A DNA stretch of 64,000 bases from contig OY811990.1 of the NCBI GenBank assembly GCA_963681505.1, forward strand, positions 3,983,165-4,047,164. The letters run 5' to 3'. Positions 1 through 64,000 of this stretch are shown here, one piece after another. The position numbers and the translations under genes were made by a program. Position 1 is the first letter of the stretch. Each line of letters starts with the position of its first letter. This DNA is from Eunapius fragilis (Eukaryota; Porifera; Demospongiae; Spongillida; Spongillidae). The notes under the pieces were generated by a model that saw only the letters and a list, made by a program, of their open reading frames with translations, did not search any database and was not told the DNA's origin.

Positions 1-46
1 AATAGTATTTTATGAATAAACGTCCAGATAGAATACCATTAGTCCC

Positions 47-300
47 ATGGAAATGTGGGCAACTCCTTATTTGACATACCCTGACACATATGCTCCATCT
101 TACACATCCATTGCAGTCGCTGAAGGTGGGGCAGTAGCAAACCAAGCAGAACACAACAAACAACAGAAGTATTTCTCTCTGGGCCATATCTTCACTCTTG
201 TAGCCATAGATCTTCTGGTGTGTTTGGCAAAGAGACTCTAAAATTCGTACAAGATCTTGGTCATCCCCTTAAATTAGGTTCTGGAGCTAGCCAATAATAC
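47..300 (+). pseudogene. C-terminal fragment of an invertebrate reverse-transcriptase element
   Basis: The frame reads through DTYAPSYTSIAV, GAVANQAEHNKQQKY and HIFT. This pattern is close to the better preserved fragment at 33620-34022 and to the conserved C-terminal region of a reverse-transcriptase protein family common in sponges and cnidarians, where a TYAxSY segment is followed by an alanine-rich helix and a TPVAxETxGVFG-like segment. A frame change occurs near 225, where the 'SGVFGKE' equivalent continues in another frame, so this is a remnant. The coding region is cut off after 300 by poly-G and minisatellite sequence. Family assignment is from recalled motifs, not a search. Confidence 0.5.
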
Positions 301-301
301 A

Positions 302-350
302 TGGGGGGGGGGGGGGGGGGGGGATTAGCCAATGATACATGAGGAGGCTA
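302..350. repeat. Poly-G run plus minisatellite seed
   Basis: An uninterrupted G tract at about 302-323 is followed by copies of the 'agccaatgatacatgagg' motif, the unit of the large array at 25955-27095. These sequences occupy the place where exon 1 and the promoter of TRIM copy A should lie. Confidence 0.8.
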
Positions 351-496
351 ACCATATACCGGCCGTGTTTTTATTATTAAATTAGTACGCTACTAAAACA
401 CATACCACGCTCCCAGGGCGATCAGCAATAGACACATCATATGTGTACATGTATTGCCTAGTAGATCTTTCTCAAACGTCCATTATTGTTCCACAG

Positions 497-2670
497 GTCT
501 GGCCTCTTCCCTCCACACACCATATGTCAGCTGTGCTCTAAGCCCTACACAGACCCTAGGATCCTTCCACGTCTACACACTTTCTGTGGGCAGTGTCTGC
601 ATGTGGAGATAGAGAGGTCTAAGGCCAAGCAGAAGATGGAGTGTCCTACCTGTCAGAGAAGTATCACCATACCAGAGGGTGGAGTCAATGCTATACCTCA
701 GAACCTCCATCTTGGCTTTAAGGTGGAGGTGGCTGGGTACATGTCCAAGATTGGCAGTGGTGGTGAAAAGTCATGTGATGCTTGTATTGATGGGGGCAAG
801 GGGCCTGCAGTGGTGTTCTGTTGTACATGTGGTCAGTTCCTCTGTACCTTCTGTCATGAGCACCACAAGAGCAGTAAAATATTCCATCATCACCAGATGG
901 TAGGACTAGACCAGGAGTCTGTGAGACTACTTCCATCCATCATGTCACCAACTGAACATCGCTGCCCCTATCCTCATCACCAGAAAGAAGAGTTAAAATT
1001 CTACTGTGAGACCTGCCAGTGTCTGGTCTGCAGAGGCTGTACACTAGTCTTTCATAAGGACCACAGGATTGCTGAGGTGTGTAATATTGCAAAGGTCCAC
1101 AGAGATGAAATGAGAGAAGCACTTGTGTGTGCACATGAAATGATCCCAAAACTGACCAGTGCCATTGGTGACAAAGACAAGATGGCAGAACAGGTTGAGA
1201 GAATGCCACAATGCTCATAAACCAAGCCTTTGAACAGCTCCACCAAGCCATAAGAAGACACTGTTGTCAGAGATGGAGGCCATTTCACTTTCTAAGGTAA
1301 CAGCTATGTCCCTCCAGAAGGAACAGTTAGTGAAGATACAAGATGAGATTGGTTGCTACACTGAGATGACCTCCCACATCCTCCAGACCCACACTGACCA
1401 TGAGGTGGTAGCTCTTGGAGATCTTCTACCCACTGAACTGAAGTCCATCCTGAAGAAGGTTGAGGGAGTCCCCCTCTCTACCAGTGACATACATGTGACC
1501 CTACAAACTGATTCTCTGATGAAAGAACTCCCCAAATTTGGTCATGTAATGGCCTCACCTCCATCTCCATCACAAAGCACATGGTCTTCTAAGTCAGCAG
1601 CCAGGATGGACAAGGTGTATAGTGTAAAAGTGGAGACCAAGAGCTCAGAGGGAGAGAGGTACCCATATGGTGGTCTGCAGGTGAAGGCTGAACTGAGGCC
1701 CAAGTCACATGATGGAGCAGTTGTCCCAGGAAAGGTGAAGGACCATGGAGATGGTACCTACACCATCACCCTCACCCCTCAGGCTGCTGGTCCTCACCAG
1801 CTCCTCATCACAATGGATGGTGAACATGTACAGGGCAGTCCTCATGACCTTGATGTGAGGCCTAGCTACAGCACCTTATGTAACCCCCAGCAAGTTATCA
1901 GTTGTAGTGGTGGTCCAGATGGTATAGCCATCCATGACAGTGGAAACATTTATGTAACCTGTAGTGATGATTGTATTTGTGTGTTTGACCAATGTGGTCA
2001 TGAGAAGAAAACCTTTGGCAGTTATGGGAGTGGTGATGGTCAGTTCAGTGGACCACTTGGTATATCCATCAAGGGAGATGTGATGTATGTTGCTGACTTT
2101 GGCAATCATCGCATTCAGAAGCTGACAACAGGAGGACAATTCCTACAAAGGTTTGGCCAACATGGATCAGGTCAGGGACAGTTTGATGGACCAAGATCAG
2201 TTATTGTTGACCAAAGAGATAGGATGATTGTTGCTGATAGTGGCAATGACAGGGTAGTAGTATTGGATCAAAATGGCAGCTGGCTATTGACCATAAATGG
2301 TAATGTCTCTGGTGCTCAGAGTTTTAAGAATCCACGGGGTCTTGCCTTGGACCCTCACGGGAACATCCATGTTGCAGCCTTATGTTCTGACACCGTCAAT
2401 GTCTTCACACCAGAGGGGACCTATGTCAGATCATATGGAGATGTAAAGGGTCCATCTGGAATAGCAATTGATGAAGAAGGTTGCAGCCTTGTCTGTGAGC
2501 ACAGAGGCAATTATCTCTCCATCTTTGATCCTCAGAGAAACAAGATCCACACAGTTGGCAATCTCAGTGTACCCTTTGGTACACCCCGTGGTATTGCTCT
2601 GGATCCTATAAGTGGTAGTCTGTATGTAGCCAATTATGGTGCTAAGACTGTATTGAAGTATTCTATGTAA
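497..2670 (+). pseudogene. TRIM-NHL copy A, exon 2 only, frameshifted
   Basis: Exon 2 begins at 497 after the acceptor CCACAG. It encodes the RING (C3HC4), B-box 1 and B-box 2, then hits a TAA at 1218-1220. Compared with copies B and D, 10 bases are missing near 1200 and another 10 near 1252. The net loss of 20 bases leaves the rest (coiled coil, filamin domain, NHL repeats) open in another frame from 1264 to 2670. Exon 1 and the promoter are absent, replaced by poly-G and minisatellite. This copy alone keeps a full-looking B-box 2 with the segment CLVCRGCTLVFHKDH; all others read CLVNRDS at that point. The RING has R for the third cysteine (LPRLHTFCGQC instead of LPCLHSFCGQC). The downstream half could in theory be translated from the ATG at 1264, but this looks like a dead gene. 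Confidence 0.85.
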
Positions 2671-2746
2671 TGATGATGTAATGATGATGTAGTGTTAATA
2701 CATAAGACCATTTTAAAGGTGTTGGGATGCATGGATGGGAACGAAT

Positions 2747-2760
2747 GTTGCTATGGCAAC
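2747..2760. promoter_or_regulatory. RFX X-box-like palindrome (unit A)
   Basis: GTTGCTATGGCAAC fits the RFX X-box consensus GTHNYYATRRNAAC at every position. It lies 77 bases after the TRIM A stop codon, and equivalents follow the other copies. Whether it is bound is not known from sequence. Confidence 0.5.
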
Positions 2761-2860
2761 AGGAGGGTTTTATCATGAAGAGGCTGTCACAGATGAGATG
2801 CCAACCAAGTCCCCAGACCTACAGGTTCTGCTACAAATGACTTTGTAACTAACAATTGTC

Positions 2861-3269
2861 CCTGCAGAAGGTAGCTCCGCCCAATACTAGGGTTCAGGCA
2901 GTCCTCAGCAAAGAGGGTTGTGGCCTGGCCAAGCACATGTTCCTCTCCATGTTAGCGCCAGAGACAATTCCAGTCCCCAGTCCTACTTTAGGGGGCTAGG
3001 CAATGGGGAGCCAAGCGGTCCAGTCCCAGTACCTGTCCGAGGTCCAGTACAGCTGTCCTCCTCCCCATTCCCACAGCCCCCCCCCCCCCCCCCCCCCCCC
3101 ACAAAGTGCTGCTCCCCAAGAGAGCGGTGGTAAGGACGTGACCCTCATGATCCTGTACCAGAAGTTTGGCTTCAAGGCTGAGAGCTACTGCCTGGACTTC
3201 TATGAGAAGTACTTTCCACCCAACCACCACCTGTCTAAGCATGACTATCACATGAGGTTAAGGAAGTAA
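2861..3269 (+). other. Conserved unrecognised plus-strand block (unit A)
   Basis: The block starts near an acceptor-like 'ccctgcag' and contains an open frame from 3003 to 3269. That frame ends in a well conserved C-terminal segment (KFGFKAESYCLDFYEKY then HHLSKHDYHMRLRK and a stop). A proline-rich part comes from a C run at 3078-3100. The same block follows every TRIM copy with small differences, and 'GTGGTAAGGA' in it resembles a splice donor. It could be exons of a co-duplicated gene or a long 3' UTR. I do not recognise the protein. Confidence 0.4.
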
Positions 3270-3359
3270 CCATATGCTCACATCAGTAAATCATCTCAGT
3301 AAACCAATGGTGCTGTAGTTTGTTACTTGCAGCTACATAAGTCTTGTTTGGGTGTGCTT

Positions 3360-3512
3360 TTATGTAGAGCACGTGTCCAGGCAGGATTTCTCTGTGGTAA
3401 ACCTGTTGTCGTTGCCTAGGCAGCCTCCATACATGAGCACATCACACTGCGATGTGGTAGGGTTGTAAGTGAACATTCTGATCTCATCACTGCATGGACC
3501 AGGGTCCTGTCT
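3360..3512 (-). pseudogene. C-terminal Kunitz exon (unit A, first copy), 5' end decayed
   Basis: The minus-strand frame reads GPCSDEIRM, then a Tyr-Asn turn, [11 protein letters not shown] and KSCLDTCST before TAA at 3362-3360. Cysteine spacing matches Kunitz/BPTI domains: GPC, YGGC and a final CxxxC. The exon start, which carries the first cysteine in the other copies (FCQLKQDPG), is mutated here, so the fold would lack one disulfide. It belongs to the minus-strand mosaic gene. Confidence 0.6.
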
Positions 3513-3904
3513 CAGAGCTCAGAATGCAGAGCTGTGTTGTGTGACACTTTCATAGCCCGTCAAAGGAGGCATGTGTATGTCACTTTGACAATGTTTGATT
3601 TGGCCACGATCCAAGAATAAACATGCCAGGTTTTAAAGTAATCAATAAAGAATTAAGTTACATCTGGCCATGAATATTATACAACTTAACAAACATTCTT
3701 TTTAAAATAGAGTCATGTACACACACGCACAATTATATATGTTATACACACACATGGCTATAGTTCTTCAAACATAGCATGCACACACCCTCAGAACCCC
3801 CCACCTCCCCCACCTCCCCTACATGCACATACACAGGGCACTGTGACACATGAGGGGGCAAGCCGGGGGTATAGCCAATGGTACATGAGGGGGCTAGCCA
3901 ATGA

Positions 3905-4252
3905 AATTGGGTATGGTTGTACTGGGCACCACGAGTTGTATGGTGTCAACAGCTGGTATGGGGAGCTCTTGCATGTTTCTGTTCACTGCTCTTGGGTTGA
4001 TGAGCTGTGTGTACCAATGGATGCTTACTTCAGGGCTTTGTTCAACCAGTGGAGAGCAGTCATTTGGTATAGCACACCTCACATCTGAAGGACACCTGGA
4101 GGAAAATGGGTATGGATGTACTGGGCACCACCAGTTGTATGGTGTCAACAGCTGGTATGGGGAGCTCTTGCATGTTTCTGATCACTGCTCTTGGGTTGAT
4201 GAGCTGTGTGTACCAATGGATGCTTCCTTCAGGGCTTATTTCAACCAGTGAG
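3905..4252 (-). pseudogene. Two partial tandem copies of an Ig-like exon (unit A)
   Basis: On the minus strand both halves (about 4250-4103 and 4052-3908) read an Ig-like segment with IHWYTQLINPRAV, IPAVDTIQLVVPST and, in one half, SFRCEV. The first Ig cysteine (NITIDC) seen in units C to G is missing because the exon start is replaced. The exon was duplicated with loss of both edges; a seed of the 23-bp minisatellite adjoins it at 3838-3905. It cannot encode a full Ig fold. Confidence 0.55.
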
Positions 4253-4317
4253 AACACAGTACACAATTGTCATTTCCCCTGTCACCTACACCCTCCCACA
4301 CCCTAACCATGATTTCA

Positions 4318-4535
4318 TATGAAGAATCAGAGGCAATGTTGGTTGCCATGGTGATGGTAGGTCTAGGAGGAGGGGGGAGGGTGGAGATGGTGCAGTTGGA
4401 TGCCATGATGCAGTCTCTGTTATACTCCACCATGTTGGGGGGACAGAAGTATCCCTGTATCCCTGTAAGCATTGTTGGCACATGTTGGTCGGCAGACTGG
4501 GCCACACTCAGAGTAGAACTTCCCTTCAGGGCACA
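4318..4535 (-). pseudogene. TIL-domain exon, first type (unit A)
   Basis: The minus-strand exon begins after a pyrimidine-rich acceptor (TCTCCTCCAG) at 4535 and reads CPEGKFYSECGPVCRPTC, the hallmark of trypsin-inhibitor-like (TIL) domains. The middle part carrying GCPTQCVQGC in units F and G is partly deleted here, so the domain is incomplete. Confidence 0.55.
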
Positions 4536-4662
4536 CTGGAGGAGAGACCAGACCACAACATGATGGCCATACACAATAATAAAAAAATGGCGTTACATTC
4601 AAAGGAACCTTACTTTGAAAAGCTATCCTTTATTAACAAGTTAATCAAGATTTGGTGTGCTT

Positions 4663-4826
4663 TTATGTAGAGCATGTGTCCAGGCAGGATTTCTCTGTGG
4701 TAAACCTGTTGTCGTTGCCTAGGCAACCGGCATACATGAATACATCACACTGGGATGTGGTAGGGTTGTAAGTGAACATTCTGATCTCATCACTGCATGG
4801 TCCAGGGTCCTGTTTCAGCTGGCAGA

Positions 4827-4829
<3 letters not shown>
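4663..4829 (-). pseudogene. Kunitz exon, second copy (unit A)
   Basis: The acceptor is formed by the end of the (CA)n tract in minus sense: ACACAG then AGTTCTGCC. The frame reads [27 protein letters not shown] and CLDTCST with a stop. Six Kunitz cysteines can be matched, although the loop motif is AGC rather than GGC. This is the best preserved single Kunitz exon, but its partner exons are decayed. Confidence 0.6.

Positions 4830-4830
<1 letters not shown>

Positions 4831-4900
<70 letters not shown>
4831..4900. repeat. (GT)n microsatellite
   Basis: Long TG dinucleotide tract directly at the Kunitz acceptor. In minus sense it is (CA)n and supplies the intron end. Confidence 0.95.
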
Positions 4901-4907
<7 letters not shown>

Positions 4908-4929
4908 GAGTATGTATTGCGTGTATGTA

Positions 4930-5500
4930 TGGACCAGGGGGGCAGCTTGGTGGAGGGAAGGTGGGAGGAGGGAGGGATGGGGGTGGTGGAGGTGGGATTG
5001 CTGGGAGGGAGGGAAAAGTAAAATGTTAGGTTGTGAGTAGGATCTGGTAGGGTGTGGCTAGATTAGTCCACACCCCTTTGTATTACATCATCAGAATTGT
5101 TTGGTCTAACAGTTGCTTCAGTTACAGTGGATACTACATTGGGTCGGGATGGCACAGGACAGTGTTGTACTTCCGGACGTTTCGTTTGACAACTTGAACA
5201 TCCGTGGAAAAGGTTTCGTCTCGCTGCAAGTAACCACAGTTACATAACATGGAGTGTGATTGGTCAGGGTACCATACAGATGTATGACCATCACCACATG
5301 CACCTTCACTCACTCCTCAAAGCCAAGTCACAACTGTACCAACCACAAAATGGCTGCTGCTTACAGAAGAATGACACACCACCTCGTCTGGCATCTTTAA
5401 CCATGGCAACACCTCCAACATCACTTCAACCAATGGTAGAGATATTTCCAATCTGTTATCATAGGCACAACTCTGTTTGCTTTTATGAAAGCAGAAAGTG
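4930..5500 (-). pseudogene. TIL-b remnant and unrecognised 5' exon block (unit A)
   Basis: From 4930 to about 5020 only the acceptor side of the second TIL exon survives (compare the full exon at 41083-41282). From about 5118 to 5500 there is a block conserved in units A, B, C, E and F with several open minus-strand stretches, e.g. one containing KPFPRMFKLSNETSG and another containing VCHSS. No frame runs through the whole block and I do not recognise a domain. Its position upstream of the GCC2/GCC3 and TIL exons makes it a candidate 5' exon of the mosaic gene. Confidence 0.35.
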
Positions 5501-5538
5501 GTATTGAAACCATGAAGGCAAAGGATATCTAATGAGGA

Positions 5539-5539
<1 letters not shown>

Positions 5540-5603
<64 letters not shown>

Positions 5604-5612
5604 ACACATGCA
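5540..5612. repeat. (CA)n microsatellite
   Basis: CACACA tract interrupted by two CTCA units, followed by 'tgcatacatgac'. The same tract lies at 11808-11862 and about 27445-27480. Confidence 0.95.
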
Positions 5613-5813
5613 TACATGACAAAACCAACCACCACTAGCCTCATACCCAGACCCACATTAGCAGCTGTGGATGGATTACATCACCACTACACAAGAAATG
5701 GGTCTGGTACGTAGATGTGATGTGGGCATGGAGACACTTGTAAATAATCCTTTAAACAAAGGGGTCACCTTTAAGGTAAAAGACATCATCTAGTGGAGTG
5801 GATCTATATTTGG

Positions 5814-5875
5814 GCAAGGGGTGTTCAGTTGTACTTGTGGTCAGTTCCTCTGTACCTTCTCTAGAGCAGTAATAG
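5814..5875 (+). pseudogene. B-box relic upstream of TRIM B
   Basis: The sequence 'tgtggtcagttcctctgtac' and its surroundings copy the B-box 1 coding region of the TRIM genes (CTCGQFLCTF). A matching relic precedes copies B to G by roughly 400 to 650 bases once insertions are removed. Confidence 0.75.
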
Positions 5876-6165
5876 TCCAGGTGAGACCAAGGCACACAGT
5901 ACATTAGTGTGCCTACTTGGTATATAATTTTTAGACCTGCTTACTCAGGTACTAAATAATTTTACCTACCATCATATGGAATTAACTTGATACAGAATCC
6001 TTGGGTTGAATGGCTTATAATTATTTGTAACATGCACAATCATATTATTACATACCTTCTCCACAGCCTCATTCTTGATCTACACTGACACATCTGCACA
6101 CGCCTTCATACGTTATCAGTATACTAACATGTAGCTATGTACCAGCTAACTGGTCACTGGGTGTT

Positions 6166-6332
6166 GATACATTACATCATTCGCTGCAATAGCACGCAAA
6201 GGCAGGCACAGAAGTGATAAATGACAGGGCTTGAATATTCCTGTTTAGAACCAGAGATTAAAACCGGTTTTCTATAGTTCCAGTATATAAAAACACGTCT
6301 GATATGAAATTTAACCGCAAAGTTCTTTAGTG
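6166..6332 (+). promoter_or_regulatory. Core promoter of TRIM copy B
   Basis: This block, conserved before copies B to G, starts 'gtgttgatacattacatcat' and holds a TATA element (TATATAAAAA, 6284-6293) about 45 bases upstream of the ATG at 6333. Spacing suggests a transcription start near 6310 and a very short leader. Confidence 0.6.
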
Positions 6333-8838
6333 ATGTCAACCCAAGTACGACACCACAGTAGGTTACCTGTACAGCGACCGACGTGTGTGCTGTGCCAAAA
6401 TGATCTTGATCCTGGTGAACCATTTTGTGACGAGTGTGGAGCGGACCAAATACTAGGCCGAGTGACGTTGAAATCATCCAAGCACGATGACACGTGTAGT
6501 AGCAGGTAAAGCACGAACACACATATTCAGGCCCCTTGCTTTTATTGTATTTTTAAAAATTTAAATGATTACTGCGCTACTTAAACACGTAGCACGCTCC
6601 CAGGGCGATCAGCAATAGACACCCATATGCGTATATAAACATGTATTACCCATTCATCCATGTTTATTGTTCCACAGGTCTGACCTCCCCCCTCCACATA
6701 CCATATGTCAGCTGTGCTCTAAGCCCTACACAGACCCTAGGATCCTTCCATGTCTACACTCTTTCTGTGGGCAGTGTCTGCATATGGAGATAGAGAGGTC
6801 TGGGGACAAGAAGAAGATGGAGTGTCCTACCTGTCAGAGAAGTATCACCATACCAGAGGGTGGAGTCAATGCTATACCTCAGAACCTCCATCTTGGCTTT
6901 GAGTTGGAGGTGGCTGGGTACATGTCCAAGATTGGCAGTGCTGGTGAAAAGTCATGTGATGCTTGTATTGATGGGGGCAAGGGGCCTGCAGTGGTGTTCT
7001 GTTGTACATGTGGTCAGTTCCTCTGTACCTTATGTCATGAGCACCACAAACACAATAAGATATTCCATCATCACCAGATGGTAGGACTAGACCAGGAGTC
7101 TGTCAGACTACTTCCATCCATCATGACATCAACTGAACAACATCATCATGAAACTAAAATCTATTGTGAGACCTGCCAGTGTCTGGTCAACAGAGACAGT
7201 GCCCCAGTTCTTCATAACCAACACAGGTTTGCTGATGTGTGTAATATTGCAAAGGTCCACAGAGATGAAATGAGAAAAGCACTTGTGTGTGCACAAGAAA
7301 TGACCTCAAAGCTGACCAGTGCCATTGGTGACAAAGACAAGATGGCAGAACAGGTTGAGACTTCCAGAGAGAATGCCACACTGCTCATTAACCAAGCCTT
7401 TGAACAGCTCCACCAAGCCATAGAGAAAAGGAAGAAGACACTGTTGTCAGAGATGGAGGCCATTTCACTTTCCAAGACGACAGCTATGTCCCCCCAGAAG
7501 GAACAGTTAGTGAAGATACAAGATGAGATTGGTCGCTATACTGAGATGACCTCCCACATCCTCCAGACCCACACTGACCATGAGGTGGTAGCTCTTGGAG
7601 ATCTGCTACCCGCTGAACTGAAGGCCACCCTGAAGAAGGTTGAGGAAGTCTCCCTCTCTACCAGTGACATACATGTGACCCTACAAACTGATGCTCTGAT
7701 GAAGGAACTCTCCATATTTGGTCATGCAATGGCCTCACCTCCATCTCCGTCACAAAGCACATGGTTCTCTAAGTCAGCAGCCAGAATGGACAAGGTGTAT
7801 AGTGTAAAAGTGGAGACCAAGAGCTCAGAGGGAGAGAGGTACCCATATGGTGGTCTGCAGGTGAAGGCTGAGCTGAGGCCCAAGTCACATGATGGAGCAG
7901 TTGTCCCAGGAAAGGTGGAGGACCATGGAGATGGTACCTACGCCCTCATCCTCACCCCTCAGGCTGCTGGTCCTCACCAGCTCCTCATCACAATGGATGG
8001 TGAACATGTACAGGGCAGTCCTTATGACCTTGATGTGAGGCCTAGCTACAGCACCTTATGTAACCCCCAGCAAGTTATCAGTTGTAGAAGTGATCCAAAA
8101 GGTATAGCCATCCATGACAGTGGAGACATCTATGTAGCCTGTTGGGATGGCTGTATTCGTGTGTTTGACCAAGGTGGTCATGAGAAGAGAACCGTAGGTA
8201 GTCGTGGGAGTGGTGAAGGTCAGTTCAGTTATCCACATGGTATATCCATCAAGGGAGATGTGATGTATGTTGCTGATTGGGGCAATGATCGCATTCAGAA
8301 GCTGACAACAGGAGGACAGTTCCTACAAAAGTTTGGCCAAGGTGGATCAGGTCAGGGACAGTTTAGCACTCCTAGATCAATTATTGTTGACCAAAGAGAT
8401 AGGATGATAGTTGCTGACAGTGGCAACCATAGGGTAGTAGTATTGAATCAAAATGGCAGCTGGCTATTGACCATAAATGGTAACGTCTCTGGTCCTCAGT
8501 ATTTTAAGGATCCATGGGGTCTTGCCTTGGACCCTCAAGGGAATATCCATGTTGCAGCCTATGGTTCTAACACCATCAAAGTCTTCACACCAGAGGGGAC
8601 CTATGTCAGATCATATGGAGATGTAAAGGGTCCAACTGGAATAGCAATTGATGAAGAAGGTTGCAGCCTTGTCTGTGAGCGCATTGGCAATTGTCTCTCC
8701 ATCTTTGATCCTCAGAGAAACAAGATCCACACAGTTGACAATCTCAATACACCCCGTGGTATTGCTCTGGATCCAATAAGTGGTAGTCTGTATGTAGCCA
8801 ATTATGGTGCTAAGACTGTATTGAAATATTCTATGTAA
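6333..8838 (+). CDS. TRIM-NHL E3 ligase-like protein, copy B (intact)
   Basis: Exon 1 is 6333-6505 and exon 2 is 6678-8838, joined in phase 2 (AGCAG|GTAAAG, CACAG|G); 777 aa. Exon 1 encodes a zinc ribbon with CVLC (18-21) and CDEC (32-35). Exon 2 gives RING C3HC4 (68-110), B-box 1 (about 151-189), B-box 2 remnant (about 211-242), coiled coil (about 250-345), filamin-type Ig repeat (about 428-511) and NHL repeats to the end. The layout matches TRIM2/3/71-type proteins: RING ubiquitin ligase activity with NHL binding of RNA or protein ligands is known for the family, and cytosolic location is inferred. B-box 2 lacks canonical ligands (CLVNRDS). The start is supported by the TATA element and by conservation of the first ATG across copies. 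An open frame beginning inside the intron is an artefact of reading through it. Confidence 0.85.
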
Positions 8839-8914
8839 TGATGATGTAATGATGATGTAGTGTTAATACATAAGACCATTTTAAAGGTGTTGGGATGCAT
8901 GGATGGGAACGAAT

Positions 8915-8928
8915 GTTGCTATGGCAAC
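8915..8928. promoter_or_regulatory. RFX X-box-like palindrome (unit B)
   Basis: GTTGCTATGGCAAC, identical to the unit A site and at the same distance from the TRIM stop codon. Confidence 0.5.
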
Positions 8929-9036
8929 AGGAGGGTTTTATCATGAAGAGGCTGTCACAGGTGAGATGCCAACCAAGTCCCCAGACCTACAGGTTCTGCT
9001 ACAAATGACTTTGTAACTAACAATTGTCCCTGCAGA

Positions 9037-9470
9037 AGATAGCTCCGCCCAATACCAGGGTCCGGGCAGTCCTCAGCAATGAGGGGTGTGGCCTGGCTAA
9101 GCACATGTTCCTCTCCATGTTAGCGCGAGAGACAATTCCAGTCCCCAGTCCTACTTTAGGGGGCTAGCCAATGGGGAGCCAAGCGGTCCAGTCCCAGTAC
9201 CTGCCCGAGGTCCAATACAGCTGTCCTCCTCCCCATTCCCACAGCCCCCCCCCCTCGTGGTCCCCAATGGTGCCACACCTCCTTCCCCCCCCCCCTCCCC
9301 AACAACGTGCTGCTCCCCAAGAGAGCGGTGGTAAGGACGTGACCCTCATGATCCTGTACCAGAAGTTTGGCTTCAAGGCTGAGAGCTACTGCCTTGACTT
9401 CTATGAGAAGTACTTCCCACCCAACCACCACCTGTCTAAGCATGACTATCACATGAGGTTAAGGAAGTAA
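9037..9470 (+). other. Conserved unrecognised plus-strand block (unit B)
   Basis: Open from 9171 to 9470 with the same C-terminal segment as unit A (YCLDFYEKYFPPNHH). It has a longer proline-rich middle built from C runs. Function unknown. Confidence 0.4.
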
Positions 9471-9559
9471 CCATATGCTCACATCAGTAAATCATCTCAG
9501 TAAACCAATGGTGCTGTAGTTTGTTACTTGCAGCTACATAAGTCTTGTTTGGGTGTGCT

Positions 9560-11770
9560 TTTATGTAGAGCACGTGTCCAGGCAGGATTTCTCTGTGGTA
9601 AACCTGTTGTCGTTGCCTAGGCAACCTCTGTTGCCTAGGCAACCTCCATACATGAGCACATCACACTGCGATGTGGTAGGGTTGTAAGTGAACATTCTGA
9701 TGTCATCATTGCATGGACCAGGGTCCTGTCTCAGAGCTCAGAATGCAGAGCTGTGTTGTGTGACAGTATTCATAGCCCATCAATGGAGGCATGTGTATGT
9801 CACTTTGACAATGTTTGATTTGGCCACGATCCAAGAATAAACATGCCAGGTTTTAAAGTAATCAGTAAAGAATTAAGTTACATCTGCCCATGAATATTAT
9901 ATGACTGAACAAACGTTCTTTTTAAAATAGAGTCATGTACACACACGCATACTTATATGCACACTTATATGCGTTATATACACACATGGCTATAGTTCTT
10001 CAAACATAGCATGCACACACCCTCAGAACCCCCCACCTCCCCCACCTCCCCCACCGCCCCCACATGCACATACACAGGGCACTGTGACACATGAGGGGGC
10101 AAGCCGGGGGTATAGCCAATGGTACATGAGGGGGCTAGCCAATGAAATTGGGTATGGATGTACTGGGCACCACCAGTTGTATGGTGTCAACAGCTGCTAT
10201 GGGGAGCTCTTGCATGTTTCTGATCACTGCTCTTGGGTTGATGAGCTGTGTGTACCAATGGATGCTTCCTTCAGGGCTTTGTTCAACCAGTGAGAACACA
10301 GTACACAATTGTCATTTCCCCTGTCACCTACACCCTCCCACACCCTAACCATGATTTCATATGAAGAATTACCAATCAGAGGCAATGTTGGTTGCCATGG
10401 TGATGGTAGGTCTAGGAGGAGGGGGGAGGGTGGAGATGGTGCAGTTGGATGCCATGATGCAGTCTCCGTTAATCTCCACCATGTTGGGGGGACAGAAGCA
10501 TCCCTGCACGCATTGTGTGGGACAGCCATCAGGGGAGGGTGGGGTTGGCACATGTTGGTCGGTAGACTGGGCCACACTCAGAGTAGAACTTCCCTTCAGG
10601 GCACACTGGGGGAGAGACCAGACCACAACTTGATGGCAGCACACACACATACACAAAGGTTATAGCATGATACATGAAAGCATGATTAATTCGAGTATTA
10701 AAATAGCTTGTAATTAACTAATTCGACAAAATAATTGCAACAACTTCTAATCCTACAAGCTGCAGAATTGCTTTGATGAAAGATGAGAAGTATAAAATTT
10801 GATTGGTGTTTTACTAGTTAATGTTCAAAACAACAAATCACACTTAAAAAAGCTAAATGACCACTTCAAATTTAATTCACTTTGCGTTACAAACTCAAAA
10901 CTTTTGACCAAATCAAATAGTGTTTATCATCCATTTAATTAATACCCAATAATAAAAAAATGGCGTTACATTCAAAGGAACCTTACTTTGAAAAGCTGCC
11001 CTTTATTAACAACAAGATTTGGTGTTCTTTTATGTAGAGCATGTGTCCAGGCAGGATTTCTCTGTGGTAAACCTGTTGTCGTTGCCTAGGCAACCTCCAT
11101 ACATGAATACATCACACTGGGATGTGCTAAGTGAACATTCTGATCTCATCACTGCATGGACCAGGGGGGCAGGCACTGCCACACTCCTTGAAGACCCTCC
11201 CCGGGGGGCAGCTTGGTGGAGGGAAGGTGGGAGGAGGGAGGGATGGGGGGTGGTGGAGGTGGGATTGCTGGGAGGGAGGGAAAAGTAAAATGTTAGGTTG
11301 TGAGTAGGATCTGGTAGGGTGTGGCTTAGTTAGTCCACACCCCTTTGTATTACATCATCAATATTGTTTGGTCTAACAGTTGCTTCAGTTACAATAGATA
11401 CTACATTGGGTCGGGATGGCACAGGACAGTGTTGTACTTCCGGACGTTTCGTTTGACAACTTGAACATGCGTGGAAAAGGTTTCGTCTCGCTGCAAGTAA
11501 CCACAGTTACATAACATGGAGTGTGATTGGTCAGGATACCATACAGATGTATGACCATCACCACATGCACCTTCACTCACTCCTCAAAGCCAAGTCACAA
11601 CTGTACCAACCACTAAATGGCTGCTGCTTACAGAAGAATGACACACCACCTCGTCTGGCATCTTTAACCATGGCAACACCTCCAACATCACCTCAACCAA
11701 TGGTAGAGGTATTTCCAATCTGCTATCATAGGCACAACTCTGTTTGCTTTTATGAAAGCAGAAAGTGGTA
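9560..11770 (-). pseudogene. Decayed minus-strand Kunitz/Ig/TIL mosaic gene (unit B)
   Basis: From high to low coordinates: 5' block (11385-11770), partial TIL-b (about 11170-11290), Kunitz remnant with an internal deletion (about 11033-11165), TIL-a (about 10380-10605, GCPTQCVQGCFC intact), truncated Ig-like exon (10142-10293) and a second Kunitz exon (about 9560-9720) whose 'gttgcctaggcaacctc' segment is duplicated. An AT-rich stretch at 10655-10950 separates TIL-a from the Kunitz remnant and shows nothing recognisable. No continuous gene can be built. Spacer 9740-10085 holds only low-complexity CA/CT sequence. Confidence 0.5.
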
Positions 11771-11805
11771 TTGAAACCATAAAGGCAAAGGACATCTTAT
11801 GAGGA

Positions 11806-11807
<2 letters not shown>

Positions 11808-11854
<47 letters not shown>

Positions 11855-11862
11855 ACACATGC
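11808..11862. repeat. (CA)n microsatellite
   Basis: CACACA tract equivalent to 5540-5612 in unit A. Confidence 0.95.
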
Positions 11863-12055
11863 ATACATGACAAAACTAGCCTCATACCCAGACCCACACT
11901 AGCAGCTGCAGAAGGATTACATCACCGCCACGCAAGAAATGGGTCTGGTACGTAGATGTGATGTGGGCATGGAGACACTTGTAAATAATCCTTTAAACAA
12001 AGGGGTCACCATTAAGGTAAAAGACATCATCTAGTGGAGTAGATCTATATTTGGG

Positions 12056-12115
12056 CAAGGGGTGTTCAGTTGTACATGTGGTCAGTTCCTCTGTACCTTC
12101 TCTAGAGCAGTAATA
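12056..12115 (+). pseudogene. B-box relic upstream of TRIM C
   Basis: 'tgttcagttgtacatgtggt' and following bases copy the B-box 1 coding segment. It is the unit B/C equivalent of 5814-5875. Confidence 0.75.
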
Positions 12116-12312
12116 GTCCAGGTGAGACCAAGGCACACAGTACAATAGTGTGCCTACTTGGTATATAATTTCTAGACCTGCTTACTCAGGTACTAAATAA
12201 TTTTACCTACCATCATATGAGATTAACTTGATACAGAATTCTTGGGTTGAATGGCTTATAATTATTTGAAACGTGCACAATCCCAGCTATGGACCAGTTA
12301 CTGGTCCTGGGT

Positions 12313-15300
12313 CACGGCTGTTTCATTGCATTGAAATTTGGACAACAGGTCCGCGCCCACTATGAATGTTAAGTACCTAGCAACAGGGCTCATTACTTCC
12401 ATAGCAACGACTATAGGTTTAAGAAGGCTTTAAATTTTTGTACATGAAGATACCGTCGGTGTTTTTATCTAAAGCGCAACCTACATATACAGTAAGGACT
12501 TCCCCTACCGACTATGCTAATTCCAAGCAATGATACATTGGCAAACACGTGCCACACTGCCGATAGGTCACGGGGTCTAAATGGGTGAGGTCGACGGTGC
12601 TCATGTTTTCTAAGAATAGCTCTTATATATTTCGACAAGATACGACTTGAACAAAGTAAAGGGTTTGATCTTGCGTTTCAAATAGTTTTTACGTTGCTAC
12701 GCGACTTCGTCTGTCCATACTCGTCGGTTTAAAATGGCGCCATTTTGGGTTCTCTAATGATATTGTACGTATATAGGTACATGATAACTAATGGTGTCTG
12801 TAGATATATATGATGATGACGGTGAATAGAGAGTTATGTATTCTTCTTTCTTCTTTTTTCAGGTGGTGGTACAGCAGCGGACAAGTGTGGTGAAATGTTA
12901 AGGTAATGCTCTTGCAAAATGCTTTTAAGCTGAGCAATAGGATTTCTGACTCCAGAGTAGGTGCGTTTTAACGTATTGAATTTTGCGTGTATAGATTCAG
13001 CACCTTGCTCCCCCATTAGACCACAGCCAGCTTGGTATGTTGTTGCCCATTCCAACATGTGGTCTTCAAGGATATGCATCTTGAGTGTTCTTCCTACTCC
13101 ACTGAAGTATTTGTCGAATAGACAAAAGAAGTTCTTGATGGCCTGATCTATTTGGAATGAAAAGAATGAAAAGAATAGCTCACAAGAATATACTACATGA
13201 ACAGGTATGCACACACCGAGTTTTTGTATGGTACTTGTGTTGTGTACTGTGCTGTCATACAGAGAATGGCATTCAGAGAATTTCAGCATAATGGTGCTGA
13301 ATTTCATATAAATGTCATTTGCATCTGCTTTTAACTCAGATACATGCTCTGTAGCCTTTAATACACAACTGCAAAGAACTTCCACATTGGCAGGCTATAA
13401 ATTCAATACAAATTAAGTTGATGGGCATTTTCATATGGCACAAAAAATACCTTGAGAATCTTGTGTACATGATTTCCTACAAAAATTCCTCCGAAATACC
13501 GTTGACGGCACACACCAAGTGATTTTAAACAAGATTGAAGGCTCTTGATACAAGGTCCATCATCTAGGTTAAAGGACGTTTCGATGGTTTCTTGTAAAAC
13601 TTTGATTCTTTCTTCCTACATGAGAGGGTGATATTCAGAATTAGTATGAAATGGTAAATCAAGTGTATCACAGTATATACCTGTTTTTTAACATTGCCAT
13701 GACATTTCTCAGAAAGATCAAGGAGACCTGCAGTGATTGGTGTGCTGCTGCCAGCAACTAGTGCACTGTATGTTGCTAGCTGTTGCAATGTGGCCTCCTC
13801 TTGGTGCAGCTGCTCCAGTTCAACGTTAGCATCATTGATCTCTCTCAGTGCCGCTGAGTACACATCATATTGTGTTTTGCTGATTGGAGAGGATTGCCAG
13901 TACATGGCAAGCATAAGATCAAGTGTATGGCAGGATTCTTCAAAAAGGGAAAAGAGTTTCTGAAAGATCCCTTGTGTTATGTGCAAACCAGGTAAGCAAA
14001 CCTACATGATATAGGGTGTTAAATTATTCATCTATACTATCATGCATATAACCTGAGATATAGGAATGTTAAAAAATGGATCCTGTATGCAGTTGTTGTA
14101 CTCCTTTGCACGCTTAACATCCCCTCCATCATCCATAAACCTTTGGTGGTCAAGCAGAATAGTGTCTAGAGAGCGAGAGGAGCATGGACCTTTTCGTGTA
14201 GAAGGCTTTCGTAGCTCATCAAGGGTAATATGACATAGTAAACATGGCTGTTTACCTGCATGTACATGTATGAAATGTCAAACTGTTCAATGGTTATGAA
14301 TGGTTACACACTGGATTTATACCTGATGCACCTGATAGTCCATATATTTGACTGAGAAAGTCAAGATCACCACTGAGAAACACTTTCATGGAGTACACCC
14401 TTAATTAAAAAATATCATTGTACACTACAGTATGCTTGTTCAAAAGTTCTGGATCAACTTACTTCCATTTCATGGTGCCGATATGAGTCACCTCTCCTCT
14501 AAACCGGTCAAGTGCCACATGTAGGTTTGTGACTGTGTCATCTGCCTCAAAGCAGGAAAACACACATGTGTTGTGAACCGAGTTAGGTGTTTTCGTGTTA
14601 AGTTCATCGTAAACATGCCACCCCCCTTGTCACCACCAAGTTTAATCCAAACTTCATCTTTTGGTATGATTCCATGCCACACAAGTTTATCCTCCCTGGA
14701 TGAAAGTCATGTATATTATTAGCAGACATACTCACATTTTTTAGACTGACCGTTCATTCTGTTCTAGAAGTTGTATAATCTTCTGGGTTAGGCTAGGCGT
14801 GTAGCCATATGCTGCACCACGAAGTTCTTCTCCCCTAGCAGGCAGTTTGAAGGAGAAGGGGGCCAACTCCACCATGAGATTGTCTCCAATACACTCATGT
14901 GCAAGAACACGCTCCTTTCTTTCGCTGCCAATGTATACTCCTGCTTGTTTTAACCATCTGTAAATGTGCTTATTATTCATACCATGGAGTATCATGTGCA
15001 CCCATGTCATGTACCTACGGAGGATTCTTAGTCTGTACCATGGTATGGCAAGCATTGATTTTATTGCAAGCCCTTGCATTGGTAGCATTTCCATTTGTAC
15101 CCCAGCATTGTGAAGTAATTCCTGTTTCTTTTCCACACTCAGTACCCTGATCTCATCCCCAAGTAGGATATCAGAGCCCTTGGAATTGACCCCTATGATA
15201 CTTCGCATGTTTTGAACCTCAAGTATACGTCTTTTTCGGGTACGTTGGCTCAGCTGATCAGGGGGTAATTTCGGTGATGTAATGTGAGCTAGTTTCAGAG

Positions 15301-16723
15301 GCTGTTAGTAGGGGTAAGCATATGAATGAATCATAACATTATTCACTTTCTTTACTTACAGTTCCACCAGTATTTATATGTATGACGTTCTCCTTGGAAG
15401 CATCAAGCATCTTGTGTACTACCTTGCTGACAAGTTGCATTTCTTGTCTGGTTACATCAGTACAACAATGTGAGTCATATTCGATAGTTTTGAAGCTTCT
15501 ATCACATGACCTGCAACACACCATTACATCATGCAGGAGTAGCTGTACCATTCTTGAAGCTGGTTTAACATTCTTGGTGTCCAGTGGTGTTGTAGAATGA
15601 CAGCAGGGACAGAATGTGGCAGTCAAATGGATCCACTCAATTAAGCATGTGGCACATACAAGCCTGTCACAGGGGAGTTGTATTGGCTGTCCTAGCACTT
15701 CAAGACAAATAGGACACATCAACTCATCTATAGCAGATAGCATCTGTGTAGTGGCCAATGGTGGTTGGTTTGGATTTTGTATGATTTTTGGTGGTGCTAT
15801 AGCCTTAATGTGTTGTACAATATTAGCTGGACTACTGCCTCGTGCTTCAGGTCTCCACCACCGAGCCACGTAAAATGGCTCATTCCTGTTACAACCCTAT
15901 GGTGAGAGAGGAAGGAATTGTGAACGAATTTTTTTTGTATTGCACACTACCTTGCAGGTACTGATGGTATGGCTGCACCAGTCATATGGCTCTAGCAGAC
16001 ATTTGTAAGGTGTTTTGCTTCGGGATGCAGCTATTACACGCTTCATCGTCACGTAACACTTGTTGCAGAACTTAGGGGGGTGGATCTCAGGACTGTCTTT
16101 TTGTGTATCGATGTGAAAGCTCTTCATGAAACTCCACGCACATGTACATAACAGAGTGCCGCTTTTTTGCCATTGTTGCTTGTTTAGGGAGTTTACACGG
16201 CTTGCAACCACATAAACGGCACAAATCATCCAATTGACACTTGTGTTGAGGTTCCATTGAGACTATCGATTGTTCGCGGCGTGTAAATTATTCATGATTT
16301 TGTAAGAGATTTTACGCCTAGTTTGAAAACGCGTAGCACGAAACTGAATTCATTAAACGACTTACCGATCCTTTCCCTTTATTCTCTGCGTTTACCAGCC
16401 GATTTAATAAGAGCAATTTTTTACAGTTTGAGATCAAACACGTGACAGTTTTAGTTTCGATGAGAAGAGCCTTTATGCGTGGCCACGAGTGTATCGTTGA
16501 AAATATAGTATTTGATTGCGCAAATAGTCCTATGATATTTCAGATGTTTACTCAACCTAAATTTATTGTTGGTTTTCACATTGGTACAAAAGGCCACGTA
16601 CAGGAAACCTCCAAAGTTAAGTGTCAGTTAATGAGCTCTTTGGCGACCATTTTTTAATATATACCGTAATTCGATCATTACGATCTAATTTCAAAACCTA
16701 ATGTCACGTACGGAACAGCCGTG
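12313..16723 (-). mobile_element. RAG1-like DNA transposon with TIRs and 4-bp TSD
   Basis: The left end reads CACGGCTGTTTC (12313-12324) and the right end, reverse complemented, CACGGCTGTTCC: 11 of 12 match and both start with CAC. GGGT flanks both ends (12309-12312 and 16724-16727), and the empty site in other units reads 'ctgggtgttgat', so GGGT is a 4-base target duplication. Length is 4411 bp. Inside is a ten-exon minus-strand gene with RAG1-like domains (12834-16257). A CAC terminus with a 4-base TSD resembles Chapaev-type elements and the RAG1 N-terminal-bearing N-RAG-TP described in molluscs; RAG-type Transib/ProtoRAG elements make 5-base TSDs. Only the terminal 12 bases match, so ends are short or eroded. 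No RAG2-like frame is seen. Confidence 0.75.
12834..16257 (-). pseudogene. RAG1-like protein gene, ten exons, two 1-base frameshifts
   Basis: Exons (minus): 16257-15951, 15896-15360, 15301-14751, 14695-14463, 14399-14323, 14255-14053, 14001-13681, 13615-13451, 13394-13217, 13147-12834, all with GT-AG junctions and matching phases; about 960 codons, near RAG1 length. Exon 1 has LCRLCG and IHPPKFCNKCY, then W-x2-H and CKGC completed across intron 1, as in the RAG1 N-terminal zinc region. Exon 2 has a RING (CPICLEVL...CPCC) followed by IHINTGG, like RAG1 VHINKGG. Exon 4 has KLGGDKGG, exon 6 CLLC, exon 7 LPGLHITQGIF, exon 10 GEQGAESIHAKF, in the order of the RAG1 core D600, zinc CxxC, D708 and E962 regions. 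The D708 position seems not to be Asp. Frames break once in exon 1 (near 16165, by an A run) and once in exon 4 (near 14587). These could be decay or sequencing errors. Confidence 0.75.
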
Positions 16724-16734
16724 GGGTGTTGATA

Positions 16735-16897
16735 CATTACATCATTCGCTGCAATAGCACGCAAAGGCAGGCACAGAAGTGATAAATGACAGGGCTTGAA
16801 TATTCCTGTTTAAAACCAGAGATTAAAACCGGTTTTCTATAGTTCCAGTATATAAAAACACGTCTGATATGAAATTTCTCCGCAAAGTTCTTTAGTG
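16735..16897 (+). promoter_or_regulatory. Core promoter of TRIM copy C
   Basis: Conserved promoter block with TATATAAAA at 16849-16857, 49 bases before the ATG at 16898. It directly follows the RAG1-like element. Confidence 0.6.
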
Positions 16898-16958
16898 ATG
16901 TCAACCCAAGTACGACACAACAGCATGTTACCTGTACAGCGACCGACGTGTGTGCTGT

Positions 16959-19856
16959 CAGTGCCGGATTAAGGGTCACTGGGGCCCCTGGACCAGTTAT
17001 TTTGAAAGGCCCCCCCCCCCCCCTCCCTTTTTTGAGTTTCAATCGTTGCGCATAGAATTAAATATACTGAATTAAGTGATTAGTACTATTGTATATAAGA
17101 AGTACAAGTTGTGCAAAAAGGATTTACAATTTTGCAACTTTTCGAGACTTTGCAGCCACAAATTATTCAATAATGTCTTCATATTCAATCTGCTGTAGCA
17201 CCTCAGACTCCAGTGATAGCCAGCTAAGTCTGTCTTGATGCATGCACGTTCTTTTCTCATTTTTGATAAGCTTAGCTTGGAGAACGCTCTCTCTCCTGAT
17301 GCATTGGTTGCCATCAAACTCAAGTATATTTGATAAGCAATTTCAACGTTTGGAAAGGTTGATAGGAGACAATGGTTAAAAATATAATACTGTACAAATT
17401 AATAGCTGTACATGTGAATATACATGTCGGCATTTCCTTGTCTGAATTCAAACGTTCGATAAAACAGGAAAAGTGTTTGAACTCTTGTGGAAAGCTGAGC
17501 TCCGAGTCATTAGGATAGCATTGCTGTAAGTTTTGAGCCGCTTTTTCTATTTCGTCTGCTCCCATATGCATGCTTAGAAATTCTGTAATAAATCCGAAGT
17601 GCTTGTGCACCACATCATATGCCTGTGTGCGTAACATCAAGGCCTGTGACAGTTTATCCAATATTGGAAGGAACACTTCGATGCGAAACTTATCATGCTG
17701 ATGAAGCACCAATCCGTTAGATTCATCACCGAATTGCGTTTTTGGTTTCCTTATTCTTTTTTCGGCATCCTTATATTTAGCACTTGGATCCTTTGGTTTC
17801 GCACACATCTCAATAGCATCAAAGTTCCCTCTAAGTTCTGACACGAAGTCCTGGAGTGACTGTAGCAGTTTGACAGCTGTTCCTAGCTCAATTTCAGCAC
17901 TTTGAAGAGCCGTGCTAACTCTGTTGAACCTTTCCAAAATGATGTTCCAAAATACAGCCATGAAAACAGTGTCCATGTAAGATAATGAAATATGAAGGCC
18001 GTTAGCTTCTTGTTGGGTATCTGCTCGCTGTTCAGGATCTTGCACAATATGTAGAAGAGCAGCTCGAAAATTATCGTATCCTTCTGACAGTGCTTAAGTA
18101 GCTTCAGCACGAGCTGACCATCGTGTATCGGACAAACACTTGAGCACTCTTTTTTCCCCTTCAAGATATTGTACAAGTATCCCCCATCTGCTTGTACTAG
18201 CACTAAAAAAGGTGAACAGTTTCTGAACCAAGCTGAAGAAAATTGTTGCTTCCACACAAGATTCAACAAACACCTATTAAATTTAGTGAATGTGCAGCAC
18301 AAGGCACGTACAATGCCAACGGATTTATATCACATAGTTTAGCTTGCATACCATTATATTTCCCAGACATGTTTGCTGAATTATCGTAGGTCTGTCCGCG
18401 CATGTACATAATATCTATACTATGTTTTTCAAGAAACTGCACTGCTGTAGTGGCAAGGAATTCACCTGTATGGCTCTGGATAGGTAAAAAAAGAAGAAAA
18501 CGCTCTTGTATGTTGTGCGACTGCTTATTTACATATCGTACTATAACCGTAAGCTGGTGTACATGACATAGGTCTGGAGTTGAGTCAACAGAAAGTGAAA
18601 ATACTTTCAAGTACACCGAGGTAGATTCCATTGTGTGGTGAGTTAAGGATTTCATTATCTCCTCGAAACGGCAAACCACGTTCTGATAAAAATTTAATGA
18701 CAGCAACCACACGTTTTAGAATATCATGCCAGAATCTCTTCTCAGCTTCTAATTGCTTCCCAATTTCACAATCTATTCTTCCGCACACTTGTCTCTGACT
18801 TGAGTATGCGACTGCTTGAGCGCTATGGTGTGCAGCGCTATTTTCATGATCAATCAATCTACTGGATGCATGCATGCTTCCAATCACTGAATCCAGTACC
18901 TGAAACTGTGTTGTAATGTGCTTGTCACCAAACAGAACACATATAAAGCAGAAAATACTTCCAGGCCTGTGGAAGGGCCGAAGGGGAGTAAACAATCCAT
19001 TCTCGAGCAATTTCTTCACCAGAAAGATGTTTTCGAAAGAGATGATGTTTAGAGAATTTTCTGCTTTGGTCCTTAAACTGTCGCTCGGAAGCTGCAAAAT
19101 CGCCATCATATTTCTGGCACTCTTTAGGTCCTTTCATGCTCCAGTATTCACGCACCTCTTTTGAAATGTTCTTCCACAAAGCAACATCGCCACTATATTC
19201 TGGCAACAAGGAGCTACTGGATTTGGAGCTACTGCATTCGGAACTACTGCATTTTTCAATTGGATAACCAGGATAAGCATTGTCTTTATGTCCGCTCTCC
19301 GCGTGAGAGCCAAGCGAGAGAGCTTCAGCCTCCAAAGGAATCATGCCTTCTGGATTGGAACTATTAAGCTCATTGCAAGCACGATCTCCACTCTGGTCCA
19401 CTGTTGTAATGGCAGAGCTTTCAGACATGTTTGTGGGTGCTACGATGTTGATAAAACCCAGGTCATCCAGCTTGCGAAGCTTAGTAATTGATTTCTCCTG
19501 CTGTTTCTTCAACTTTCGTTTTGCAGCGCCACTCATCTGTACCCTTCCTGGTCCATCACTGCTTTTTTTTCGAGGTCGAGCTGCTACTATTCATAATAAC
19601 GCACACTCAGAGTTTCCTATTACCTGCCGTAACCTGCGTTACGGACGGAGTTGATTATCAAAGCAGCGGGGAGGGGTTATGCATAATGCTTTTACCGATA
19701 ATTATTTTGTGGTTTCTTTAGTGTACAGTGCGTCTTTGGGAAGGCGTGGGGGAGGGTCTGACCAAACACCGCATGCATACTTGCCCGTTTGGTGCCCCCT
19801 AAGGTTGTGGGCCCCTGGACTGTAGCCCCACTTGCCCAATGGATAATCCGGCACTG
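16959..19856 (-). mobile_element. hAT transposon inserted in TRIM C exon 1
   Basis: Ends are inverted: CAGTGCCGGATTA at 16959 and its complement (TAATCCGGCACTG) ending at 19856. The 8-base target duplication TGTGCTGT is at 16951-16958 and 19857-19864, as expected for hAT elements. Length 2898 bp. It contains a broken minus-strand transposase. Confidence 0.9.
17072..19536 (-). pseudogene. hAT transposase (ZMYM1/DUF4371-like), multiply frameshifted
   Basis: Starts at 19536 (MSGAAKRKLKKQQ). A TTF/BED-type N-terminal zinc region follows, with EYWSMKGP and the REWIVYSPS segment. A DUF4371-like part has FLSERGLPFRGDNE, then DNSANMSGKYNG and AAHSLNL of the hAT core. The C-terminal dimerisation region reads SLMATNASGERAFSKLSL before the end near 17072. 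At least four frame changes (near 18925, 18650, 18270 and 17320) and an in-frame stop near 18095 separate these pieces. Domain order matches hAT transposases related to ZMYM1. It is inactive as read here. Confidence 0.8.
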
Positions 19857-22325
19857 TGTGCTGTGCCAAAATGATCTTGATCCTGGTGAACCATTTTGTG
19901 ACGAGTGTGGAGCGGACCAAATACTAGGCCGAGTGACGTTGAAATCATGCAAGCACGATGACGCGTGTAGTAGCAGGTAAAGCACGAACACACATATTCA
20001 GGCCCCTTGCTTTTATTGTATTTTTAAAAATTTAAATGATTACTGCGCTACTTATACACGTAGCACGCTCCCAGGGCGATCAGCAATAGACACCCATATG
20101 CGTATATATACATGTATTACCCATTCATCCATGTTTACTGTTCCACAGGTCTGGCCTCTTCCCTCCACACACCATATGTCAGCTGTGCTCTAAGCCCTAC
20201 ACAGACCCTAGGATCCTTCCATGTCTACACTCTTTCTGTGGGGAGTGTCTGCATATGGAGATAGAGAGGTCTGGGGACAAGCAGAAGATTGAGTGTCCTA
20301 CCTGTCAGAGAAGTATCACCATACCAGAGGGATCTTGGCTTTGAGGTGGAGGTGGCTGGGTACATGTCCAAGATTGGCAGTGGTGGTGAAAAGTCATGTG
20401 ATGCTTGTATTGATGGGGGCAAGGGGCCTGCAGTGGTGTTCTGTTGTACGTGTGGTCAGTTCCTCTGTACCTTATGTCATGAGCACCACAAACACAATAA
20501 GATACTCCATCATCATCAGATGGTTGGACTAGACCAGGAGTCTGTCAGACTACTTCCATCCATCATGACATCAACTGAACAACATCATCATGAAACTAAA
20601 ATCTATTGTGAGACCTGCCAGTGTCTGGTCAACAGAGACAGTACCCTAGTTCTTCATAACCAACACAGGTTTGCTGATGTGTGTAATATTGCAAAGGTCC
20701 ACAGAGATGAAATGAGAAAAGCACTTGTGTGTGCACAAGAAATGACCTCAAAGCTGACCAGTGCCATTGGTGACAAAGACAAGATGGCAGAACAGGTTGA
20801 GACTTCCAGAGAGAATGCCACACTGCTCATAAACCAAGCCTTTGAACAGCTCCACCTAGCCATAGAACGAAGAAAGAAGACATTGTTGTCAGAGATGGAG
20901 GCCATTTCACTTTCCAAGACGACAGCTATGTCCCTCCAGAAGGAACAGTTAGTGAAGATACAAGATGAGATTGGTCGCTACACTGAGATGACCTCCCACA
21001 TCCTCCAGACCCACACTAACCATGAGGTGGTAGCTCTTGGAGATCTGCTACCCACTGAACTGAAGGCCACCCTGAAGAAGGTTGAGGGAGTCTCCCTCTC
21101 TACCAGTGACATACATGTGACCCTACAAACTGATTCTCTGATGAGGGAACTCTCCATATTTGGTCATGTAATGGCCTCACCTACATCTCCATCACAAAGC
21201 ACATGGTCTTCTAAGTCAGCAGCCAGGATGGACATGGTGTATAGTGTAAAAGTGGAGACCAAAATCTCAGAGGGAGAGAGGTACCCATTTGGTGGTCTGC
21301 AGGTGAAGGCTGAGCTGAGGCCCAAGTCACATGATGGAGCAGTTGTCCCAGGAAAGGTGGAGGACCATGGAGATGGTACCTACACCATCACCCTCACCCC
21401 TCAGACTACTGGTCCTCACCAGCTCCTCATCACAATGGATGGTGAACATGTACAGGGCAGTCCTCATGACCTTGATGTGAGGCCTAGCTACAGCACCTTA
21501 TGTAACCCCCAGCAAGTTATCTGTTGTAGGGGTGGTCCAGATGGTATAGCCATCCATGACAGTGGAGACACCTATGTAGCCTGTTGGAAAGATGACCGTA
21601 TTCGTGTGTTTGACCAAGGTGGTCATGAGAAGAGAACCATAGGTAGTGGTGGGAGTGGTGATGGTCAGTTCAGTGGACCACGTTGTATATCCATCAAGGG
21701 AGATGTGATGTATGTTGCTGATCAGGGCAATGATCGCATTCAGAAGCTGACAACAGGGGGACAGTTCCTACAAAAGTTTGGCCAACATGGATCAGGTCAG
21801 GGACAGTTTAATGGACCAATATCAGTTATTGTTGACCAAAGAGATAGGATGATTGTTGCTGACAGTGACAACCATAGGGTAGTGATATTGGATCAAAATA
21901 GCAGCTGGCTATTGACCATAAATGGTAATGTCTCTGGTGCTCAGGGTTTTAAGGATCCATGGGGTCTTGCCTTGGACCCTCAAGGGAACATCCATGTTGC
22001 AGCCTATGGTTCTAACACCATCAAAGTCTTCACACCAGAGGGGACGTATGTCAGATCATATGGAGATGTAAAGGGTCCAACTGGAATAGCAATTGATGAA
22101 GAAGGTTACAGCCTTGTCTGTGAGTGCAGAGGCAATTGTCTCTCCATCTTTGATCCTGAGGGAAACAAGATCCACACAGTTGGCAATCTCAATACACCCC
22201 GTGGTATTGCTCTGGATCCTATAAGTGGTAGTCTGTATGTAGCCATCCGTGGTACTAACACTGTATTGAAGTATTCTGTGTAGTGATGATGTAATGATGA
22301 TGTAGTGTTAATACATAACATGAAT

Positions 22326-22339
22326 GTTGCTATGGCAAC
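22326..22339. promoter_or_regulatory. RFX X-box-like palindrome, first (unit C)
   Basis: GTTGCTATGGCAAC, 43 bases after the TRIM C stop. Confidence 0.5.
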
Positions 22340-22473
22340 AGAGGAGGGTTTTATCATGATGTTCAGTCCACATGACCTAGGCCTAGCTATGTAACCCCCT
22401 AGCAAGTTACGATGTAATGATGATGTAGTTTACATAAGGCATGAGGTGTGGGGATGCAAGGTTTGGATCATGT

Positions 22474-22487
22474 GTTGCTATGGCAAC
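22474..22487. promoter_or_regulatory. RFX X-box-like palindrome, second (unit C)
   Basis: Second identical GTTGCTATGGCAAC. Units C to G have this extra site; A and B do not. Confidence 0.5.
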
Positions 22488-22589
22488 AGAAGATGATTTG
22501 GTCAGATGTAACCTTATGAGTAAATCAGTCTGTAAGGAAGCAAAACGTATTGAGGTCCCAGACTGCCCCCAAGGAAGCCAGCTGATCGA

Positions 22590-23221
22590 TATCATATAAC
22601 AGCAGGCAGTCCACAGCAGAGGGGTGTGGCCTGGCTAACCAAATGTCCCCTGCTGTGTCACTGCCTGCACACAACCCCCACACAACCCTAAGTACCAGTG
22701 GTATAAAATATTGAGTTCCTAGTCTGTTGCTGTGATAACATGATTTGTGGTCTCTACAGAAGGTGGCCCCGCCCAACATCAGGGTCCAGACAGTCCACCA
22801 CAAAGAGGGGTGTGGCCTGGCTAAGGACATGTTCCTCTCCATGTTAGCACCATAGACCATTGCTAAGATTGTCCAGTCCCCAGTCCACCAAGAAACACCC
22901 AAGCCAAAGCAGTGCCTGTCCCTACCCAAGAGGTCCTATAGCAGCTGTCCTCCTCCCCCTCCCCGCAGTCCCCTGGAGTTCCCCGTGGTGCCACACCTCC
23001 TCCCTCTTCTTCCTCCCCCCTTATTCAAGATGGAACCCCCCCCCCCCCAACCCCCCCCATCCTTCAGTGTTACACCTACTGACTCTTCTAAGGGACCAGT
23101 GGTAAGGACATGAGAAGTTTGGCTTCAAGGCTGAGAGCTACTGCCTGGACTTCTATAAGAAGTACTTCCCACACAACCACCACCTGTCTAAGCATGACTA
23201 TCACATGAGGTTAAGGAATTA
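22590..23221 (+). other. Conserved unrecognised plus-strand block (unit C)
   Basis: Contains 'ggtgtggcctggctaa' twice, an exon-like stretch after TCTCTACAG (VAPPNIRVQTVHHKEGCGLA) and a donor-like GTGGTAAGGA. The C-terminal KFGFKAESYCLDFY segment ends at 23221 but is shifted relative to the upstream part. Function unknown. Confidence 0.4.
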
Positions 23222-23299
23222 ACCATATGCTCACATCAGTAAATCATCTCAGTAAACCAATGGTGCTGTAGTTTGTTACTTGCAGATACGTAAGCCTTG

Positions 23300-23813
23300 T
23301 TTGGGTGTGCTGTCCAGGCAGGATTTGTCTGTGGCAAACCTGATGATTTAGTTAATAGGGAGAGGGAAAGAGAAAGGGAGGTGAAGGTTAACGTACTGAT
23401 GACAGAGATGATGGAGTTGTTGCTCCAGCACTGTGACACTGGGCACACCTCACATCTGAAGGACACCTGGAGGAAATTGGGTATGGATGTACTGGGCACC
23501 ACCAGTTGTATGGTGTCAACAGCTGGTATGGGGAGCTCTTGCATGTTTCTGATCACTGCTCATGGGTTGATGAGCTGTGTGTACCAATGGATGCTTCCAT
23601 CAGGGCTTTGTTCAACCAGTGGAGAGCAGTCTATGGTGATGTTCACTCCTTCATACACCCTTATGCAGGCTAGTAAACTAGGGAGGAGGGGGGAGGGGAG
23701 AAGCATCCCGGCACACATTGTGTGGGACGGCCATGAGGGGAGTGGGGGGGGGTTGGCACATGTTGGTCGGCAGTCTGGGCCACACTCAGAGTAGAACTTC
23801 CCTTCTGGGCACA
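23300..23813 (-). pseudogene. Decayed minus-strand mosaic gene (unit C)
   Basis: A truncated TIL-a (23813 to about 23690) is fused by deletion to the Ig-like exon (about 23665-23395; NITIDCSPLVEQSP, IHWYTQ, SFRCEV). The donor is weakened to GTACGT. Only the last part of the Kunitz exon remains near 23305-23345. Confidence 0.5.
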
Positions 23814-23974
23814 CTGGGGGAGAGACCAGACCTCAACATGATGGCAGCACACACATGTACATATGAATACCAATTTTAGTCAAATATGAACTGCATTATT
23901 AGAATTTCAACAGTTCAAGGAACAAAATCAAGTAGCTTGCAATTTACTAAAAGTATGCATAACAATGTTTTATG

Positions 23975-24080
23975 AATAAGTGTGCATGAGGGGAGGTGTG
24001 CATGAGGGTAGGTGTGCACGAGGGGAGGTGTGCATGAGGGTAGGTGTGCATGAGGGGAGGTGTGCATGAGGGGAGGTGTG
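23975..24080. repeat. 16-bp minisatellite, 'aggtgtgcatgagggg' type
   Basis: Six or seven degenerate copies. The same unit recurs at 42725-42920, 51130-51365 and 59565-59690 in the equivalent intron of the mosaic gene. Confidence 0.85.
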
Positions 24081-24081
24081 C

Positions 24082-25795
24082 GAGTGGTACAGCCATCACC
24101 ATGGGGGAGGGAGGGGTCCATAGGGTGAGTGGTACAGCCATCACCATGGGGGAGGGAGGGGTCCATAGGGTGAGTGGTACAGCCATCACCATGGGGGAGG
24201 GAGGGGTCCATAGGGTGAGTGGTACAGCCATCACCATGGGGGAGGGAGGGGTCCATAGGGTGAGTGGTACAGCCATCACCATGGGGGAGGGAGGGGTCCA
24301 TAGGGTGAGTGGTACAGCCATCACCATGTGGGAGGGAGGGGTCCATAGGGTGAGTGGTACAGCCATCACCATGGGGGGGAGGGAGGGGTCCATAAGGTGA
24401 GTGGTACAGTCATCACCATGGGGGAGGGAGGTGTCCATAGGGTGAGTGGTACAGCCATCACCATGGGGGAGGGAGGGGTCCATAGGGTGAGTGGTACAGC
24501 CATCACCATGAGGGAGGGAGGGGTCCATAGGGTGAGTGGTACAGCCATCACCATGGGGGAGGGAGGGGTCCATAGGGTGAGTGGTACAGCCATCACCATG
24601 GGGGGGGAGGGGTCCATAGGGTGAGTGGTACAACCATCACCATGGGGGAGGGAGGGGTCCATAGGGTGAGCGGTACAGCCATCACCATGAGGGAGGGAGG
24701 AGTCCATAAGGTGAGTGGTACAGTCATCACCATGGGGGGAGGGAGGAGTCCATAAGGTGAGTGGTACAGTCATCACCATGGGGGGAGGGAGGGGTCCATA
24801 GGGTGAGTGGTACAGCCATCACCATTGGGGGAGAGAGGGGTCCATAGGGTGAGTGGTACAGCCATCACCATGGGGGAGGGAGGGGTCTGTAGGTGAGTGG
24901 TATAGCCATCACCATGGGGGAGGGAGGGGTCCATAGGGTGAGTGGTACAGCCATCACCATGGGGGAGGGAGGGGTCCATAGGGTGAGTGGTACAGCCATC
25001 ACCATGGGGGAGGGAGGGGTCCATAGGGTGAGTGGTATAGCCATCACCATGGGGGAGGGAGGGGTCCATAGGGTGAGTGGTACAGCCATCACCATGGGGG
25101 AGGGAGGGGTCCATAGGGTGAGTGGTACAGCCATCACCATGGGGGAGGGAGGGGTCCATAGGGTGAGTGGTACAGCCATCACCATGGGGGAGGGAGGGGT
25201 CCATAGGGTGAGTGGTACAGCCATCACCATGGGGGAGGGAGGGATCTGTAGGTGAGTGGTATAGCCATCACCATGGGGGAGGGAGGGGTCCATAGGGTGA
25301 GTGGTACAGCCATCACCATGGGGGAGGGAGGGGTCCATAGGGTGAGTGGTACAGCCATCACCATGGGGGAGGGAGGGGTCCATAGGGTGAGTGGTACAGC
25401 CATCACCATGGGGGAGGGAGGGGTCCATAGGGTGAGTGGTACAGCCATCACCATGGGGGAGGGAGGGATCTGTAGGTGAGTGGTATAGCCATCACCATGG
25501 GGGAGGGAGGGGTCCATAGGGTGAGTGGTACAGCCATCACCATGGGGGAGGGAGGGGTCCATAGGGTGAGTGGTACAGCCATCACCATGGGGGAGGGAGG
25601 GGTCCATAGGGTGAGTGGTACAGCCATCACCATGAGGGAGGGAGGGGTCCATAGGGCGAGTGGTACAGTCATCACCATGGGGGAGGGAGGGGTCCATAGG
25701 GTGAGTGGTACAGCCATCACCATGAGGGAGGGAGGGGTACATAGGGTGAGTGGTACAGCCATCACCATGGGGGGGAGGAGGGGTCCGTAGGGTAC
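24082..25795. repeat. 45-bp minisatellite, about 38 copies
   Basis: The unit begins GTGGTACAGCCATCACCATG and continues with a G-rich half ending GTCCATAGGGTGA. The period is exactly 45 in most copies, so three frames on each strand stay open for long stretches, giving repetitive 15-residue pseudo-proteins. Variant copies ending 'tctgtaggtgagtggtatag' near 24885, 25240 and 25465 show higher-order duplication of blocks. Copy number is approximate. Confidence 0.9.
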
Positions 25796-25799
25796 CATG

Positions 25800-25950
25800 G
25801 CTTCTCTCTACGCTAACGCTCAGGTAAGAAACACAGACATCATTATCAATGGTTGCAGTAAATGAGGAAGTGATGGTCCTGCTGACCTGGATGGTCTGAT
25901 TGGTCCACAAAGTGCCAGTCACCCTCACTGCTCTCCACACCACTACCCAT
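25800..25950 (-). pseudogene. Possible second Ig-like exon, only in unit C
   Basis: The minus-strand frame reads GTLWTNQTIQVSRTITSSF, then TIDNDVCVSYLSVSV before running into the minisatellite. The strand pattern ending in C-x-SYLSVSV resembles the second half of an Ig-like domain. It sits between two expanded arrays and is not seen in other units. Confidence 0.3.
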
Positions 25951-25954
25951 GGGG

Positions 25955-27095
25955 ACATGAGGGGGCTAGCCAATGATACATGAGGGGGCTAGCCAATGAT
26001 ACATGAGGGGGCTAGCCAATGATACATGAGGGGGCTAGCCAATGATAAATGAGGGGGCTAGCCAATGATACATGAGGGGGGCTAGCCAATGATACATGAG
26101 GGGGTTCGCCAATGAAACATGAGGGGCTTCGCCAATGAAACATGAGGGGGCTTCGCCAATGATACATGAGGGGGCTAGCCAATGATACATGAGGGGGCTA
26201 GCCAATGATGCATGAGGGGACTAGCCAATGATACATGAGGGGGCTAACCAATGATACATGAGGGGTGCTAGCCAATGATACATGAGGGGACTAGCCAATG
26301 ATACATGCCAATGATACATGAGGGGGCTAACCAATGATACATGAGGGGTCTAGCCAATGATACATAAGGGGGCTTCGCCAATGATACATGAGGGGGCTAG
26401 CCAATGATACATGAGGGGGCTAGCCAATGATGCATGAGGGGACTAGCCAATGATACATGAGGGGGCTAACCAATGATACATGAGGGGTGCTAGCCAATGA
26501 TACATGAGGGGACTAGCCAATGATACATGCCAATGATACATGAGGGGGCTAACCAATGATACATGAGGGGTCTAGCCAATGATACATAAGGGGGCTAGCC
26601 AATGATACATGAGGGGGCTAACCAATGATACATGAGGGGGCTAGCCAATGATACATGAGGGGGCTAGCCAATGATACATGAGGGGACTAGCCAATGATAC
26701 ATGCCAATGATACATGAGGGGGCTAGCCAATGATACATGAGGGGGCTAGCCAATGATACATGAGGGGGCTAGCCAATGATACATGAGGGGGGTAGCTAAT
26801 GATACATGAGGGGGCTAGCCAATGATACAGGAGGGGGCTAGCCAATGATATATGAGGGGACTAGCCAATGATACATGAGGGGGCTAGTCAATGATACATG
26901 AGGGGGCTAGCCAATGATACATGAGGGGGCTAGCCAATGATACATGAGGGGACTAGCCAATGATACATGAGGGGGCTAGTCAATGATACATGAGGGGGCT
27001 AGTCAATGATATATGAGGGGGCTAGCTAATGATACATGAGGGGACTAGCCAATGATCCATGAGGGGGCTAGCCAATGATACATGAGGGGGCTAGC
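25955..27095. repeat. 23-bp minisatellite, about 50 copies
   Basis: Unit 'catgagggggctagccaatg' plus 'ata'. Variants (ttcgcc, ctaacc, agtcaa) and truncated units ('atacatgccaatgatacatg') mark internal block duplications, e.g. around 26150-26350 and 26390-26590. No interspersed unique spacers. Seeds of one to three units occur at 324-350, 3838-3905 and 10085-10145. Confidence 0.9.
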
Positions 27096-27129
27096 TGAGG
27101 CATAAGGATATGCAGTCACTGGTACTGTT

Positions 27130-27400
27130 TCCCACAGTTACATAACATGGAGTGTGACTGGTCAGGATACCATACAGATGTATGACCATCACCACATGCA
27201 CCTTCACTCACTCCTCAAAGCCAAGTCACAACTGTACCAACCACAAAATGGCTGCTGCTTATAGAAGAATGACACACCACCTGGTCTGCCATCTTTAACC
27301 ATGGCAACACCTCCAACATCACCTCAACCAATGGTAGAGATATTTCCAATCTGCTATCATAGGCACAACTCTGTTTGCTTTTATGAAAGCAGAAAGAGAC
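27130..27400 (-). pseudogene. Unrecognised 5' block of the mosaic gene (unit C)
   Basis: Equivalent of 5118-5500, with a 70-codon minus-strand frame (27427-27215) containing VVCHSSISSSHFVVG. No domain recognised. Confidence 0.3.
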
Positions 27401-27694
27401 ATTGAAACCATGAAACCGTGAAGACAAAGGACATCGAGGAGACCCTCACACACACAAACACACACACACACACACACACATATGCATATATGACAAAACC
27501 AACCACCACTAGCCTCATACCCAGACCCATACTAGCAGCTGCGGATGGATTACATCACTGCTATGCAAAAAATGGGTCTGGTACATAGATGTGATGTGGG
27601 CATGGAGACACTTGTAAGTAATCCTTTAAACAAAGGGGTCATCTTTAAGATGAAAGACATCATCTAGTGGAGTAGATCTATACTTGGGCAAGGG

Positions 27695-27745
27695 GTGTTC
27701 TGTTGTACATGTGGTCAGTTCCTCTGTACCTTCTCTAGAGCAGTA
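27695..27745 (+). pseudogene. B-box relic upstream of TRIM D
   Basis: 'ctgttgtacatgtggtcagt' continues into 'tcctctgtaccttct', matching the B-box 1 coding segment. Confidence 0.75.
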
Positions 27746-28025
27746 ATAGTCAAGGTGAGACCAAGGCATGGAGTCACACACAGTACATTTGTAAGACTTG
27801 TGTGCCTACTTGGTACTTATTTTCTAGACCTGCATACTCAGGTACTAATTTTACCTACAATCATATGAGATTAACTTGATACAGAATCCTTGGGTTGAAT
27901 GGCTTATAATCATTTGTAACGTGCACAATCATATTATTACATACCTTCTCCACAGCCTCATTCTTGATCTACACTGACACATCTGCACACACCTTCATAC
28001 GTTATCAGTATACTAACATGTAGCT

Positions 28026-28188
28026 ATGAGTGTTGATACATTACATCATTCGCTGCAATAGCACGCAAAGGCAGGCACAGAAGTGATAAATGACAGGGCT
28101 TGAATATTCCTGTTTAAAACCGGTTTTCTATTGTTCCAGTATATAAAAACACGTCTAATATGAAATTTACCCGCAAAGTTCTTTAGTG
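28026..28188 (+). promoter_or_regulatory. Core promoter of TRIM copy D
   Basis: Conserved block with TATATAAAA at 28140-28148, 49 bases before the ATG at 28189. Confidence 0.6.
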
Positions 28189-30684
28189 ATGTCAACCCAA
28201 GTACAACACAACAGCATGTTACCTTTGCAGCGACCGACGTGTGTGCTGTGCCAAAATGATCTTGATCCTTGGGAACCATTTTGTGACGAGTGTGGAGCGG
28301 ACCAAAAATCGGGCCGAGTGACGTTGAAATCATCCAAGCACGATGACGCGTGTAGTAGCAGGTAAAGCACGAACACACATATTCAGGCCCCTTGTTTTTA
28401 TTGTATTTTTAAAAATTACTGCGCTACTTATTTAAAACACGTAGCACGCTCCCAGGGCGATCAGCAATAGACACCCATATGCATACATGTATTCATCCAT
28501 GTCAGTTTATTGTTCCACAGGTCTGACCTCTTCCCTCCACACACCATATGTCAGCTGTGCTCTAAGCCCTACACAGACCCTAGGATCCTTCCATGTCTAC
28601 ACTCTTTCTGTGGGCAGTGTCTGCATATGGAGATAGAGAGGTCTGGGGACAAGCAGAAGATGGAGTGTCCTACCTGTCAGAGAAGTATCACCATACCAGA
28701 GGGTGGAGTCAATGCTATACCTCAGAACCTCCTTCTTGGCTTTGAGTTGGAGGTGGCTGGGTACGTGTCCAAGATTGGCAGTGGTGGTGAAAAGTCATGT
28801 GATGCTTGTCTTCATGGGGGCAAGGGGCCTGCAGTGGTGTTCTGTTGTACATGTGGTCAGTTCCTCTGTACCTTATGTCATGAGCACCACAAACACAATA
28901 AGATATTCCATCATCACCAGATGGTAGGACTAGACCAGGAGTCTGTCAGACTACTTCCATCCATCATGATATCAACTGAACAACATCATCATGAAACTAA
29001 AATCTATTGTGAGACCTGCCAGTGTCTGGTCAACAGAGACAGTGCCCCAGTTCTTCATAACCAACACAGGTTTGCTGATGTGTGTAATATTGCAAAGGTC
29101 CGCAGAGATGAAATGAGAGAAGCACTTGTGTGTGCACAAGAAATGACCTCAAAGCTGACCAGTGCCATTGGTTACAAAGACAAGATGGCAGAACAGGTTG
29201 AGACTTCCAGAGAGAATGCCACACTGCTCATAAACCAAGCCTTTGAACAGCTCCACCAAGCCATAGAGGAAAGGAAGAAGACACTGTTGTCAGAGATGGA
29301 GGCCATTTCACTTTCCAAGACGACCGCTATGTCCCTCCTGAAGGAACAGTTAGTGAAGATACAAGATGAGATTGGTCGCTACACTGAGATGACCTCCCAC
29401 ATCCTCCTGACCCACACTAACCATGAGGTGGTAGCTCTTGGAGATCTGCTACCCACTGAACTGAAGGCCACTCTGAAGAAGGTTGAGGGAGTCCCCCTCT
29501 CTACCAGTGACATACATGTGACCCTACAAACTGATTCTCTGATGAGGGAACTCTCCATATTTGGTCATGTAATGGCGTCACCTCCATCTCCATCACAAAG
29601 CACATGGTCTTCTAAGTCAGCAGCCAGGATGGACGTGGTGTATAGTGTAAAAGTGGACACCAAAATCTCAGAGGGAGAGAGGTACCCATTTGGTGGTCTG
29701 CAGGTGAAGGCTGAGCTGAGGCCCAAGTCACATGATGGAGCAGTTGTCCCAGGAAAGGTGGAGGACCATGGAGATGGTACCTACACCATCACCCTCACCC
29801 CTCAGACTACTGGTCCTCACCAGCTCCTCATCACAATGGATGGTGAACATGTACAGGGCAGTCCTCATGACCTTGATGTGAGGCCTAGCTACAGCACCTT
29901 ATGTAACCCCCAGCAAGTTATCAGTTGTAGGGGTGGTCCAGATGGTATAGCCATCCATGACAGTGGAGACACCTATGTAGCCTGTTGGAAAGATGACCGT
30001 ATTCGTGTGTTTGACCAAGGTGGTCATGAGAAGAGAACCATAGGTAGTCGTGGGAGTGGTGATGGTCAGTTCAGTGGACCACGTTGTATATCCATCAAGG
30101 GAGATGTGATGTATGTTGCTGATCAGGGCAATGATCGCATTCAGAAGCTGACAACAGGGGGACAGTTCCTACAAAAGTTTGGCCAACATGGATCAGGTCA
30201 GGGACAGTTTAATGGACCAATATCAGTTATTGTTGACCAAAGAGATAGGATGATTGTTGCTGACAGTGACAACCATAGGGTAGTAATATTGGATCAAAAT
30301 GATAGCTGGTTATTGACCATAAATGGTAATGTCTCTGGTGCTCAAGGTTTTAAGAATCCACAGGGTCTTGCCTTGGACCCTCAAGGGAACATCCATGTTG
30401 CAGCCTATGGTTCTAACACCATCAAAGTCTTCACACCAGAGGGGACTTATGTCAGATCATATGGAGATGTAAAGGGTCCATCTGGAATAGCAATTGATGA
30501 AGGAGGTTACAGCCTTGTCTGTGAGCACAGAGGCAATTGTCTCTCCATCTTTGATCCTGAGGGAAACAAGATCCACACAGTTGGCAATCTCAATGAACCC
30601 TGTGGTGTTGCTCTGAATCCTACAAGTGGTAGTCTGTATGTAGCCAACTTTGGTGCTGACACGGTATTGAAGTATTCTGTGTAG
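28189..30684 (+). CDS. TRIM-NHL E3 ligase-like protein, copy D (intact)
   Basis: Exons 28189-28361 and 28521-30684, phase-2 intron of 159 bases; 778 aa. Zinc ribbon C18/C21/C32/C35 is intact, with G28 replaced by W. RING ligands are C68, C71, C83, H85, C88, C91, C107, C110. B-box 1 is 151-189, B-box 2 lacks cysteines at 229 and 232 (NRDS), coiled coil about 250-345, filamin domain about 428-511, NHL about 524-778. Closest to copy C in the NHL domain (both SGPRC and ADQGND in blade 2) but differs in the last blade (NEPCGVAL, NFGADT). Role by family: RING ubiquitin ligase with NHL-based target recognition; the target is unknown. Confidence 0.85.
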
Positions 30685-30726
30685 TGGTGATGTAATGATA
30701 ATGTATTGTTAATACATAACATGAAT

Positions 30727-30740
30727 GTTGCTATGGCAAC
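30727..30740. promoter_or_regulatory. RFX X-box-like palindrome, first (unit D)
   Basis: GTTGCTATGGCAAC, 43 bases after the TRIM D stop. Confidence 0.5.
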
Positions 30741-30835
30741 AGAGGAGGGTTTTATCATGATGGTCAGTTCACATTACCTAGGCCTAGCTATGTAACCCCC
30801 CAGCAAGTTAGGATGTAATGATGATGTACTTTACA

Positions 30836-31136
30836 CAAGATATAAAAATTTAATTAAAATAAAATTGGTGATGTAGGATTTGTAGACAGCAATTGAGTAA
30901 AAAGGAAGGAAACAAGGAATTACGGATATTAGGCATTCATTTAATTATAAATATTACATACCTACATTTAGCACAGAATTTCAAGGAGGTAGATTTGCTA
31001 AATAATGTAGGTCTGTAATACTTATAATTAAATGAATGCCTAATATCCGTAATTCCTTGTTTCCTTACTTTTTACTCAATTGCTGTCTACAAATCCTACA
31101 TCACCAATTTTATTTTAATTAAATTTATATATCTTG
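30836..31136. mobile_element. Foldback (hairpin) element of about 300 bp
   Basis: The left arm from 'caagatataaaaatttaatt' is the near-perfect inverse of the right arm ending 'aaatttatatatcttg' at 31136. Arms of about 115 bases differ at only a few positions, and weaker complementarity continues inwards to a small loop near 30985. No coding. Related right-arm sequence is at about 43980-44105. Confidence 0.85.
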
Positions 31137-32070
31137 TTTCACTCATTTTTATGCATGAGAATACACGAAGGAGGAAGTATATATGCATATTGAGGCATGT
31201 ATTGGGCAACCTTATACTCTATCGTAGCACAAGAGACCGTTTGATCTGCTCACATGCATTGGGCCTTCATGCTATCCTTCTTACTCTCAGGATTGGCTTT
31301 GTAGTGCTTCCTGTCGCAAGTCTTCTTTTTTTCATGCGCTTCTTAAAAACTGTCACGCTCCTCAATATCTTGCGACTCGCCAACACAACAGTCATCATTT
31401 AACTTTGCGATCTTCTTTGAGCGATTCATTTTTCTTCGCGAGCGACGTGACGGCATTTTGAAGAAAACAAACCAGACATGTCAAGCTTTTGGTGCACCGT
31501 ACAACCGTGACATATCGCACTATATGAAATATAGAACGTGTTCAACCCAGCTGGTTCAACCACACGTTCCCGCCCACTATTATGTATTCCAAAGGCTGAT
31601 AAAATCTGTTGTGGGCTATCTAACAAAACTAAGTTTGCTAGAGATTGAAATTTGTGTCAAGCATAACTCTCGTTACTAACATAATAAAACAAATCCAACT
31701 CGACAATAAGTTTCTAACTTGTTGGTTCTAGTGCTTCCGCATAACGGCTAACATTATACTTCAATCGTGACAAAGATGCAATGCAATAAACCTCTTATCC
31801 GAGCAAATCTTATCTTATCAGATCCGAAGAAGGAGAAACTTTTTTTCAGGTTCGAGTGTGGGAACGAGAAAGCGTTATCTCTGTTGTCTGAGCTTTCTAA
31901 GCGTCGGCAGTTTTATTACATTGTAGGTAATTGTTGGCTGTATCCAAATACGCTCGCTAAAGTCCAACTGATTCTACGATGCAACGGCAATAGTGGAATC
32001 TGGTGTTTTGCTAATCGTATTCATCACACTTCAAATCCTACATAGGACCTACTAACGTAGGTCCTGATAA
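31137..32070. other. AT-rich insertion, no gene recognised
   Basis: Present only in unit D, between 'tttacacaag' and 'aaggcatgaggtg', which are nearly adjacent in unit C. Small open frames (e.g. 31767-32045) show no family resemblance. It ends in an 'aggacctac...gtaggtcct' palindrome at 32044-32067. Together with the foldback it may be one non-autonomous element of about 1.2 kb. Confidence 0.45.
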
Positions 32071-32112
32071 GGCATGAGGTGTGGGGATATGGATGCAAGG
32101 TTGGGATCATGT

Positions 32113-32126
32113 GTTGCTATGGCAAC
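32113..32126. promoter_or_regulatory. RFX X-box-like palindrome, second (unit D)
   Basis: GTTGCTATGGCAAC, displaced from the first site by the insertion at 30836-32070. Confidence 0.5.
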
Positions 32127-32229
32127 AGAGGATGATTTGAAGCTCTGGTCAGATGTAACCTTATGAGTAAATCAGTCTGTAAGGAAGCAAAACGTATTGT
32201 GGTCCCAGACTGCCCCAAGGAAGCCAGCT

Positions 32230-32869
32230 GATCGATATCATACAACACCAGGCAGTCCACAGCAGAGGGGTGTGGCCTGGCTAACCAAATGTCCCCTACT
32301 GTGTCACTGCCTGCACACAACCCCCACACAACCCTAAGTACCAGTGGTATAAAGTATTGAGTTCCTAGTCTGTTCCTGTGATAACATGGTTGGTGGTCTC
32401 TACAGAAGGTGGCCCCGCCCAACATCAGGGTCCTGCCAGTCCACTACAAAGAGGGGTGTGGCCTGGCCAAGCACATATCCCTCACCATGTTAGCATCATA
32501 CACCATTGCTAAGATTGTCCAGTCCCCAGTCCACCATGAAACACCCAAGCCAAAGCAGTGCCTGTCCCTACCCAAGAGGTCCTATAGCAGCTGTCCTCCT
32601 CCCCCTCCCCACAGCCCCCTGGAGTTCCCCGTGGTGCCACACCTCCTCCTTCTTCCTCCCCCCTTATTCCAGATGGAACCCCCCCCCCCCCCCCCTAACC
32701 CCCCCATCCTTCAGTGTTACACCTACTGACTCTTCTAAGGGACCAGTGGTAAGGACATGAGAAGTTTGGCTTCAAGGCTGAGAGCTACTGCCTGGACTTC
32801 TATAAGAAGTACTTCCCACACAACCACCACCTGTCTAAGCATGACTATCACATGAGGTTAAGGAATTAA
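32230..32869 (+). other. Conserved unrecognised plus-strand block (unit D)
   Basis: Same organisation as 22590-23221. The frame from 32409 reads RVLPVHYKEGCGLAKHIS and then into proline-rich sequence; the C-terminal segment ends at 32869. Function unknown. Confidence 0.4.
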
Positions 32870-32939
32870 CCATATGCTCACATCAGTAAATCTTCTCAGT
32901 AAACCAATGGTGCTGTAGTTTGTTACTTGCAGGTACGAG

Positions 32940-33498
32940 AGCCTTGTTTGGGTGTGCTGTCCAGGCAGGATTTGTCTGTGGCAAACCTGATGATTTAGTT
33001 AATAGGGAGAGGGAGAGAAAGGGAGGTGAAGGTTAACGTACTGATGACAGAGATGATGCAGTTGTTGCTCCAGCACTGTGACACTGTGCACACCTCACAT
33101 CTGAAGGTCACCTGGAGGAAATTGGGTATGGATGTACTGGGCACCACCAGTTGTATGGTGTCAACAGCTGGTATGGGGAGCTCTTGCATGTTTCTGATCA
33201 CTGCTCTTGGGTTGATGAGCTGTGTGTACCAATGGATGCTTCCTTCAGGGCTTTGTTCAACCAGTGGAGAACAGTCTATGGTGATGTTCACTCCTTCTTC
33301 ATACACCCTTATGCAGGCTAGTAAACTAGGGAGGAGGGGGGAGGGGAGAAGCATCCCTGCACGCATTGTGTGGGACAGCCATGAGGGGAGTGGGGGGGTT
33401 GGCACATGTTGGTCGGCAGTCTGGGCCACACTCAGAGTATAACTTCCCTTCTGGGCACACTGGGGGAGAGACCAGACCACAACATGATGGCAGCACAC
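32940..33498 (-). pseudogene. Decayed minus-strand mosaic gene (unit D)
   Basis: Same fused structure as unit C: truncated TIL-a (about 33465-33345), Ig-like exon (33320-33030) with NITIDCSPLVEQSP, HWYTQLINP and FRCEV, and a Kunitz stub. One 167-codon frame (33498-32995) crosses the fusion in a non-TIL frame, so it is probably not a real protein. Confidence 0.5.
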
Positions 33499-33619
33499 AC
33501 ATGTGAGAACATGTACATATGAATACCAATTTTAGTCAAATATGAACTGCATTATTAGAATTTCAACTGTTCAAGGAACAAAATCAAGTAGCTTGCAATT
33601 TACTAAAAGTATGCATAAT

Positions 33620-34022
33620 AATATTTTATGAATAACATGCAGATAGAATACCATTAGTCCCATGGAAATGTGGGCAACTCCTTATTTGACATACCCTGAC
33701 ACATATGCTCCATCTTACGCATCCATTGCAGTCACTGAAGGAGATGCAGTAGCAAACCAAGCAGAACACAACAAACAACAGAAGTATGTCTCTCTGGGCC
33801 CTGGCCACATCTTCACTCCTGTAACCATAACTCTTCTGGTGTGTTTGGCAAAGAGTCTCTAAAATGTGTACAAGAACTTGGTTATCCCCTTAAATTGGCT
33901 TCTAGAGAGAACAGTGCATACCTCTTCCTCCTTCAAAGGCTCTCAGTAGCTATACAACAGAGAGATGCTGCATCTGTAATGGGTTCTTTGGGCTCAGAGC
34001 AGATGGAGATCTTTTTTGTGTA
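33620..34022 (+). pseudogene. Reverse-transcriptase element, C-terminal fragment 1
   Basis: Reads PDTYAPSYASIAV, DAVANQAEHNKQQKY and HIFTPV. After a 1-base frame change near 33830 it continues SGVFGKESLKCVQELG and LLQRLSVAIQQRDAASVMGS, ending before a short 3' UTR-like stretch. These are conserved C-terminal motifs of a reverse-transcriptase family in marine invertebrates, recalled rather than searched. Confidence 0.6.
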
Positions 34023-34099
34023 ACTTATGTCTATTTGTGCTTGGTGTAAGATTATGAATGAATAAACCGATGAATTATTAAAACCTGATCAACCAAATT

Positions 34100-34802
34100 T
34101 TGTCTGCTCGGTTTTCTAGTGCTCCATACATGGCTGTTGATGCTGCTGTTATTAAGTGGAGAGAGGGTCACAACTATCCACCTCCTGTCTCTCCTTCATC
34201 TTCCAGACAAAAGGCATGGGACCTCCCTCACGTGGAAGAGACATATGATCAGCTCCTACAGGGTGCCTCTGACTGCAGGTCTCGTGCCAGGTTACTGGCA
34301 GCAGTCACTAAAGAGTCTGGGGCCTGGTTGTATGCCCTCCCTGTCTCTTCCCCAAGCCTGTGAATGGATGATCACACAACCAGGATAGCTGTTGGTCTCC
34401 GTCTGGGTACACCACTCTGTCAACCCCACATCTGCCACCACTGGTGGAGGTCATGTTGATTCCCTTGCTACTCACGGGCTCAGCTGCCAAGGTTGCTTTT
34501 CGTGGCATGCAGCTATCAATGCCATCATACATAGGTCACTAGCAGCAATAAATGTACCATCAACACTAGAGCCCATTGACCTATGCAGATCAGATGGCAA
34601 GCGACCTGATGGTTGTTCCATTGCCCCATGGAAGTCTGGCCAGTGTCTTGTTTGGGACTTTACTTGTGTGGACGCCTTTGCAGCCTCATACATATCTGAT
34701 GCCACAAGGGAAGCTAGAGCTGTAACCACAGCTGCTGAAGCCAGGAAGAAGGAGAAATATGATCTGCTGTCCAAATCCCACCATTTTGTACCAATTGCCA
34801 TT
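34100..34802 (+). pseudogene. Reverse-transcriptase element, C-terminal fragment 2
   Basis: Frame 34100-34363 reads AWDLPHVEETYDQLL and ARLLAAVTKESGAWLYALP. After a frame change near 34360 the next frame gives THGLSCQGCFSWHAAINAII, KRPDGCSIAPWKSGQ, LVWDFTCVDAFAASY and HHFVPIAIETSGALGP. Same family as 33620-34022 but a distinct member. The end runs directly into a 27-bp tandem expansion of the ETSGALGP codons. Confidence 0.65.
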
Positions 34803-35285
34803 GAGACCTCAGGTGCCCTTGGCCCTGATGAGACCTCAGGTGCCCTTGGCCCTCATGAGACCTCAGGTGCCCTTGGCCCTGATGAGGCCTCAGGTGCCTT
34901 TGGCCCTGATGAGACCTCAGGTACCCTTGGCCCTGATGAGACCTCAGGTGCTCTTGGCCCTGATGAGACCTCAGGTGCCCTTGGCCCTGATGAGACCTCA
35001 GGTACCCTTGGCCCTGATGAGACCTCAGGTACCCTTGGCCCTGATGAGACCTCAGGTACCCTTGGCCCTGATGAGACCTCAGGTGTCCTTGGCCCTGATG
35101 AGACCTCAGGTGCCCTTGGCCTTGATGAGACCTCAGGTGCCCTTGGCCCTCATGAGACCTCAGGTACCCTTGGCCCTGATGAGACCTCAGGTGCCCTTGG
35201 CCCTGATGAGACCTCAGGTGCCCTTGGCCCTCATGAGACCTCAGGTGCCCTTGGCCCTCATGAGACTTCAGGTACCCTCATGAGA
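34803..35285 (+). repeat. 27-bp coding minisatellite (ETSGALGPD), about 17 copies
   Basis: Unit 'gagacctcaggtgcccttgg' plus 'ccctgat', in frame with the preceding reverse-transcriptase fragment, so the open frame 34392-35315 continues through all copies. Variation (TLGPD, VLGPD, ALGPH, ALGLD) is mostly at one codon. A second frame is also open because 27 is a multiple of three. Confidence 0.9.
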
Positions 35286-35459
35286 CTCTCAGGTTTAGGT
35301 AATGTTCAGGGTTAGAGATTGGTGAGATCTTGTTTTGCGGTTTGCGTGGTGTTTGAGGAGGGGGAGCAGGGAAAAGTGGCGTGGTAGGGGCTTTTAGTGT
35401 GGGGTTATGCGGGTTAGTTTAGGTTAGGTTCAGGGTAAGGTGTTATTTCGGGCTTGTGT

Positions 35460-35930
35460 GGGGTAAGTGTGTGTGGCACTTCAAAAGCTCTCAGTAGCTA
35501 TACAACAGGGAGATGCTGCATCTGTAATGGGTTCTTTGGGCTCAGAGCAGATGGAGATCTTTTTTGTGTCACTTATGTCTATTTGTAAGATTATACATGA
35601 GTAAACCGATTAATTATTAAATACTCATCAACCATATTTTGCCTGGTCGGTTTTCTGGTGTTTCTTAGACAGCTGTTGATGCTGATGTTATTAAGTGGAG
35701 AGAGGGTCACAACTATCCACCTCCTGTCTCTCCTTCATCTTCCAGACAAAAGGCATGGGACCTCCCTCACGTGGAAGAGACATATGATCAGCTCCTACAG
35801 GGTGCCTCTGACTGCAGGTCTCATGCCTGGTTACTGGCAGCAGCCACTAAAGAGTCTGTGGCCTGATTGAATGCCTTCCTGTCTCTTCCCCAGGCCTGCG
35901 AATGGATGATCACACAACTAGGATAACTAT
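35460..35930 (+). pseudogene. Reverse-transcriptase element, duplicated fragment 3
   Basis: Repeats 33935-34370 with few changes, including the 'tctttgggctcagagcagat' segment and the 'AWDLPHVEETYDQLL' coding part. The fragment and its spacer were therefore duplicated as a block around the 27-bp repeat. Confidence 0.7.
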
Positions 35931-36108
35931 GTATTGTATAATAATTATAAATTTCATTGACAGTACGCTTTTCATTAATGACAACACTGGAGAATGCATG
36001 AACTGTTATGACAAACAGCAAATAAAAGTTAATAATCAAAACATCTGGAGAGGATGGCTGCAGTGATGGCTCTAACTAGTATGAGGTTCATCCTGCCATA
36101 TAGGTTAG

Positions 36109-36354
36109 CTAGGACCACACCCTTGGCCTAATAGGAAGTGGTCCTGCAAGGCGAGAAGCCAGAAGAGAAAATGACTCAATTGCCGCTTCCGTTCCCCATA
36201 AGTACCATTTGCCTAAACCACCATGGAGACACACACCTGCCCCCAGCTCCTTGCATTTAGCATCATTTTCCTCTGCTCTGGCAGCCAGGTCTGCTGCCAG
36301 TCCTGCTTCAAGAAAGACATTGGAGTTTAGCGGTGATGTCACAGACAGGTACAT
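36109..36354 (-). pseudogene. Reverse-transcriptase family relic, minus strand
   Basis: The minus-strand frame reads NDAKCKELGAGVCL, WGTEAAIESFSLLASRLAG. It resembles the 'ETYGAWGKEAxxxFSxLASRLA' tail of related invertebrate reverse transcriptases, with the central motif altered. Short and degenerate. Confidence 0.4.
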
Positions 36355-36784
36355 TGAAGGCTACTGGCTTACCCAAAACCCAGTTAGGTACAAGGATGTG
36401 GTGAGGTCACTTCTGCCTCCACCATAACATTCTGATGGGTCCTGCAACAGGTTTCAGTAACGGTGTTGTGGTGGGTTACTACACCACCACCACACTTGAA
36501 GGTGATGAGTGCATGATGGCCAAAGGGATCAAGTACTCTCCCAGGACACAGAGGACAAATTGAGCCACCTTGAGGTGTCTAGCCACCACTTGAAAACTCT
36601 GAGGGCTGGAGTTGGGGGGAAAAGTAAAATGTTAGGTTTAGGATTGATCGATTTAGCCCCCCTCACCACTATACAAGAAATGGGTCTGGTACATAGATGT
36701 GATGTGGGTGTGTAAATAATCCTTTAAACAAAGGGGTCACCTTTCTAATAAAAGACATCGTCATTAAACTAGTATTAAAGGAGT

Positions 36785-36870
36785 AGATCTATTGATGGGG
36801 GTAAAGGGCCTGCTATGGTGTTCTGTTGTACATGTGGTCAGTTCCTCTGTACCTTCTGAGTACCACTAGA
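36785..36870 (+). pseudogene. B-box relic upstream of TRIM E
   Basis: Reads DGGKGPAMVFCCTCGQFLC then 'ttctgagtacc'. Longer than the relics before B to D. Confidence 0.75.
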
Positions 36871-37089
36871 GCAGTAATAGTCCAGTAATAGTACCAAGGC
36901 ATTTTTTTACCTACCATCATATGAGATTAACTTGATACAGAATCCTTGGGTTGTATGTAACGTGCACAATCATATTACTACATACCTTCTCCACAGCCTC
37001 ATTCTTGATCTACACTGACACATCTGCACACACCTTCATACGTTATCAGTATACTAACATGTGGTGGACTTACCAGTTACTGGTCACTG

Positions 37090-37263
37090 GGTGTTGATAC
37101 ATTACATCATTCGCTGCAATGGCACGCAAAGGCAGGCACAGAAGTGATAAATGACAGGGCTTGAATATTCCTGTTTAGAAGCAGATTAAAACCAGTTTTC
37201 TACTATTGTTCCAGTATATAAAAACACGTCAAATATGAAATTTACCCGCAAAGTTCTTTAGTG
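37090..37263 (+). promoter_or_regulatory. Core promoter of TRIM copy E
   Basis: Conserved block with TATATAAAAA at 37215-37224, 49 bases before the ATG at 37264. Confidence 0.6.
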
Positions 37264-39759
37264 ATGTCAACCCAAGTACAACACAACAGCATGTTACCTG
37301 TACAGCGACCGACGTGTGTGCTGTGCCAAAATGATCTCGATCCTGGTGAACCATTTTGTGACGAGTGTGGAGCGGACCAAAAATCGGGCCGAGTGACGTT
37401 GAAATCATCCAAGCACGATGACACGTTTAGTAGCAGGTAAAGCACGAACACACATACACCGGCCGTGTTTTTATTATTAAATTAGTACGCTACTAAAACA
37501 CATAGCACGCTCCCAGGGCGATCAGCAATAGACCATCATATGTGTACATGTATTGCCTAGTAGACCTTTCTCAAACGTCCATTATTCTTCCACAGGTCTG
37601 GGCTCTTCCCTTCACACACCATATGTCAGCTGTGTTCTAAGCCCTACACAGACCCTAGGATCCTTCCATGTCTACACTCTTTCTGTGGGCAGTGTCTGCA
37701 TATGGAGATAGAGAGGTCTGGGGACAAGCAGAAGATGGAGTGTCCTACCTGTCAGAGAAGTATCACCATACCAGAGGGTGGAGTCAATGCTATACCTCAG
37801 AACCTCCATCTTAGCTTTGAGGTGGAGGTGGCTGGGTACATGTCCAAGATTGGCAGTGGTGGTGAAAAGTCATGTGATGCTTGTATTGATGGGGGCAAGG
37901 GGCCTGCAGTGGTGTTCTGTTGTACATGTGGTCAGTTCCTCTGTACCTTATGTCATGAGTACCACAAGAGCAGTAAAATATTCCATCATCATAAGATGGT
38001 TGGACTAGACCAGGAGTCTGTCGGACTACTTCCATCCATCATGACATCAACTGAACAACATCATCATGAAACTAAAATCTATTGTGAGACCTGCCAGTGT
38101 CTGGTCAACAGAGACAGTGCCGCAGTTCTTCATAACCAACACAGGTTTGCTGACGTGTGTAATATTGCAAAGGTCCACAGACATGAAATGAGAGAAGCAC
38201 TTGTGTGTGCACAAGAAATGGCCTCAAAGCTGACCAGTGCCATTGGTGACAAAGACAAGATGGCAGAACAGGTTGAGACTTCCAGAGAGAATGCCACACT
38301 GCTCATTAACCAAGCCTTTGAACAGTTCCACCAAGCCATAGAGGAAAGGAAGAAGACACTGTTGTCAGAGATGGAGGCCATTTCACTTTCCAAGACAACA
38401 GCTCTGTCCCTCCTGAAGGAACAGTTAGTGAAGATACAAGATGAGATTGGTCGCTACACTGAGATGACCTCCCATATCCTCCTGACCCACACTGACCATG
38501 AGGTGGTAGCACTTGGAGATCTGCTACCCACTGAACTGAAGGCCACCTTGAAGAAGGTTGAGGGAGTCTCCATCTCTACCAGTGACATACATGTGACCCT
38601 ACAAACTGATTCTCTGATGAAGGAACTCTCCAAATTTGGTCATGTAATGGCCTCACCTCCATCTCCATCACAAAGCACATGGTCTTCTAAGTCAGCAGCC
38701 AGGATGGACATGGTGTATAGTGTAAAAGTGGAGACCAAGGACTCAGAGGGAGAGAGGTACCCATATGGTGGTCTGCAGGTGAAGGCTGAGCTGAGGCCCA
38801 AGTCACATGATGGAGCAGTTGTCCCAGGAAAGGTGGAAGACCATGGAGATGGTACCTACACCATCACCCTCACCCCTCAGGCTGCTGGTCCTCACCAGCT
38901 CCTCATCACAATGGATGGTGAACATGTACAGGGCAGTCCTCATGACCTTGATGTGAGGCCTAGCTACAGCACCTTATGTAACCCCCAGCAAGTTATCAGT
39001 TGTAGGGGTGGTCCAAAAGGTATAGCCATCCATGACAGTGGAGACACCTATGTAGCCTGTTGGAAAGATGACTGTATTCGTGTGTTTGACCAAGGTGGTC
39101 ATGAGAAGAGAACCATAGGTAGTCGTGGGAGTGGTGATGGTCAGTTCAGAGGACCATATGGTATATCCATCAAGGGAGTTGTGATGTATGTTGCTGACTA
39201 TGGCAATGATCGCATTCAGAAGCTGACAACAGGAGGACAGTTCCTACAAACGTTTGGCCAACATGGATCAGGTCAGGGACAGTTTAATTTACCAATATCA
39301 GTTTCTGTTGACCAAAGAGATAGGATGATTGTTGCTGACAGTGACAACCATAGGGTAGTGATATTGGATCAAAATGGCAGCTGGCTATTGACCATGAATG
39401 GTAATGTCTCTGATGCTCAGGGTTTTAAGGATCCATGGGGTCTTGCCTTGGACCCTCAAGGGAACATCCATGTTGCAGCCTGGGGTTCTAACACCATCAA
39501 AGTCTTCACACCAGAGGGGACCTATGTCAGATCATATGGAGATGTAAAGGGTCCAACTGGAATAGCAATTGATGAAGAAGGTTACAGCCATGTCTGTGAA
39601 GGCAGAGGCAATTGTCTCTCCATCTTTGATCCTGAGGGAAGCAAGATCCACACAGTTGGCAATCTTAATGAACCCTGTGGTATTGCTCTGGCTCCTATAA
39701 GTGGTAGTATGTATGTAGCCAACTATGGTGGTAACACTGTATTGAAGTATTCTGTGTAG
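37264..39759 (+). CDS. TRIM-NHL E3 ligase-like protein, copy E (intact)
   Basis: Exons 37264-37436 and 37596-39759; 778 aa. The RING is complete when exon 2 is read from its true start at 37596; the ATG at 37702 lies inside the RING and is not the start. Zinc ribbon ligands are intact, but C55 near the exon end is F. B-box 2 is degenerate (NRDSAAV). Filamin and NHL domains are full length. NHL loops differ from D at GPYG, ADYGND, NLPIS and CEGRGN. Same domain order and inferred role as copy B. Confidence 0.85.
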
Positions 39760-39953
39760 TGGTGATGTAATGATGATGTAGTGTTAATACATAACAGGAA
39801 TGTCGCTATGACAACAGAGGAGGGTTTTATCATGATGTATGTTATACTGGGCAGTCCACATGACCTAGGCCTAGCTATGTAACCCCCTGCAAGTGATGAT
39901 GTAATGATGATGTAGGGCATGAAGTGTGGGGGGATGTATGGTTGGGATCATGT

Positions 39954-39967
39954 GTTGCTATGGCAAC
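39954..39967. promoter_or_regulatory. RFX X-box-like palindrome (unit E, second site)
   Basis: GTTGCTATGGCAAC. The first site in this unit (near 39803) is mutated to GTCGCTATGACAAC. Confidence 0.5.
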
Positions 39968-40119
39968 AGAGGATGATTTGAAGCTCTAGCAGTTGCTGGT
40001 CAGATGGAAACTGACCTTATGAATAAATAAAGTAAATTACAGTCTGTAAGGAAGCAAAACATATTGCAAAACATATTGAGTTCCCAGTCTGCCCCAAGGA
40101 AGCCAGGTGATTTCATAGA

Positions 40120-40740
40120 AACCCAACACCAGGCAGTCCACAGCTAAGAGGTGTGGCCTGGCTAACCAAATGTCCCCTGCAGTGCCACACCTTCCCCTTC
40201 ACACAGCCTCCACACACCCTGACTCCCCTAGGTACCAGTGGTATAAAATATCGAGTTCCCAGTCTGTTCCTGTGATATCATGGTTGGTGGTCCCTACAGA
40301 AGGTGGCCCCGCCCAACACCAGGGTCCAGGCAGTCCACAGCAAAGAGGGGTGTGGCCTGGCTTAGCACATGTTCCTCTCCATGTTAGCACCATAGACCAT
40401 TGCTAAGATTGTCCAGTCCCCAGTCCTCCCCGAGACACCCAAGCCAAAGCAGTGCCTGTCCCTACCCAAGAGGTCCTATAGCAGCTGTCCTCCTCCCCCT
40501 CCCCACAGCCCCCTGGAGTTCCCTGTGGTGCCACACCACCTTCCCCCCCTCCCCACAGCCCGCACCCTCCTGACTCTCCTAAGGGACCAGTGGTAAGGAC
40601 ATGACCCTTCAAGCATCTGTGATCAAGCTCCAGAAGTTTGGCTTCAAGGCTGAGAGCTACTGCCTGGACTTCTATGAGAAGTACTTCCCACCCAACCACC
40701 ACCTGTCTAAGTATGACTATCACATGAGGTTAAGGAAGTA
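40120..40740 (+). other. Conserved unrecognised plus-strand block (unit E)
   Basis: Same organisation as in unit C. Read through the donor-like site, GKDMTLQASVIKLQKFGFKA continues into the conserved end LSKYDYHMRLRK and a stop at 40740. Upstream, the GCGLA-like stretch carries a TAG (CGLA*H), so the frame is broken. Function unknown. Confidence 0.4.
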
Positions 40741-40820
40741 ACCATATGCTCACATCAGTAAATCATCTCAGTAGAACAATTTGTTACTTGCAGCTACATA
40801 AGTCTTGTTTGGGTGTGCTT

Positions 40821-40954
40821 TTATGTAGAGCATGTGTCCAGGCAGGATTTCCCTGTGTTGCCGTTGCCTAGGCAACCTCTATAGTGGTAGAGTTGTAAGT
40901 GAACATTCTAATTTCATCACTGCATGGACCAGGGTCCTGTTTCAGCTGGCAGAA
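40821..40954 (-). pseudogene. Kunitz exon with internal deletion (unit E)
   Basis: Acceptor from the (CA)n tract; FCQLKQDPGPC is present, but about 27 bases around the third cysteine are missing compared with unit F. The domain cannot form normally. (GT)n follows at 40957-41030. Confidence 0.55.
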
Positions 40955-41082
40955 CTGTGTGTGTGTGTGTGTATGTGTGTGTGTGTGCGTGTGTGTGTGC
41001 GCGTGTGTGTGTGTGTGTGTGTGTGTGTGAGGATAACACAGAATTCATAGCCCGTCAATGGAGACATGTGTATGTCACTTAC

Positions 41083-41282
41083 GAGGTTGTGCTAGCAGCA
41101 CCAGTGGTGAGGAGTTGGAGTCCCTGCACTTCTCAGGGTGCACACACTGCCCGCCATCCTCCACTAGCCCACTGGGGCAGAAGCACCCAGCCACACACAC
41201 CTCTATGCAGACCAAGGCTTTGCCCACACAGGTGGGGGGGCAGGCACTGCCACACTCCTTGAAGACCCTCCCCGGGGGGCAG
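41083..41282 (-). pseudogene. TIL-domain exon, second type (unit E)
   Basis: Acceptor CCACCAAG at 41283 and donor CCTC|GTAAGTGA at 41083. The frame reads [18 protein letters not shown], then CIEVCVAGCFCPSGLVEDGG and CVHPEKC: ten cysteines in TIL spacing. This is the clearest TIL exon in the window and itself looks intact; the gene it belongs to does not. Confidence 0.7.
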
Positions 41283-41424
41283 CTTGGTGGAGGGAAGATG
41301 GGAGGAGGGAGGGTTGGGGGTGGTGGAGGTGGGATTGCTGGGAGGGAGGGAAAAGTAAAATGTGAGTAGGATCTGGATGGGTGTAGCTTAGATTAGTCCA
41401 CACCACTTTGTAAATGTCCTACAT

Positions 41425-41723
41425 TGTGATAACTCCAGCTGAACTCCTACACGTAACGAAAAACAGAGAAGATATCAATATTAGCAAACAATCACAACAC
41501 ACAACCTAACAATGGAGGTAGCAACAGGTTCACACGCTGAAGAGGGACAGCTACCAGTGCTGTTGTTGCAGGTCCACAGAGAGTCAGAGAGAGAAGTCTG
41601 GAGAGTTCTTATATAGTAGCAAGCATTCCAACTGTGCATGTCCCTTGCACCCTGAACTTCTGGAAGCTTCTACATGTGACACCTACAAGTCATATTGTAC
41701 TAACACATCAGTCAATTACCACA
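41425..41723 (-). mobile_element. Solo LTR, 299 bp, 5-bp TSD
   Basis: In minus sense it starts TGTGGTAATTG and ends GAGTTATCACA (TG...CA with an imperfect inverted repeat). TACAT flanks both sides (41420-41424, 41724-41728), and the empty site in other units reads 'ttacatcatcag'. A TATATAAG promoter-like element lies inside. Internal retrotransposon sequence is absent, as after LTR-LTR recombination. Confidence 0.85.
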
Positions 41724-41804
41724 TACATCATCAGAATTGTTTGGCCTAACATTCAGGTCAGTTACTGATAAAGAAGGGGAGCTGAGCTAGTTATTAGGGA
41801 GAGG

Positions 41805-41806
<2 letters not shown>

Positions 41807-41859
<53 letters not shown>

Positions 41860-41871
41860 AGAGAGAAAGTG
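41807..41871. repeat. (GA)n microsatellite
   Basis: GA tract just after the Ig-like exon donor in minus sense; expanded at the same place in units F and G. Confidence 0.95.
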
Positions 41872-41887
41872 GTGAAGGTCAACTTAC

Positions 41888-42149
41888 TCACAACAGAGAT
41901 GATGGAGTTGTTGCTCCAGCTCTGTGACACTGTGCACACCTTGGATGTACCGGGCACCACCAGTTGTATGGTGTCAACAGCTGGTATGGGAGCTCTTGCA
42001 TGTTTCTGATCACTGCTCTTGGGTTGATGAGCTGTGTGTACCAATGGATGCTTACTTCAAGGCTTTGTTCAACCAGTGGAGAGCAGTCTATGGTGATGTT
42101 CACTCCTTCATACACCCTTATGTCGTAACCAATGGTGACAGGGACCTCA
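41888..42149 (-). pseudogene. Ig-like exon (unit E)
   Basis: Acceptor GGTCACATCAG and donor GA|GTAAGTTG. Reads VPVTIGYDIRVYEGVNITIDC, HWYTQLINPRAV and VDTIQLVVP. Compared with units F and G, the stretch with NFLQVSFRCEV is shortened, so the second Ig cysteine context is lost. Confidence 0.55.
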
Positions 42150-42461
42150 CTGATGTGACCAGGAACAGGATAAGCTATCAGTACCGCACCCCTCCACTCA
42201 TCCTCACACTAACACCCTCACCCCTCCCCTCATCGTCATCATGAATAAAATCTTTCTCAAACAAGAAAGTTGGTGGGATATAGGAATTGGGTGATGGCTA
42301 AAGGGAACAAGGTTTTGAGGGAGACAGAATATTTTGTACACGTGTACACGTGAAAATGTAATGATTTTGTAAATTTCTTTTCCCCAAAACCTTCCATTTT
42401 ACACCACCTCTGCCTCCAATATTCCATCTACACACATGTACGCACACAACACACAACACAC

Positions 42462-42653
42462 CTGGAGCCACACAATCTGTAGGCACAGAGGCTCCAAATG
42501 ATGCTGTGTTGGTGTTGTGAGGGCATTGTACACATGAGCTGTAGTCCAAGCCAGCCTTCCTCCACGTCCCCAGGGGGCAGGGCTGACATCGCAATGATGT
42601 CATTGATGGAAAGTAGAGACCGTCACCACATTTGTCGCATTGGAGGGGACAGT
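42462..42653 (-). pseudogene. GCC2/GCC3-like cysteine-rich exon (unit E)
   Basis: 192 bases between CCCCAG and CCAG|GTGTGT. Reads DCPLQCDKCGDGLYFPS, CQPCPLGTWRKAGLDYSSC and CPHNTNTASFGA. The CxPCPxGT...CxxCPxNT spacing is typical of GCC2/GCC3 (ephrin-receptor-like) modules of secreted or receptor proteins. Open here and in unit F. TIL-a is missing downstream, so the gene as a whole is broken. Confidence 0.65.
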
Positions 42654-42724
42654 CTGGGGAGGCTGGGGAGGAGGAACCTTGTAAAGGGGTGAAGGATTTG
42701 GGATGAGAGGAGATTGGGTGGGAT

Positions 42725-42920
42725 GGATGGGGAGGTGTGCATGAGGGTAGGTGTGCATGAGGGTACGTGTGCATGAGGTGTAGGTATGCATGAGGTGAGG
42801 TGTGCATGAGAGGAGGTGTGCATGAGGGGAGGTGTGCATGAGGGGACGTGTGCATGAGGTGAGGTGTGCATGACTTGAGGGGAGGTGTACATGAAGGTAG
42901 GTGTGCATGAGGTATAGGCA
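42725..42920. repeat. 16-bp minisatellite (unit E)
   Basis: About 12 degenerate copies of 'aggtgtgcatgagggg'. Minus-strand HLPSCTPPLMHTSP-like frames come from it. Confidence 0.85.
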
Positions 42921-42924
42921 TGCA

Positions 42925-43230
42925 TAACATGGAGTGTGACTGGCCAGGATACCATACAGATGTATGACCATCACCACATGCACCTTCACTCACTCCTCAA
43001 AGCCAAGTCACAGCTGTACCAAATGACCACAATGGCTGCTGCTGGTTCACTTATGGCTGAGGGCTTGGGGGTAAGGCATACACAGAAGAATGGCCCACCA
43101 CCTGGTCTGCCATCTTTAACCATGGCAACACCTCCAACATCACCTCATCCAATGGTAGAGATATTTCCAATCTGCTATCTTAGGCACAACTCTGTTTGCT
43201 TTTATGAAAGCAACTGAAACCATAAAACTA
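42925..43230 (-). pseudogene. Unrecognised 5' block of the mosaic gene (unit E)
   Basis: Equivalent of 27130-27400 with an extra segment ('gctgctggttcacttatggc') shared only with unit F. No clear domain. Confidence 0.3.
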
Positions 43231-43310
43231 TGAAGGCAAAGGACATCTTATGAGGAGACACTGACACACACTTGCATACATAATAAAACCAACCACCACT
43301 AGCCACATAC

Positions 43311-44620
43311 TGTAACAGGCCACCCACGCGATGACTGACACACTCGAGAGGAATATGACCCTAAGTTCCATTCAAAGGTCATCCCACATCACTATGCATG
43401 CACATATATTCGCATACACATGAATAGGCCGGCTGACCTAGAGGTCAGGCCGCCGTAACAATAGGAGCCGCACTGCGTACAGGTAATTGAGTCCCCAGTC
43501 CATCACATCCCCTCACCCTTCTCCTCAACAAAATCTATTATGTCATAGACCAGGACAGGGAATCGGCATTTCCGTTTTCCTTTCCAGGCCGGTGTTGCAC
43601 TTGGAATTGGAAGGGCTGTAGAGCTAGACTCCATCTTGAGAGCTTGGCATTATTCTCACGTAGCTTGTCAAGCCACTCGAGTGCTCTATGATCAGTTTGT
43701 GTCACAAAAGGTCTGCCCAGGAGGTATACCCTAAACACCTGTGTGGCCAGCTTTGTGGCCAAGCACTCCTTCTCAACTGTAGAGTATCTCTGCTCTCTTG
43801 GGAGGAGTTTCTTACTGTAATAGGCGACTGGGTGGTCTGACCCTGTGTCGTCTATTTGGCTCAGAACTGCACCAACACCAAACTCAGATGCATCCGTTTG
43901 CAAAGATAAACTCTTTCACAAGGTCTGGGCTTCGTAACACCCGGTTGGCACACAGCAAGGCTTTCAACCTCCTATATTTAGCACAGAAACAATATATGCC
44001 TACAATGTGCTGTAATTATAGGACTATTACATTTTCCCTTCTGATAAGACCTTGTTTCCTTGCTTTTTACACCACCAATTGCCTGCAAATCATATATCCC
44101 ACCAACTTTCTCGTAGAGAATGTTTTTATTTGCATGTCTTCCTCTTCAGCATCTTCCTCCATAACCTCCTGCTGAGAAATATGCTCTGATATGAACTGGT
44201 GTACATGTAGAAGTTGATAAATCTCAAACAATAGCTGGGACATGAAGTTGCTGCCTTGGTCTGTGAGGATTTCTTCAGGTATCAATTAATTGTAGCAACC
44301 TCTCCAGATCACACCTTGCGTTCTGGAACCAGTTTGTGATGGACAAGAGTCTTTGAACATCCCGTATCCAAAAGGATGTCTTTGACGTACATCCCTTCCA
44401 CCCCACCGCTCCTTTCCAACGTTGAGTCATGTGCATCCTCAGCCCGCAGTACAATGCCTTGTTTGGACACCTCGACGTGATGTGGCCACGCTTGTTGCAG
44501 TTGTAACATGTCACGTGTGAATCTTCACTCCTCCATCTCTGCCCTTGGTTACGGCTGTCCTTGTTGCCTCCTTTCACTGGTTCAACCTCATCTGGGGTTG
44601 GTGTACTTGACTTTCCCGTG
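43311..44620 (-). mobile_element. Rearranged Ty3/gypsy relic (units E/F)
   Basis: Pieces on the minus strand: gag zinc knuckle CYNCNKRGHITSRC and protease LLDTGCSKTLVHH (44600-44290), an integrase scrap ILTDQGSNF (about 44285-44215), a foldback-like insertion (about 43980-44105) and an RNase H domain (43903-43538) with QTDASEFGVGAVL and HRALEWL. Possible LTR at 43311-43460 (TGTTACGG...CTGTTACA in minus sense). Order and spacing show internal deletion. It cannot move by itself. Confidence 0.7.
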
Positions 44621-44734
44621 ATGGGTCTGGTACGTAGATGTGATGTGGGCATGGAGACACTTGTAAATTATCCTTTAAACAAAAGGGTCACCTTGAAGAT
44701 AAAAGACATCATCATATAACTAGAGGAGTAGATC

Positions 44735-44805
44735 TATTGATGGGGGCAAGGGGCCTGCAGTGGTGTTCTGTTGTACATGTGGTCAGTTCCTCTGTACCTT
44801 CTGTG
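44735..44805 (+). pseudogene. B-box relic upstream of TRIM F
   Basis: Reads DGGKGPAVVFCCTCGQFLC and then diverges; identical to the coding segment over about 68 bases. Confidence 0.75.
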
Positions 44806-45204
44806 TACCACCAGAGCTGTAATAGTCCAGGTGTTACCAAGACATGGAGTCACACACAGTACATTGTATGTCTACTTTGTATAGAATTTTTAGACCTGCT
44901 TACTCAGGTACTAACTTTACCTACCATTATATGAGATTAACTTGATACAGAATCCTTGGGTTGAATGGCTTATAATTAATTGTAACGTGCACAATCATAT
45001 TATTACATACCTTCTCCACAGCCTCATTCTTGATCTACACTGACACATCTGTACACACCTTCATACGTTATCAGTATACTAACATGTTAGTCTCGTCCCC
45101 AGACCAATGTTACGCAGCAGTGGATGCCGTTCGCGTAGCGGTGATGAAATCCATCCGGTGCTGCATAACATGGGTCTGGGGACGTAACCAGCTACTGGTC
45201 ACTG

Positions 45205-45388
45205 GGTGTTGATACATTACATCATTCGCTGCAATGGTACGCAAAGGCAGGCACAGAAGTGATAAATGACAGCGACCACGAGGGGTTGAATATTCCTGTT
45301 TAGAACCAGATTAAAACCTGTTTTCATTAGTTCCCTATATAACATTTAAAAAACTCATCTGTGAGTTTACCCGCGAAGTTCTTTAGTG
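45205..45388 (+). promoter_or_regulatory. Core promoter of TRIM copy F
   Basis: Conserved block; the TATA element is TATATAA (45336-45342), 47 bases before the ATG, in a changed context shared with copy G. Confidence 0.55.
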
Positions 45389-47901
45389 ATGTCAACCCAA
45401 GTACAACATAACAGCATGTTACCTGTGCAGCGACCGACATATGGGCTGTGCCAAAATGATCTCGATCCTGGTGAACCACTTTGTGACGAGTGTGGAGCGG
45501 ACCAAAAATCGGGCCGAGTGACGTTGAAATCATCCAAGCACGATGACACGTGTAGTAGCAAGTAAAGCACGAACACACATACCGGCCGTGTTTTTATTAT
45601 TAAATTAGTACGCTACTAAAACACATAGCACGCTCCCAGGGCGATCAGCAATAGACACATATCCACCATATCTGTACATATACAATGTATTGCCTAGTAG
45701 ATCTTTCTCGAACATCCATTCATCCATGTTTATTCTTCCACAGGTCTGGCCTCTTCCCTCCACACACCATATGTCAGCTGTGCTCTAAGCCCTACACAGA
45801 CCCTAGGATCCTTCCATGTCTACACTCTTTCTGTGGGCAGTGTCTACATATGGAGATAGAGAGGTCTGGGGACAAGCAGAAGATGGAGTGTCCTACCTGT
45901 CAGAGAAGTATCACCATACCAGAGGGTGGAGTCAATGCTATACCTCAGAACCTCCATCTTGGCTTTGAGATGGAGGTGGCTGGGTACATGTCCAAGATTG
46001 GCAGTGGTAGTGAAAAGTCATGTGATGCTTGTATTGATGGGGGCAAGGGGCCTGCAGTGGTGTTCTGTTGTACATGTGGTCAGTTCCTCTGTACCTTCTG
46101 TCATGAGCACCACAAACGCAATAAGATATTCCATCATCACCAGATGGTTGGACTAGACCAGGAGTCAGTCAGACTACTTCCATCCATCATGGCATCAACT
46201 GAACAACATCATCATGAAACTAAAATCTATTGTGAGACCTGCCAGTGTCTGGTCAACAGAGACAGTGCCCCAGTTCTTCATAACCAGCACAGGTTTGCTG
46301 ATGTGTGTAATATTGCAAAGGTCCAAAGAGATGAAATGAGAGAAGCACTTGTGTGTGCACAAGAAATGACCTCTAAGCTGACCAGTGCCATTGGTGACAA
46401 AGACAAGATGGCAGAACAGGTTGAGACTTCCAGACAGAATGCCACAGTGCTCATAAATCAAGCCTATGAACAGTTCCACCAAGCCATAGAGGAAAGGAAG
46501 AAGACACTGTTGTCAGAGATGGGGGCCTTTTCACTTTCCAAGACAACAGCTATGTCCCTCCAGAAGGAACAGTTAGTGAAGATACAAGATGAGATTGGTC
46601 GCTACTCTGAGATGACCTCCCATATCCTCCTGACCCACACTGACCATGAGGTGGTAGCTCTTGGAGATCTGCTACCCACTGAACTGAAGGCCACCCTGAA
46701 GAAGGTTGAGGGAGTCTCCCTCTCTACCAGTGACATACATGTGACCCTACAAACTGATTCTCTGATGAAAATACTCTCCAAATTTGGTCATGTAATCAAC
46801 TCACCTCCATCACAAAGCACATGGTCTTCTAAGTCAGCAGCCAGGATGGACAAGGTGTATAGTGTAAAAGTGGAGACCAAGAGCTCAGAGGGAGAGAGGT
46901 ACCCATATGGTGGTCTGCAGGTGAAGGCTGAGCTGAGGCCCAAGTCACATGATGGAGCAGTTGTCCCAGGAAAGATGAAGGACCATGGAGATGGTACCTA
47001 CACCATCACCCTCACCCCTCAGGCTGTTGGTCCTCACCAGCTCCTCATCACAATGGATGGTGAACATGTACAGGGCAGTCCTCATGACCTTGATGTGAGG
47101 CCTAGCTACAGCACCTTATGTAACCCCCAGCAAGTTATCAGCTGTAGTGGTGGTTCGAAAGGAATAGCCATCCATGACAGTGGAGACATCTATGTAGCGT
47201 GTTGTGATGATGACTGTATTCGTGTGTTTGACCAAGGTGGTCATGAGAAGAGAACCATAGGTAGTCGTGGGAGTGGTGATGGTCAGTTCAGATATCCACG
47301 TGGTATATCCATCAAGGGAGATGTGATGTATGTTGCTGATTATTGCAATCATCGCATTCAGAAGCTGACAACAGAAGGACAGTTCCTACAAAAGTTTGGC
47401 CAACATGGATCAGATCAGGGAGAGTTTACCTGCCCAATATCAGTTATTGTTGACCAAAGAGACAAGATGATTGTTGCTGACAGTAAAAACCATAGGGTAG
47501 TGATATTGGATCAAAATGGCAGCTGGCTATTGACCGTAAATGGTAACGTCTCTGGTGCTCAGGGTTTTAAGGATCCATGGGGTCTTGCCTTGGACCCTCA
47601 AGGGAACATCCATGTTGCAGCCTATGGTTCTAACACCATCAAAGTCTTCACACCAGAGGGGACCTATGTCAGATCATATGGAGATGTAAAGGGTCCAACT
47701 GGAATAGCAATTGATGAAGAAGGTTACAGCCTTGTCTGTGAGCGCAGTGGCAAATGTCTCTCCATCTTTGATCCTGAGGGAAACAAGATCCACACAGTTG
47801 GAAATCTCATTGTACCCTTAGATATTGCTCTGGATCCTACAAGTGGTAGTCTGTATGTAGCCAACTATGGTGCTGACACTGTATTGAAGTATTCTGTGTA
47901 G
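45389..47901 (+). CDS. TRIM-NHL E3 ligase-like protein, copy F (open, altered zinc ribbon)
   Basis: Exons 45389-45561 and 45744-47901; 776 aa. The donor is AA|GTAAAG, making residue 58 K instead of R. In the zinc ribbon C18 is Y and F31 is L, so the first knuckle is lost; RING and B-box 1 are intact. Exon 2 also carries an upstream in-frame ATG at 45685 inside the intron, which could give an alternative start. The linker before the filamin domain is shorter by a few residues. NHL loops are the most different of the array: RYPRG, ADYCNH, TCPIS, CERSGK, IVPLDIAL. Likely functional, perhaps without the N-terminal metal site. Confidence 0.8.
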
Positions 47902-47943
47902 TGGTGATGTAATGATGATGTAGTGTTAATACATAACATGAAT

Positions 47944-47957
47944 GTTGCTATGGCAAC
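47944..47957. promoter_or_regulatory. RFX X-box-like palindrome, first (unit F)
   Basis: GTTGCTATGGCAAC. Confidence 0.5.
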
Positions 47958-48095
47958 AGAGGAGGGTCTTATCATTATGTGTATGTTGTACAGGTTAGTT
48001 CACATGACCTAGGCCTAGCTATGTAACCCTCAGCAAGTGATGATGTAATGATGATGTAAGGCATCAGGTGTGGGGGTGCAAGGTTGGGATTGTGT

Positions 48096-48109
48096 GTTGC
48101 TATGGCAAC
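48096..48109. promoter_or_regulatory. RFX X-box-like palindrome, second (unit F)
   Basis: GTTGCTATGGCAAC, 152 bases after the first. Confidence 0.5.
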
Positions 48110-48219
48110 AGGATGATTCGCTCAGATGGAAACTGAACTTATGAGTAAATTACAGTCTGTAAGGAAGCAAAACTTATAGAGTTCCCAGTCAGCCCCAAGG
48201 AAGTCAGGTGATATCATAG

Positions 48220-48692
48220 AAACCCTACACCAGGCAGTCCACAGCTAAGGGGTGTGGCCTGGCTAACCAAATGTCCCCTGCAGTGACACACCTTTCCCTT
48301 CACACAGCCCCCACACACCCCTCACTCCCCTAGGTACCAGTGGTATAAAGTATCAAGTTCCCAGTCTGTTCCTGTGATATCATGGTTGGTGATCCCTATA
48401 GAAGGTGGCCCCGCCCAACACCAGGGTCCAGGCAGTCCACCGCAAAGAGGGGTGTGGCCTGGCTAAGCACATGTTCCTCTCCATGTTAGCACCATAGACC
48501 ATTGCTAAGATTGTCCAGTCCCCAGTCCTCCCTGAGACACCCAAGCCAAAGCAGTGCCTGTCCCTACCCAAGAGGTCCTATAGCAGCTGTCCTCCTCCCC
48601 CTCCCCTCCTAAAGCCTAGATTTCTATGAGAAGTACTTCCCACCCAACCACCACCTGTCATAGTATGACTATCACATGAGGTTAAGGAAGTA
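48220..48692 (+). other. Conserved unrecognised plus-strand block, shortened (unit F)
   Basis: The proline-rich part and much of the C-terminal segment are deleted. What remains (DFYEKYFPPNHHLS) runs into an in-frame TAG ('tcatagtatgac'). Confidence 0.4.
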
Positions 48693-48783
48693 ACCATATG
48701 CTCACATCAGTAAATCATCTCAGTAAACCAATGGTGCTGTAGTTTGTTACTTGCAGCTACATAAGCCTTGTTTGGGTGAGCTT

Positions 48784-48950
48784 TTATGTAGAGCATGTGT
48801 CCAGGCAGGATTTCTCTGTGGTAAACCTGTTGTCGTTGCCTAGGCTACCTCCATACATGAATACATCACACTGGGATGTGGTTAGGTTGTAAGTGAACAT
48901 TCTGATCTCATCACTGCATGGACCAGGGTCCTGTTTCAGCTGGCAGAACT
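48784..48950 (-). pseudogene. Kunitz exon, fourth cysteine lost (unit F)
   Basis: Full-length exon with acceptor CACACAG and stop. FCQLKQDPGPC, SQCDVF and KSCLDTC are present, but the central motif reads YGGSLGN instead of YGGCLGN, removing one disulfide. Confidence 0.6.
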
Positions 48951-49036
48951 CTGTGTGTGTGTGTGTAAGTGTGTGTGTGTGTGAGGATAACACAGTATTC
49001 ATAGCCCGTCAATGGAGGCATGTGTATGTCACTTAC

Positions 49037-49215
49037 GAGGTTGTGCTTGCAGCACCAGTGGTGAGGAGTTGGAGTCCCTGCACTTCTCAGGGTGCACACA
49101 CTGCCCGCCATCCTCCACTAGCCCACTGGGGCAGAAGCACCCAGCCACACACACCTCTATGCAGGCCAAGGCTTTGCCCACACAGGTGGGGGGGGCAGGC
49201 ACTGCCACCCTCCTG
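49037..49215 (-). pseudogene. TIL-b exon, truncated at its 5' end (unit F)
   Basis: Donor GTAAGTGA intact. ACPPTC to CVHPEKC region present, but the sequence breaks off at 'gaagacc', where about 200 bases of AT-rich sequence (49215-49430, nothing recognised) replace the exon start. Confidence 0.55.
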
Positions 49216-49568
49216 AAGACCTTTGGATGTGTGTGTTTGTGTGTTTATCTACATACTGTTATCTTTGCAAATTGGACCATTTTCATGTATGTACATTTGT
49301 TACGTGATCTCCTGTATGTATACATAGTATAATAACTGATTCATTGAAAGAGATATACAATATATGTTACGTGTTTATTGTGCATATATGTATTATCATG
49401 CATATATCAGAAATGTTATGTTGTGAGTAGGATCTGGTAGGGTGTGGCTTAGTTAGTCCACACCCCTTTGTGTTACATCATCAGAATAGTTTGGTCTAAT
49501 AGTTACGTCAGTTACAGACGTTGTTATTTAGCCCAAAGGAAGAAAAGAGGTGAGATGAGTTAGTTATT

Positions 49569-49704
<136 letters not shown>

Positions 49705-49726
49705 AGGGGTGAAGGTCAACTTATTG

Positions 49727-50021
49727 AGGACAGAGATGATGGAGTTGTTGCTCCAGCACTGTGACACTGTGCACACCTCACATCTGAAGGACACCTGGAG
49801 GAAATTGGGTATGGATGTACTGGGCACCACCAGTTGTATGGTGTCAACAGTTGGTATGGGGAGCTCTTGCATGTTTCTGATCACTGCTCTTGGGTTGATG
49901 AGCTGTGTGTACCAATGGATGCTTACTTCAGGGCTTTGTTCAACCAGTGGAGAGCAGTCAGTGGTGATGTTCACTCCTTCATACACCCTTATGTCGTAAC
50001 CAATGGTGACAGGGACCTCAC
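49727..50021 (-). pseudogene. Ig-like exon with lost donor (unit F)
   Basis: Reads RVYEGVNITTDCSPL, IHWYTQLINPRAV, IPTVDTIQLVVPS and VSFRCEVCTVSQCW: first cysteine, tryptophan and second cysteine of an Ig fold. The donor, GTAAGT in units E and G, is ATAAGT here. Confidence 0.6.
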
Positions 50022-50469
50022 CTGATGTGACCAGGAACAGGATAAGCTACCACTCTCTCTCCCTCACCCTCCCCTCATCCTCACACTAACACCTTCACCA
50101 CTCCCCTTTTCTAATCATAAATAAAATCTTTCTCTTTCAGAATATTTTGTACAGGTGTACACGTGTACATGTAATGAAGTGAAAAATATTTGTTTGATTT
50201 GTATATTTCTTTTCCCCAAAACCTTCCATTTTACACCACCTCTGCCTCCAATATTCCATCTACCTATAAGAATGTTTCATCTTCTTTAAATAAATATGGC
50301 GCCAATTCCAAAACCCTAACGAAAATAAGGTATTTCAATGTATCAGTTCAGTGGGCGGCTGACCAGCGAAGATAAAATCATTACATGCATTTTGATACCA
50401 ACGGCATCATGATTCTATAGCGAGTTATGAATTCCTTTGCAAGGACTACTGACATAAGAAGTAACTAAC

Positions 50470-50698
50470 CAGATGTGAAGATGGTTGCCACGATGATGGG
50501 AGGTCTGGGAGGAGGGGGGAGGGTGGAGATGGTGCAGTTGGATGCCATGATGCAGTCTCCGTTATACTCCACCATGTTGGGGGGGACAGAAGCATCCCTG
50601 CACGCATTGTGTGGGACAGCCATCAGGGGGGGTGGGGTTGGCACATGTTGGTCGGCAGACTGGGCCACACTCAGAGTAGAACTTCCCTTCAGGGCACA
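50470..50698 (-). pseudogene. TIL-a exon with 1-base frameshift (unit F)
   Basis: CPEGKFYSECGPVCRPTC and GCPTQCVQGCFC are in one frame. An extra C in the C-run (plus 50579-50586) then shifts the frame before the NGDCIMASNC segment. Donor G|GTTAGT. Confidence 0.6.
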
Positions 50699-50821
50699 CT
50701 GGAGGAGAGACCAGACCACAACATGATGGCAGCACACACACACATGTACACGCACACACAACACACACACACATGTACACACACATACACACATGTACAC
50801 ACTCATACACACACAACACAC

Positions 50822-51013
50822 CTGGAGCCATACAATCTATAGGCACATAGGCTTCAAATGATGCTGTGTTGGTGTTGGGTGGACATTGTACACATGAGCT
50901 GTAGTCCAAGCCAGCCTTCCTCCACGTCCCCTGGGGGCAGGGCTGACATCGCGATGATGTCATTGATGGAAGGTAGAGACCGTCACCACATTTGTCGCAT
51001 TGTAGGGGACAGT
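50822..51013 (-). pseudogene. GCC2/GCC3-like exon (unit F)
   Basis: Same 192-base exon as unit E, open, with CGDGLYLPS and CPQGTWRKAGLDYSSC. (CA)n-rich intron at 50734-50820 lies on its 3' side. Confidence 0.6.
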
Positions 51014-51129
51014 CTGGGGAGGAGGAACCTTGTAAAGGGGTGAAGAATTTGGGATGGGAGGAGATTGGGTGGGATGGATGGGGAGGAGGGTGGGTGGGGT
51101 AGATGGGGAGGAGGGTACTAGCAGGATGC

Positions 51130-51365
51130 ATGAGGAGGTGTGCATGAGGGGAGGTGTGCATGAGGTGTAGGTGTGCATGAGGTGAGGTGTGCTTGAGGGG
51201 AGGTGTGCATGAAGGGAGGTGTGCATGAGGGGACGTGTGCTTGAGGGGAGGTGTGCATGAGGGTAGGTGTGCATGAAGGTAGGTGTGCATGAGGGGAGGT
51301 GTGCATGAGGGGAGGTGTGCATGAAGGTAGGTGTGCATGAGGGGAGGTGTGCATGAGGGGAGGCC
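51130..51365. repeat. 16-bp minisatellite (unit F)
   Basis: About 14 copies of the 'aggtgtgcatgagggg' type. Confidence 0.85.
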
Positions 51366-51369
51366 ATAC

Positions 51370-51680
51370 ATACCACGGAGTGTGACTGGTCAGGATACCA
51401 TACAGACGTATGACCATCACCACATGCACCTTCACTCACTCCTCAAAGCCAAGTCACAGCTGTACCAAATGACTAAAATGGCTGCTGCTGGTTCACTTAT
51501 GGCTGAGGGCTTGGGGGTAAGGCATACACAGAAGAATGACCCGCCACCTGGTCTGCCATCTTTAACCATGGCAATACCTCCAACATCACCTCAACCAATG
51601 GTAGAGATATTTCCAATCTGCTATCATAGGCACAACTCTGTTTGCTTTTATGAAAGCAGAGAGAGACTGAAACCATAAAA
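51370..51680 (-). pseudogene. Unrecognised 5' block of the mosaic gene (unit F)
   Basis: Close copy of 42925-43230. Confidence 0.3.
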
Positions 51681-51764
51681 CCATGAAGGCAAAGGACATC
51701 TTATGAGGAGACACTAACACACACATGCATACATAACAAAACCAACCACCACTAGCCTCATACT

Positions 51765-52595
51765 GTTACGGGCCACCCACGCAATGGGATAATGGTTTTT
51801 GACTCCACGTAAGTATACGCCTCTCCCGGCCTCCAGCAAACAGATCGTCATCCATGTTGTAGATAGGTTCAGAGCTCCGCTGCCCCACAACCCTCTCTTC
51901 ACAGATGGACTCTCCTGTTGCCTCATCTTCACCACTTTCCTCTGGACTACTATGCCGAGATTCTGCAACCTCCTGGCTGAGCTGAACTGGTGATGCTGTC
52001 ACCTGAGAGGTAACCTCCTTTTGTCGGCGAAGCTCCTCTTCCTCTTCTTGCTTCCTAGCGCCAGCTCTCATCACCACCATCATCACTCCCTGTCTACCAT
52101 TCTCTCCAAACGTTGGTGATTTGACTCCTATACTAGCTGTCTTCCAAATTCAGGGACTTCGGTCCCCAACAACACGAGCCACTGCTGCTTTTACCGACAC
52201 TGGAACACCATCAACCTCCAGTTTAAGGTCAGCGACATACATGTGTCCCCATGAACACAATTAATTGTAGCAACCTCTCCAGATCACACCTTGTGTTCTG
52301 GAACCAGTTTGTGATGGACAAGAGTCTTTGAACATCCCGTATCCAAAAGGATGTCTTTGACGTACTTCCCTTCCACCCCACCGCTCCTTTCCAACGTTGA
52401 GTCATGTGCATCCTCAGCCCGCAGTACAATGCCTTGTTTAGACACCTCGACGTGATGTGGCCACGATTGTTGCAGTTGTAACATGTCACGTGTGAATCTT
52501 CACTCCTCCATCTCTGCCCTTGGTTACGCCTGTCCTTGTTGCCTCCTTTCACTGGTTCAACCTCATCTGGGGTTGGTGTACTTGACTTTCCCGTG
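51765..52595 (-). mobile_element. Ty3/gypsy relic at the same site (units F/G)
   Basis: Gag zinc knuckle CYNCNNRGHITSRC and protease LLDTGCSKTLVHH (52570-52290), then an acidic linker (52086-51766) with ELRRQKEVTSQVTASPVQLS. The left boundary follows 'ctcatac' as in units E/F, so this is the same ancestral insertion with different later deletions. Confidence 0.65.
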
Positions 52596-52717
52596 ATGGG
52601 TCTGGTACATAGATGTGATGTGGGCATGGAGACACTTGTAAATAATCCTTTAAACAAAAGGGGTCACCTTTAAGATAAAAGACATCATCATTAAACTAGT
52701 ATTAAAAGGAGAAGATA

Positions 52718-52790
52718 TATTGATGGGGGTAAGGGGTCTGCAGTGGTGTTCTGTTGTACATGTGATCAGTTCCTCTGTACCTTCTGAGTA
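52718..52790 (+). pseudogene. B-box relic upstream of TRIM G
   Basis: Reads DGGKGSAVVFCCTCDQFLC; two substitutions versus the gene. Confidence 0.75.
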
Positions 52791-53189
52791 CCACAAGAGC
52801 AGTAATAGTCCAGGTGTTACCAAGACATGGAGTCACACACAGTACATTGTATGTCTACTTTGTATAGAATTTTTAGACCTGCTTAATCAGGTACTAATTT
52901 TACCTGCCATCATGATTAACTTGATACAGAATCCTTGGGTTGAATGGTTTATAATTATTTGTAACGTGCACAATCATATTACTACATACCTTCTCCACAG
53001 ACTCATTCTTGATCTACACTGACACATCTGCACACACCTTCATACGTTATCAGTATACTAACATGTTAGTCTCGTCCCCAGACCAATGTTACGCAGCAGT
53101 GGATGCCGTTCGCGTAGCGGTGATGAAATCCATCCGGTGCTGCGTAACATGGGTCTGGGGACATAACCAGTTTTACTGGTCACTGGGTG

Positions 53190-53368
53190 TTGATACATTA
53201 CATCATTCGCTGCAATGGCACGCAAAGGCAGGCACAGAAGTGATAAATGACAGCGACCACGAGGGGTTGAATATTCCTGTTTAGAACCAGATTATAACCT
53301 GTTTTCATTAGTTCCTATATAACATTTAAAAAACTCATCTGTGAATTTACCCGCGAAGTTCATTAGTG
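53190..53368 (+). promoter_or_regulatory. Core promoter of TRIM copy G
   Basis: Conserved block with TATATAA at 53316-53322, 47 bases before the ATG at 53369. Confidence 0.5.
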
Positions 53369-55869
53369 ATGTCAACCCAAGTACAACACAACAGCATGTT
53401 ACATGTACAGCGACTGACGTGTGGGCTGTGCCAAAACGATCTCGATCCTGGTGAACCATTTTTTGACGAGTGTGGAGCAGACCAAAAATCGGGCCGAGTG
53501 ACGTTGAAATCATCCAAGCACGATGACGCGGTATAGCAACAGGTAAAGCACGAACACACATATAGTATACCGGCCGCCTGTGTTAAATTATTGTTAAATT
53601 AGCACACTACTAAAACACATAGCACGCTCCCAGGGATCAGCACTAGACACATCATATGTGTACATGTATTGCCTAGTAGATCTTTCTCGAACGTCCATTA
53701 TTCTTCCATAGGTCTGGCCTCTTCCCTCCACACACCATATGTCAGCTGTGCTCTAAGCCCTACACAGACCCTAAGATCCTTCCATGTCTACACTCTTTCT
53801 GTGGGCAGTGTCTGCATATGGAGATAGAAAGGTCTGGGGACAAGCAGAAGATGGAGTGTCCTACCTGTCAGAGAAGTATCACCATTCCAGAGGGTGGAGT
53901 CAATGCTATACCTCAGAACCTCCATCTTGGCTTTGAGGTGGAGGTGGCTGGGTACATGTCCAAGATTGGCAATGGTGATGAAAAGTCATGTGTTGATGGG
54001 GGCAAGGGGCCTGCAGTGGTGTTCTGTTGTACATGTGGTCAGTTCCTCTGTACCTTCTGTCATGAGTACCACAAGAGAAATAAAATATTCTATCATCACC
54101 AGATGGTTGGACTAGACCAGGAGTCTGTCAGACTACTTCCATCCATCATGCCATCAACTGAAGAACAACATCATCATGAAAGTAAAATCTATTGTGAGAC
54201 CTGCCAATGTCTGGTCAACAGAGACAGTGCCCCAGTTCTTCATAACCAACACAGGTTTGCTGATGTGTGTAATATTGCAAAGGTCCACAGAGATGAAATG
54301 AGAGAGTCACTTGTGTGTGCACAAGAAATGACCTCTAAGCTGACCAGTGCCATTGGTGACAAAGACAAGATGGCAGAACAGGTTGAGACTTCCAGAGAGA
54401 ATGCCACACTGCTCATTAACCAAGCCTTTCAACAGCTCCACCAAGCCATAGAGGAAAGGAAGAAGACACTGTTGTCAGAGATGGAGGCCATTTCACTTTC
54501 CAAGACAACAGCTCTGTCCCTCCAGAAGGAACAGCTAGTGAAGATACAAGATGAGATTAGTCGCTACACTGAGATGACCTCCCACATCCTCCAGACCCAC
54601 ACTGACCATGAGGTGGTAGCTCTTGGAGATCTGCTACCCACTGAACAGAAGGCCACCCTGAAGAAGGTTGAGGGAGTCTCCCTCTCTACCAGTGACATAC
54701 ATGTGACCCTACAAACTGATTCTCTGATAAAGGAACTCTCCATATTTGGTCATGTAATGACCTCATCTCCATCACAAAGCACATGGTCTTCTAAGTCAGC
54801 TGCCAGAATGGACAAGGTGTATAGTGTAAAAGTGGAGACCAAGAGCTCAGAGGGAGAGAGGTACCCATATGGTGGTCTGCAGGTGAAGGCTGAGCTGAGG
54901 TCCAAGTCACATGATGGAGCAGTTGTCCCAGGACAGGTGGAGGACCATGGAGATGGTACCTACACCATCACCCTCACCCCTCAGGCTGCTGGTCCTCACC
55001 AGCTCCTCATCACAATGGATGGTGAACATGTACAGGGCAGTCCTCTTGACCTTGATGTGAGGCCTAGCTACAGCACCTTATGTAACCCCCAGCAAGTTAT
55101 CAGTTGTAGGGGTGGTCCAAAAGGTATAGCCATCCATGACAGTGGAGACATCTATGTATCCAGTTGGAATGATAACTGTATTCGTGTGTTTGACCAAGGT
55201 GGTCATGAGAAGAGAACCATAGATAGTGGTGGGAGGGGTGATGGTCAGTTCAGTGGACCATGTGGTATATCCATCAAGGGAGATGTGATGTATGTTGCTG
55301 AATATGGTAATCATCGCATTCAGAAGCTGACAACAGGAGGACAGTTCCTAAAAAAGTTTGGCCAACATGGATCAGGTCAGGGACAGTTTAATGGACCAGC
55401 ATCTGTTATTGTTGACCAAAGAGATAGGATGATTGTTGCTGACAGTGACAACCATAGGGTAGTGATATTGGATCAAAATAGCAGCTGGGTATTGACCATG
55501 AATGGTAATGTCTCTGATGCTCAGGGTTTTCAGTATCCATGGGGTCTTGCCTTGGACCCTCAAGGGAACATCCATGTTGCAGCCTATGGTTCTAACACCA
55601 TCAAAGTCTTCACACCAGAGGGGACGTATGTCAGATCATATGGAGATGTAAAGGGTCCAACTGGAATAGCAATTGATGAAGAAGGTTACAGCCTTGTCTG
55701 TGAGTGCAATGGCAATTGTCTCTCCATCTTTGATCCTCAGGGAAACAAGATCCACACAGTTGGCAATCTCAATGAACCCCGTGGTATTGCTCTGGATCCT
55801 ATAAGTGGTAGTCTGTGTATAGCCAACCGTGGTGCTAACACTGTGTTGAAGTATTCTGTGAAGTGGTGA
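53369..55869 (+). pseudogene. TRIM-NHL copy G, stop in exon 1, exon 2 open
   Basis: Exon 1 (53369 to about 53541) has TAG at 53534-53536, just before the donor, and one base more than its paralogues (GCGGTATAG...). C32 of the zinc ribbon is F. Exon 2 (53712-55869, acceptor CCATAG) is fully open: RING, B-box 1 with a four-residue deletion (KSCVDGGKG, losing the CDAC knuckle), degenerate B-box 2, coiled coil, filamin, NHL. The usual stop is mutated (TAG to AAG), adding K and W. A protein could still be made from another first exon or from ATG 53818, which would lack most of the RING. Recent decay is the simplest reading; an assembly error in exon 1 is possible. Confidence 0.65.
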
Positions 55870-55905
55870 TGTAATGATGATGTAGTGTTAATAGATGACA
55901 TGAAT

Positions 55906-55919
55906 GTTGCTATGGCAAC
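55906..55919. promoter_or_regulatory. RFX X-box-like palindrome, first (unit G)
   Basis: GTTGCTATGGCAAC. Confidence 0.5.
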
Positions 55920-56070
55920 AGAGGAGGGTTTTATCATGATGTGTATGTTGTACAGGTCAGTCCACACAACCTTGGCCTATCTATGTAACCCCTGATGTAA
56001 TGATGATATGTAACCCCAGCAAGTGATGATGTAAGGCATCAGATGTGGGGGTGCAAGGTTGGGATTGTGT

Positions 56071-56084
56071 GTTGCTATGGCAAC
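56071..56084. promoter_or_regulatory. RFX X-box-like palindrome, second (unit G)
   Basis: GTTGCTATGGCAAC. Confidence 0.5.
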
Positions 56085-56209
56085 AGAGGATGATTCGCTC
56101 AGATGAAAACTGAACTTATGAGTAAATTACAGTCTGTAAGAAAGCAATACATATTGAGTTCCTAGTCTGCCCCAAGGAAGCCGATTGATATCATAGAAAC
56201 CCAACACCA

Positions 56210-56755
56210 GGCAGTCCACAGCTAAGAGGTGTGGCCTGGCTAACCAAATGTCCCCTGCAGTGCCACACCTTTCCCTTCACACAGCCCCCACACACCCCTA
56301 GGTACCAGTGGTATAAAATATCGAGTTCCCAGTCTGTTCCTGTGATATCATGATTGGTGGTCCCTTACAGAAGGTAGCACCAGGGTCCAGGCAGTCCAAC
56401 GCAAAGAGGGGTGTGGCCTGGCTAAGCACATGTCCCTCTCCATGTTAGCACCATAGACCATTGCTAAGATTGTCCAGTCCCCAGTCCTCCTCGAGGCACC
56501 CAAGCCAAAGCAGTGCCTGTCCCTACCCAAGAGGTCCTAGTCAAGGTGGAACCCCCCCCCCCCCCTCCACAGTGCTGCACCTCCTGACTCTCCTAAGGGA
56601 CCAGTGGTAAGGACGTGACCCTTCAAGCATCTGTGATCAAGTACCAGAAGTTTGGCTTCAAGGACGAGAGCTATTGCCTGGACTTCTATGAGAAGTACTT
56701 CCCACCCAACCACCACCTGTCATAGCATGACTATCACATGAGGTTAAGGAAGTAA
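56210..56755 (+). other. Conserved unrecognised plus-strand block (unit G)
   Basis: Same block with a poly-C expansion near 56551-56565. The C-terminal segment (DESYCLDFYEKYFPPNHH) is interrupted by TAG ('tgtcatagcatgac'). Confidence 0.4.
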
Positions 56756-56827
56756 CTATATGCTCACATCAGTAAATCATCTCAGTAAACCAATGGTGCT
56801 GTACATAAGTTTTGTTTGGGTGTGCTT

Positions 56828-57100
<273 letters not shown>

Positions 57101-57150
57101 ATAACACAGTATTCATAGCCCGTCAATGGAGACATGTGTATGTCACTTAC

Positions 57151-57349
57151 GAGGTTGTGCTAGCAGCACCAGTGGTGAGGAGTTGGAGTCCCTGCACTTC
57201 TCAGGGTGCACACACTGCCCGCCATCCTCCACTAGCCCACTGGGGCAGAAGCACCCAGCCACACACACCTCTATGCAGGCCAAGGCTTTGCCCACATAGG
57301 TGGGGGGGCAGGCACTGCCACACTCCTTGAAGACCCTCCCCGGGGGCAG
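57151..57349 (-). pseudogene. TIL-b exon (unit G)
   Basis: Almost identical to 41083-41282, with intact donor GTAAGTGA and one base less in the G run near the acceptor. 'tgcccacatagg' changes one codon near CVGKA. Confidence 0.6.
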
Positions 57350-57574
57350 CTTGGTGGAGGGAAGGTGGGAGGAGAGAGGGTTGGGGGTGGTGGAGGTGGG
57401 ATTGCTGGGAGGGAGGGAAAAGTAAAATGTTTGTTTGTGAGTAGGATCTGGTGGGGTGTGGCTTGGTCAGACCTTTGTGTTACATCATCAGAATTGTTTG
57501 GCCTAACAGTTATGTCAGTTACAGTTATTTAGTCCAAAGGAAGAAAAGAGGTGAGATGAGTTAGCTATTAGGGA

Positions 57575-57772
<198 letters not shown>

Positions 57773-57790
57773 TGGTGAAGGTCAACTTAC

Positions 57791-58087
57791 TGACGACAGA
57801 GATGATGGAGTTGTTGCTCCAGCACTGTGACACTGTGCACACCTCACATCTGAAGGACACCTGGAGGAAATTGGGTATGGATGTACTGGGCACCACCAGT
57901 TGTATGGTGTCAACAGCTGGTATGGGGAGCTCTTGCATGTTTCTGATCACTGCTCTTGGGTTGATGAGCTGTGTGTATCAATGGATGCTTCCTTCAGGGC
58001 TTTGATCAACCAGTGGAGAGCAGTCTATGGTGATGTTCACTCCTTTATACACCCTTAGTTCGTAACCAATGGTGACAGGGACCTCAC
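57791..58087 (-). pseudogene. Ig-like exon (unit G)
   Basis: Perfect donor CA|GTAAGT and acceptor GTCACATCAG. Most Ig motifs (HWYTQ-like, IPAVDTIQL, SFRCEV) are present, but 'tggttgatcaaagccctg' and a T in IHWY(D/I)T positions differ from paralogues, and the upstream frame changes near 58055. Confidence 0.5.
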
Positions 58088-58276
58088 CTGATGTGACCAG
58101 GAACAGGATAAGCTACCACTCCCTTACCCTCACACTAACACCCTCACCCCTCCCCTTTTCTAATCATAAATAAAATCTTTCTCTAAACAAGAAAGTTGGT
58201 GGGATATAGGAATTGGGTGATGGCTATAGGGAACAAGGTTTTGAGAGAGACAGAATATTTTGCAGATGTACAGTGT

Positions 58277-58340
58277 AAATGTAATAGTCCTATATTTATA
58301 TATGCCACAAATGTGCTATAAATATAGGACTATTACATTT
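58277..58340. mobile_element. Short palindromic MITE-like element
   Basis: 24-base perfect inverted arms ('aaatgtaatagtcctatatt' plus 'tata' and complement) around a 16-base loop, inserted 12 bases from the TIL-a donor. 'aggactattacatttt' also occurs in the E/F gypsy relic at 44021-44036. Confidence 0.65.
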
Positions 58341-58352
58341 TCAGTAACTAAC

Positions 58353-58587
58353 CAGATTTGAAGTTGGTTGCCACGATGATGGGAGGTCTGGGAGGAGGGG
58401 GGAGGGTGGAGATGGTGCAGTTGGATGCCATGATGCAGTCTCCGTTATACTCCACCATGTTGGGGGGACAGAAGCATCCCTGCACGCATTGTGTGGGACA
58501 GCCATCGGGGGGGGGGGGAGGGGGGGTTGGCACATGTTGGTCGGCAGACTGGGCCACACTCAGAGTAGAACTTCCCTTCAGGGTACA
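58353..58587 (-). pseudogene. TIL-a exon, first cysteine lost (unit G)
   Basis: Reads VYPEGKFYSECGPVCRPTC (C to Y at the first position), then a G/C-run length change shifts the frame before GCPTQCVQGCFC and NGDCIMASNC. Confidence 0.55.
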
Positions 58588-58693
58588 CTGGGGGAGAGAC
58601 CAGACCACAACATGATGGCAGCACACACATGTGAGAACATGTGCGTGTGCTTTGCATTTTTGCATTGCAGTTCCAACTTCAGGGTTATCGCTT

Positions 58694-58730
58694 GCTGCCA
58701 TTGTGAGCCTGTTATGCTCACAATGGCAGC
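58694..58730. repeat. Perfect 15-bp inverted repeat
   Basis: GCTGCCATTGTGAGC and its exact complement separated by 7 bases. No T run follows. Context is unique sequence next to a reverse-transcriptase fragment, so it may be a transposon end or hairpin. Confidence 0.6.
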
Positions 58731-58879
58731 GAGTGGTTAGCCATTATCGTACAGATAGCGCCAGTCATAGCGAGAGTAGTTTTGCGGGGGCGGATACTTC
58801 CCCAAACTAAATTTCCTAATGTAAACGATTCAATGTACGTGCAAAGGCATAGGTTGCTTAAAGGGAGGGGGGGCGCCAT

Positions 58880-59190
58880 TATTGCATTATGTCCAACAAC
58901 CACACTACGCCACTGGGTTGATGTTCCTGATCGTTATTGGAATGAAGCACAACCAAAGTTTTGGTGGTCTAGACCTCCGTTCCCTTGCTGAACACTCGTG
59001 TGCTGCGTTTATCTCCTCCATGACTTCTTCAGGTCAGTGTAGCCCTGATGACAGACACATGATGCAGACTGTCACCCGCTTTAATAGCCAGGTCCCTCTG
59101 CATGAGTCAATCACGGTTGAGGCTGTTCTGGCTTCTCCTCCTCCACAGAAGTACCTATCTAAAAGGTTGCACAGTGAAGCCTTTCAACAC
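58880..59190 (+). pseudogene. Reverse-transcriptase element fragment 4
   Basis: Reads NQSFGGLDLRSLAEHSCAAF, PDDRHMMQTVTRF and VPLHESITVEAVLASPPPQK. Close to 63440-63700, with a stray stop upstream; it has landed between TIL-a and GCC exons of unit G. Confidence 0.65.
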
Positions 59191-59249
59191 CTGGAGCCAC
59201 ACATGTACACACATGCACACATACACACACACACATACACACAACACAC

Positions 59250-59433
59250 CTGGAGCCATACAATCTGTAGGCACAGAGGCTCCAAATGATGCTGTGTTGG
59301 TGTTGGGAGGACATTGTACACATGAGCTGTAGTCCAAGCCAGCCTTCCTCCTCGTTCCCTGGGGGCAGGGCTGACATCACGATGATGTCATTGATGGACC
59401 TGTCACCACATTTGTTGCATTGGAGGGGACAGT
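59250..59433 (-). pseudogene. GCC2/GCC3-like exon with 8-base deletion (unit G)
   Basis: Donor and acceptor preserved, but 184 instead of 192 bases. Eight bases missing around GDGLYFPS shift the frame before the CQPCP part. Confidence 0.55.
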
Positions 59434-59564
59434 CTGGGGAGGAGGAACCTTGTATAGGGGTGAAGAATTTGGGATGGGAGGAGATGGGGTGGGATGGATG
59501 GGGAGGAGGGTGGGTGGGGTAGATGCGGATGAGGGTACATACAGGGAATTGTGTGGGTGTAGAG

Positions 59565-59690
59565 GATAGGTGTGCATGAGGGTAGGTGTGCATGAGGGTA
59601 GGTGTGCATGAGGATAGGTGTGCATGAGGGGAGGTGTGCATGAGGGGAGGTGTGCATGAGGTGAGGTGTGCATGAGGGGAGGCCATACAT
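59565..59690. repeat. 16-bp minisatellite (unit G)
   Basis: About 8 copies of the 'aggtgtgcatgagggg' type. Confidence 0.85.
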
Positions 59691-60423
59691 AACATAGACT
59701 GGTCAGGACCATACAGATGTATGACCATCACCACATGCACCTTCATCTTGGAAGATGTCTTACCGGAACTGTCTCAGGCTAAAGTTTTTAGTTTGTTGGA
59801 CGCCAAAGATGGGTTCTTACAAGTACAGTTGAGTGAGCAAAGTAGCTTTCTAACCACTTTTTGGGGTCCAACAAATAGGTACAGGTGGTTGAGACTTCCT
59901 TTTGGCCTCTCCTCTGCACCCGAGGAATTTCAGAGGTGTGCTCTGCATGGCATAGATGGATGGGGTTGTCGTAGTTACTGATGATGTATTGATCTATGGG
60001 CAGGGAGATACCAAATAGAAAGCCCGGGAGCATCATGATGAGGCACTGTTGAGGGTTCTGAAAAGAGCTAGAAAATGTAACCTAAAATTCAATAGAGATA
60101 AGTTGAGGTTGCATCTGGAGGAGTTAAGTATATTGGACACTGGATATCCTCAGCGGGAGTTCGACTAGATCCTGATAAAGATTCAGCTATCAAGAAGATG
60201 CCGGCCTCCACAACAGTTACCCAAGTCCGTTCCTTCCTGGGAATGTGCAACTATTTGTCTATGTTTGTGCCCAATCTCTCACGGGCCACTGAAACGTTGA
60301 GGAAATTAACTGGGAACAACCAGCCGTTCCATTGGAGTGAGTTAGAGCAGACGTGTTTTGATGGACTCAAAGAGTTGATCACTAGTGAGCTTCTGCTAGT
60401 GTATTATGATTGTAAATAAGCCA

Positions 60424-60644
60424 GTGACTATACATTGTGATGCCAGCATGGATGGGTTAGGTGACTATACATTGTGATGCCAGCATGGATGGGTTAGGTG
60501 ACTATACATTGTGATGCCAGCATGGATGGGTTAGGTGACTATACATTGTGATGCCAGCATGGATGGGTTAGGTGACTATACATTGTGATGCCAGCATGGA
60601 TGGGTTAGGTGACTATACATTGTGATGCCAGCATGGATGGGTTA
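60424..60644 (+). repeat. 37-bp tandem repeat in the RNase H start, 6 copies
   Basis: Unit 'gtgactatacattgtgatgc' plus 'cagcatggatgggttag', six copies with essentially no divergence. Each encodes the first RNase H strand (TIHCDASMDGLG); 37 is not a multiple of three, so successive copies are in different frames. Confidence 0.9.
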
Positions 60645-60837
60645 AGGTGCAACTTTGTTACAAGGGGGTCGCCCTGTCATGTCAGTTTGACGGTCTCTCA
60701 GTAACGACTACAGCGAATGCTGTTGTCCCTACAAAGATACGACTTGGTTGTGTCGTACATCCCTGGAAAGGAGCAGTTAGTAGCAGATGCACTATCAAGG
60801 CTACCAATGAAGACCAGTGAGGAAATGTAGGAGAACG

Positions 60838-61208
60838 AGGAAGTTTATATGTTGGGCCAGTACACGACATCTTTAGCTCCGCGCAGTCTTGGCTCTCGTC
60901 CCATGTGTCCAGTGTGAAGTCGTTGGAGATAATCCGCTCTCAGGGACCGCAGCACCACTATTTGTTCACCTTTGTACAAAATGCCATCTTGCAACCCCAG
61001 CGATTCCCTGAAGTTCCAGTACTTCCAGCCCAGTGTAGGCACCTCTTTCCATCTGTCAGGCCATCCTTGTACCACAAGCTTCTGGAGGACTTTTTGCTCC
61101 TCATCTTCAGCGGCTGCCTTTTGTACCTCCGTCAATCTCTGGTCCCTCACATGTACAGCATCACTGCACTGTATCGCCGAAATCTCTACCTGTTCGGCTT
61201 CCAACTCG
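60838..61208 (-). pseudogene. Inverted integrase zinc-finger segment
   Basis: Open on the minus strand (61204-60845) inside a plus-strand element. Reads LQRLHTGHMGREPRLRGAK and VVYWPNI, the H2C2-side of a Ty3 integrase that should directly precede the DIEQCTRSCRTC segment at 61217 on the plus strand. Both edges fit an in-place inversion of about 370 bp. Confidence 0.8.
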
Positions 61209-62385
61209 GCTCAAGACATTGAGCAGTGTACCAGATCATGCAGGACCTGTGAGGAAGATGCTCCGGCACAGCCCAAGGAGAAGCATTTAGCACATGAGGT
61301 ACCGAAACAAGTTTGGGGAAAAATCAGAATGGATCTGTTTCACAGTAAAAGAGAAGATTACTTGATCATGGTGGATTACCTAACTGATTTCTTTGAAGTC
61401 TCCAGGATACCGCATACTACGACCGTCGCTGTTATTAATGCTTGTAAGGAACAGTTTGCTAGACATGGGATTCCTGAAGTTGTACACACTGATGGTGTTT
61501 CACAGTTCCTATCATACGAATTCAGAAAATTTGCCAAGGCATGGGAGTTTGCTCACTCTGTGTCCGCACCATATCACAGTCGGTCTAACGACAAAGCAGA
61601 GGCTGCTGTGAAGATCGCCAAGAGGCTGTTGAAAAGAAGTCGGGATCCTTATCTAGCCTTACTGGAATGGCGTAATACTCCCACCCTGGGTTTAGACACC
61701 AGTCCATGCCAACGGTTGCTGGGGAGGAGAACAAGAAGTGTTGTCCCAGTTCATAGGACGAAGTTGGAGTCCAGTGCTGTGTCAAATGTTTGGGAGAAGA
61801 AATTAGAAAGACACAGTAAAATACACACAAGCAGGGGAAGAACCTACCCCCTTTGCAAGTTGGAGAGCCAGTTCTAGTTAAAGAGGTCAAAGGGAAAAAG
61901 GCCAAGTGGAACCGTGGCTACTGCCTAGATAAGTTATCCGGTCGGTCCTATGTGGTGGAAGTAGAAGATAAACTGCTACACAGAAACAGAGAGTTTTTGA
62001 AACCATCCAAGAATCAGCCTGCAGTTCACACTGAGCCAGAGGAATACCCTGAACCTAAAGTCTCAATGGCAGCGGCTCCTTGGTCTGGTCAGGTAACAGA
62101 AACGCAGGCTCCAGTGACTTCTAATGATAGAGCTACTACCACTACTAGCACTAATCTGCTACCAGTCAAGGAAGTGGTCAGTTTGGGTTTGGGTCCTGAG
62201 CAAGGTGCAGGGGCCTCAATGGTACCAAGTGACCAGCCTGGGGGTGACCGATGGTGCAGGTTCCCCGAAGAAGAGACCTAGTGCCATCAGCCGTAGTACC
62301 TACTACAACTAGGAGTGGTCGGGTGTTTCGCAAGCCAGAGCGATATAAGGATTTTGTGAAGATTTGAAGAAACCAGTGAACTTGA

Positions 62386-62540
62386 AAAAAAAAAAAAAGA
62401 GGGATGTTTATGAATGATGTAATTGGTGTGTGATGTAATGATTGGGGGTCACGTGATTGGGTAGTTATTGAGTGCGTTTGTTCTTGTGTGTTGGATTTTG
62501 TGTCACAAGAGATCAGTTTGCATCCTATTTGGTGACATCT
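62386..62540 (+). other. Polypurine tract and probable 3' LTR start
   Basis: An A run followed by 'gagggatg' (62386-62405) resembles the plus-strand primer site, and 'tgtttatgaatgatgtaatt' would begin the LTR. The LTR end is not clear before the next element near 62541. Confidence 0.45.
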
Positions 62541-62880
62541 TTAAGGAGGGCCCACGCTCCGAAACACCATCAAACGTTGTAATGTTGCAGGAGCATCTTT
62601 CAGGCCAAAGGGCATCACCTGAAATTGATACAAGCCAAAGAGCATAGTGAGTGCCGTCAAGTGTATGGCTCCTTCCGCCATTGGCACCTGCCAGTAACCT
62701 CGAGAGAGAGAGAGATCCAATGTTGTAGTAAACTTGGCTTTACCTAGTCCATCGATGAGATCCTCAATTCTGGGCATGGGGTAGCCATCCGACAAAGATA
62801 AAGCATTCAGCCTCCTGTAGTCCACACACACATACACATGGTACTGTCCTTTTTGTTCACGAGGACAATGCACAACATGA
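62541..62880 (-). pseudogene. Second Ty3/gypsy reverse-transcriptase fragment, minus strand
   Basis: Reads [20 protein letters not shown], a [17 protein letters not shown] stretch and [19 protein letters not shown]: the central RT region of a different gypsy element. The 62880 edge joins mosaic-gene-like sequence ('atgatggcagcacacacatg') also seen at 33485. Confidence 0.7.
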
Positions 62881-63029
62881 TGGCAGCACACACATGTGAG
62901 AACATGTACATATGAATACCAATTTTAGTCAAATATGAACTGCATTATTAAAATTCCAACAGTTCAAGGAACAAATCAAATAGCTTACAATTTACTAATA
63001 TCTTTCTCTCTCCCTCTCCCTAATAACTA

Positions 63030-64000
63030 ACTCATACGCTTGGAACTCCACATCAACTTTCAGAAGTGTGAACTCTTCAGTAGAAGTGGTAACGCACTAT
63101 CTCCAATGGTGGTGAAGTCTTCCCTTCTCCCTAACTTGGACATTCTTGGGGCCCCAATTGGAGACTTTTTGCACTGTTCTCACTTCATTGCAGAGAAGAA
63201 ATGTGCATTTTCTAAGACCTTGCTAGAGGCTCTTGTGGATGTCTCAGCCATAGACCTTCATGTGGCGTTTACCTTTCTTCGCATGTATGGAGGTTTCTGT
63301 AAGCTGGTACACTTGGCTAGAACAACACCACCTAGCCATTGCACTGACTCCTTAAAGTTCTTCGATGCAGAAGTAAGGATTTGTTTTATTTCCTGCATGG
63401 GGGTTGATCATTCATGTTCCTGATCGTAATTGGAAGCAAGCACAACACAACCAAAGTTTTGGTGGTCTAGACCTCCGTTCCCTTGCTGAATACTCGTGTG
63501 CTGTGTTTATCTCCTCCATGACTTCTTCAGGTCAGTGTAGCCCTGATGACAGACACATGATGCAGGCTGTCACTTGCTTTAAGAGCCAGGTCCCTCTGCA
63601 TGAGTCAATCACGGTTGAGGCTGTTCTGGCTTCTCCTTCTCCACAGAAGTACCTACATGTATCTAAAAGGTTGCACAGTGAAGCCTTTCAATCCTTGCTG
63701 TCTTCATCCTCCCCAGTGAAAAAGGCTCCAATCCTTTCTGTCTCTGCCCCCCATGCGGGTGCCTGGATCTCTGCCATCCCTTCCACTGGTCTAGCTCTAC
63801 ATCTTGAGAATCTCATCGGAGTGTCAGGTTGCTCTTAGGTGGTGGTTGGGTCTTGATACATCAGGAGGTTCCCTGTGATCCCTTTGTCCCAACATTGTTC
63901 TTGACCCTCTAGGTCATCACGCTGCCAGACGTGGTGGGGATGTGGTTATAAGGCACAACGTGACATCTTTGCTGATATTGGTCGTCGTACCCATCAATCA
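63030..64000 (+). pseudogene. Reverse-transcriptase element, continues past the window
   Basis: Reads LHINFQKCELFSRSGNALSP, LDILGAPIGDFLHCSHFIAE, LHVAFTFLRMYGGFCKLVHL. After a frame change near 63405 it gives NQSFGGLDLRSLAEYSCAVF, SPDDRHMMQAVTCF, HAGAWISAIPSTGLALHLE, then after another change, LDPLGHH-like sequence near the window end. Longest fragment of this family in the window, with at least two frameshifts. Confidence 0.7.

What the first reader, a model, noticed from the sequence alone, without database searches (positions are those of the whole stretch)
12313..16723. RAG1-like transposon with CAC termini and a 4-base target duplication
A ten-exon gene in this 4.4-kb insert has RAG1-type N-terminal zinc motifs (LCRLCG, IHPPKFCNKCY), a RING, an IHINTGG motif matching RAG1 VHINKGG, and core-like segments in RAG1 order. 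It is bounded by CACGGCTGTTYC inverted ends and GGGT repeats, with the empty site visible in sister units. RSS heptamers also start with CAC. A protein of RAG1 length joined to Chapaev-like 4-base TSD boundaries in an early metazoan bears on where the RAG1 N-terminal region came from.
Basis: partly seen in the sequence, partly recalled or inferred. Interest (0 to 1): 0.9.

Follow-up and report, generated by a model that had tools for sequence, protein, structure and literature searches.

The report
Chapaev transposon with RAG1-like N-terminus
A jumping DNA element in this genome encodes an enzyme whose front part resembles that of RAG1, the vertebrate antibody-gene recombinase, and related elements here tend to pair a short-spaced with a long-spaced end, reminiscent of the signals that RAG1 cuts.

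Summary
Window 12313-16723 is a 4,411-bp DNA transposon with CAC/GTG ends and a GGGT duplication; sister units in the window show the empty site. Its ten-exon gene lies on the minus strand. This copy has two small frame-breaking deletions; two sister copies are open over 968 codons. A seven-sequence family profile matches RAG1 residues 102-376 at E=4e-20, well beyond the RING. The catalytic part, however, is DUF1280, the Chapaev transposase, and 17 of 17 complete copies read (15 sites) have 4-bp duplications, not the 5 bp of RAG/Transib. So it is a Chapaev element. Chapaevs with a RAG1-type N-terminus are already described (PMC4411706).

Beyond the finding: the ends are two-part (CACGGCTGTT plus a TGGACA/TGGAAA motif), and the gap differs by one helical turn between the two ends. 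Genome-wide, 149 ends have a gap of 6 and 208 a gap of 16-17, against 28 at the 28 other gap lengths; 33 of 33 adjacent convergent pairs join a short to a long end. One family lacks the motif at one end. This resembles 12/23 V(D)J signals; P elements show a similar asymmetry, so convergence is possible. I found no report of it for Chapaev, but two key papers could not be read.

The parts
12309..12312 (.). target-site duplication GGGT, left copy
   Evidence: identical 4 bp on the right; single copy in sister units
12313..16723 (-). whole transposon (gene on the minus strand)
12313..12324 (+). terminal inverted repeat at the gene's 3' end, CACGGCTGTTTC
12339..12349 (+). sub-terminal motif TGGACAACAGG at the 3' end (starts at base 27 from the end: long spacer)
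12834..13147 (-). exon 10; holds H-x4-H and the putative catalytic Glu (GEQGAES)
   Evidence: model from L002, borders checked on the window copy
13217..13394 (-). exon 9
13451..13615 (-). exon 8
13681..14001 (-). exon 7
14053..14255 (-). exon 6, with the C-x2-C zinc motif
14323..14399 (-). exon 5, with the putative second catalytic Asp (SGD)
14463..14695 (-). exon 4, DUF1280 core with the putative first catalytic Asp (GGDKGGG); carries one of the two frame-breaking deletions of this copy
14751..15301 (-). exon 3, region after the INTGG motif; co-linear with the RAG1 nonamer-binding region, similarity not significant
15360..15896 (-). exon 2, RING finger, following zinc finger and IHINTGG motif
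15951..16257 (-). exon 1, RAG1 N-terminal zinc motifs (RAG1_imp_bd-like); carries the other frame-breaking deletion
16697..16707 (-). sub-terminal motif GTGACATTAGG at the 5' end (bases 17-27 from the end: short spacer)
16712..16723 (-). terminal inverted repeat at the gene's 5' end, CACGGCTGTTCC
16724..16727 (.). target-site duplication GGGT, right copy

Best explanation
It is a cut-and-paste DNA transposon of the Chapaev group, of the kind whose transposase has a RAG1-type N-terminus (zinc 'Chapa' region plus RING) in front of a DUF1280 / RNase-H-like DDE core. Proposed working: the transposase (made by intact sister copies, not by the window copy) recognises each end through the outer CACGGCTGTT and an inner TGGACA/TGGAAA-like motif; the inner motif lies one helical turn closer at the gene's 5' end than at its 3' end, so a productive complex would pair a short-spacer with a long-spacer end; the element is excised and inserted with a 4-bp stagger. 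Shown: the element, its ends, duplication and empty site, the gene model, the N-terminal homology, the DUF1280 core, and the one-turn asymmetry of ends in most families examined in this genome. Inferred: catalysis, DNA recognition by the transposase, obligatory short/long pairing, and any ubiquitin-ligase role of the RING.
For: N-terminus: profile A1 (7 of the 13 copies modelled) matches RAG1 102-376 at E=4.1e-20 and the RAG1 N-terminal structure 21wb at 1.5e-8; RAG1_imp_bd in 5 of 7 members, best E=5.7e-8. Core: DUF1280 in 7 of 7 members; DUF1280 = Chapaev (PMC3985635, passages). Chapaev hallmarks of 3-4-bp duplications and CAC/GTG ends (PMC4079192, passages): 4 bp in 17 of 17 complete copies, 15 distinct sites. 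Invariant columns contain D-x18-C-x2-C as in RAG1 D708/C727/C730 (13 of 20,000 column shuffles do). Selection on the protein: third codon positions differ most in 11 of 11 pairwise comparisons, clearly so between families, e.g. 0.30/0.21/0.56 for L002-L031. Ends: gap 6 in 149, gap 16-17 in 208 of 385 matches, leaving 28 at the 28 other gaps; reversed-pattern control 2; 33 of 33 convergent pairs mixed (label shuffles: mean 15.9, maximum 28 in 5,000).
Against: The core has no significant sequence similarity to RAG1 (hhalign at shuffle level). No phylogeny with named Chapaev sequences could be made. The H-x4-H-x-E pattern is not invariant: 7 of 10 copies that reach it have it, L031, L038 and L062 do not. 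Family F1 has the inner motif only at its 3' end, and the window family's offset is 10, not 11. In the offset test +10/+11 was best in 4 of 6 families, one of them on a three-way tie; the window family and F1 failed. The 33 pairs stem from about three families, so they are not independent, and 100 of 166 ends had no partner by this pattern; one convergent pair (C1:11335506/11338473) has a gap of 21 at its far end and fell outside the test. Among young copies the codon signal is small and amino-acid changes outnumber silent ones, e.g. 12 to 3 in L002-L004. No transcript or activity data.
Confidence: 0.87

Rival explanations
1. It is a RAG1-like (RAGL) or Transib transposon, a direct member of the RAG1 lineage.
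For: RAG1-type N-terminus; CAC ends; D-x18-C-x2-C and, in 7 of 10 copies, H-x4-H-x20-E, close to RAG1.
Against: 4-bp duplications in 17 of 17 against 5 bp for RAG/Transib (PMC7204232, passages); PF12940 without a match over cut-off; core is DUF1280.
Confidence: 0.04
2. The one-turn spacer difference is convergent: asymmetric transpososomes favour ends that differ by about one turn, as in P elements, and it says nothing about the origin of the 12/23 rule.
For: P elements have 9- and 21-bp spacers, called reminiscent of 12/23 (PMC7776569, passages); most Transib families have symmetric ends and ProtoRAG ends are dissimilar to 12/23 RSS (PMC8289069, passages and opening abstract). The inner motif is not the RSS nonamer.
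Against: None decisive; the shared RAG1 N-terminus and CAC start make common descent possible.
Confidence: 0.5
3. The asymmetry is a frozen accident: one ancestral insertion of 11 bp inherited by all families, without function.
For: All families are related by descent; 33 pairs represent about three families by their printed strings.
Against: Spacer sequences differ widely between families while their length stays at 6 and 16-17; the variable base of the inner motif agrees between the two ends of an element in 20 of 20 pairs with both strings printed (17 TGGACA, 3 TGGAAA; read by eye).
Confidence: 0.15
4. The RAG1-N-only short elements are independent N-RAG-TP-type transposons that make an N-terminal protein.
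For: Eleven 2.44-2.68-kb copies keep both ends and the stretch matching exons 1-2 but not the core.
Against: Among open frames of 70 codons or more, none of the 11 copies has one that spans that stretch; only fragments are open (judged by eye). They share ends and duplication length with the full element, as internally deleted derivatives would.
Confidence: 0.05

Closest known systems
Chapaev DNA transposons with Chapa domain and RING (Kapitonov and Koonin 2015, PMC4411706; passages and section 5 seen)
   Same: CAC/GTG ends, 4-bp duplications, DUF1280 core, N-terminal zinc region plus RING as in RAG1
   Different: Their sequences and ends were not available here; spacer asymmetry is not mentioned in the passages seen
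Vertebrate RAG1 and RAGL transposons (ProtoRAG and others)
   Same: Homologous N-terminus (E=4e-20), CAC ends, order of catalytic and zinc residues, two-part ends with two spacer lengths
   Different: 4-bp instead of 5-bp duplication; core not detectably RAG1 by sequence; inner motif is not the nonamer; no second gene was noticed, though RAG2 was not searched for
N-RAG-TP of Aplysia (Panchin and Moroz 2008, not held; described in PMC8355894, passages)
   Same: A transposon carrying RAG1-N-terminal-like sequence
   Different: Here the full element also has a core; the core-less copies look like broken derivatives
P element ends (PMC7776569, passages)
   Same: Outer repeat plus inner binding site with spacers differing by about one turn (9/21 bp)
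   Different: 8-bp duplication; different termini and transposase (recalled)

Membership tests
Chapaev | DUF1280 (PF06918) transposase core | tested here: met
   E=1e-12 in the L002 protein, 7 of 7 family members; DUF1280=Chapaev per PMC3985635
Chapaev | 5'-CAC ... GTG-3' ends | tested here: met
   15 of 17 complete copies; L053 and L054 (one site) begin CAT at one end
Chapaev | 3-4-bp target-site duplication | tested here: met
   4 bp in 17 of 17 complete copies, 15 distinct sites; L002 sits in a G tract so its length is ambiguous; L005, lacking two end bases, shows none
Chapaev | C(2)C and H(3-4)H between second D and E | tested here: met
   D-x18-C-x2-C invariant; H-x4-H in 7 of the 10 copies that reach it, absent in L031, L038 and L062, which are themselves broken
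Chapaev | placement in the Chapaev clade of a transposase tree | not testable with these tools
   no named Chapaev sequences held
RAG1 / RAGL | N-terminal zinc region, RING and following zinc finger | tested here: met
   the L002 protein alone is below Pfam's cut-off for RAG1_imp_bd (17.7 against 23.3 bits)
RAG1 / RAGL | RAG1 catalytic core by sequence | tested here: not met
   PF12940: one sub-cut-off match elsewhere, E=0.0066; hhalign at null level
RAG1 / RAGL | 5-bp target-site duplication | tested here: not met
RAG1 / RAGL | adjacent RAG2-like gene | not tested
   no RAG2 search was run
RSS-like 12/23 signals | CAC start and two spacer lengths 11 bp apart | tested here: met
   gap 6 in 149, gap 16-17 in 208 of 385; window family differs by 10; F1 5' end lacks the motif
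RSS-like 12/23 signals | nonamer ACAAAAACC | tested here: not met
   inner motif is TGGACA- or TGGAAA-like
RSS-like 12/23 signals | recombination only between a short and a long signal | not testable with these tools
   33 of 33 genomic pairs are mixed, which descent alone could give
N-RAG-TP | element coding only for a RAG1 N-terminal-like protein | tested here: not met
   11 core-less copies, no open frame spanning the N-terminal stretch in any

The most novel reading that the evidence does not exclude
The two-signal geometry of V(D)J recombination (a CAC-starting outer element plus an inner element at two distances one helical turn apart) is older than RAG: Chapaev transposases that carry the RAG1 N-terminus already work on a short and a long end, so both the RAG1 N-terminal region and 12/23-like pairing were present in the common ancestor of Chapaev, Transib and RAG, and symmetric Transib ends are a loss.
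Probability: 0.25. Interest if true: 0.92.

Novelty: new variant of a known kind. Interest (0 to 1): 0.7.

Why it matters
Where RAG1 got its N-terminal region, and where the 12/23 rule came from, are open questions about the origin of adaptive immunity. This genome holds near-identical, apparently recent copies of a transposon that joins a RAG1-type N-terminus to a Chapaev core, plus 357 related ends at two spacings one turn apart. That makes a direct test possible: whether such a transposase requires one short and one long end, as RAG does.

Tried and rejected
RAG1/Transib membership: rejected on duplication length, PF12940 and DUF1280. Core similarity to RAG1 by profile: hhalign of 10 family cores against RAG1 639-1006 scored 18.5, against 18.0 for the reversed sequence and up to 24.3 in 30 shuffles; RAG1 389-520 scored 13.4, against up to 16.6 in 100 shuffles; hmmsearch of A3 found no RAG1. 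So a nonamer-binding-like domain is only a co-linear suggestion. Structure prediction of that region (A3, 96 residues) had mean pLDDT 52.5 and was not searched. A fragment alignment meant for folding the core did not align (A2) and was not folded.

First idea about the ends: a shared TTGAAATT at offset 11 in the opposite direction (118 of 3,000 shuffles share 8 or more bases); dropped when other families showed the TGGAMA motif to be the consistent one, though in the window copy it still scores above the TGGACA match. A pattern with a miscounted gap gave 0 matches; the corrected pattern did not complete, so a motif count that includes the window family's 5' ends is missing.

N-RAG-TP idea: the 11 core-less copies looked like N-RAG-TP, but their N-terminal frames are broken.

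Rows left out: A1 used 7 of the 13 copies modelled; L003, L060, L062, L038, L034 and L035 were left out as near-duplicates or poor models, and L013 was cut where its model left the element. Of ten families whose end windows were fetched, two more complete pairs of ends were found beside a second F1 copy; seven gave no convincing pair.

Papers seen: passages of PMC8355894, PMC4411706 (also section 5), PMC7204232, PMC3985635, PMC12730594, PMC4079192, PMC7776569, PMC8289069; listings and opening abstracts of the searches. Panchin and Moroz 2008 and Kapitonov and Jurka 2005 are not held; the Repbase Reports on Chapaev were not seen. 'Not reported for Chapaev' rests on (11 papers, 10 listed; 4 papers) and the passages seen, no more.
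Full report
THE OBSERVATION. The insert at 12313-16723 is a transposon. It has CACGGCTGTTTC and (reversed) CACGGCTGTTCC ends and GGGT on both sides. Much of the window consists of repeated units, and four of them (at about 6.1, 37.1, 45.2 and 53.2 kb) show the uninterrupted site with one GGGT; a fifth (28.0 kb) has lost part of it, and the element-bearing unit lacks about 90 bp nearby that the others have. The genome (unnamed, 219 Mb, 24 contigs) holds 86 matching pieces; four more copies match over 4,409-4,411 of 4,411 bases at 95-99%.

THE GENE. On the minus strand, sister copy L002 gives ten exons, nine GT-AG introns of 51-69 bp and 968 codons. L003 aligns over all 968 residues with no shift or stop, 958 identical. 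L004, L005, L007 and the window copy have shifts or stops. The window copy lacks 11 bp in exon 1 and 10 bp in exon 4 that every other copy covering those places has (6 of 6 and 7 of 7), so it is not expected to make the protein; intact copies exist elsewhere. Exon borders in the window copy were checked.

THE PROTEIN. A single sequence already finds RAG1 in the PDB at 2.3e-9 (residues 161-330) and 3.5e-7 (42-287). A profile of seven family members, the other six 40-62% identical to the first, matches RAG1 102-376 at 4.1e-20, against 2.9e-7 for the best RING of another protein. Pfam's RAG1_imp_bd is found in 5 of 7 members, though L002 itself stays below Pfam's cut-off. The core is DUF1280 in 7 of 7; PMC3985635 (passages) assigns DUF1280 to Chapaev and places it beside RAG1 in its clade II. 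Direct core-to-RAG1 comparison is not significant. What does agree is residue order and spacing: D-x18-C-x2-C in invariant columns, as in RAG1 D708-C727-C730 (13 of 20,000 column shuffles have it), and, in 7 of 10 copies that reach it, H-x4-H-x20-E against RAG1 H937-x4-H942-x19-E962 (RAG1 positions counted). The second pattern is not invariant: L031, L038 and L062, all broken copies, lack the first H. PMC12730594 (passages) gives C(2)C and H(3-4)H motifs as common to Chapaev, Transib, EnSpm, Mirage and RAG1.

FAMILY AND SPREAD. The genome holds 131 DUF1280 matches and 76 RAG1_imp_bd matches (the tool calls such counts lower bounds). At least 30 of the 131 have an imp_bd match 0.5-3 kb upstream on the same strand, against a mean of 0.06 in shifted controls. 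Spliced models of eight diverged copies (45-60% identical to L002) have 7-9 introns, L002 having nine; three more (L013, L034, L035) could be modelled only in part. Third codon positions differ most in 11 of 11 comparisons, strongly between families, e.g. 0.30/0.21/0.56 for L002-L031 and 0.44/0.30/0.66 for L002-L061, so the protein was kept by selection over the long run; among young copies the excess is small and amino-acid changes outnumber silent ones (e.g. 12 to 3 in L002-L004). The RAG1 core model PF12940 has no match over its cut-off.

DUPLICATIONS. Of 20 related stretches fetched, 13 had both ends within two mismatches and all 13 show a 4-bp duplication; 7 lacked an end. With four full copies that is 17 of 17, 15 distinct sites, and no fifth matching base except in L002, which sits in a G tract. 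L005, a full copy lacking two end bases, shows no duplication. Families F1, F2, F3, C11_29 and C2_162 also show 4 bp, but their ends were picked with the duplication as a criterion, so they are not an independent test.

CORE-LESS COPIES. Eleven copies of 2.44-2.68 kb keep both ends and the stretch matching exons 1-2 but not the core. No open frame of 70 codons or more spans that stretch in any of them (judged by eye): they look like non-autonomous derivatives. They suggest, without testing it, that N-RAG-TP of Aplysia, described as only RAG1-N-like sequence (PMC8355894, passages), could have arisen the same way.

THE ENDS. In families F2, F3, C11_29 and C2_162 a motif (TGGAAACTTAGT, TGGAAACTAGG, TGGACA, TGGACA-TAG) starts at base 17 of the gene's 5' end and at base 28 of its 3' end. 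In the window family GACA lies at 19 and 29, and a core-less copy (L043) shares GACAATAGGT at both. F1 has the motif at 28 of its 3' end only. By an offset scan +10/+11 was the best offset in 4 of 6 families (1 of 300 shuffles reached 4), C11_29 counting on a three-way tie; F1 and the window copy failed, the latter because a TTGAAATT match at another offset scored higher.

A genome-wide count depends less on the choice of families, though the pattern was taken from them. CACGGCTGTT-N(0-30)-TGGAMA has 385 matches, 2 for the reversed pattern: 149 at gap 6, 208 at gaps 16-17, hence by subtraction 28 at the other 28 gaps. Up to C5:5.81 Mb, where both capped lists are complete, 66 short and 100 long ends form 33 adjacent convergent pairs 1-6 kb apart; 33 of 33 are one short plus one long (label shuffles: mean 15.9, maximum 28 of 5,000); 100 of the 166 ends had no such partner. 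Ends with other gaps were not in this test; one of them (gap 21, C1:11338473) faces a short end. Where both strings were printed (20 pairs, read by eye), the variable base of TGGAMA agrees in 20 (17 TGGACA, 3 TGGAAA). The pairs come from about three families, so descent contributes; the argument for function is that spacer sequences differ while lengths stay.

COMPARISON. RSS have heptamer CACAGTG, nonamer ACAAAAACC and 12/23 spacers (PMC8289069, passages). Here the outer sequence starts with CAC, the inner motif is different, and the distances differ by 11 (10 in the window family). If the inner motif is counted from its ACA, the spacers after a 7-bp heptamer are 12 and 23 (12 and 22 in the window family); that boundary is my choice after the fact. 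Most Transib have symmetric ends (same paper), and P elements have 9/21 spacers (PMC7776569, passages), so convergence is a serious rival.

KNOWN OR NEW. Chapaev with Chapa and RING is known (PMC4411706, passages and section 5). The element is a new member. The one-turn asymmetry is, as far as and the passages show, not reported for Chapaev; two key papers could not be read.

Noticed in passing
window 1-64000: Much of the window is a set of repeated units (blocks starting near 0.35, 6.6, 20.0, 28.4, 37.5, 45.6 and 53.6 kb, about 89-94% alike), into one of which the transposon inserted (first 80 matches listed).
   Followed up: partly
window 24082-25793 and 25942-27107: Two tandem-repeat arrays seen as stacked self-matches at 86-97% identity.
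   Followed up: no
window 17072-18093, minus strand: Open frames (257 and 108 codons) that look to me, from recall, like a hAT-type transposase next to the element.
   Followed up: no
L039-L049: Eleven core-less derivatives keep both ends and the RAG1-N-like stretch with broken frames; a possible model for how N-RAG-TP arose.
   Followed up: partly
L040 and L041 (C9 8.77 Mb and 6.25 Mb); L053 and L054 (C20): The same insertion with the same flanks occurs twice, in opposite orientation on C9: apparently segmental duplications.
   Followed up: no
L065, L084 (family F1): 5' end lacks the inner motif although the 3' end has it at base 28; an exception to the asymmetry that I cannot explain.
   Followed up: no
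G000:C20:1601751-1601978: Single weak, below-cut-off match to the RAG1 core model PF12940 (E=0.0066).
   Followed up: no
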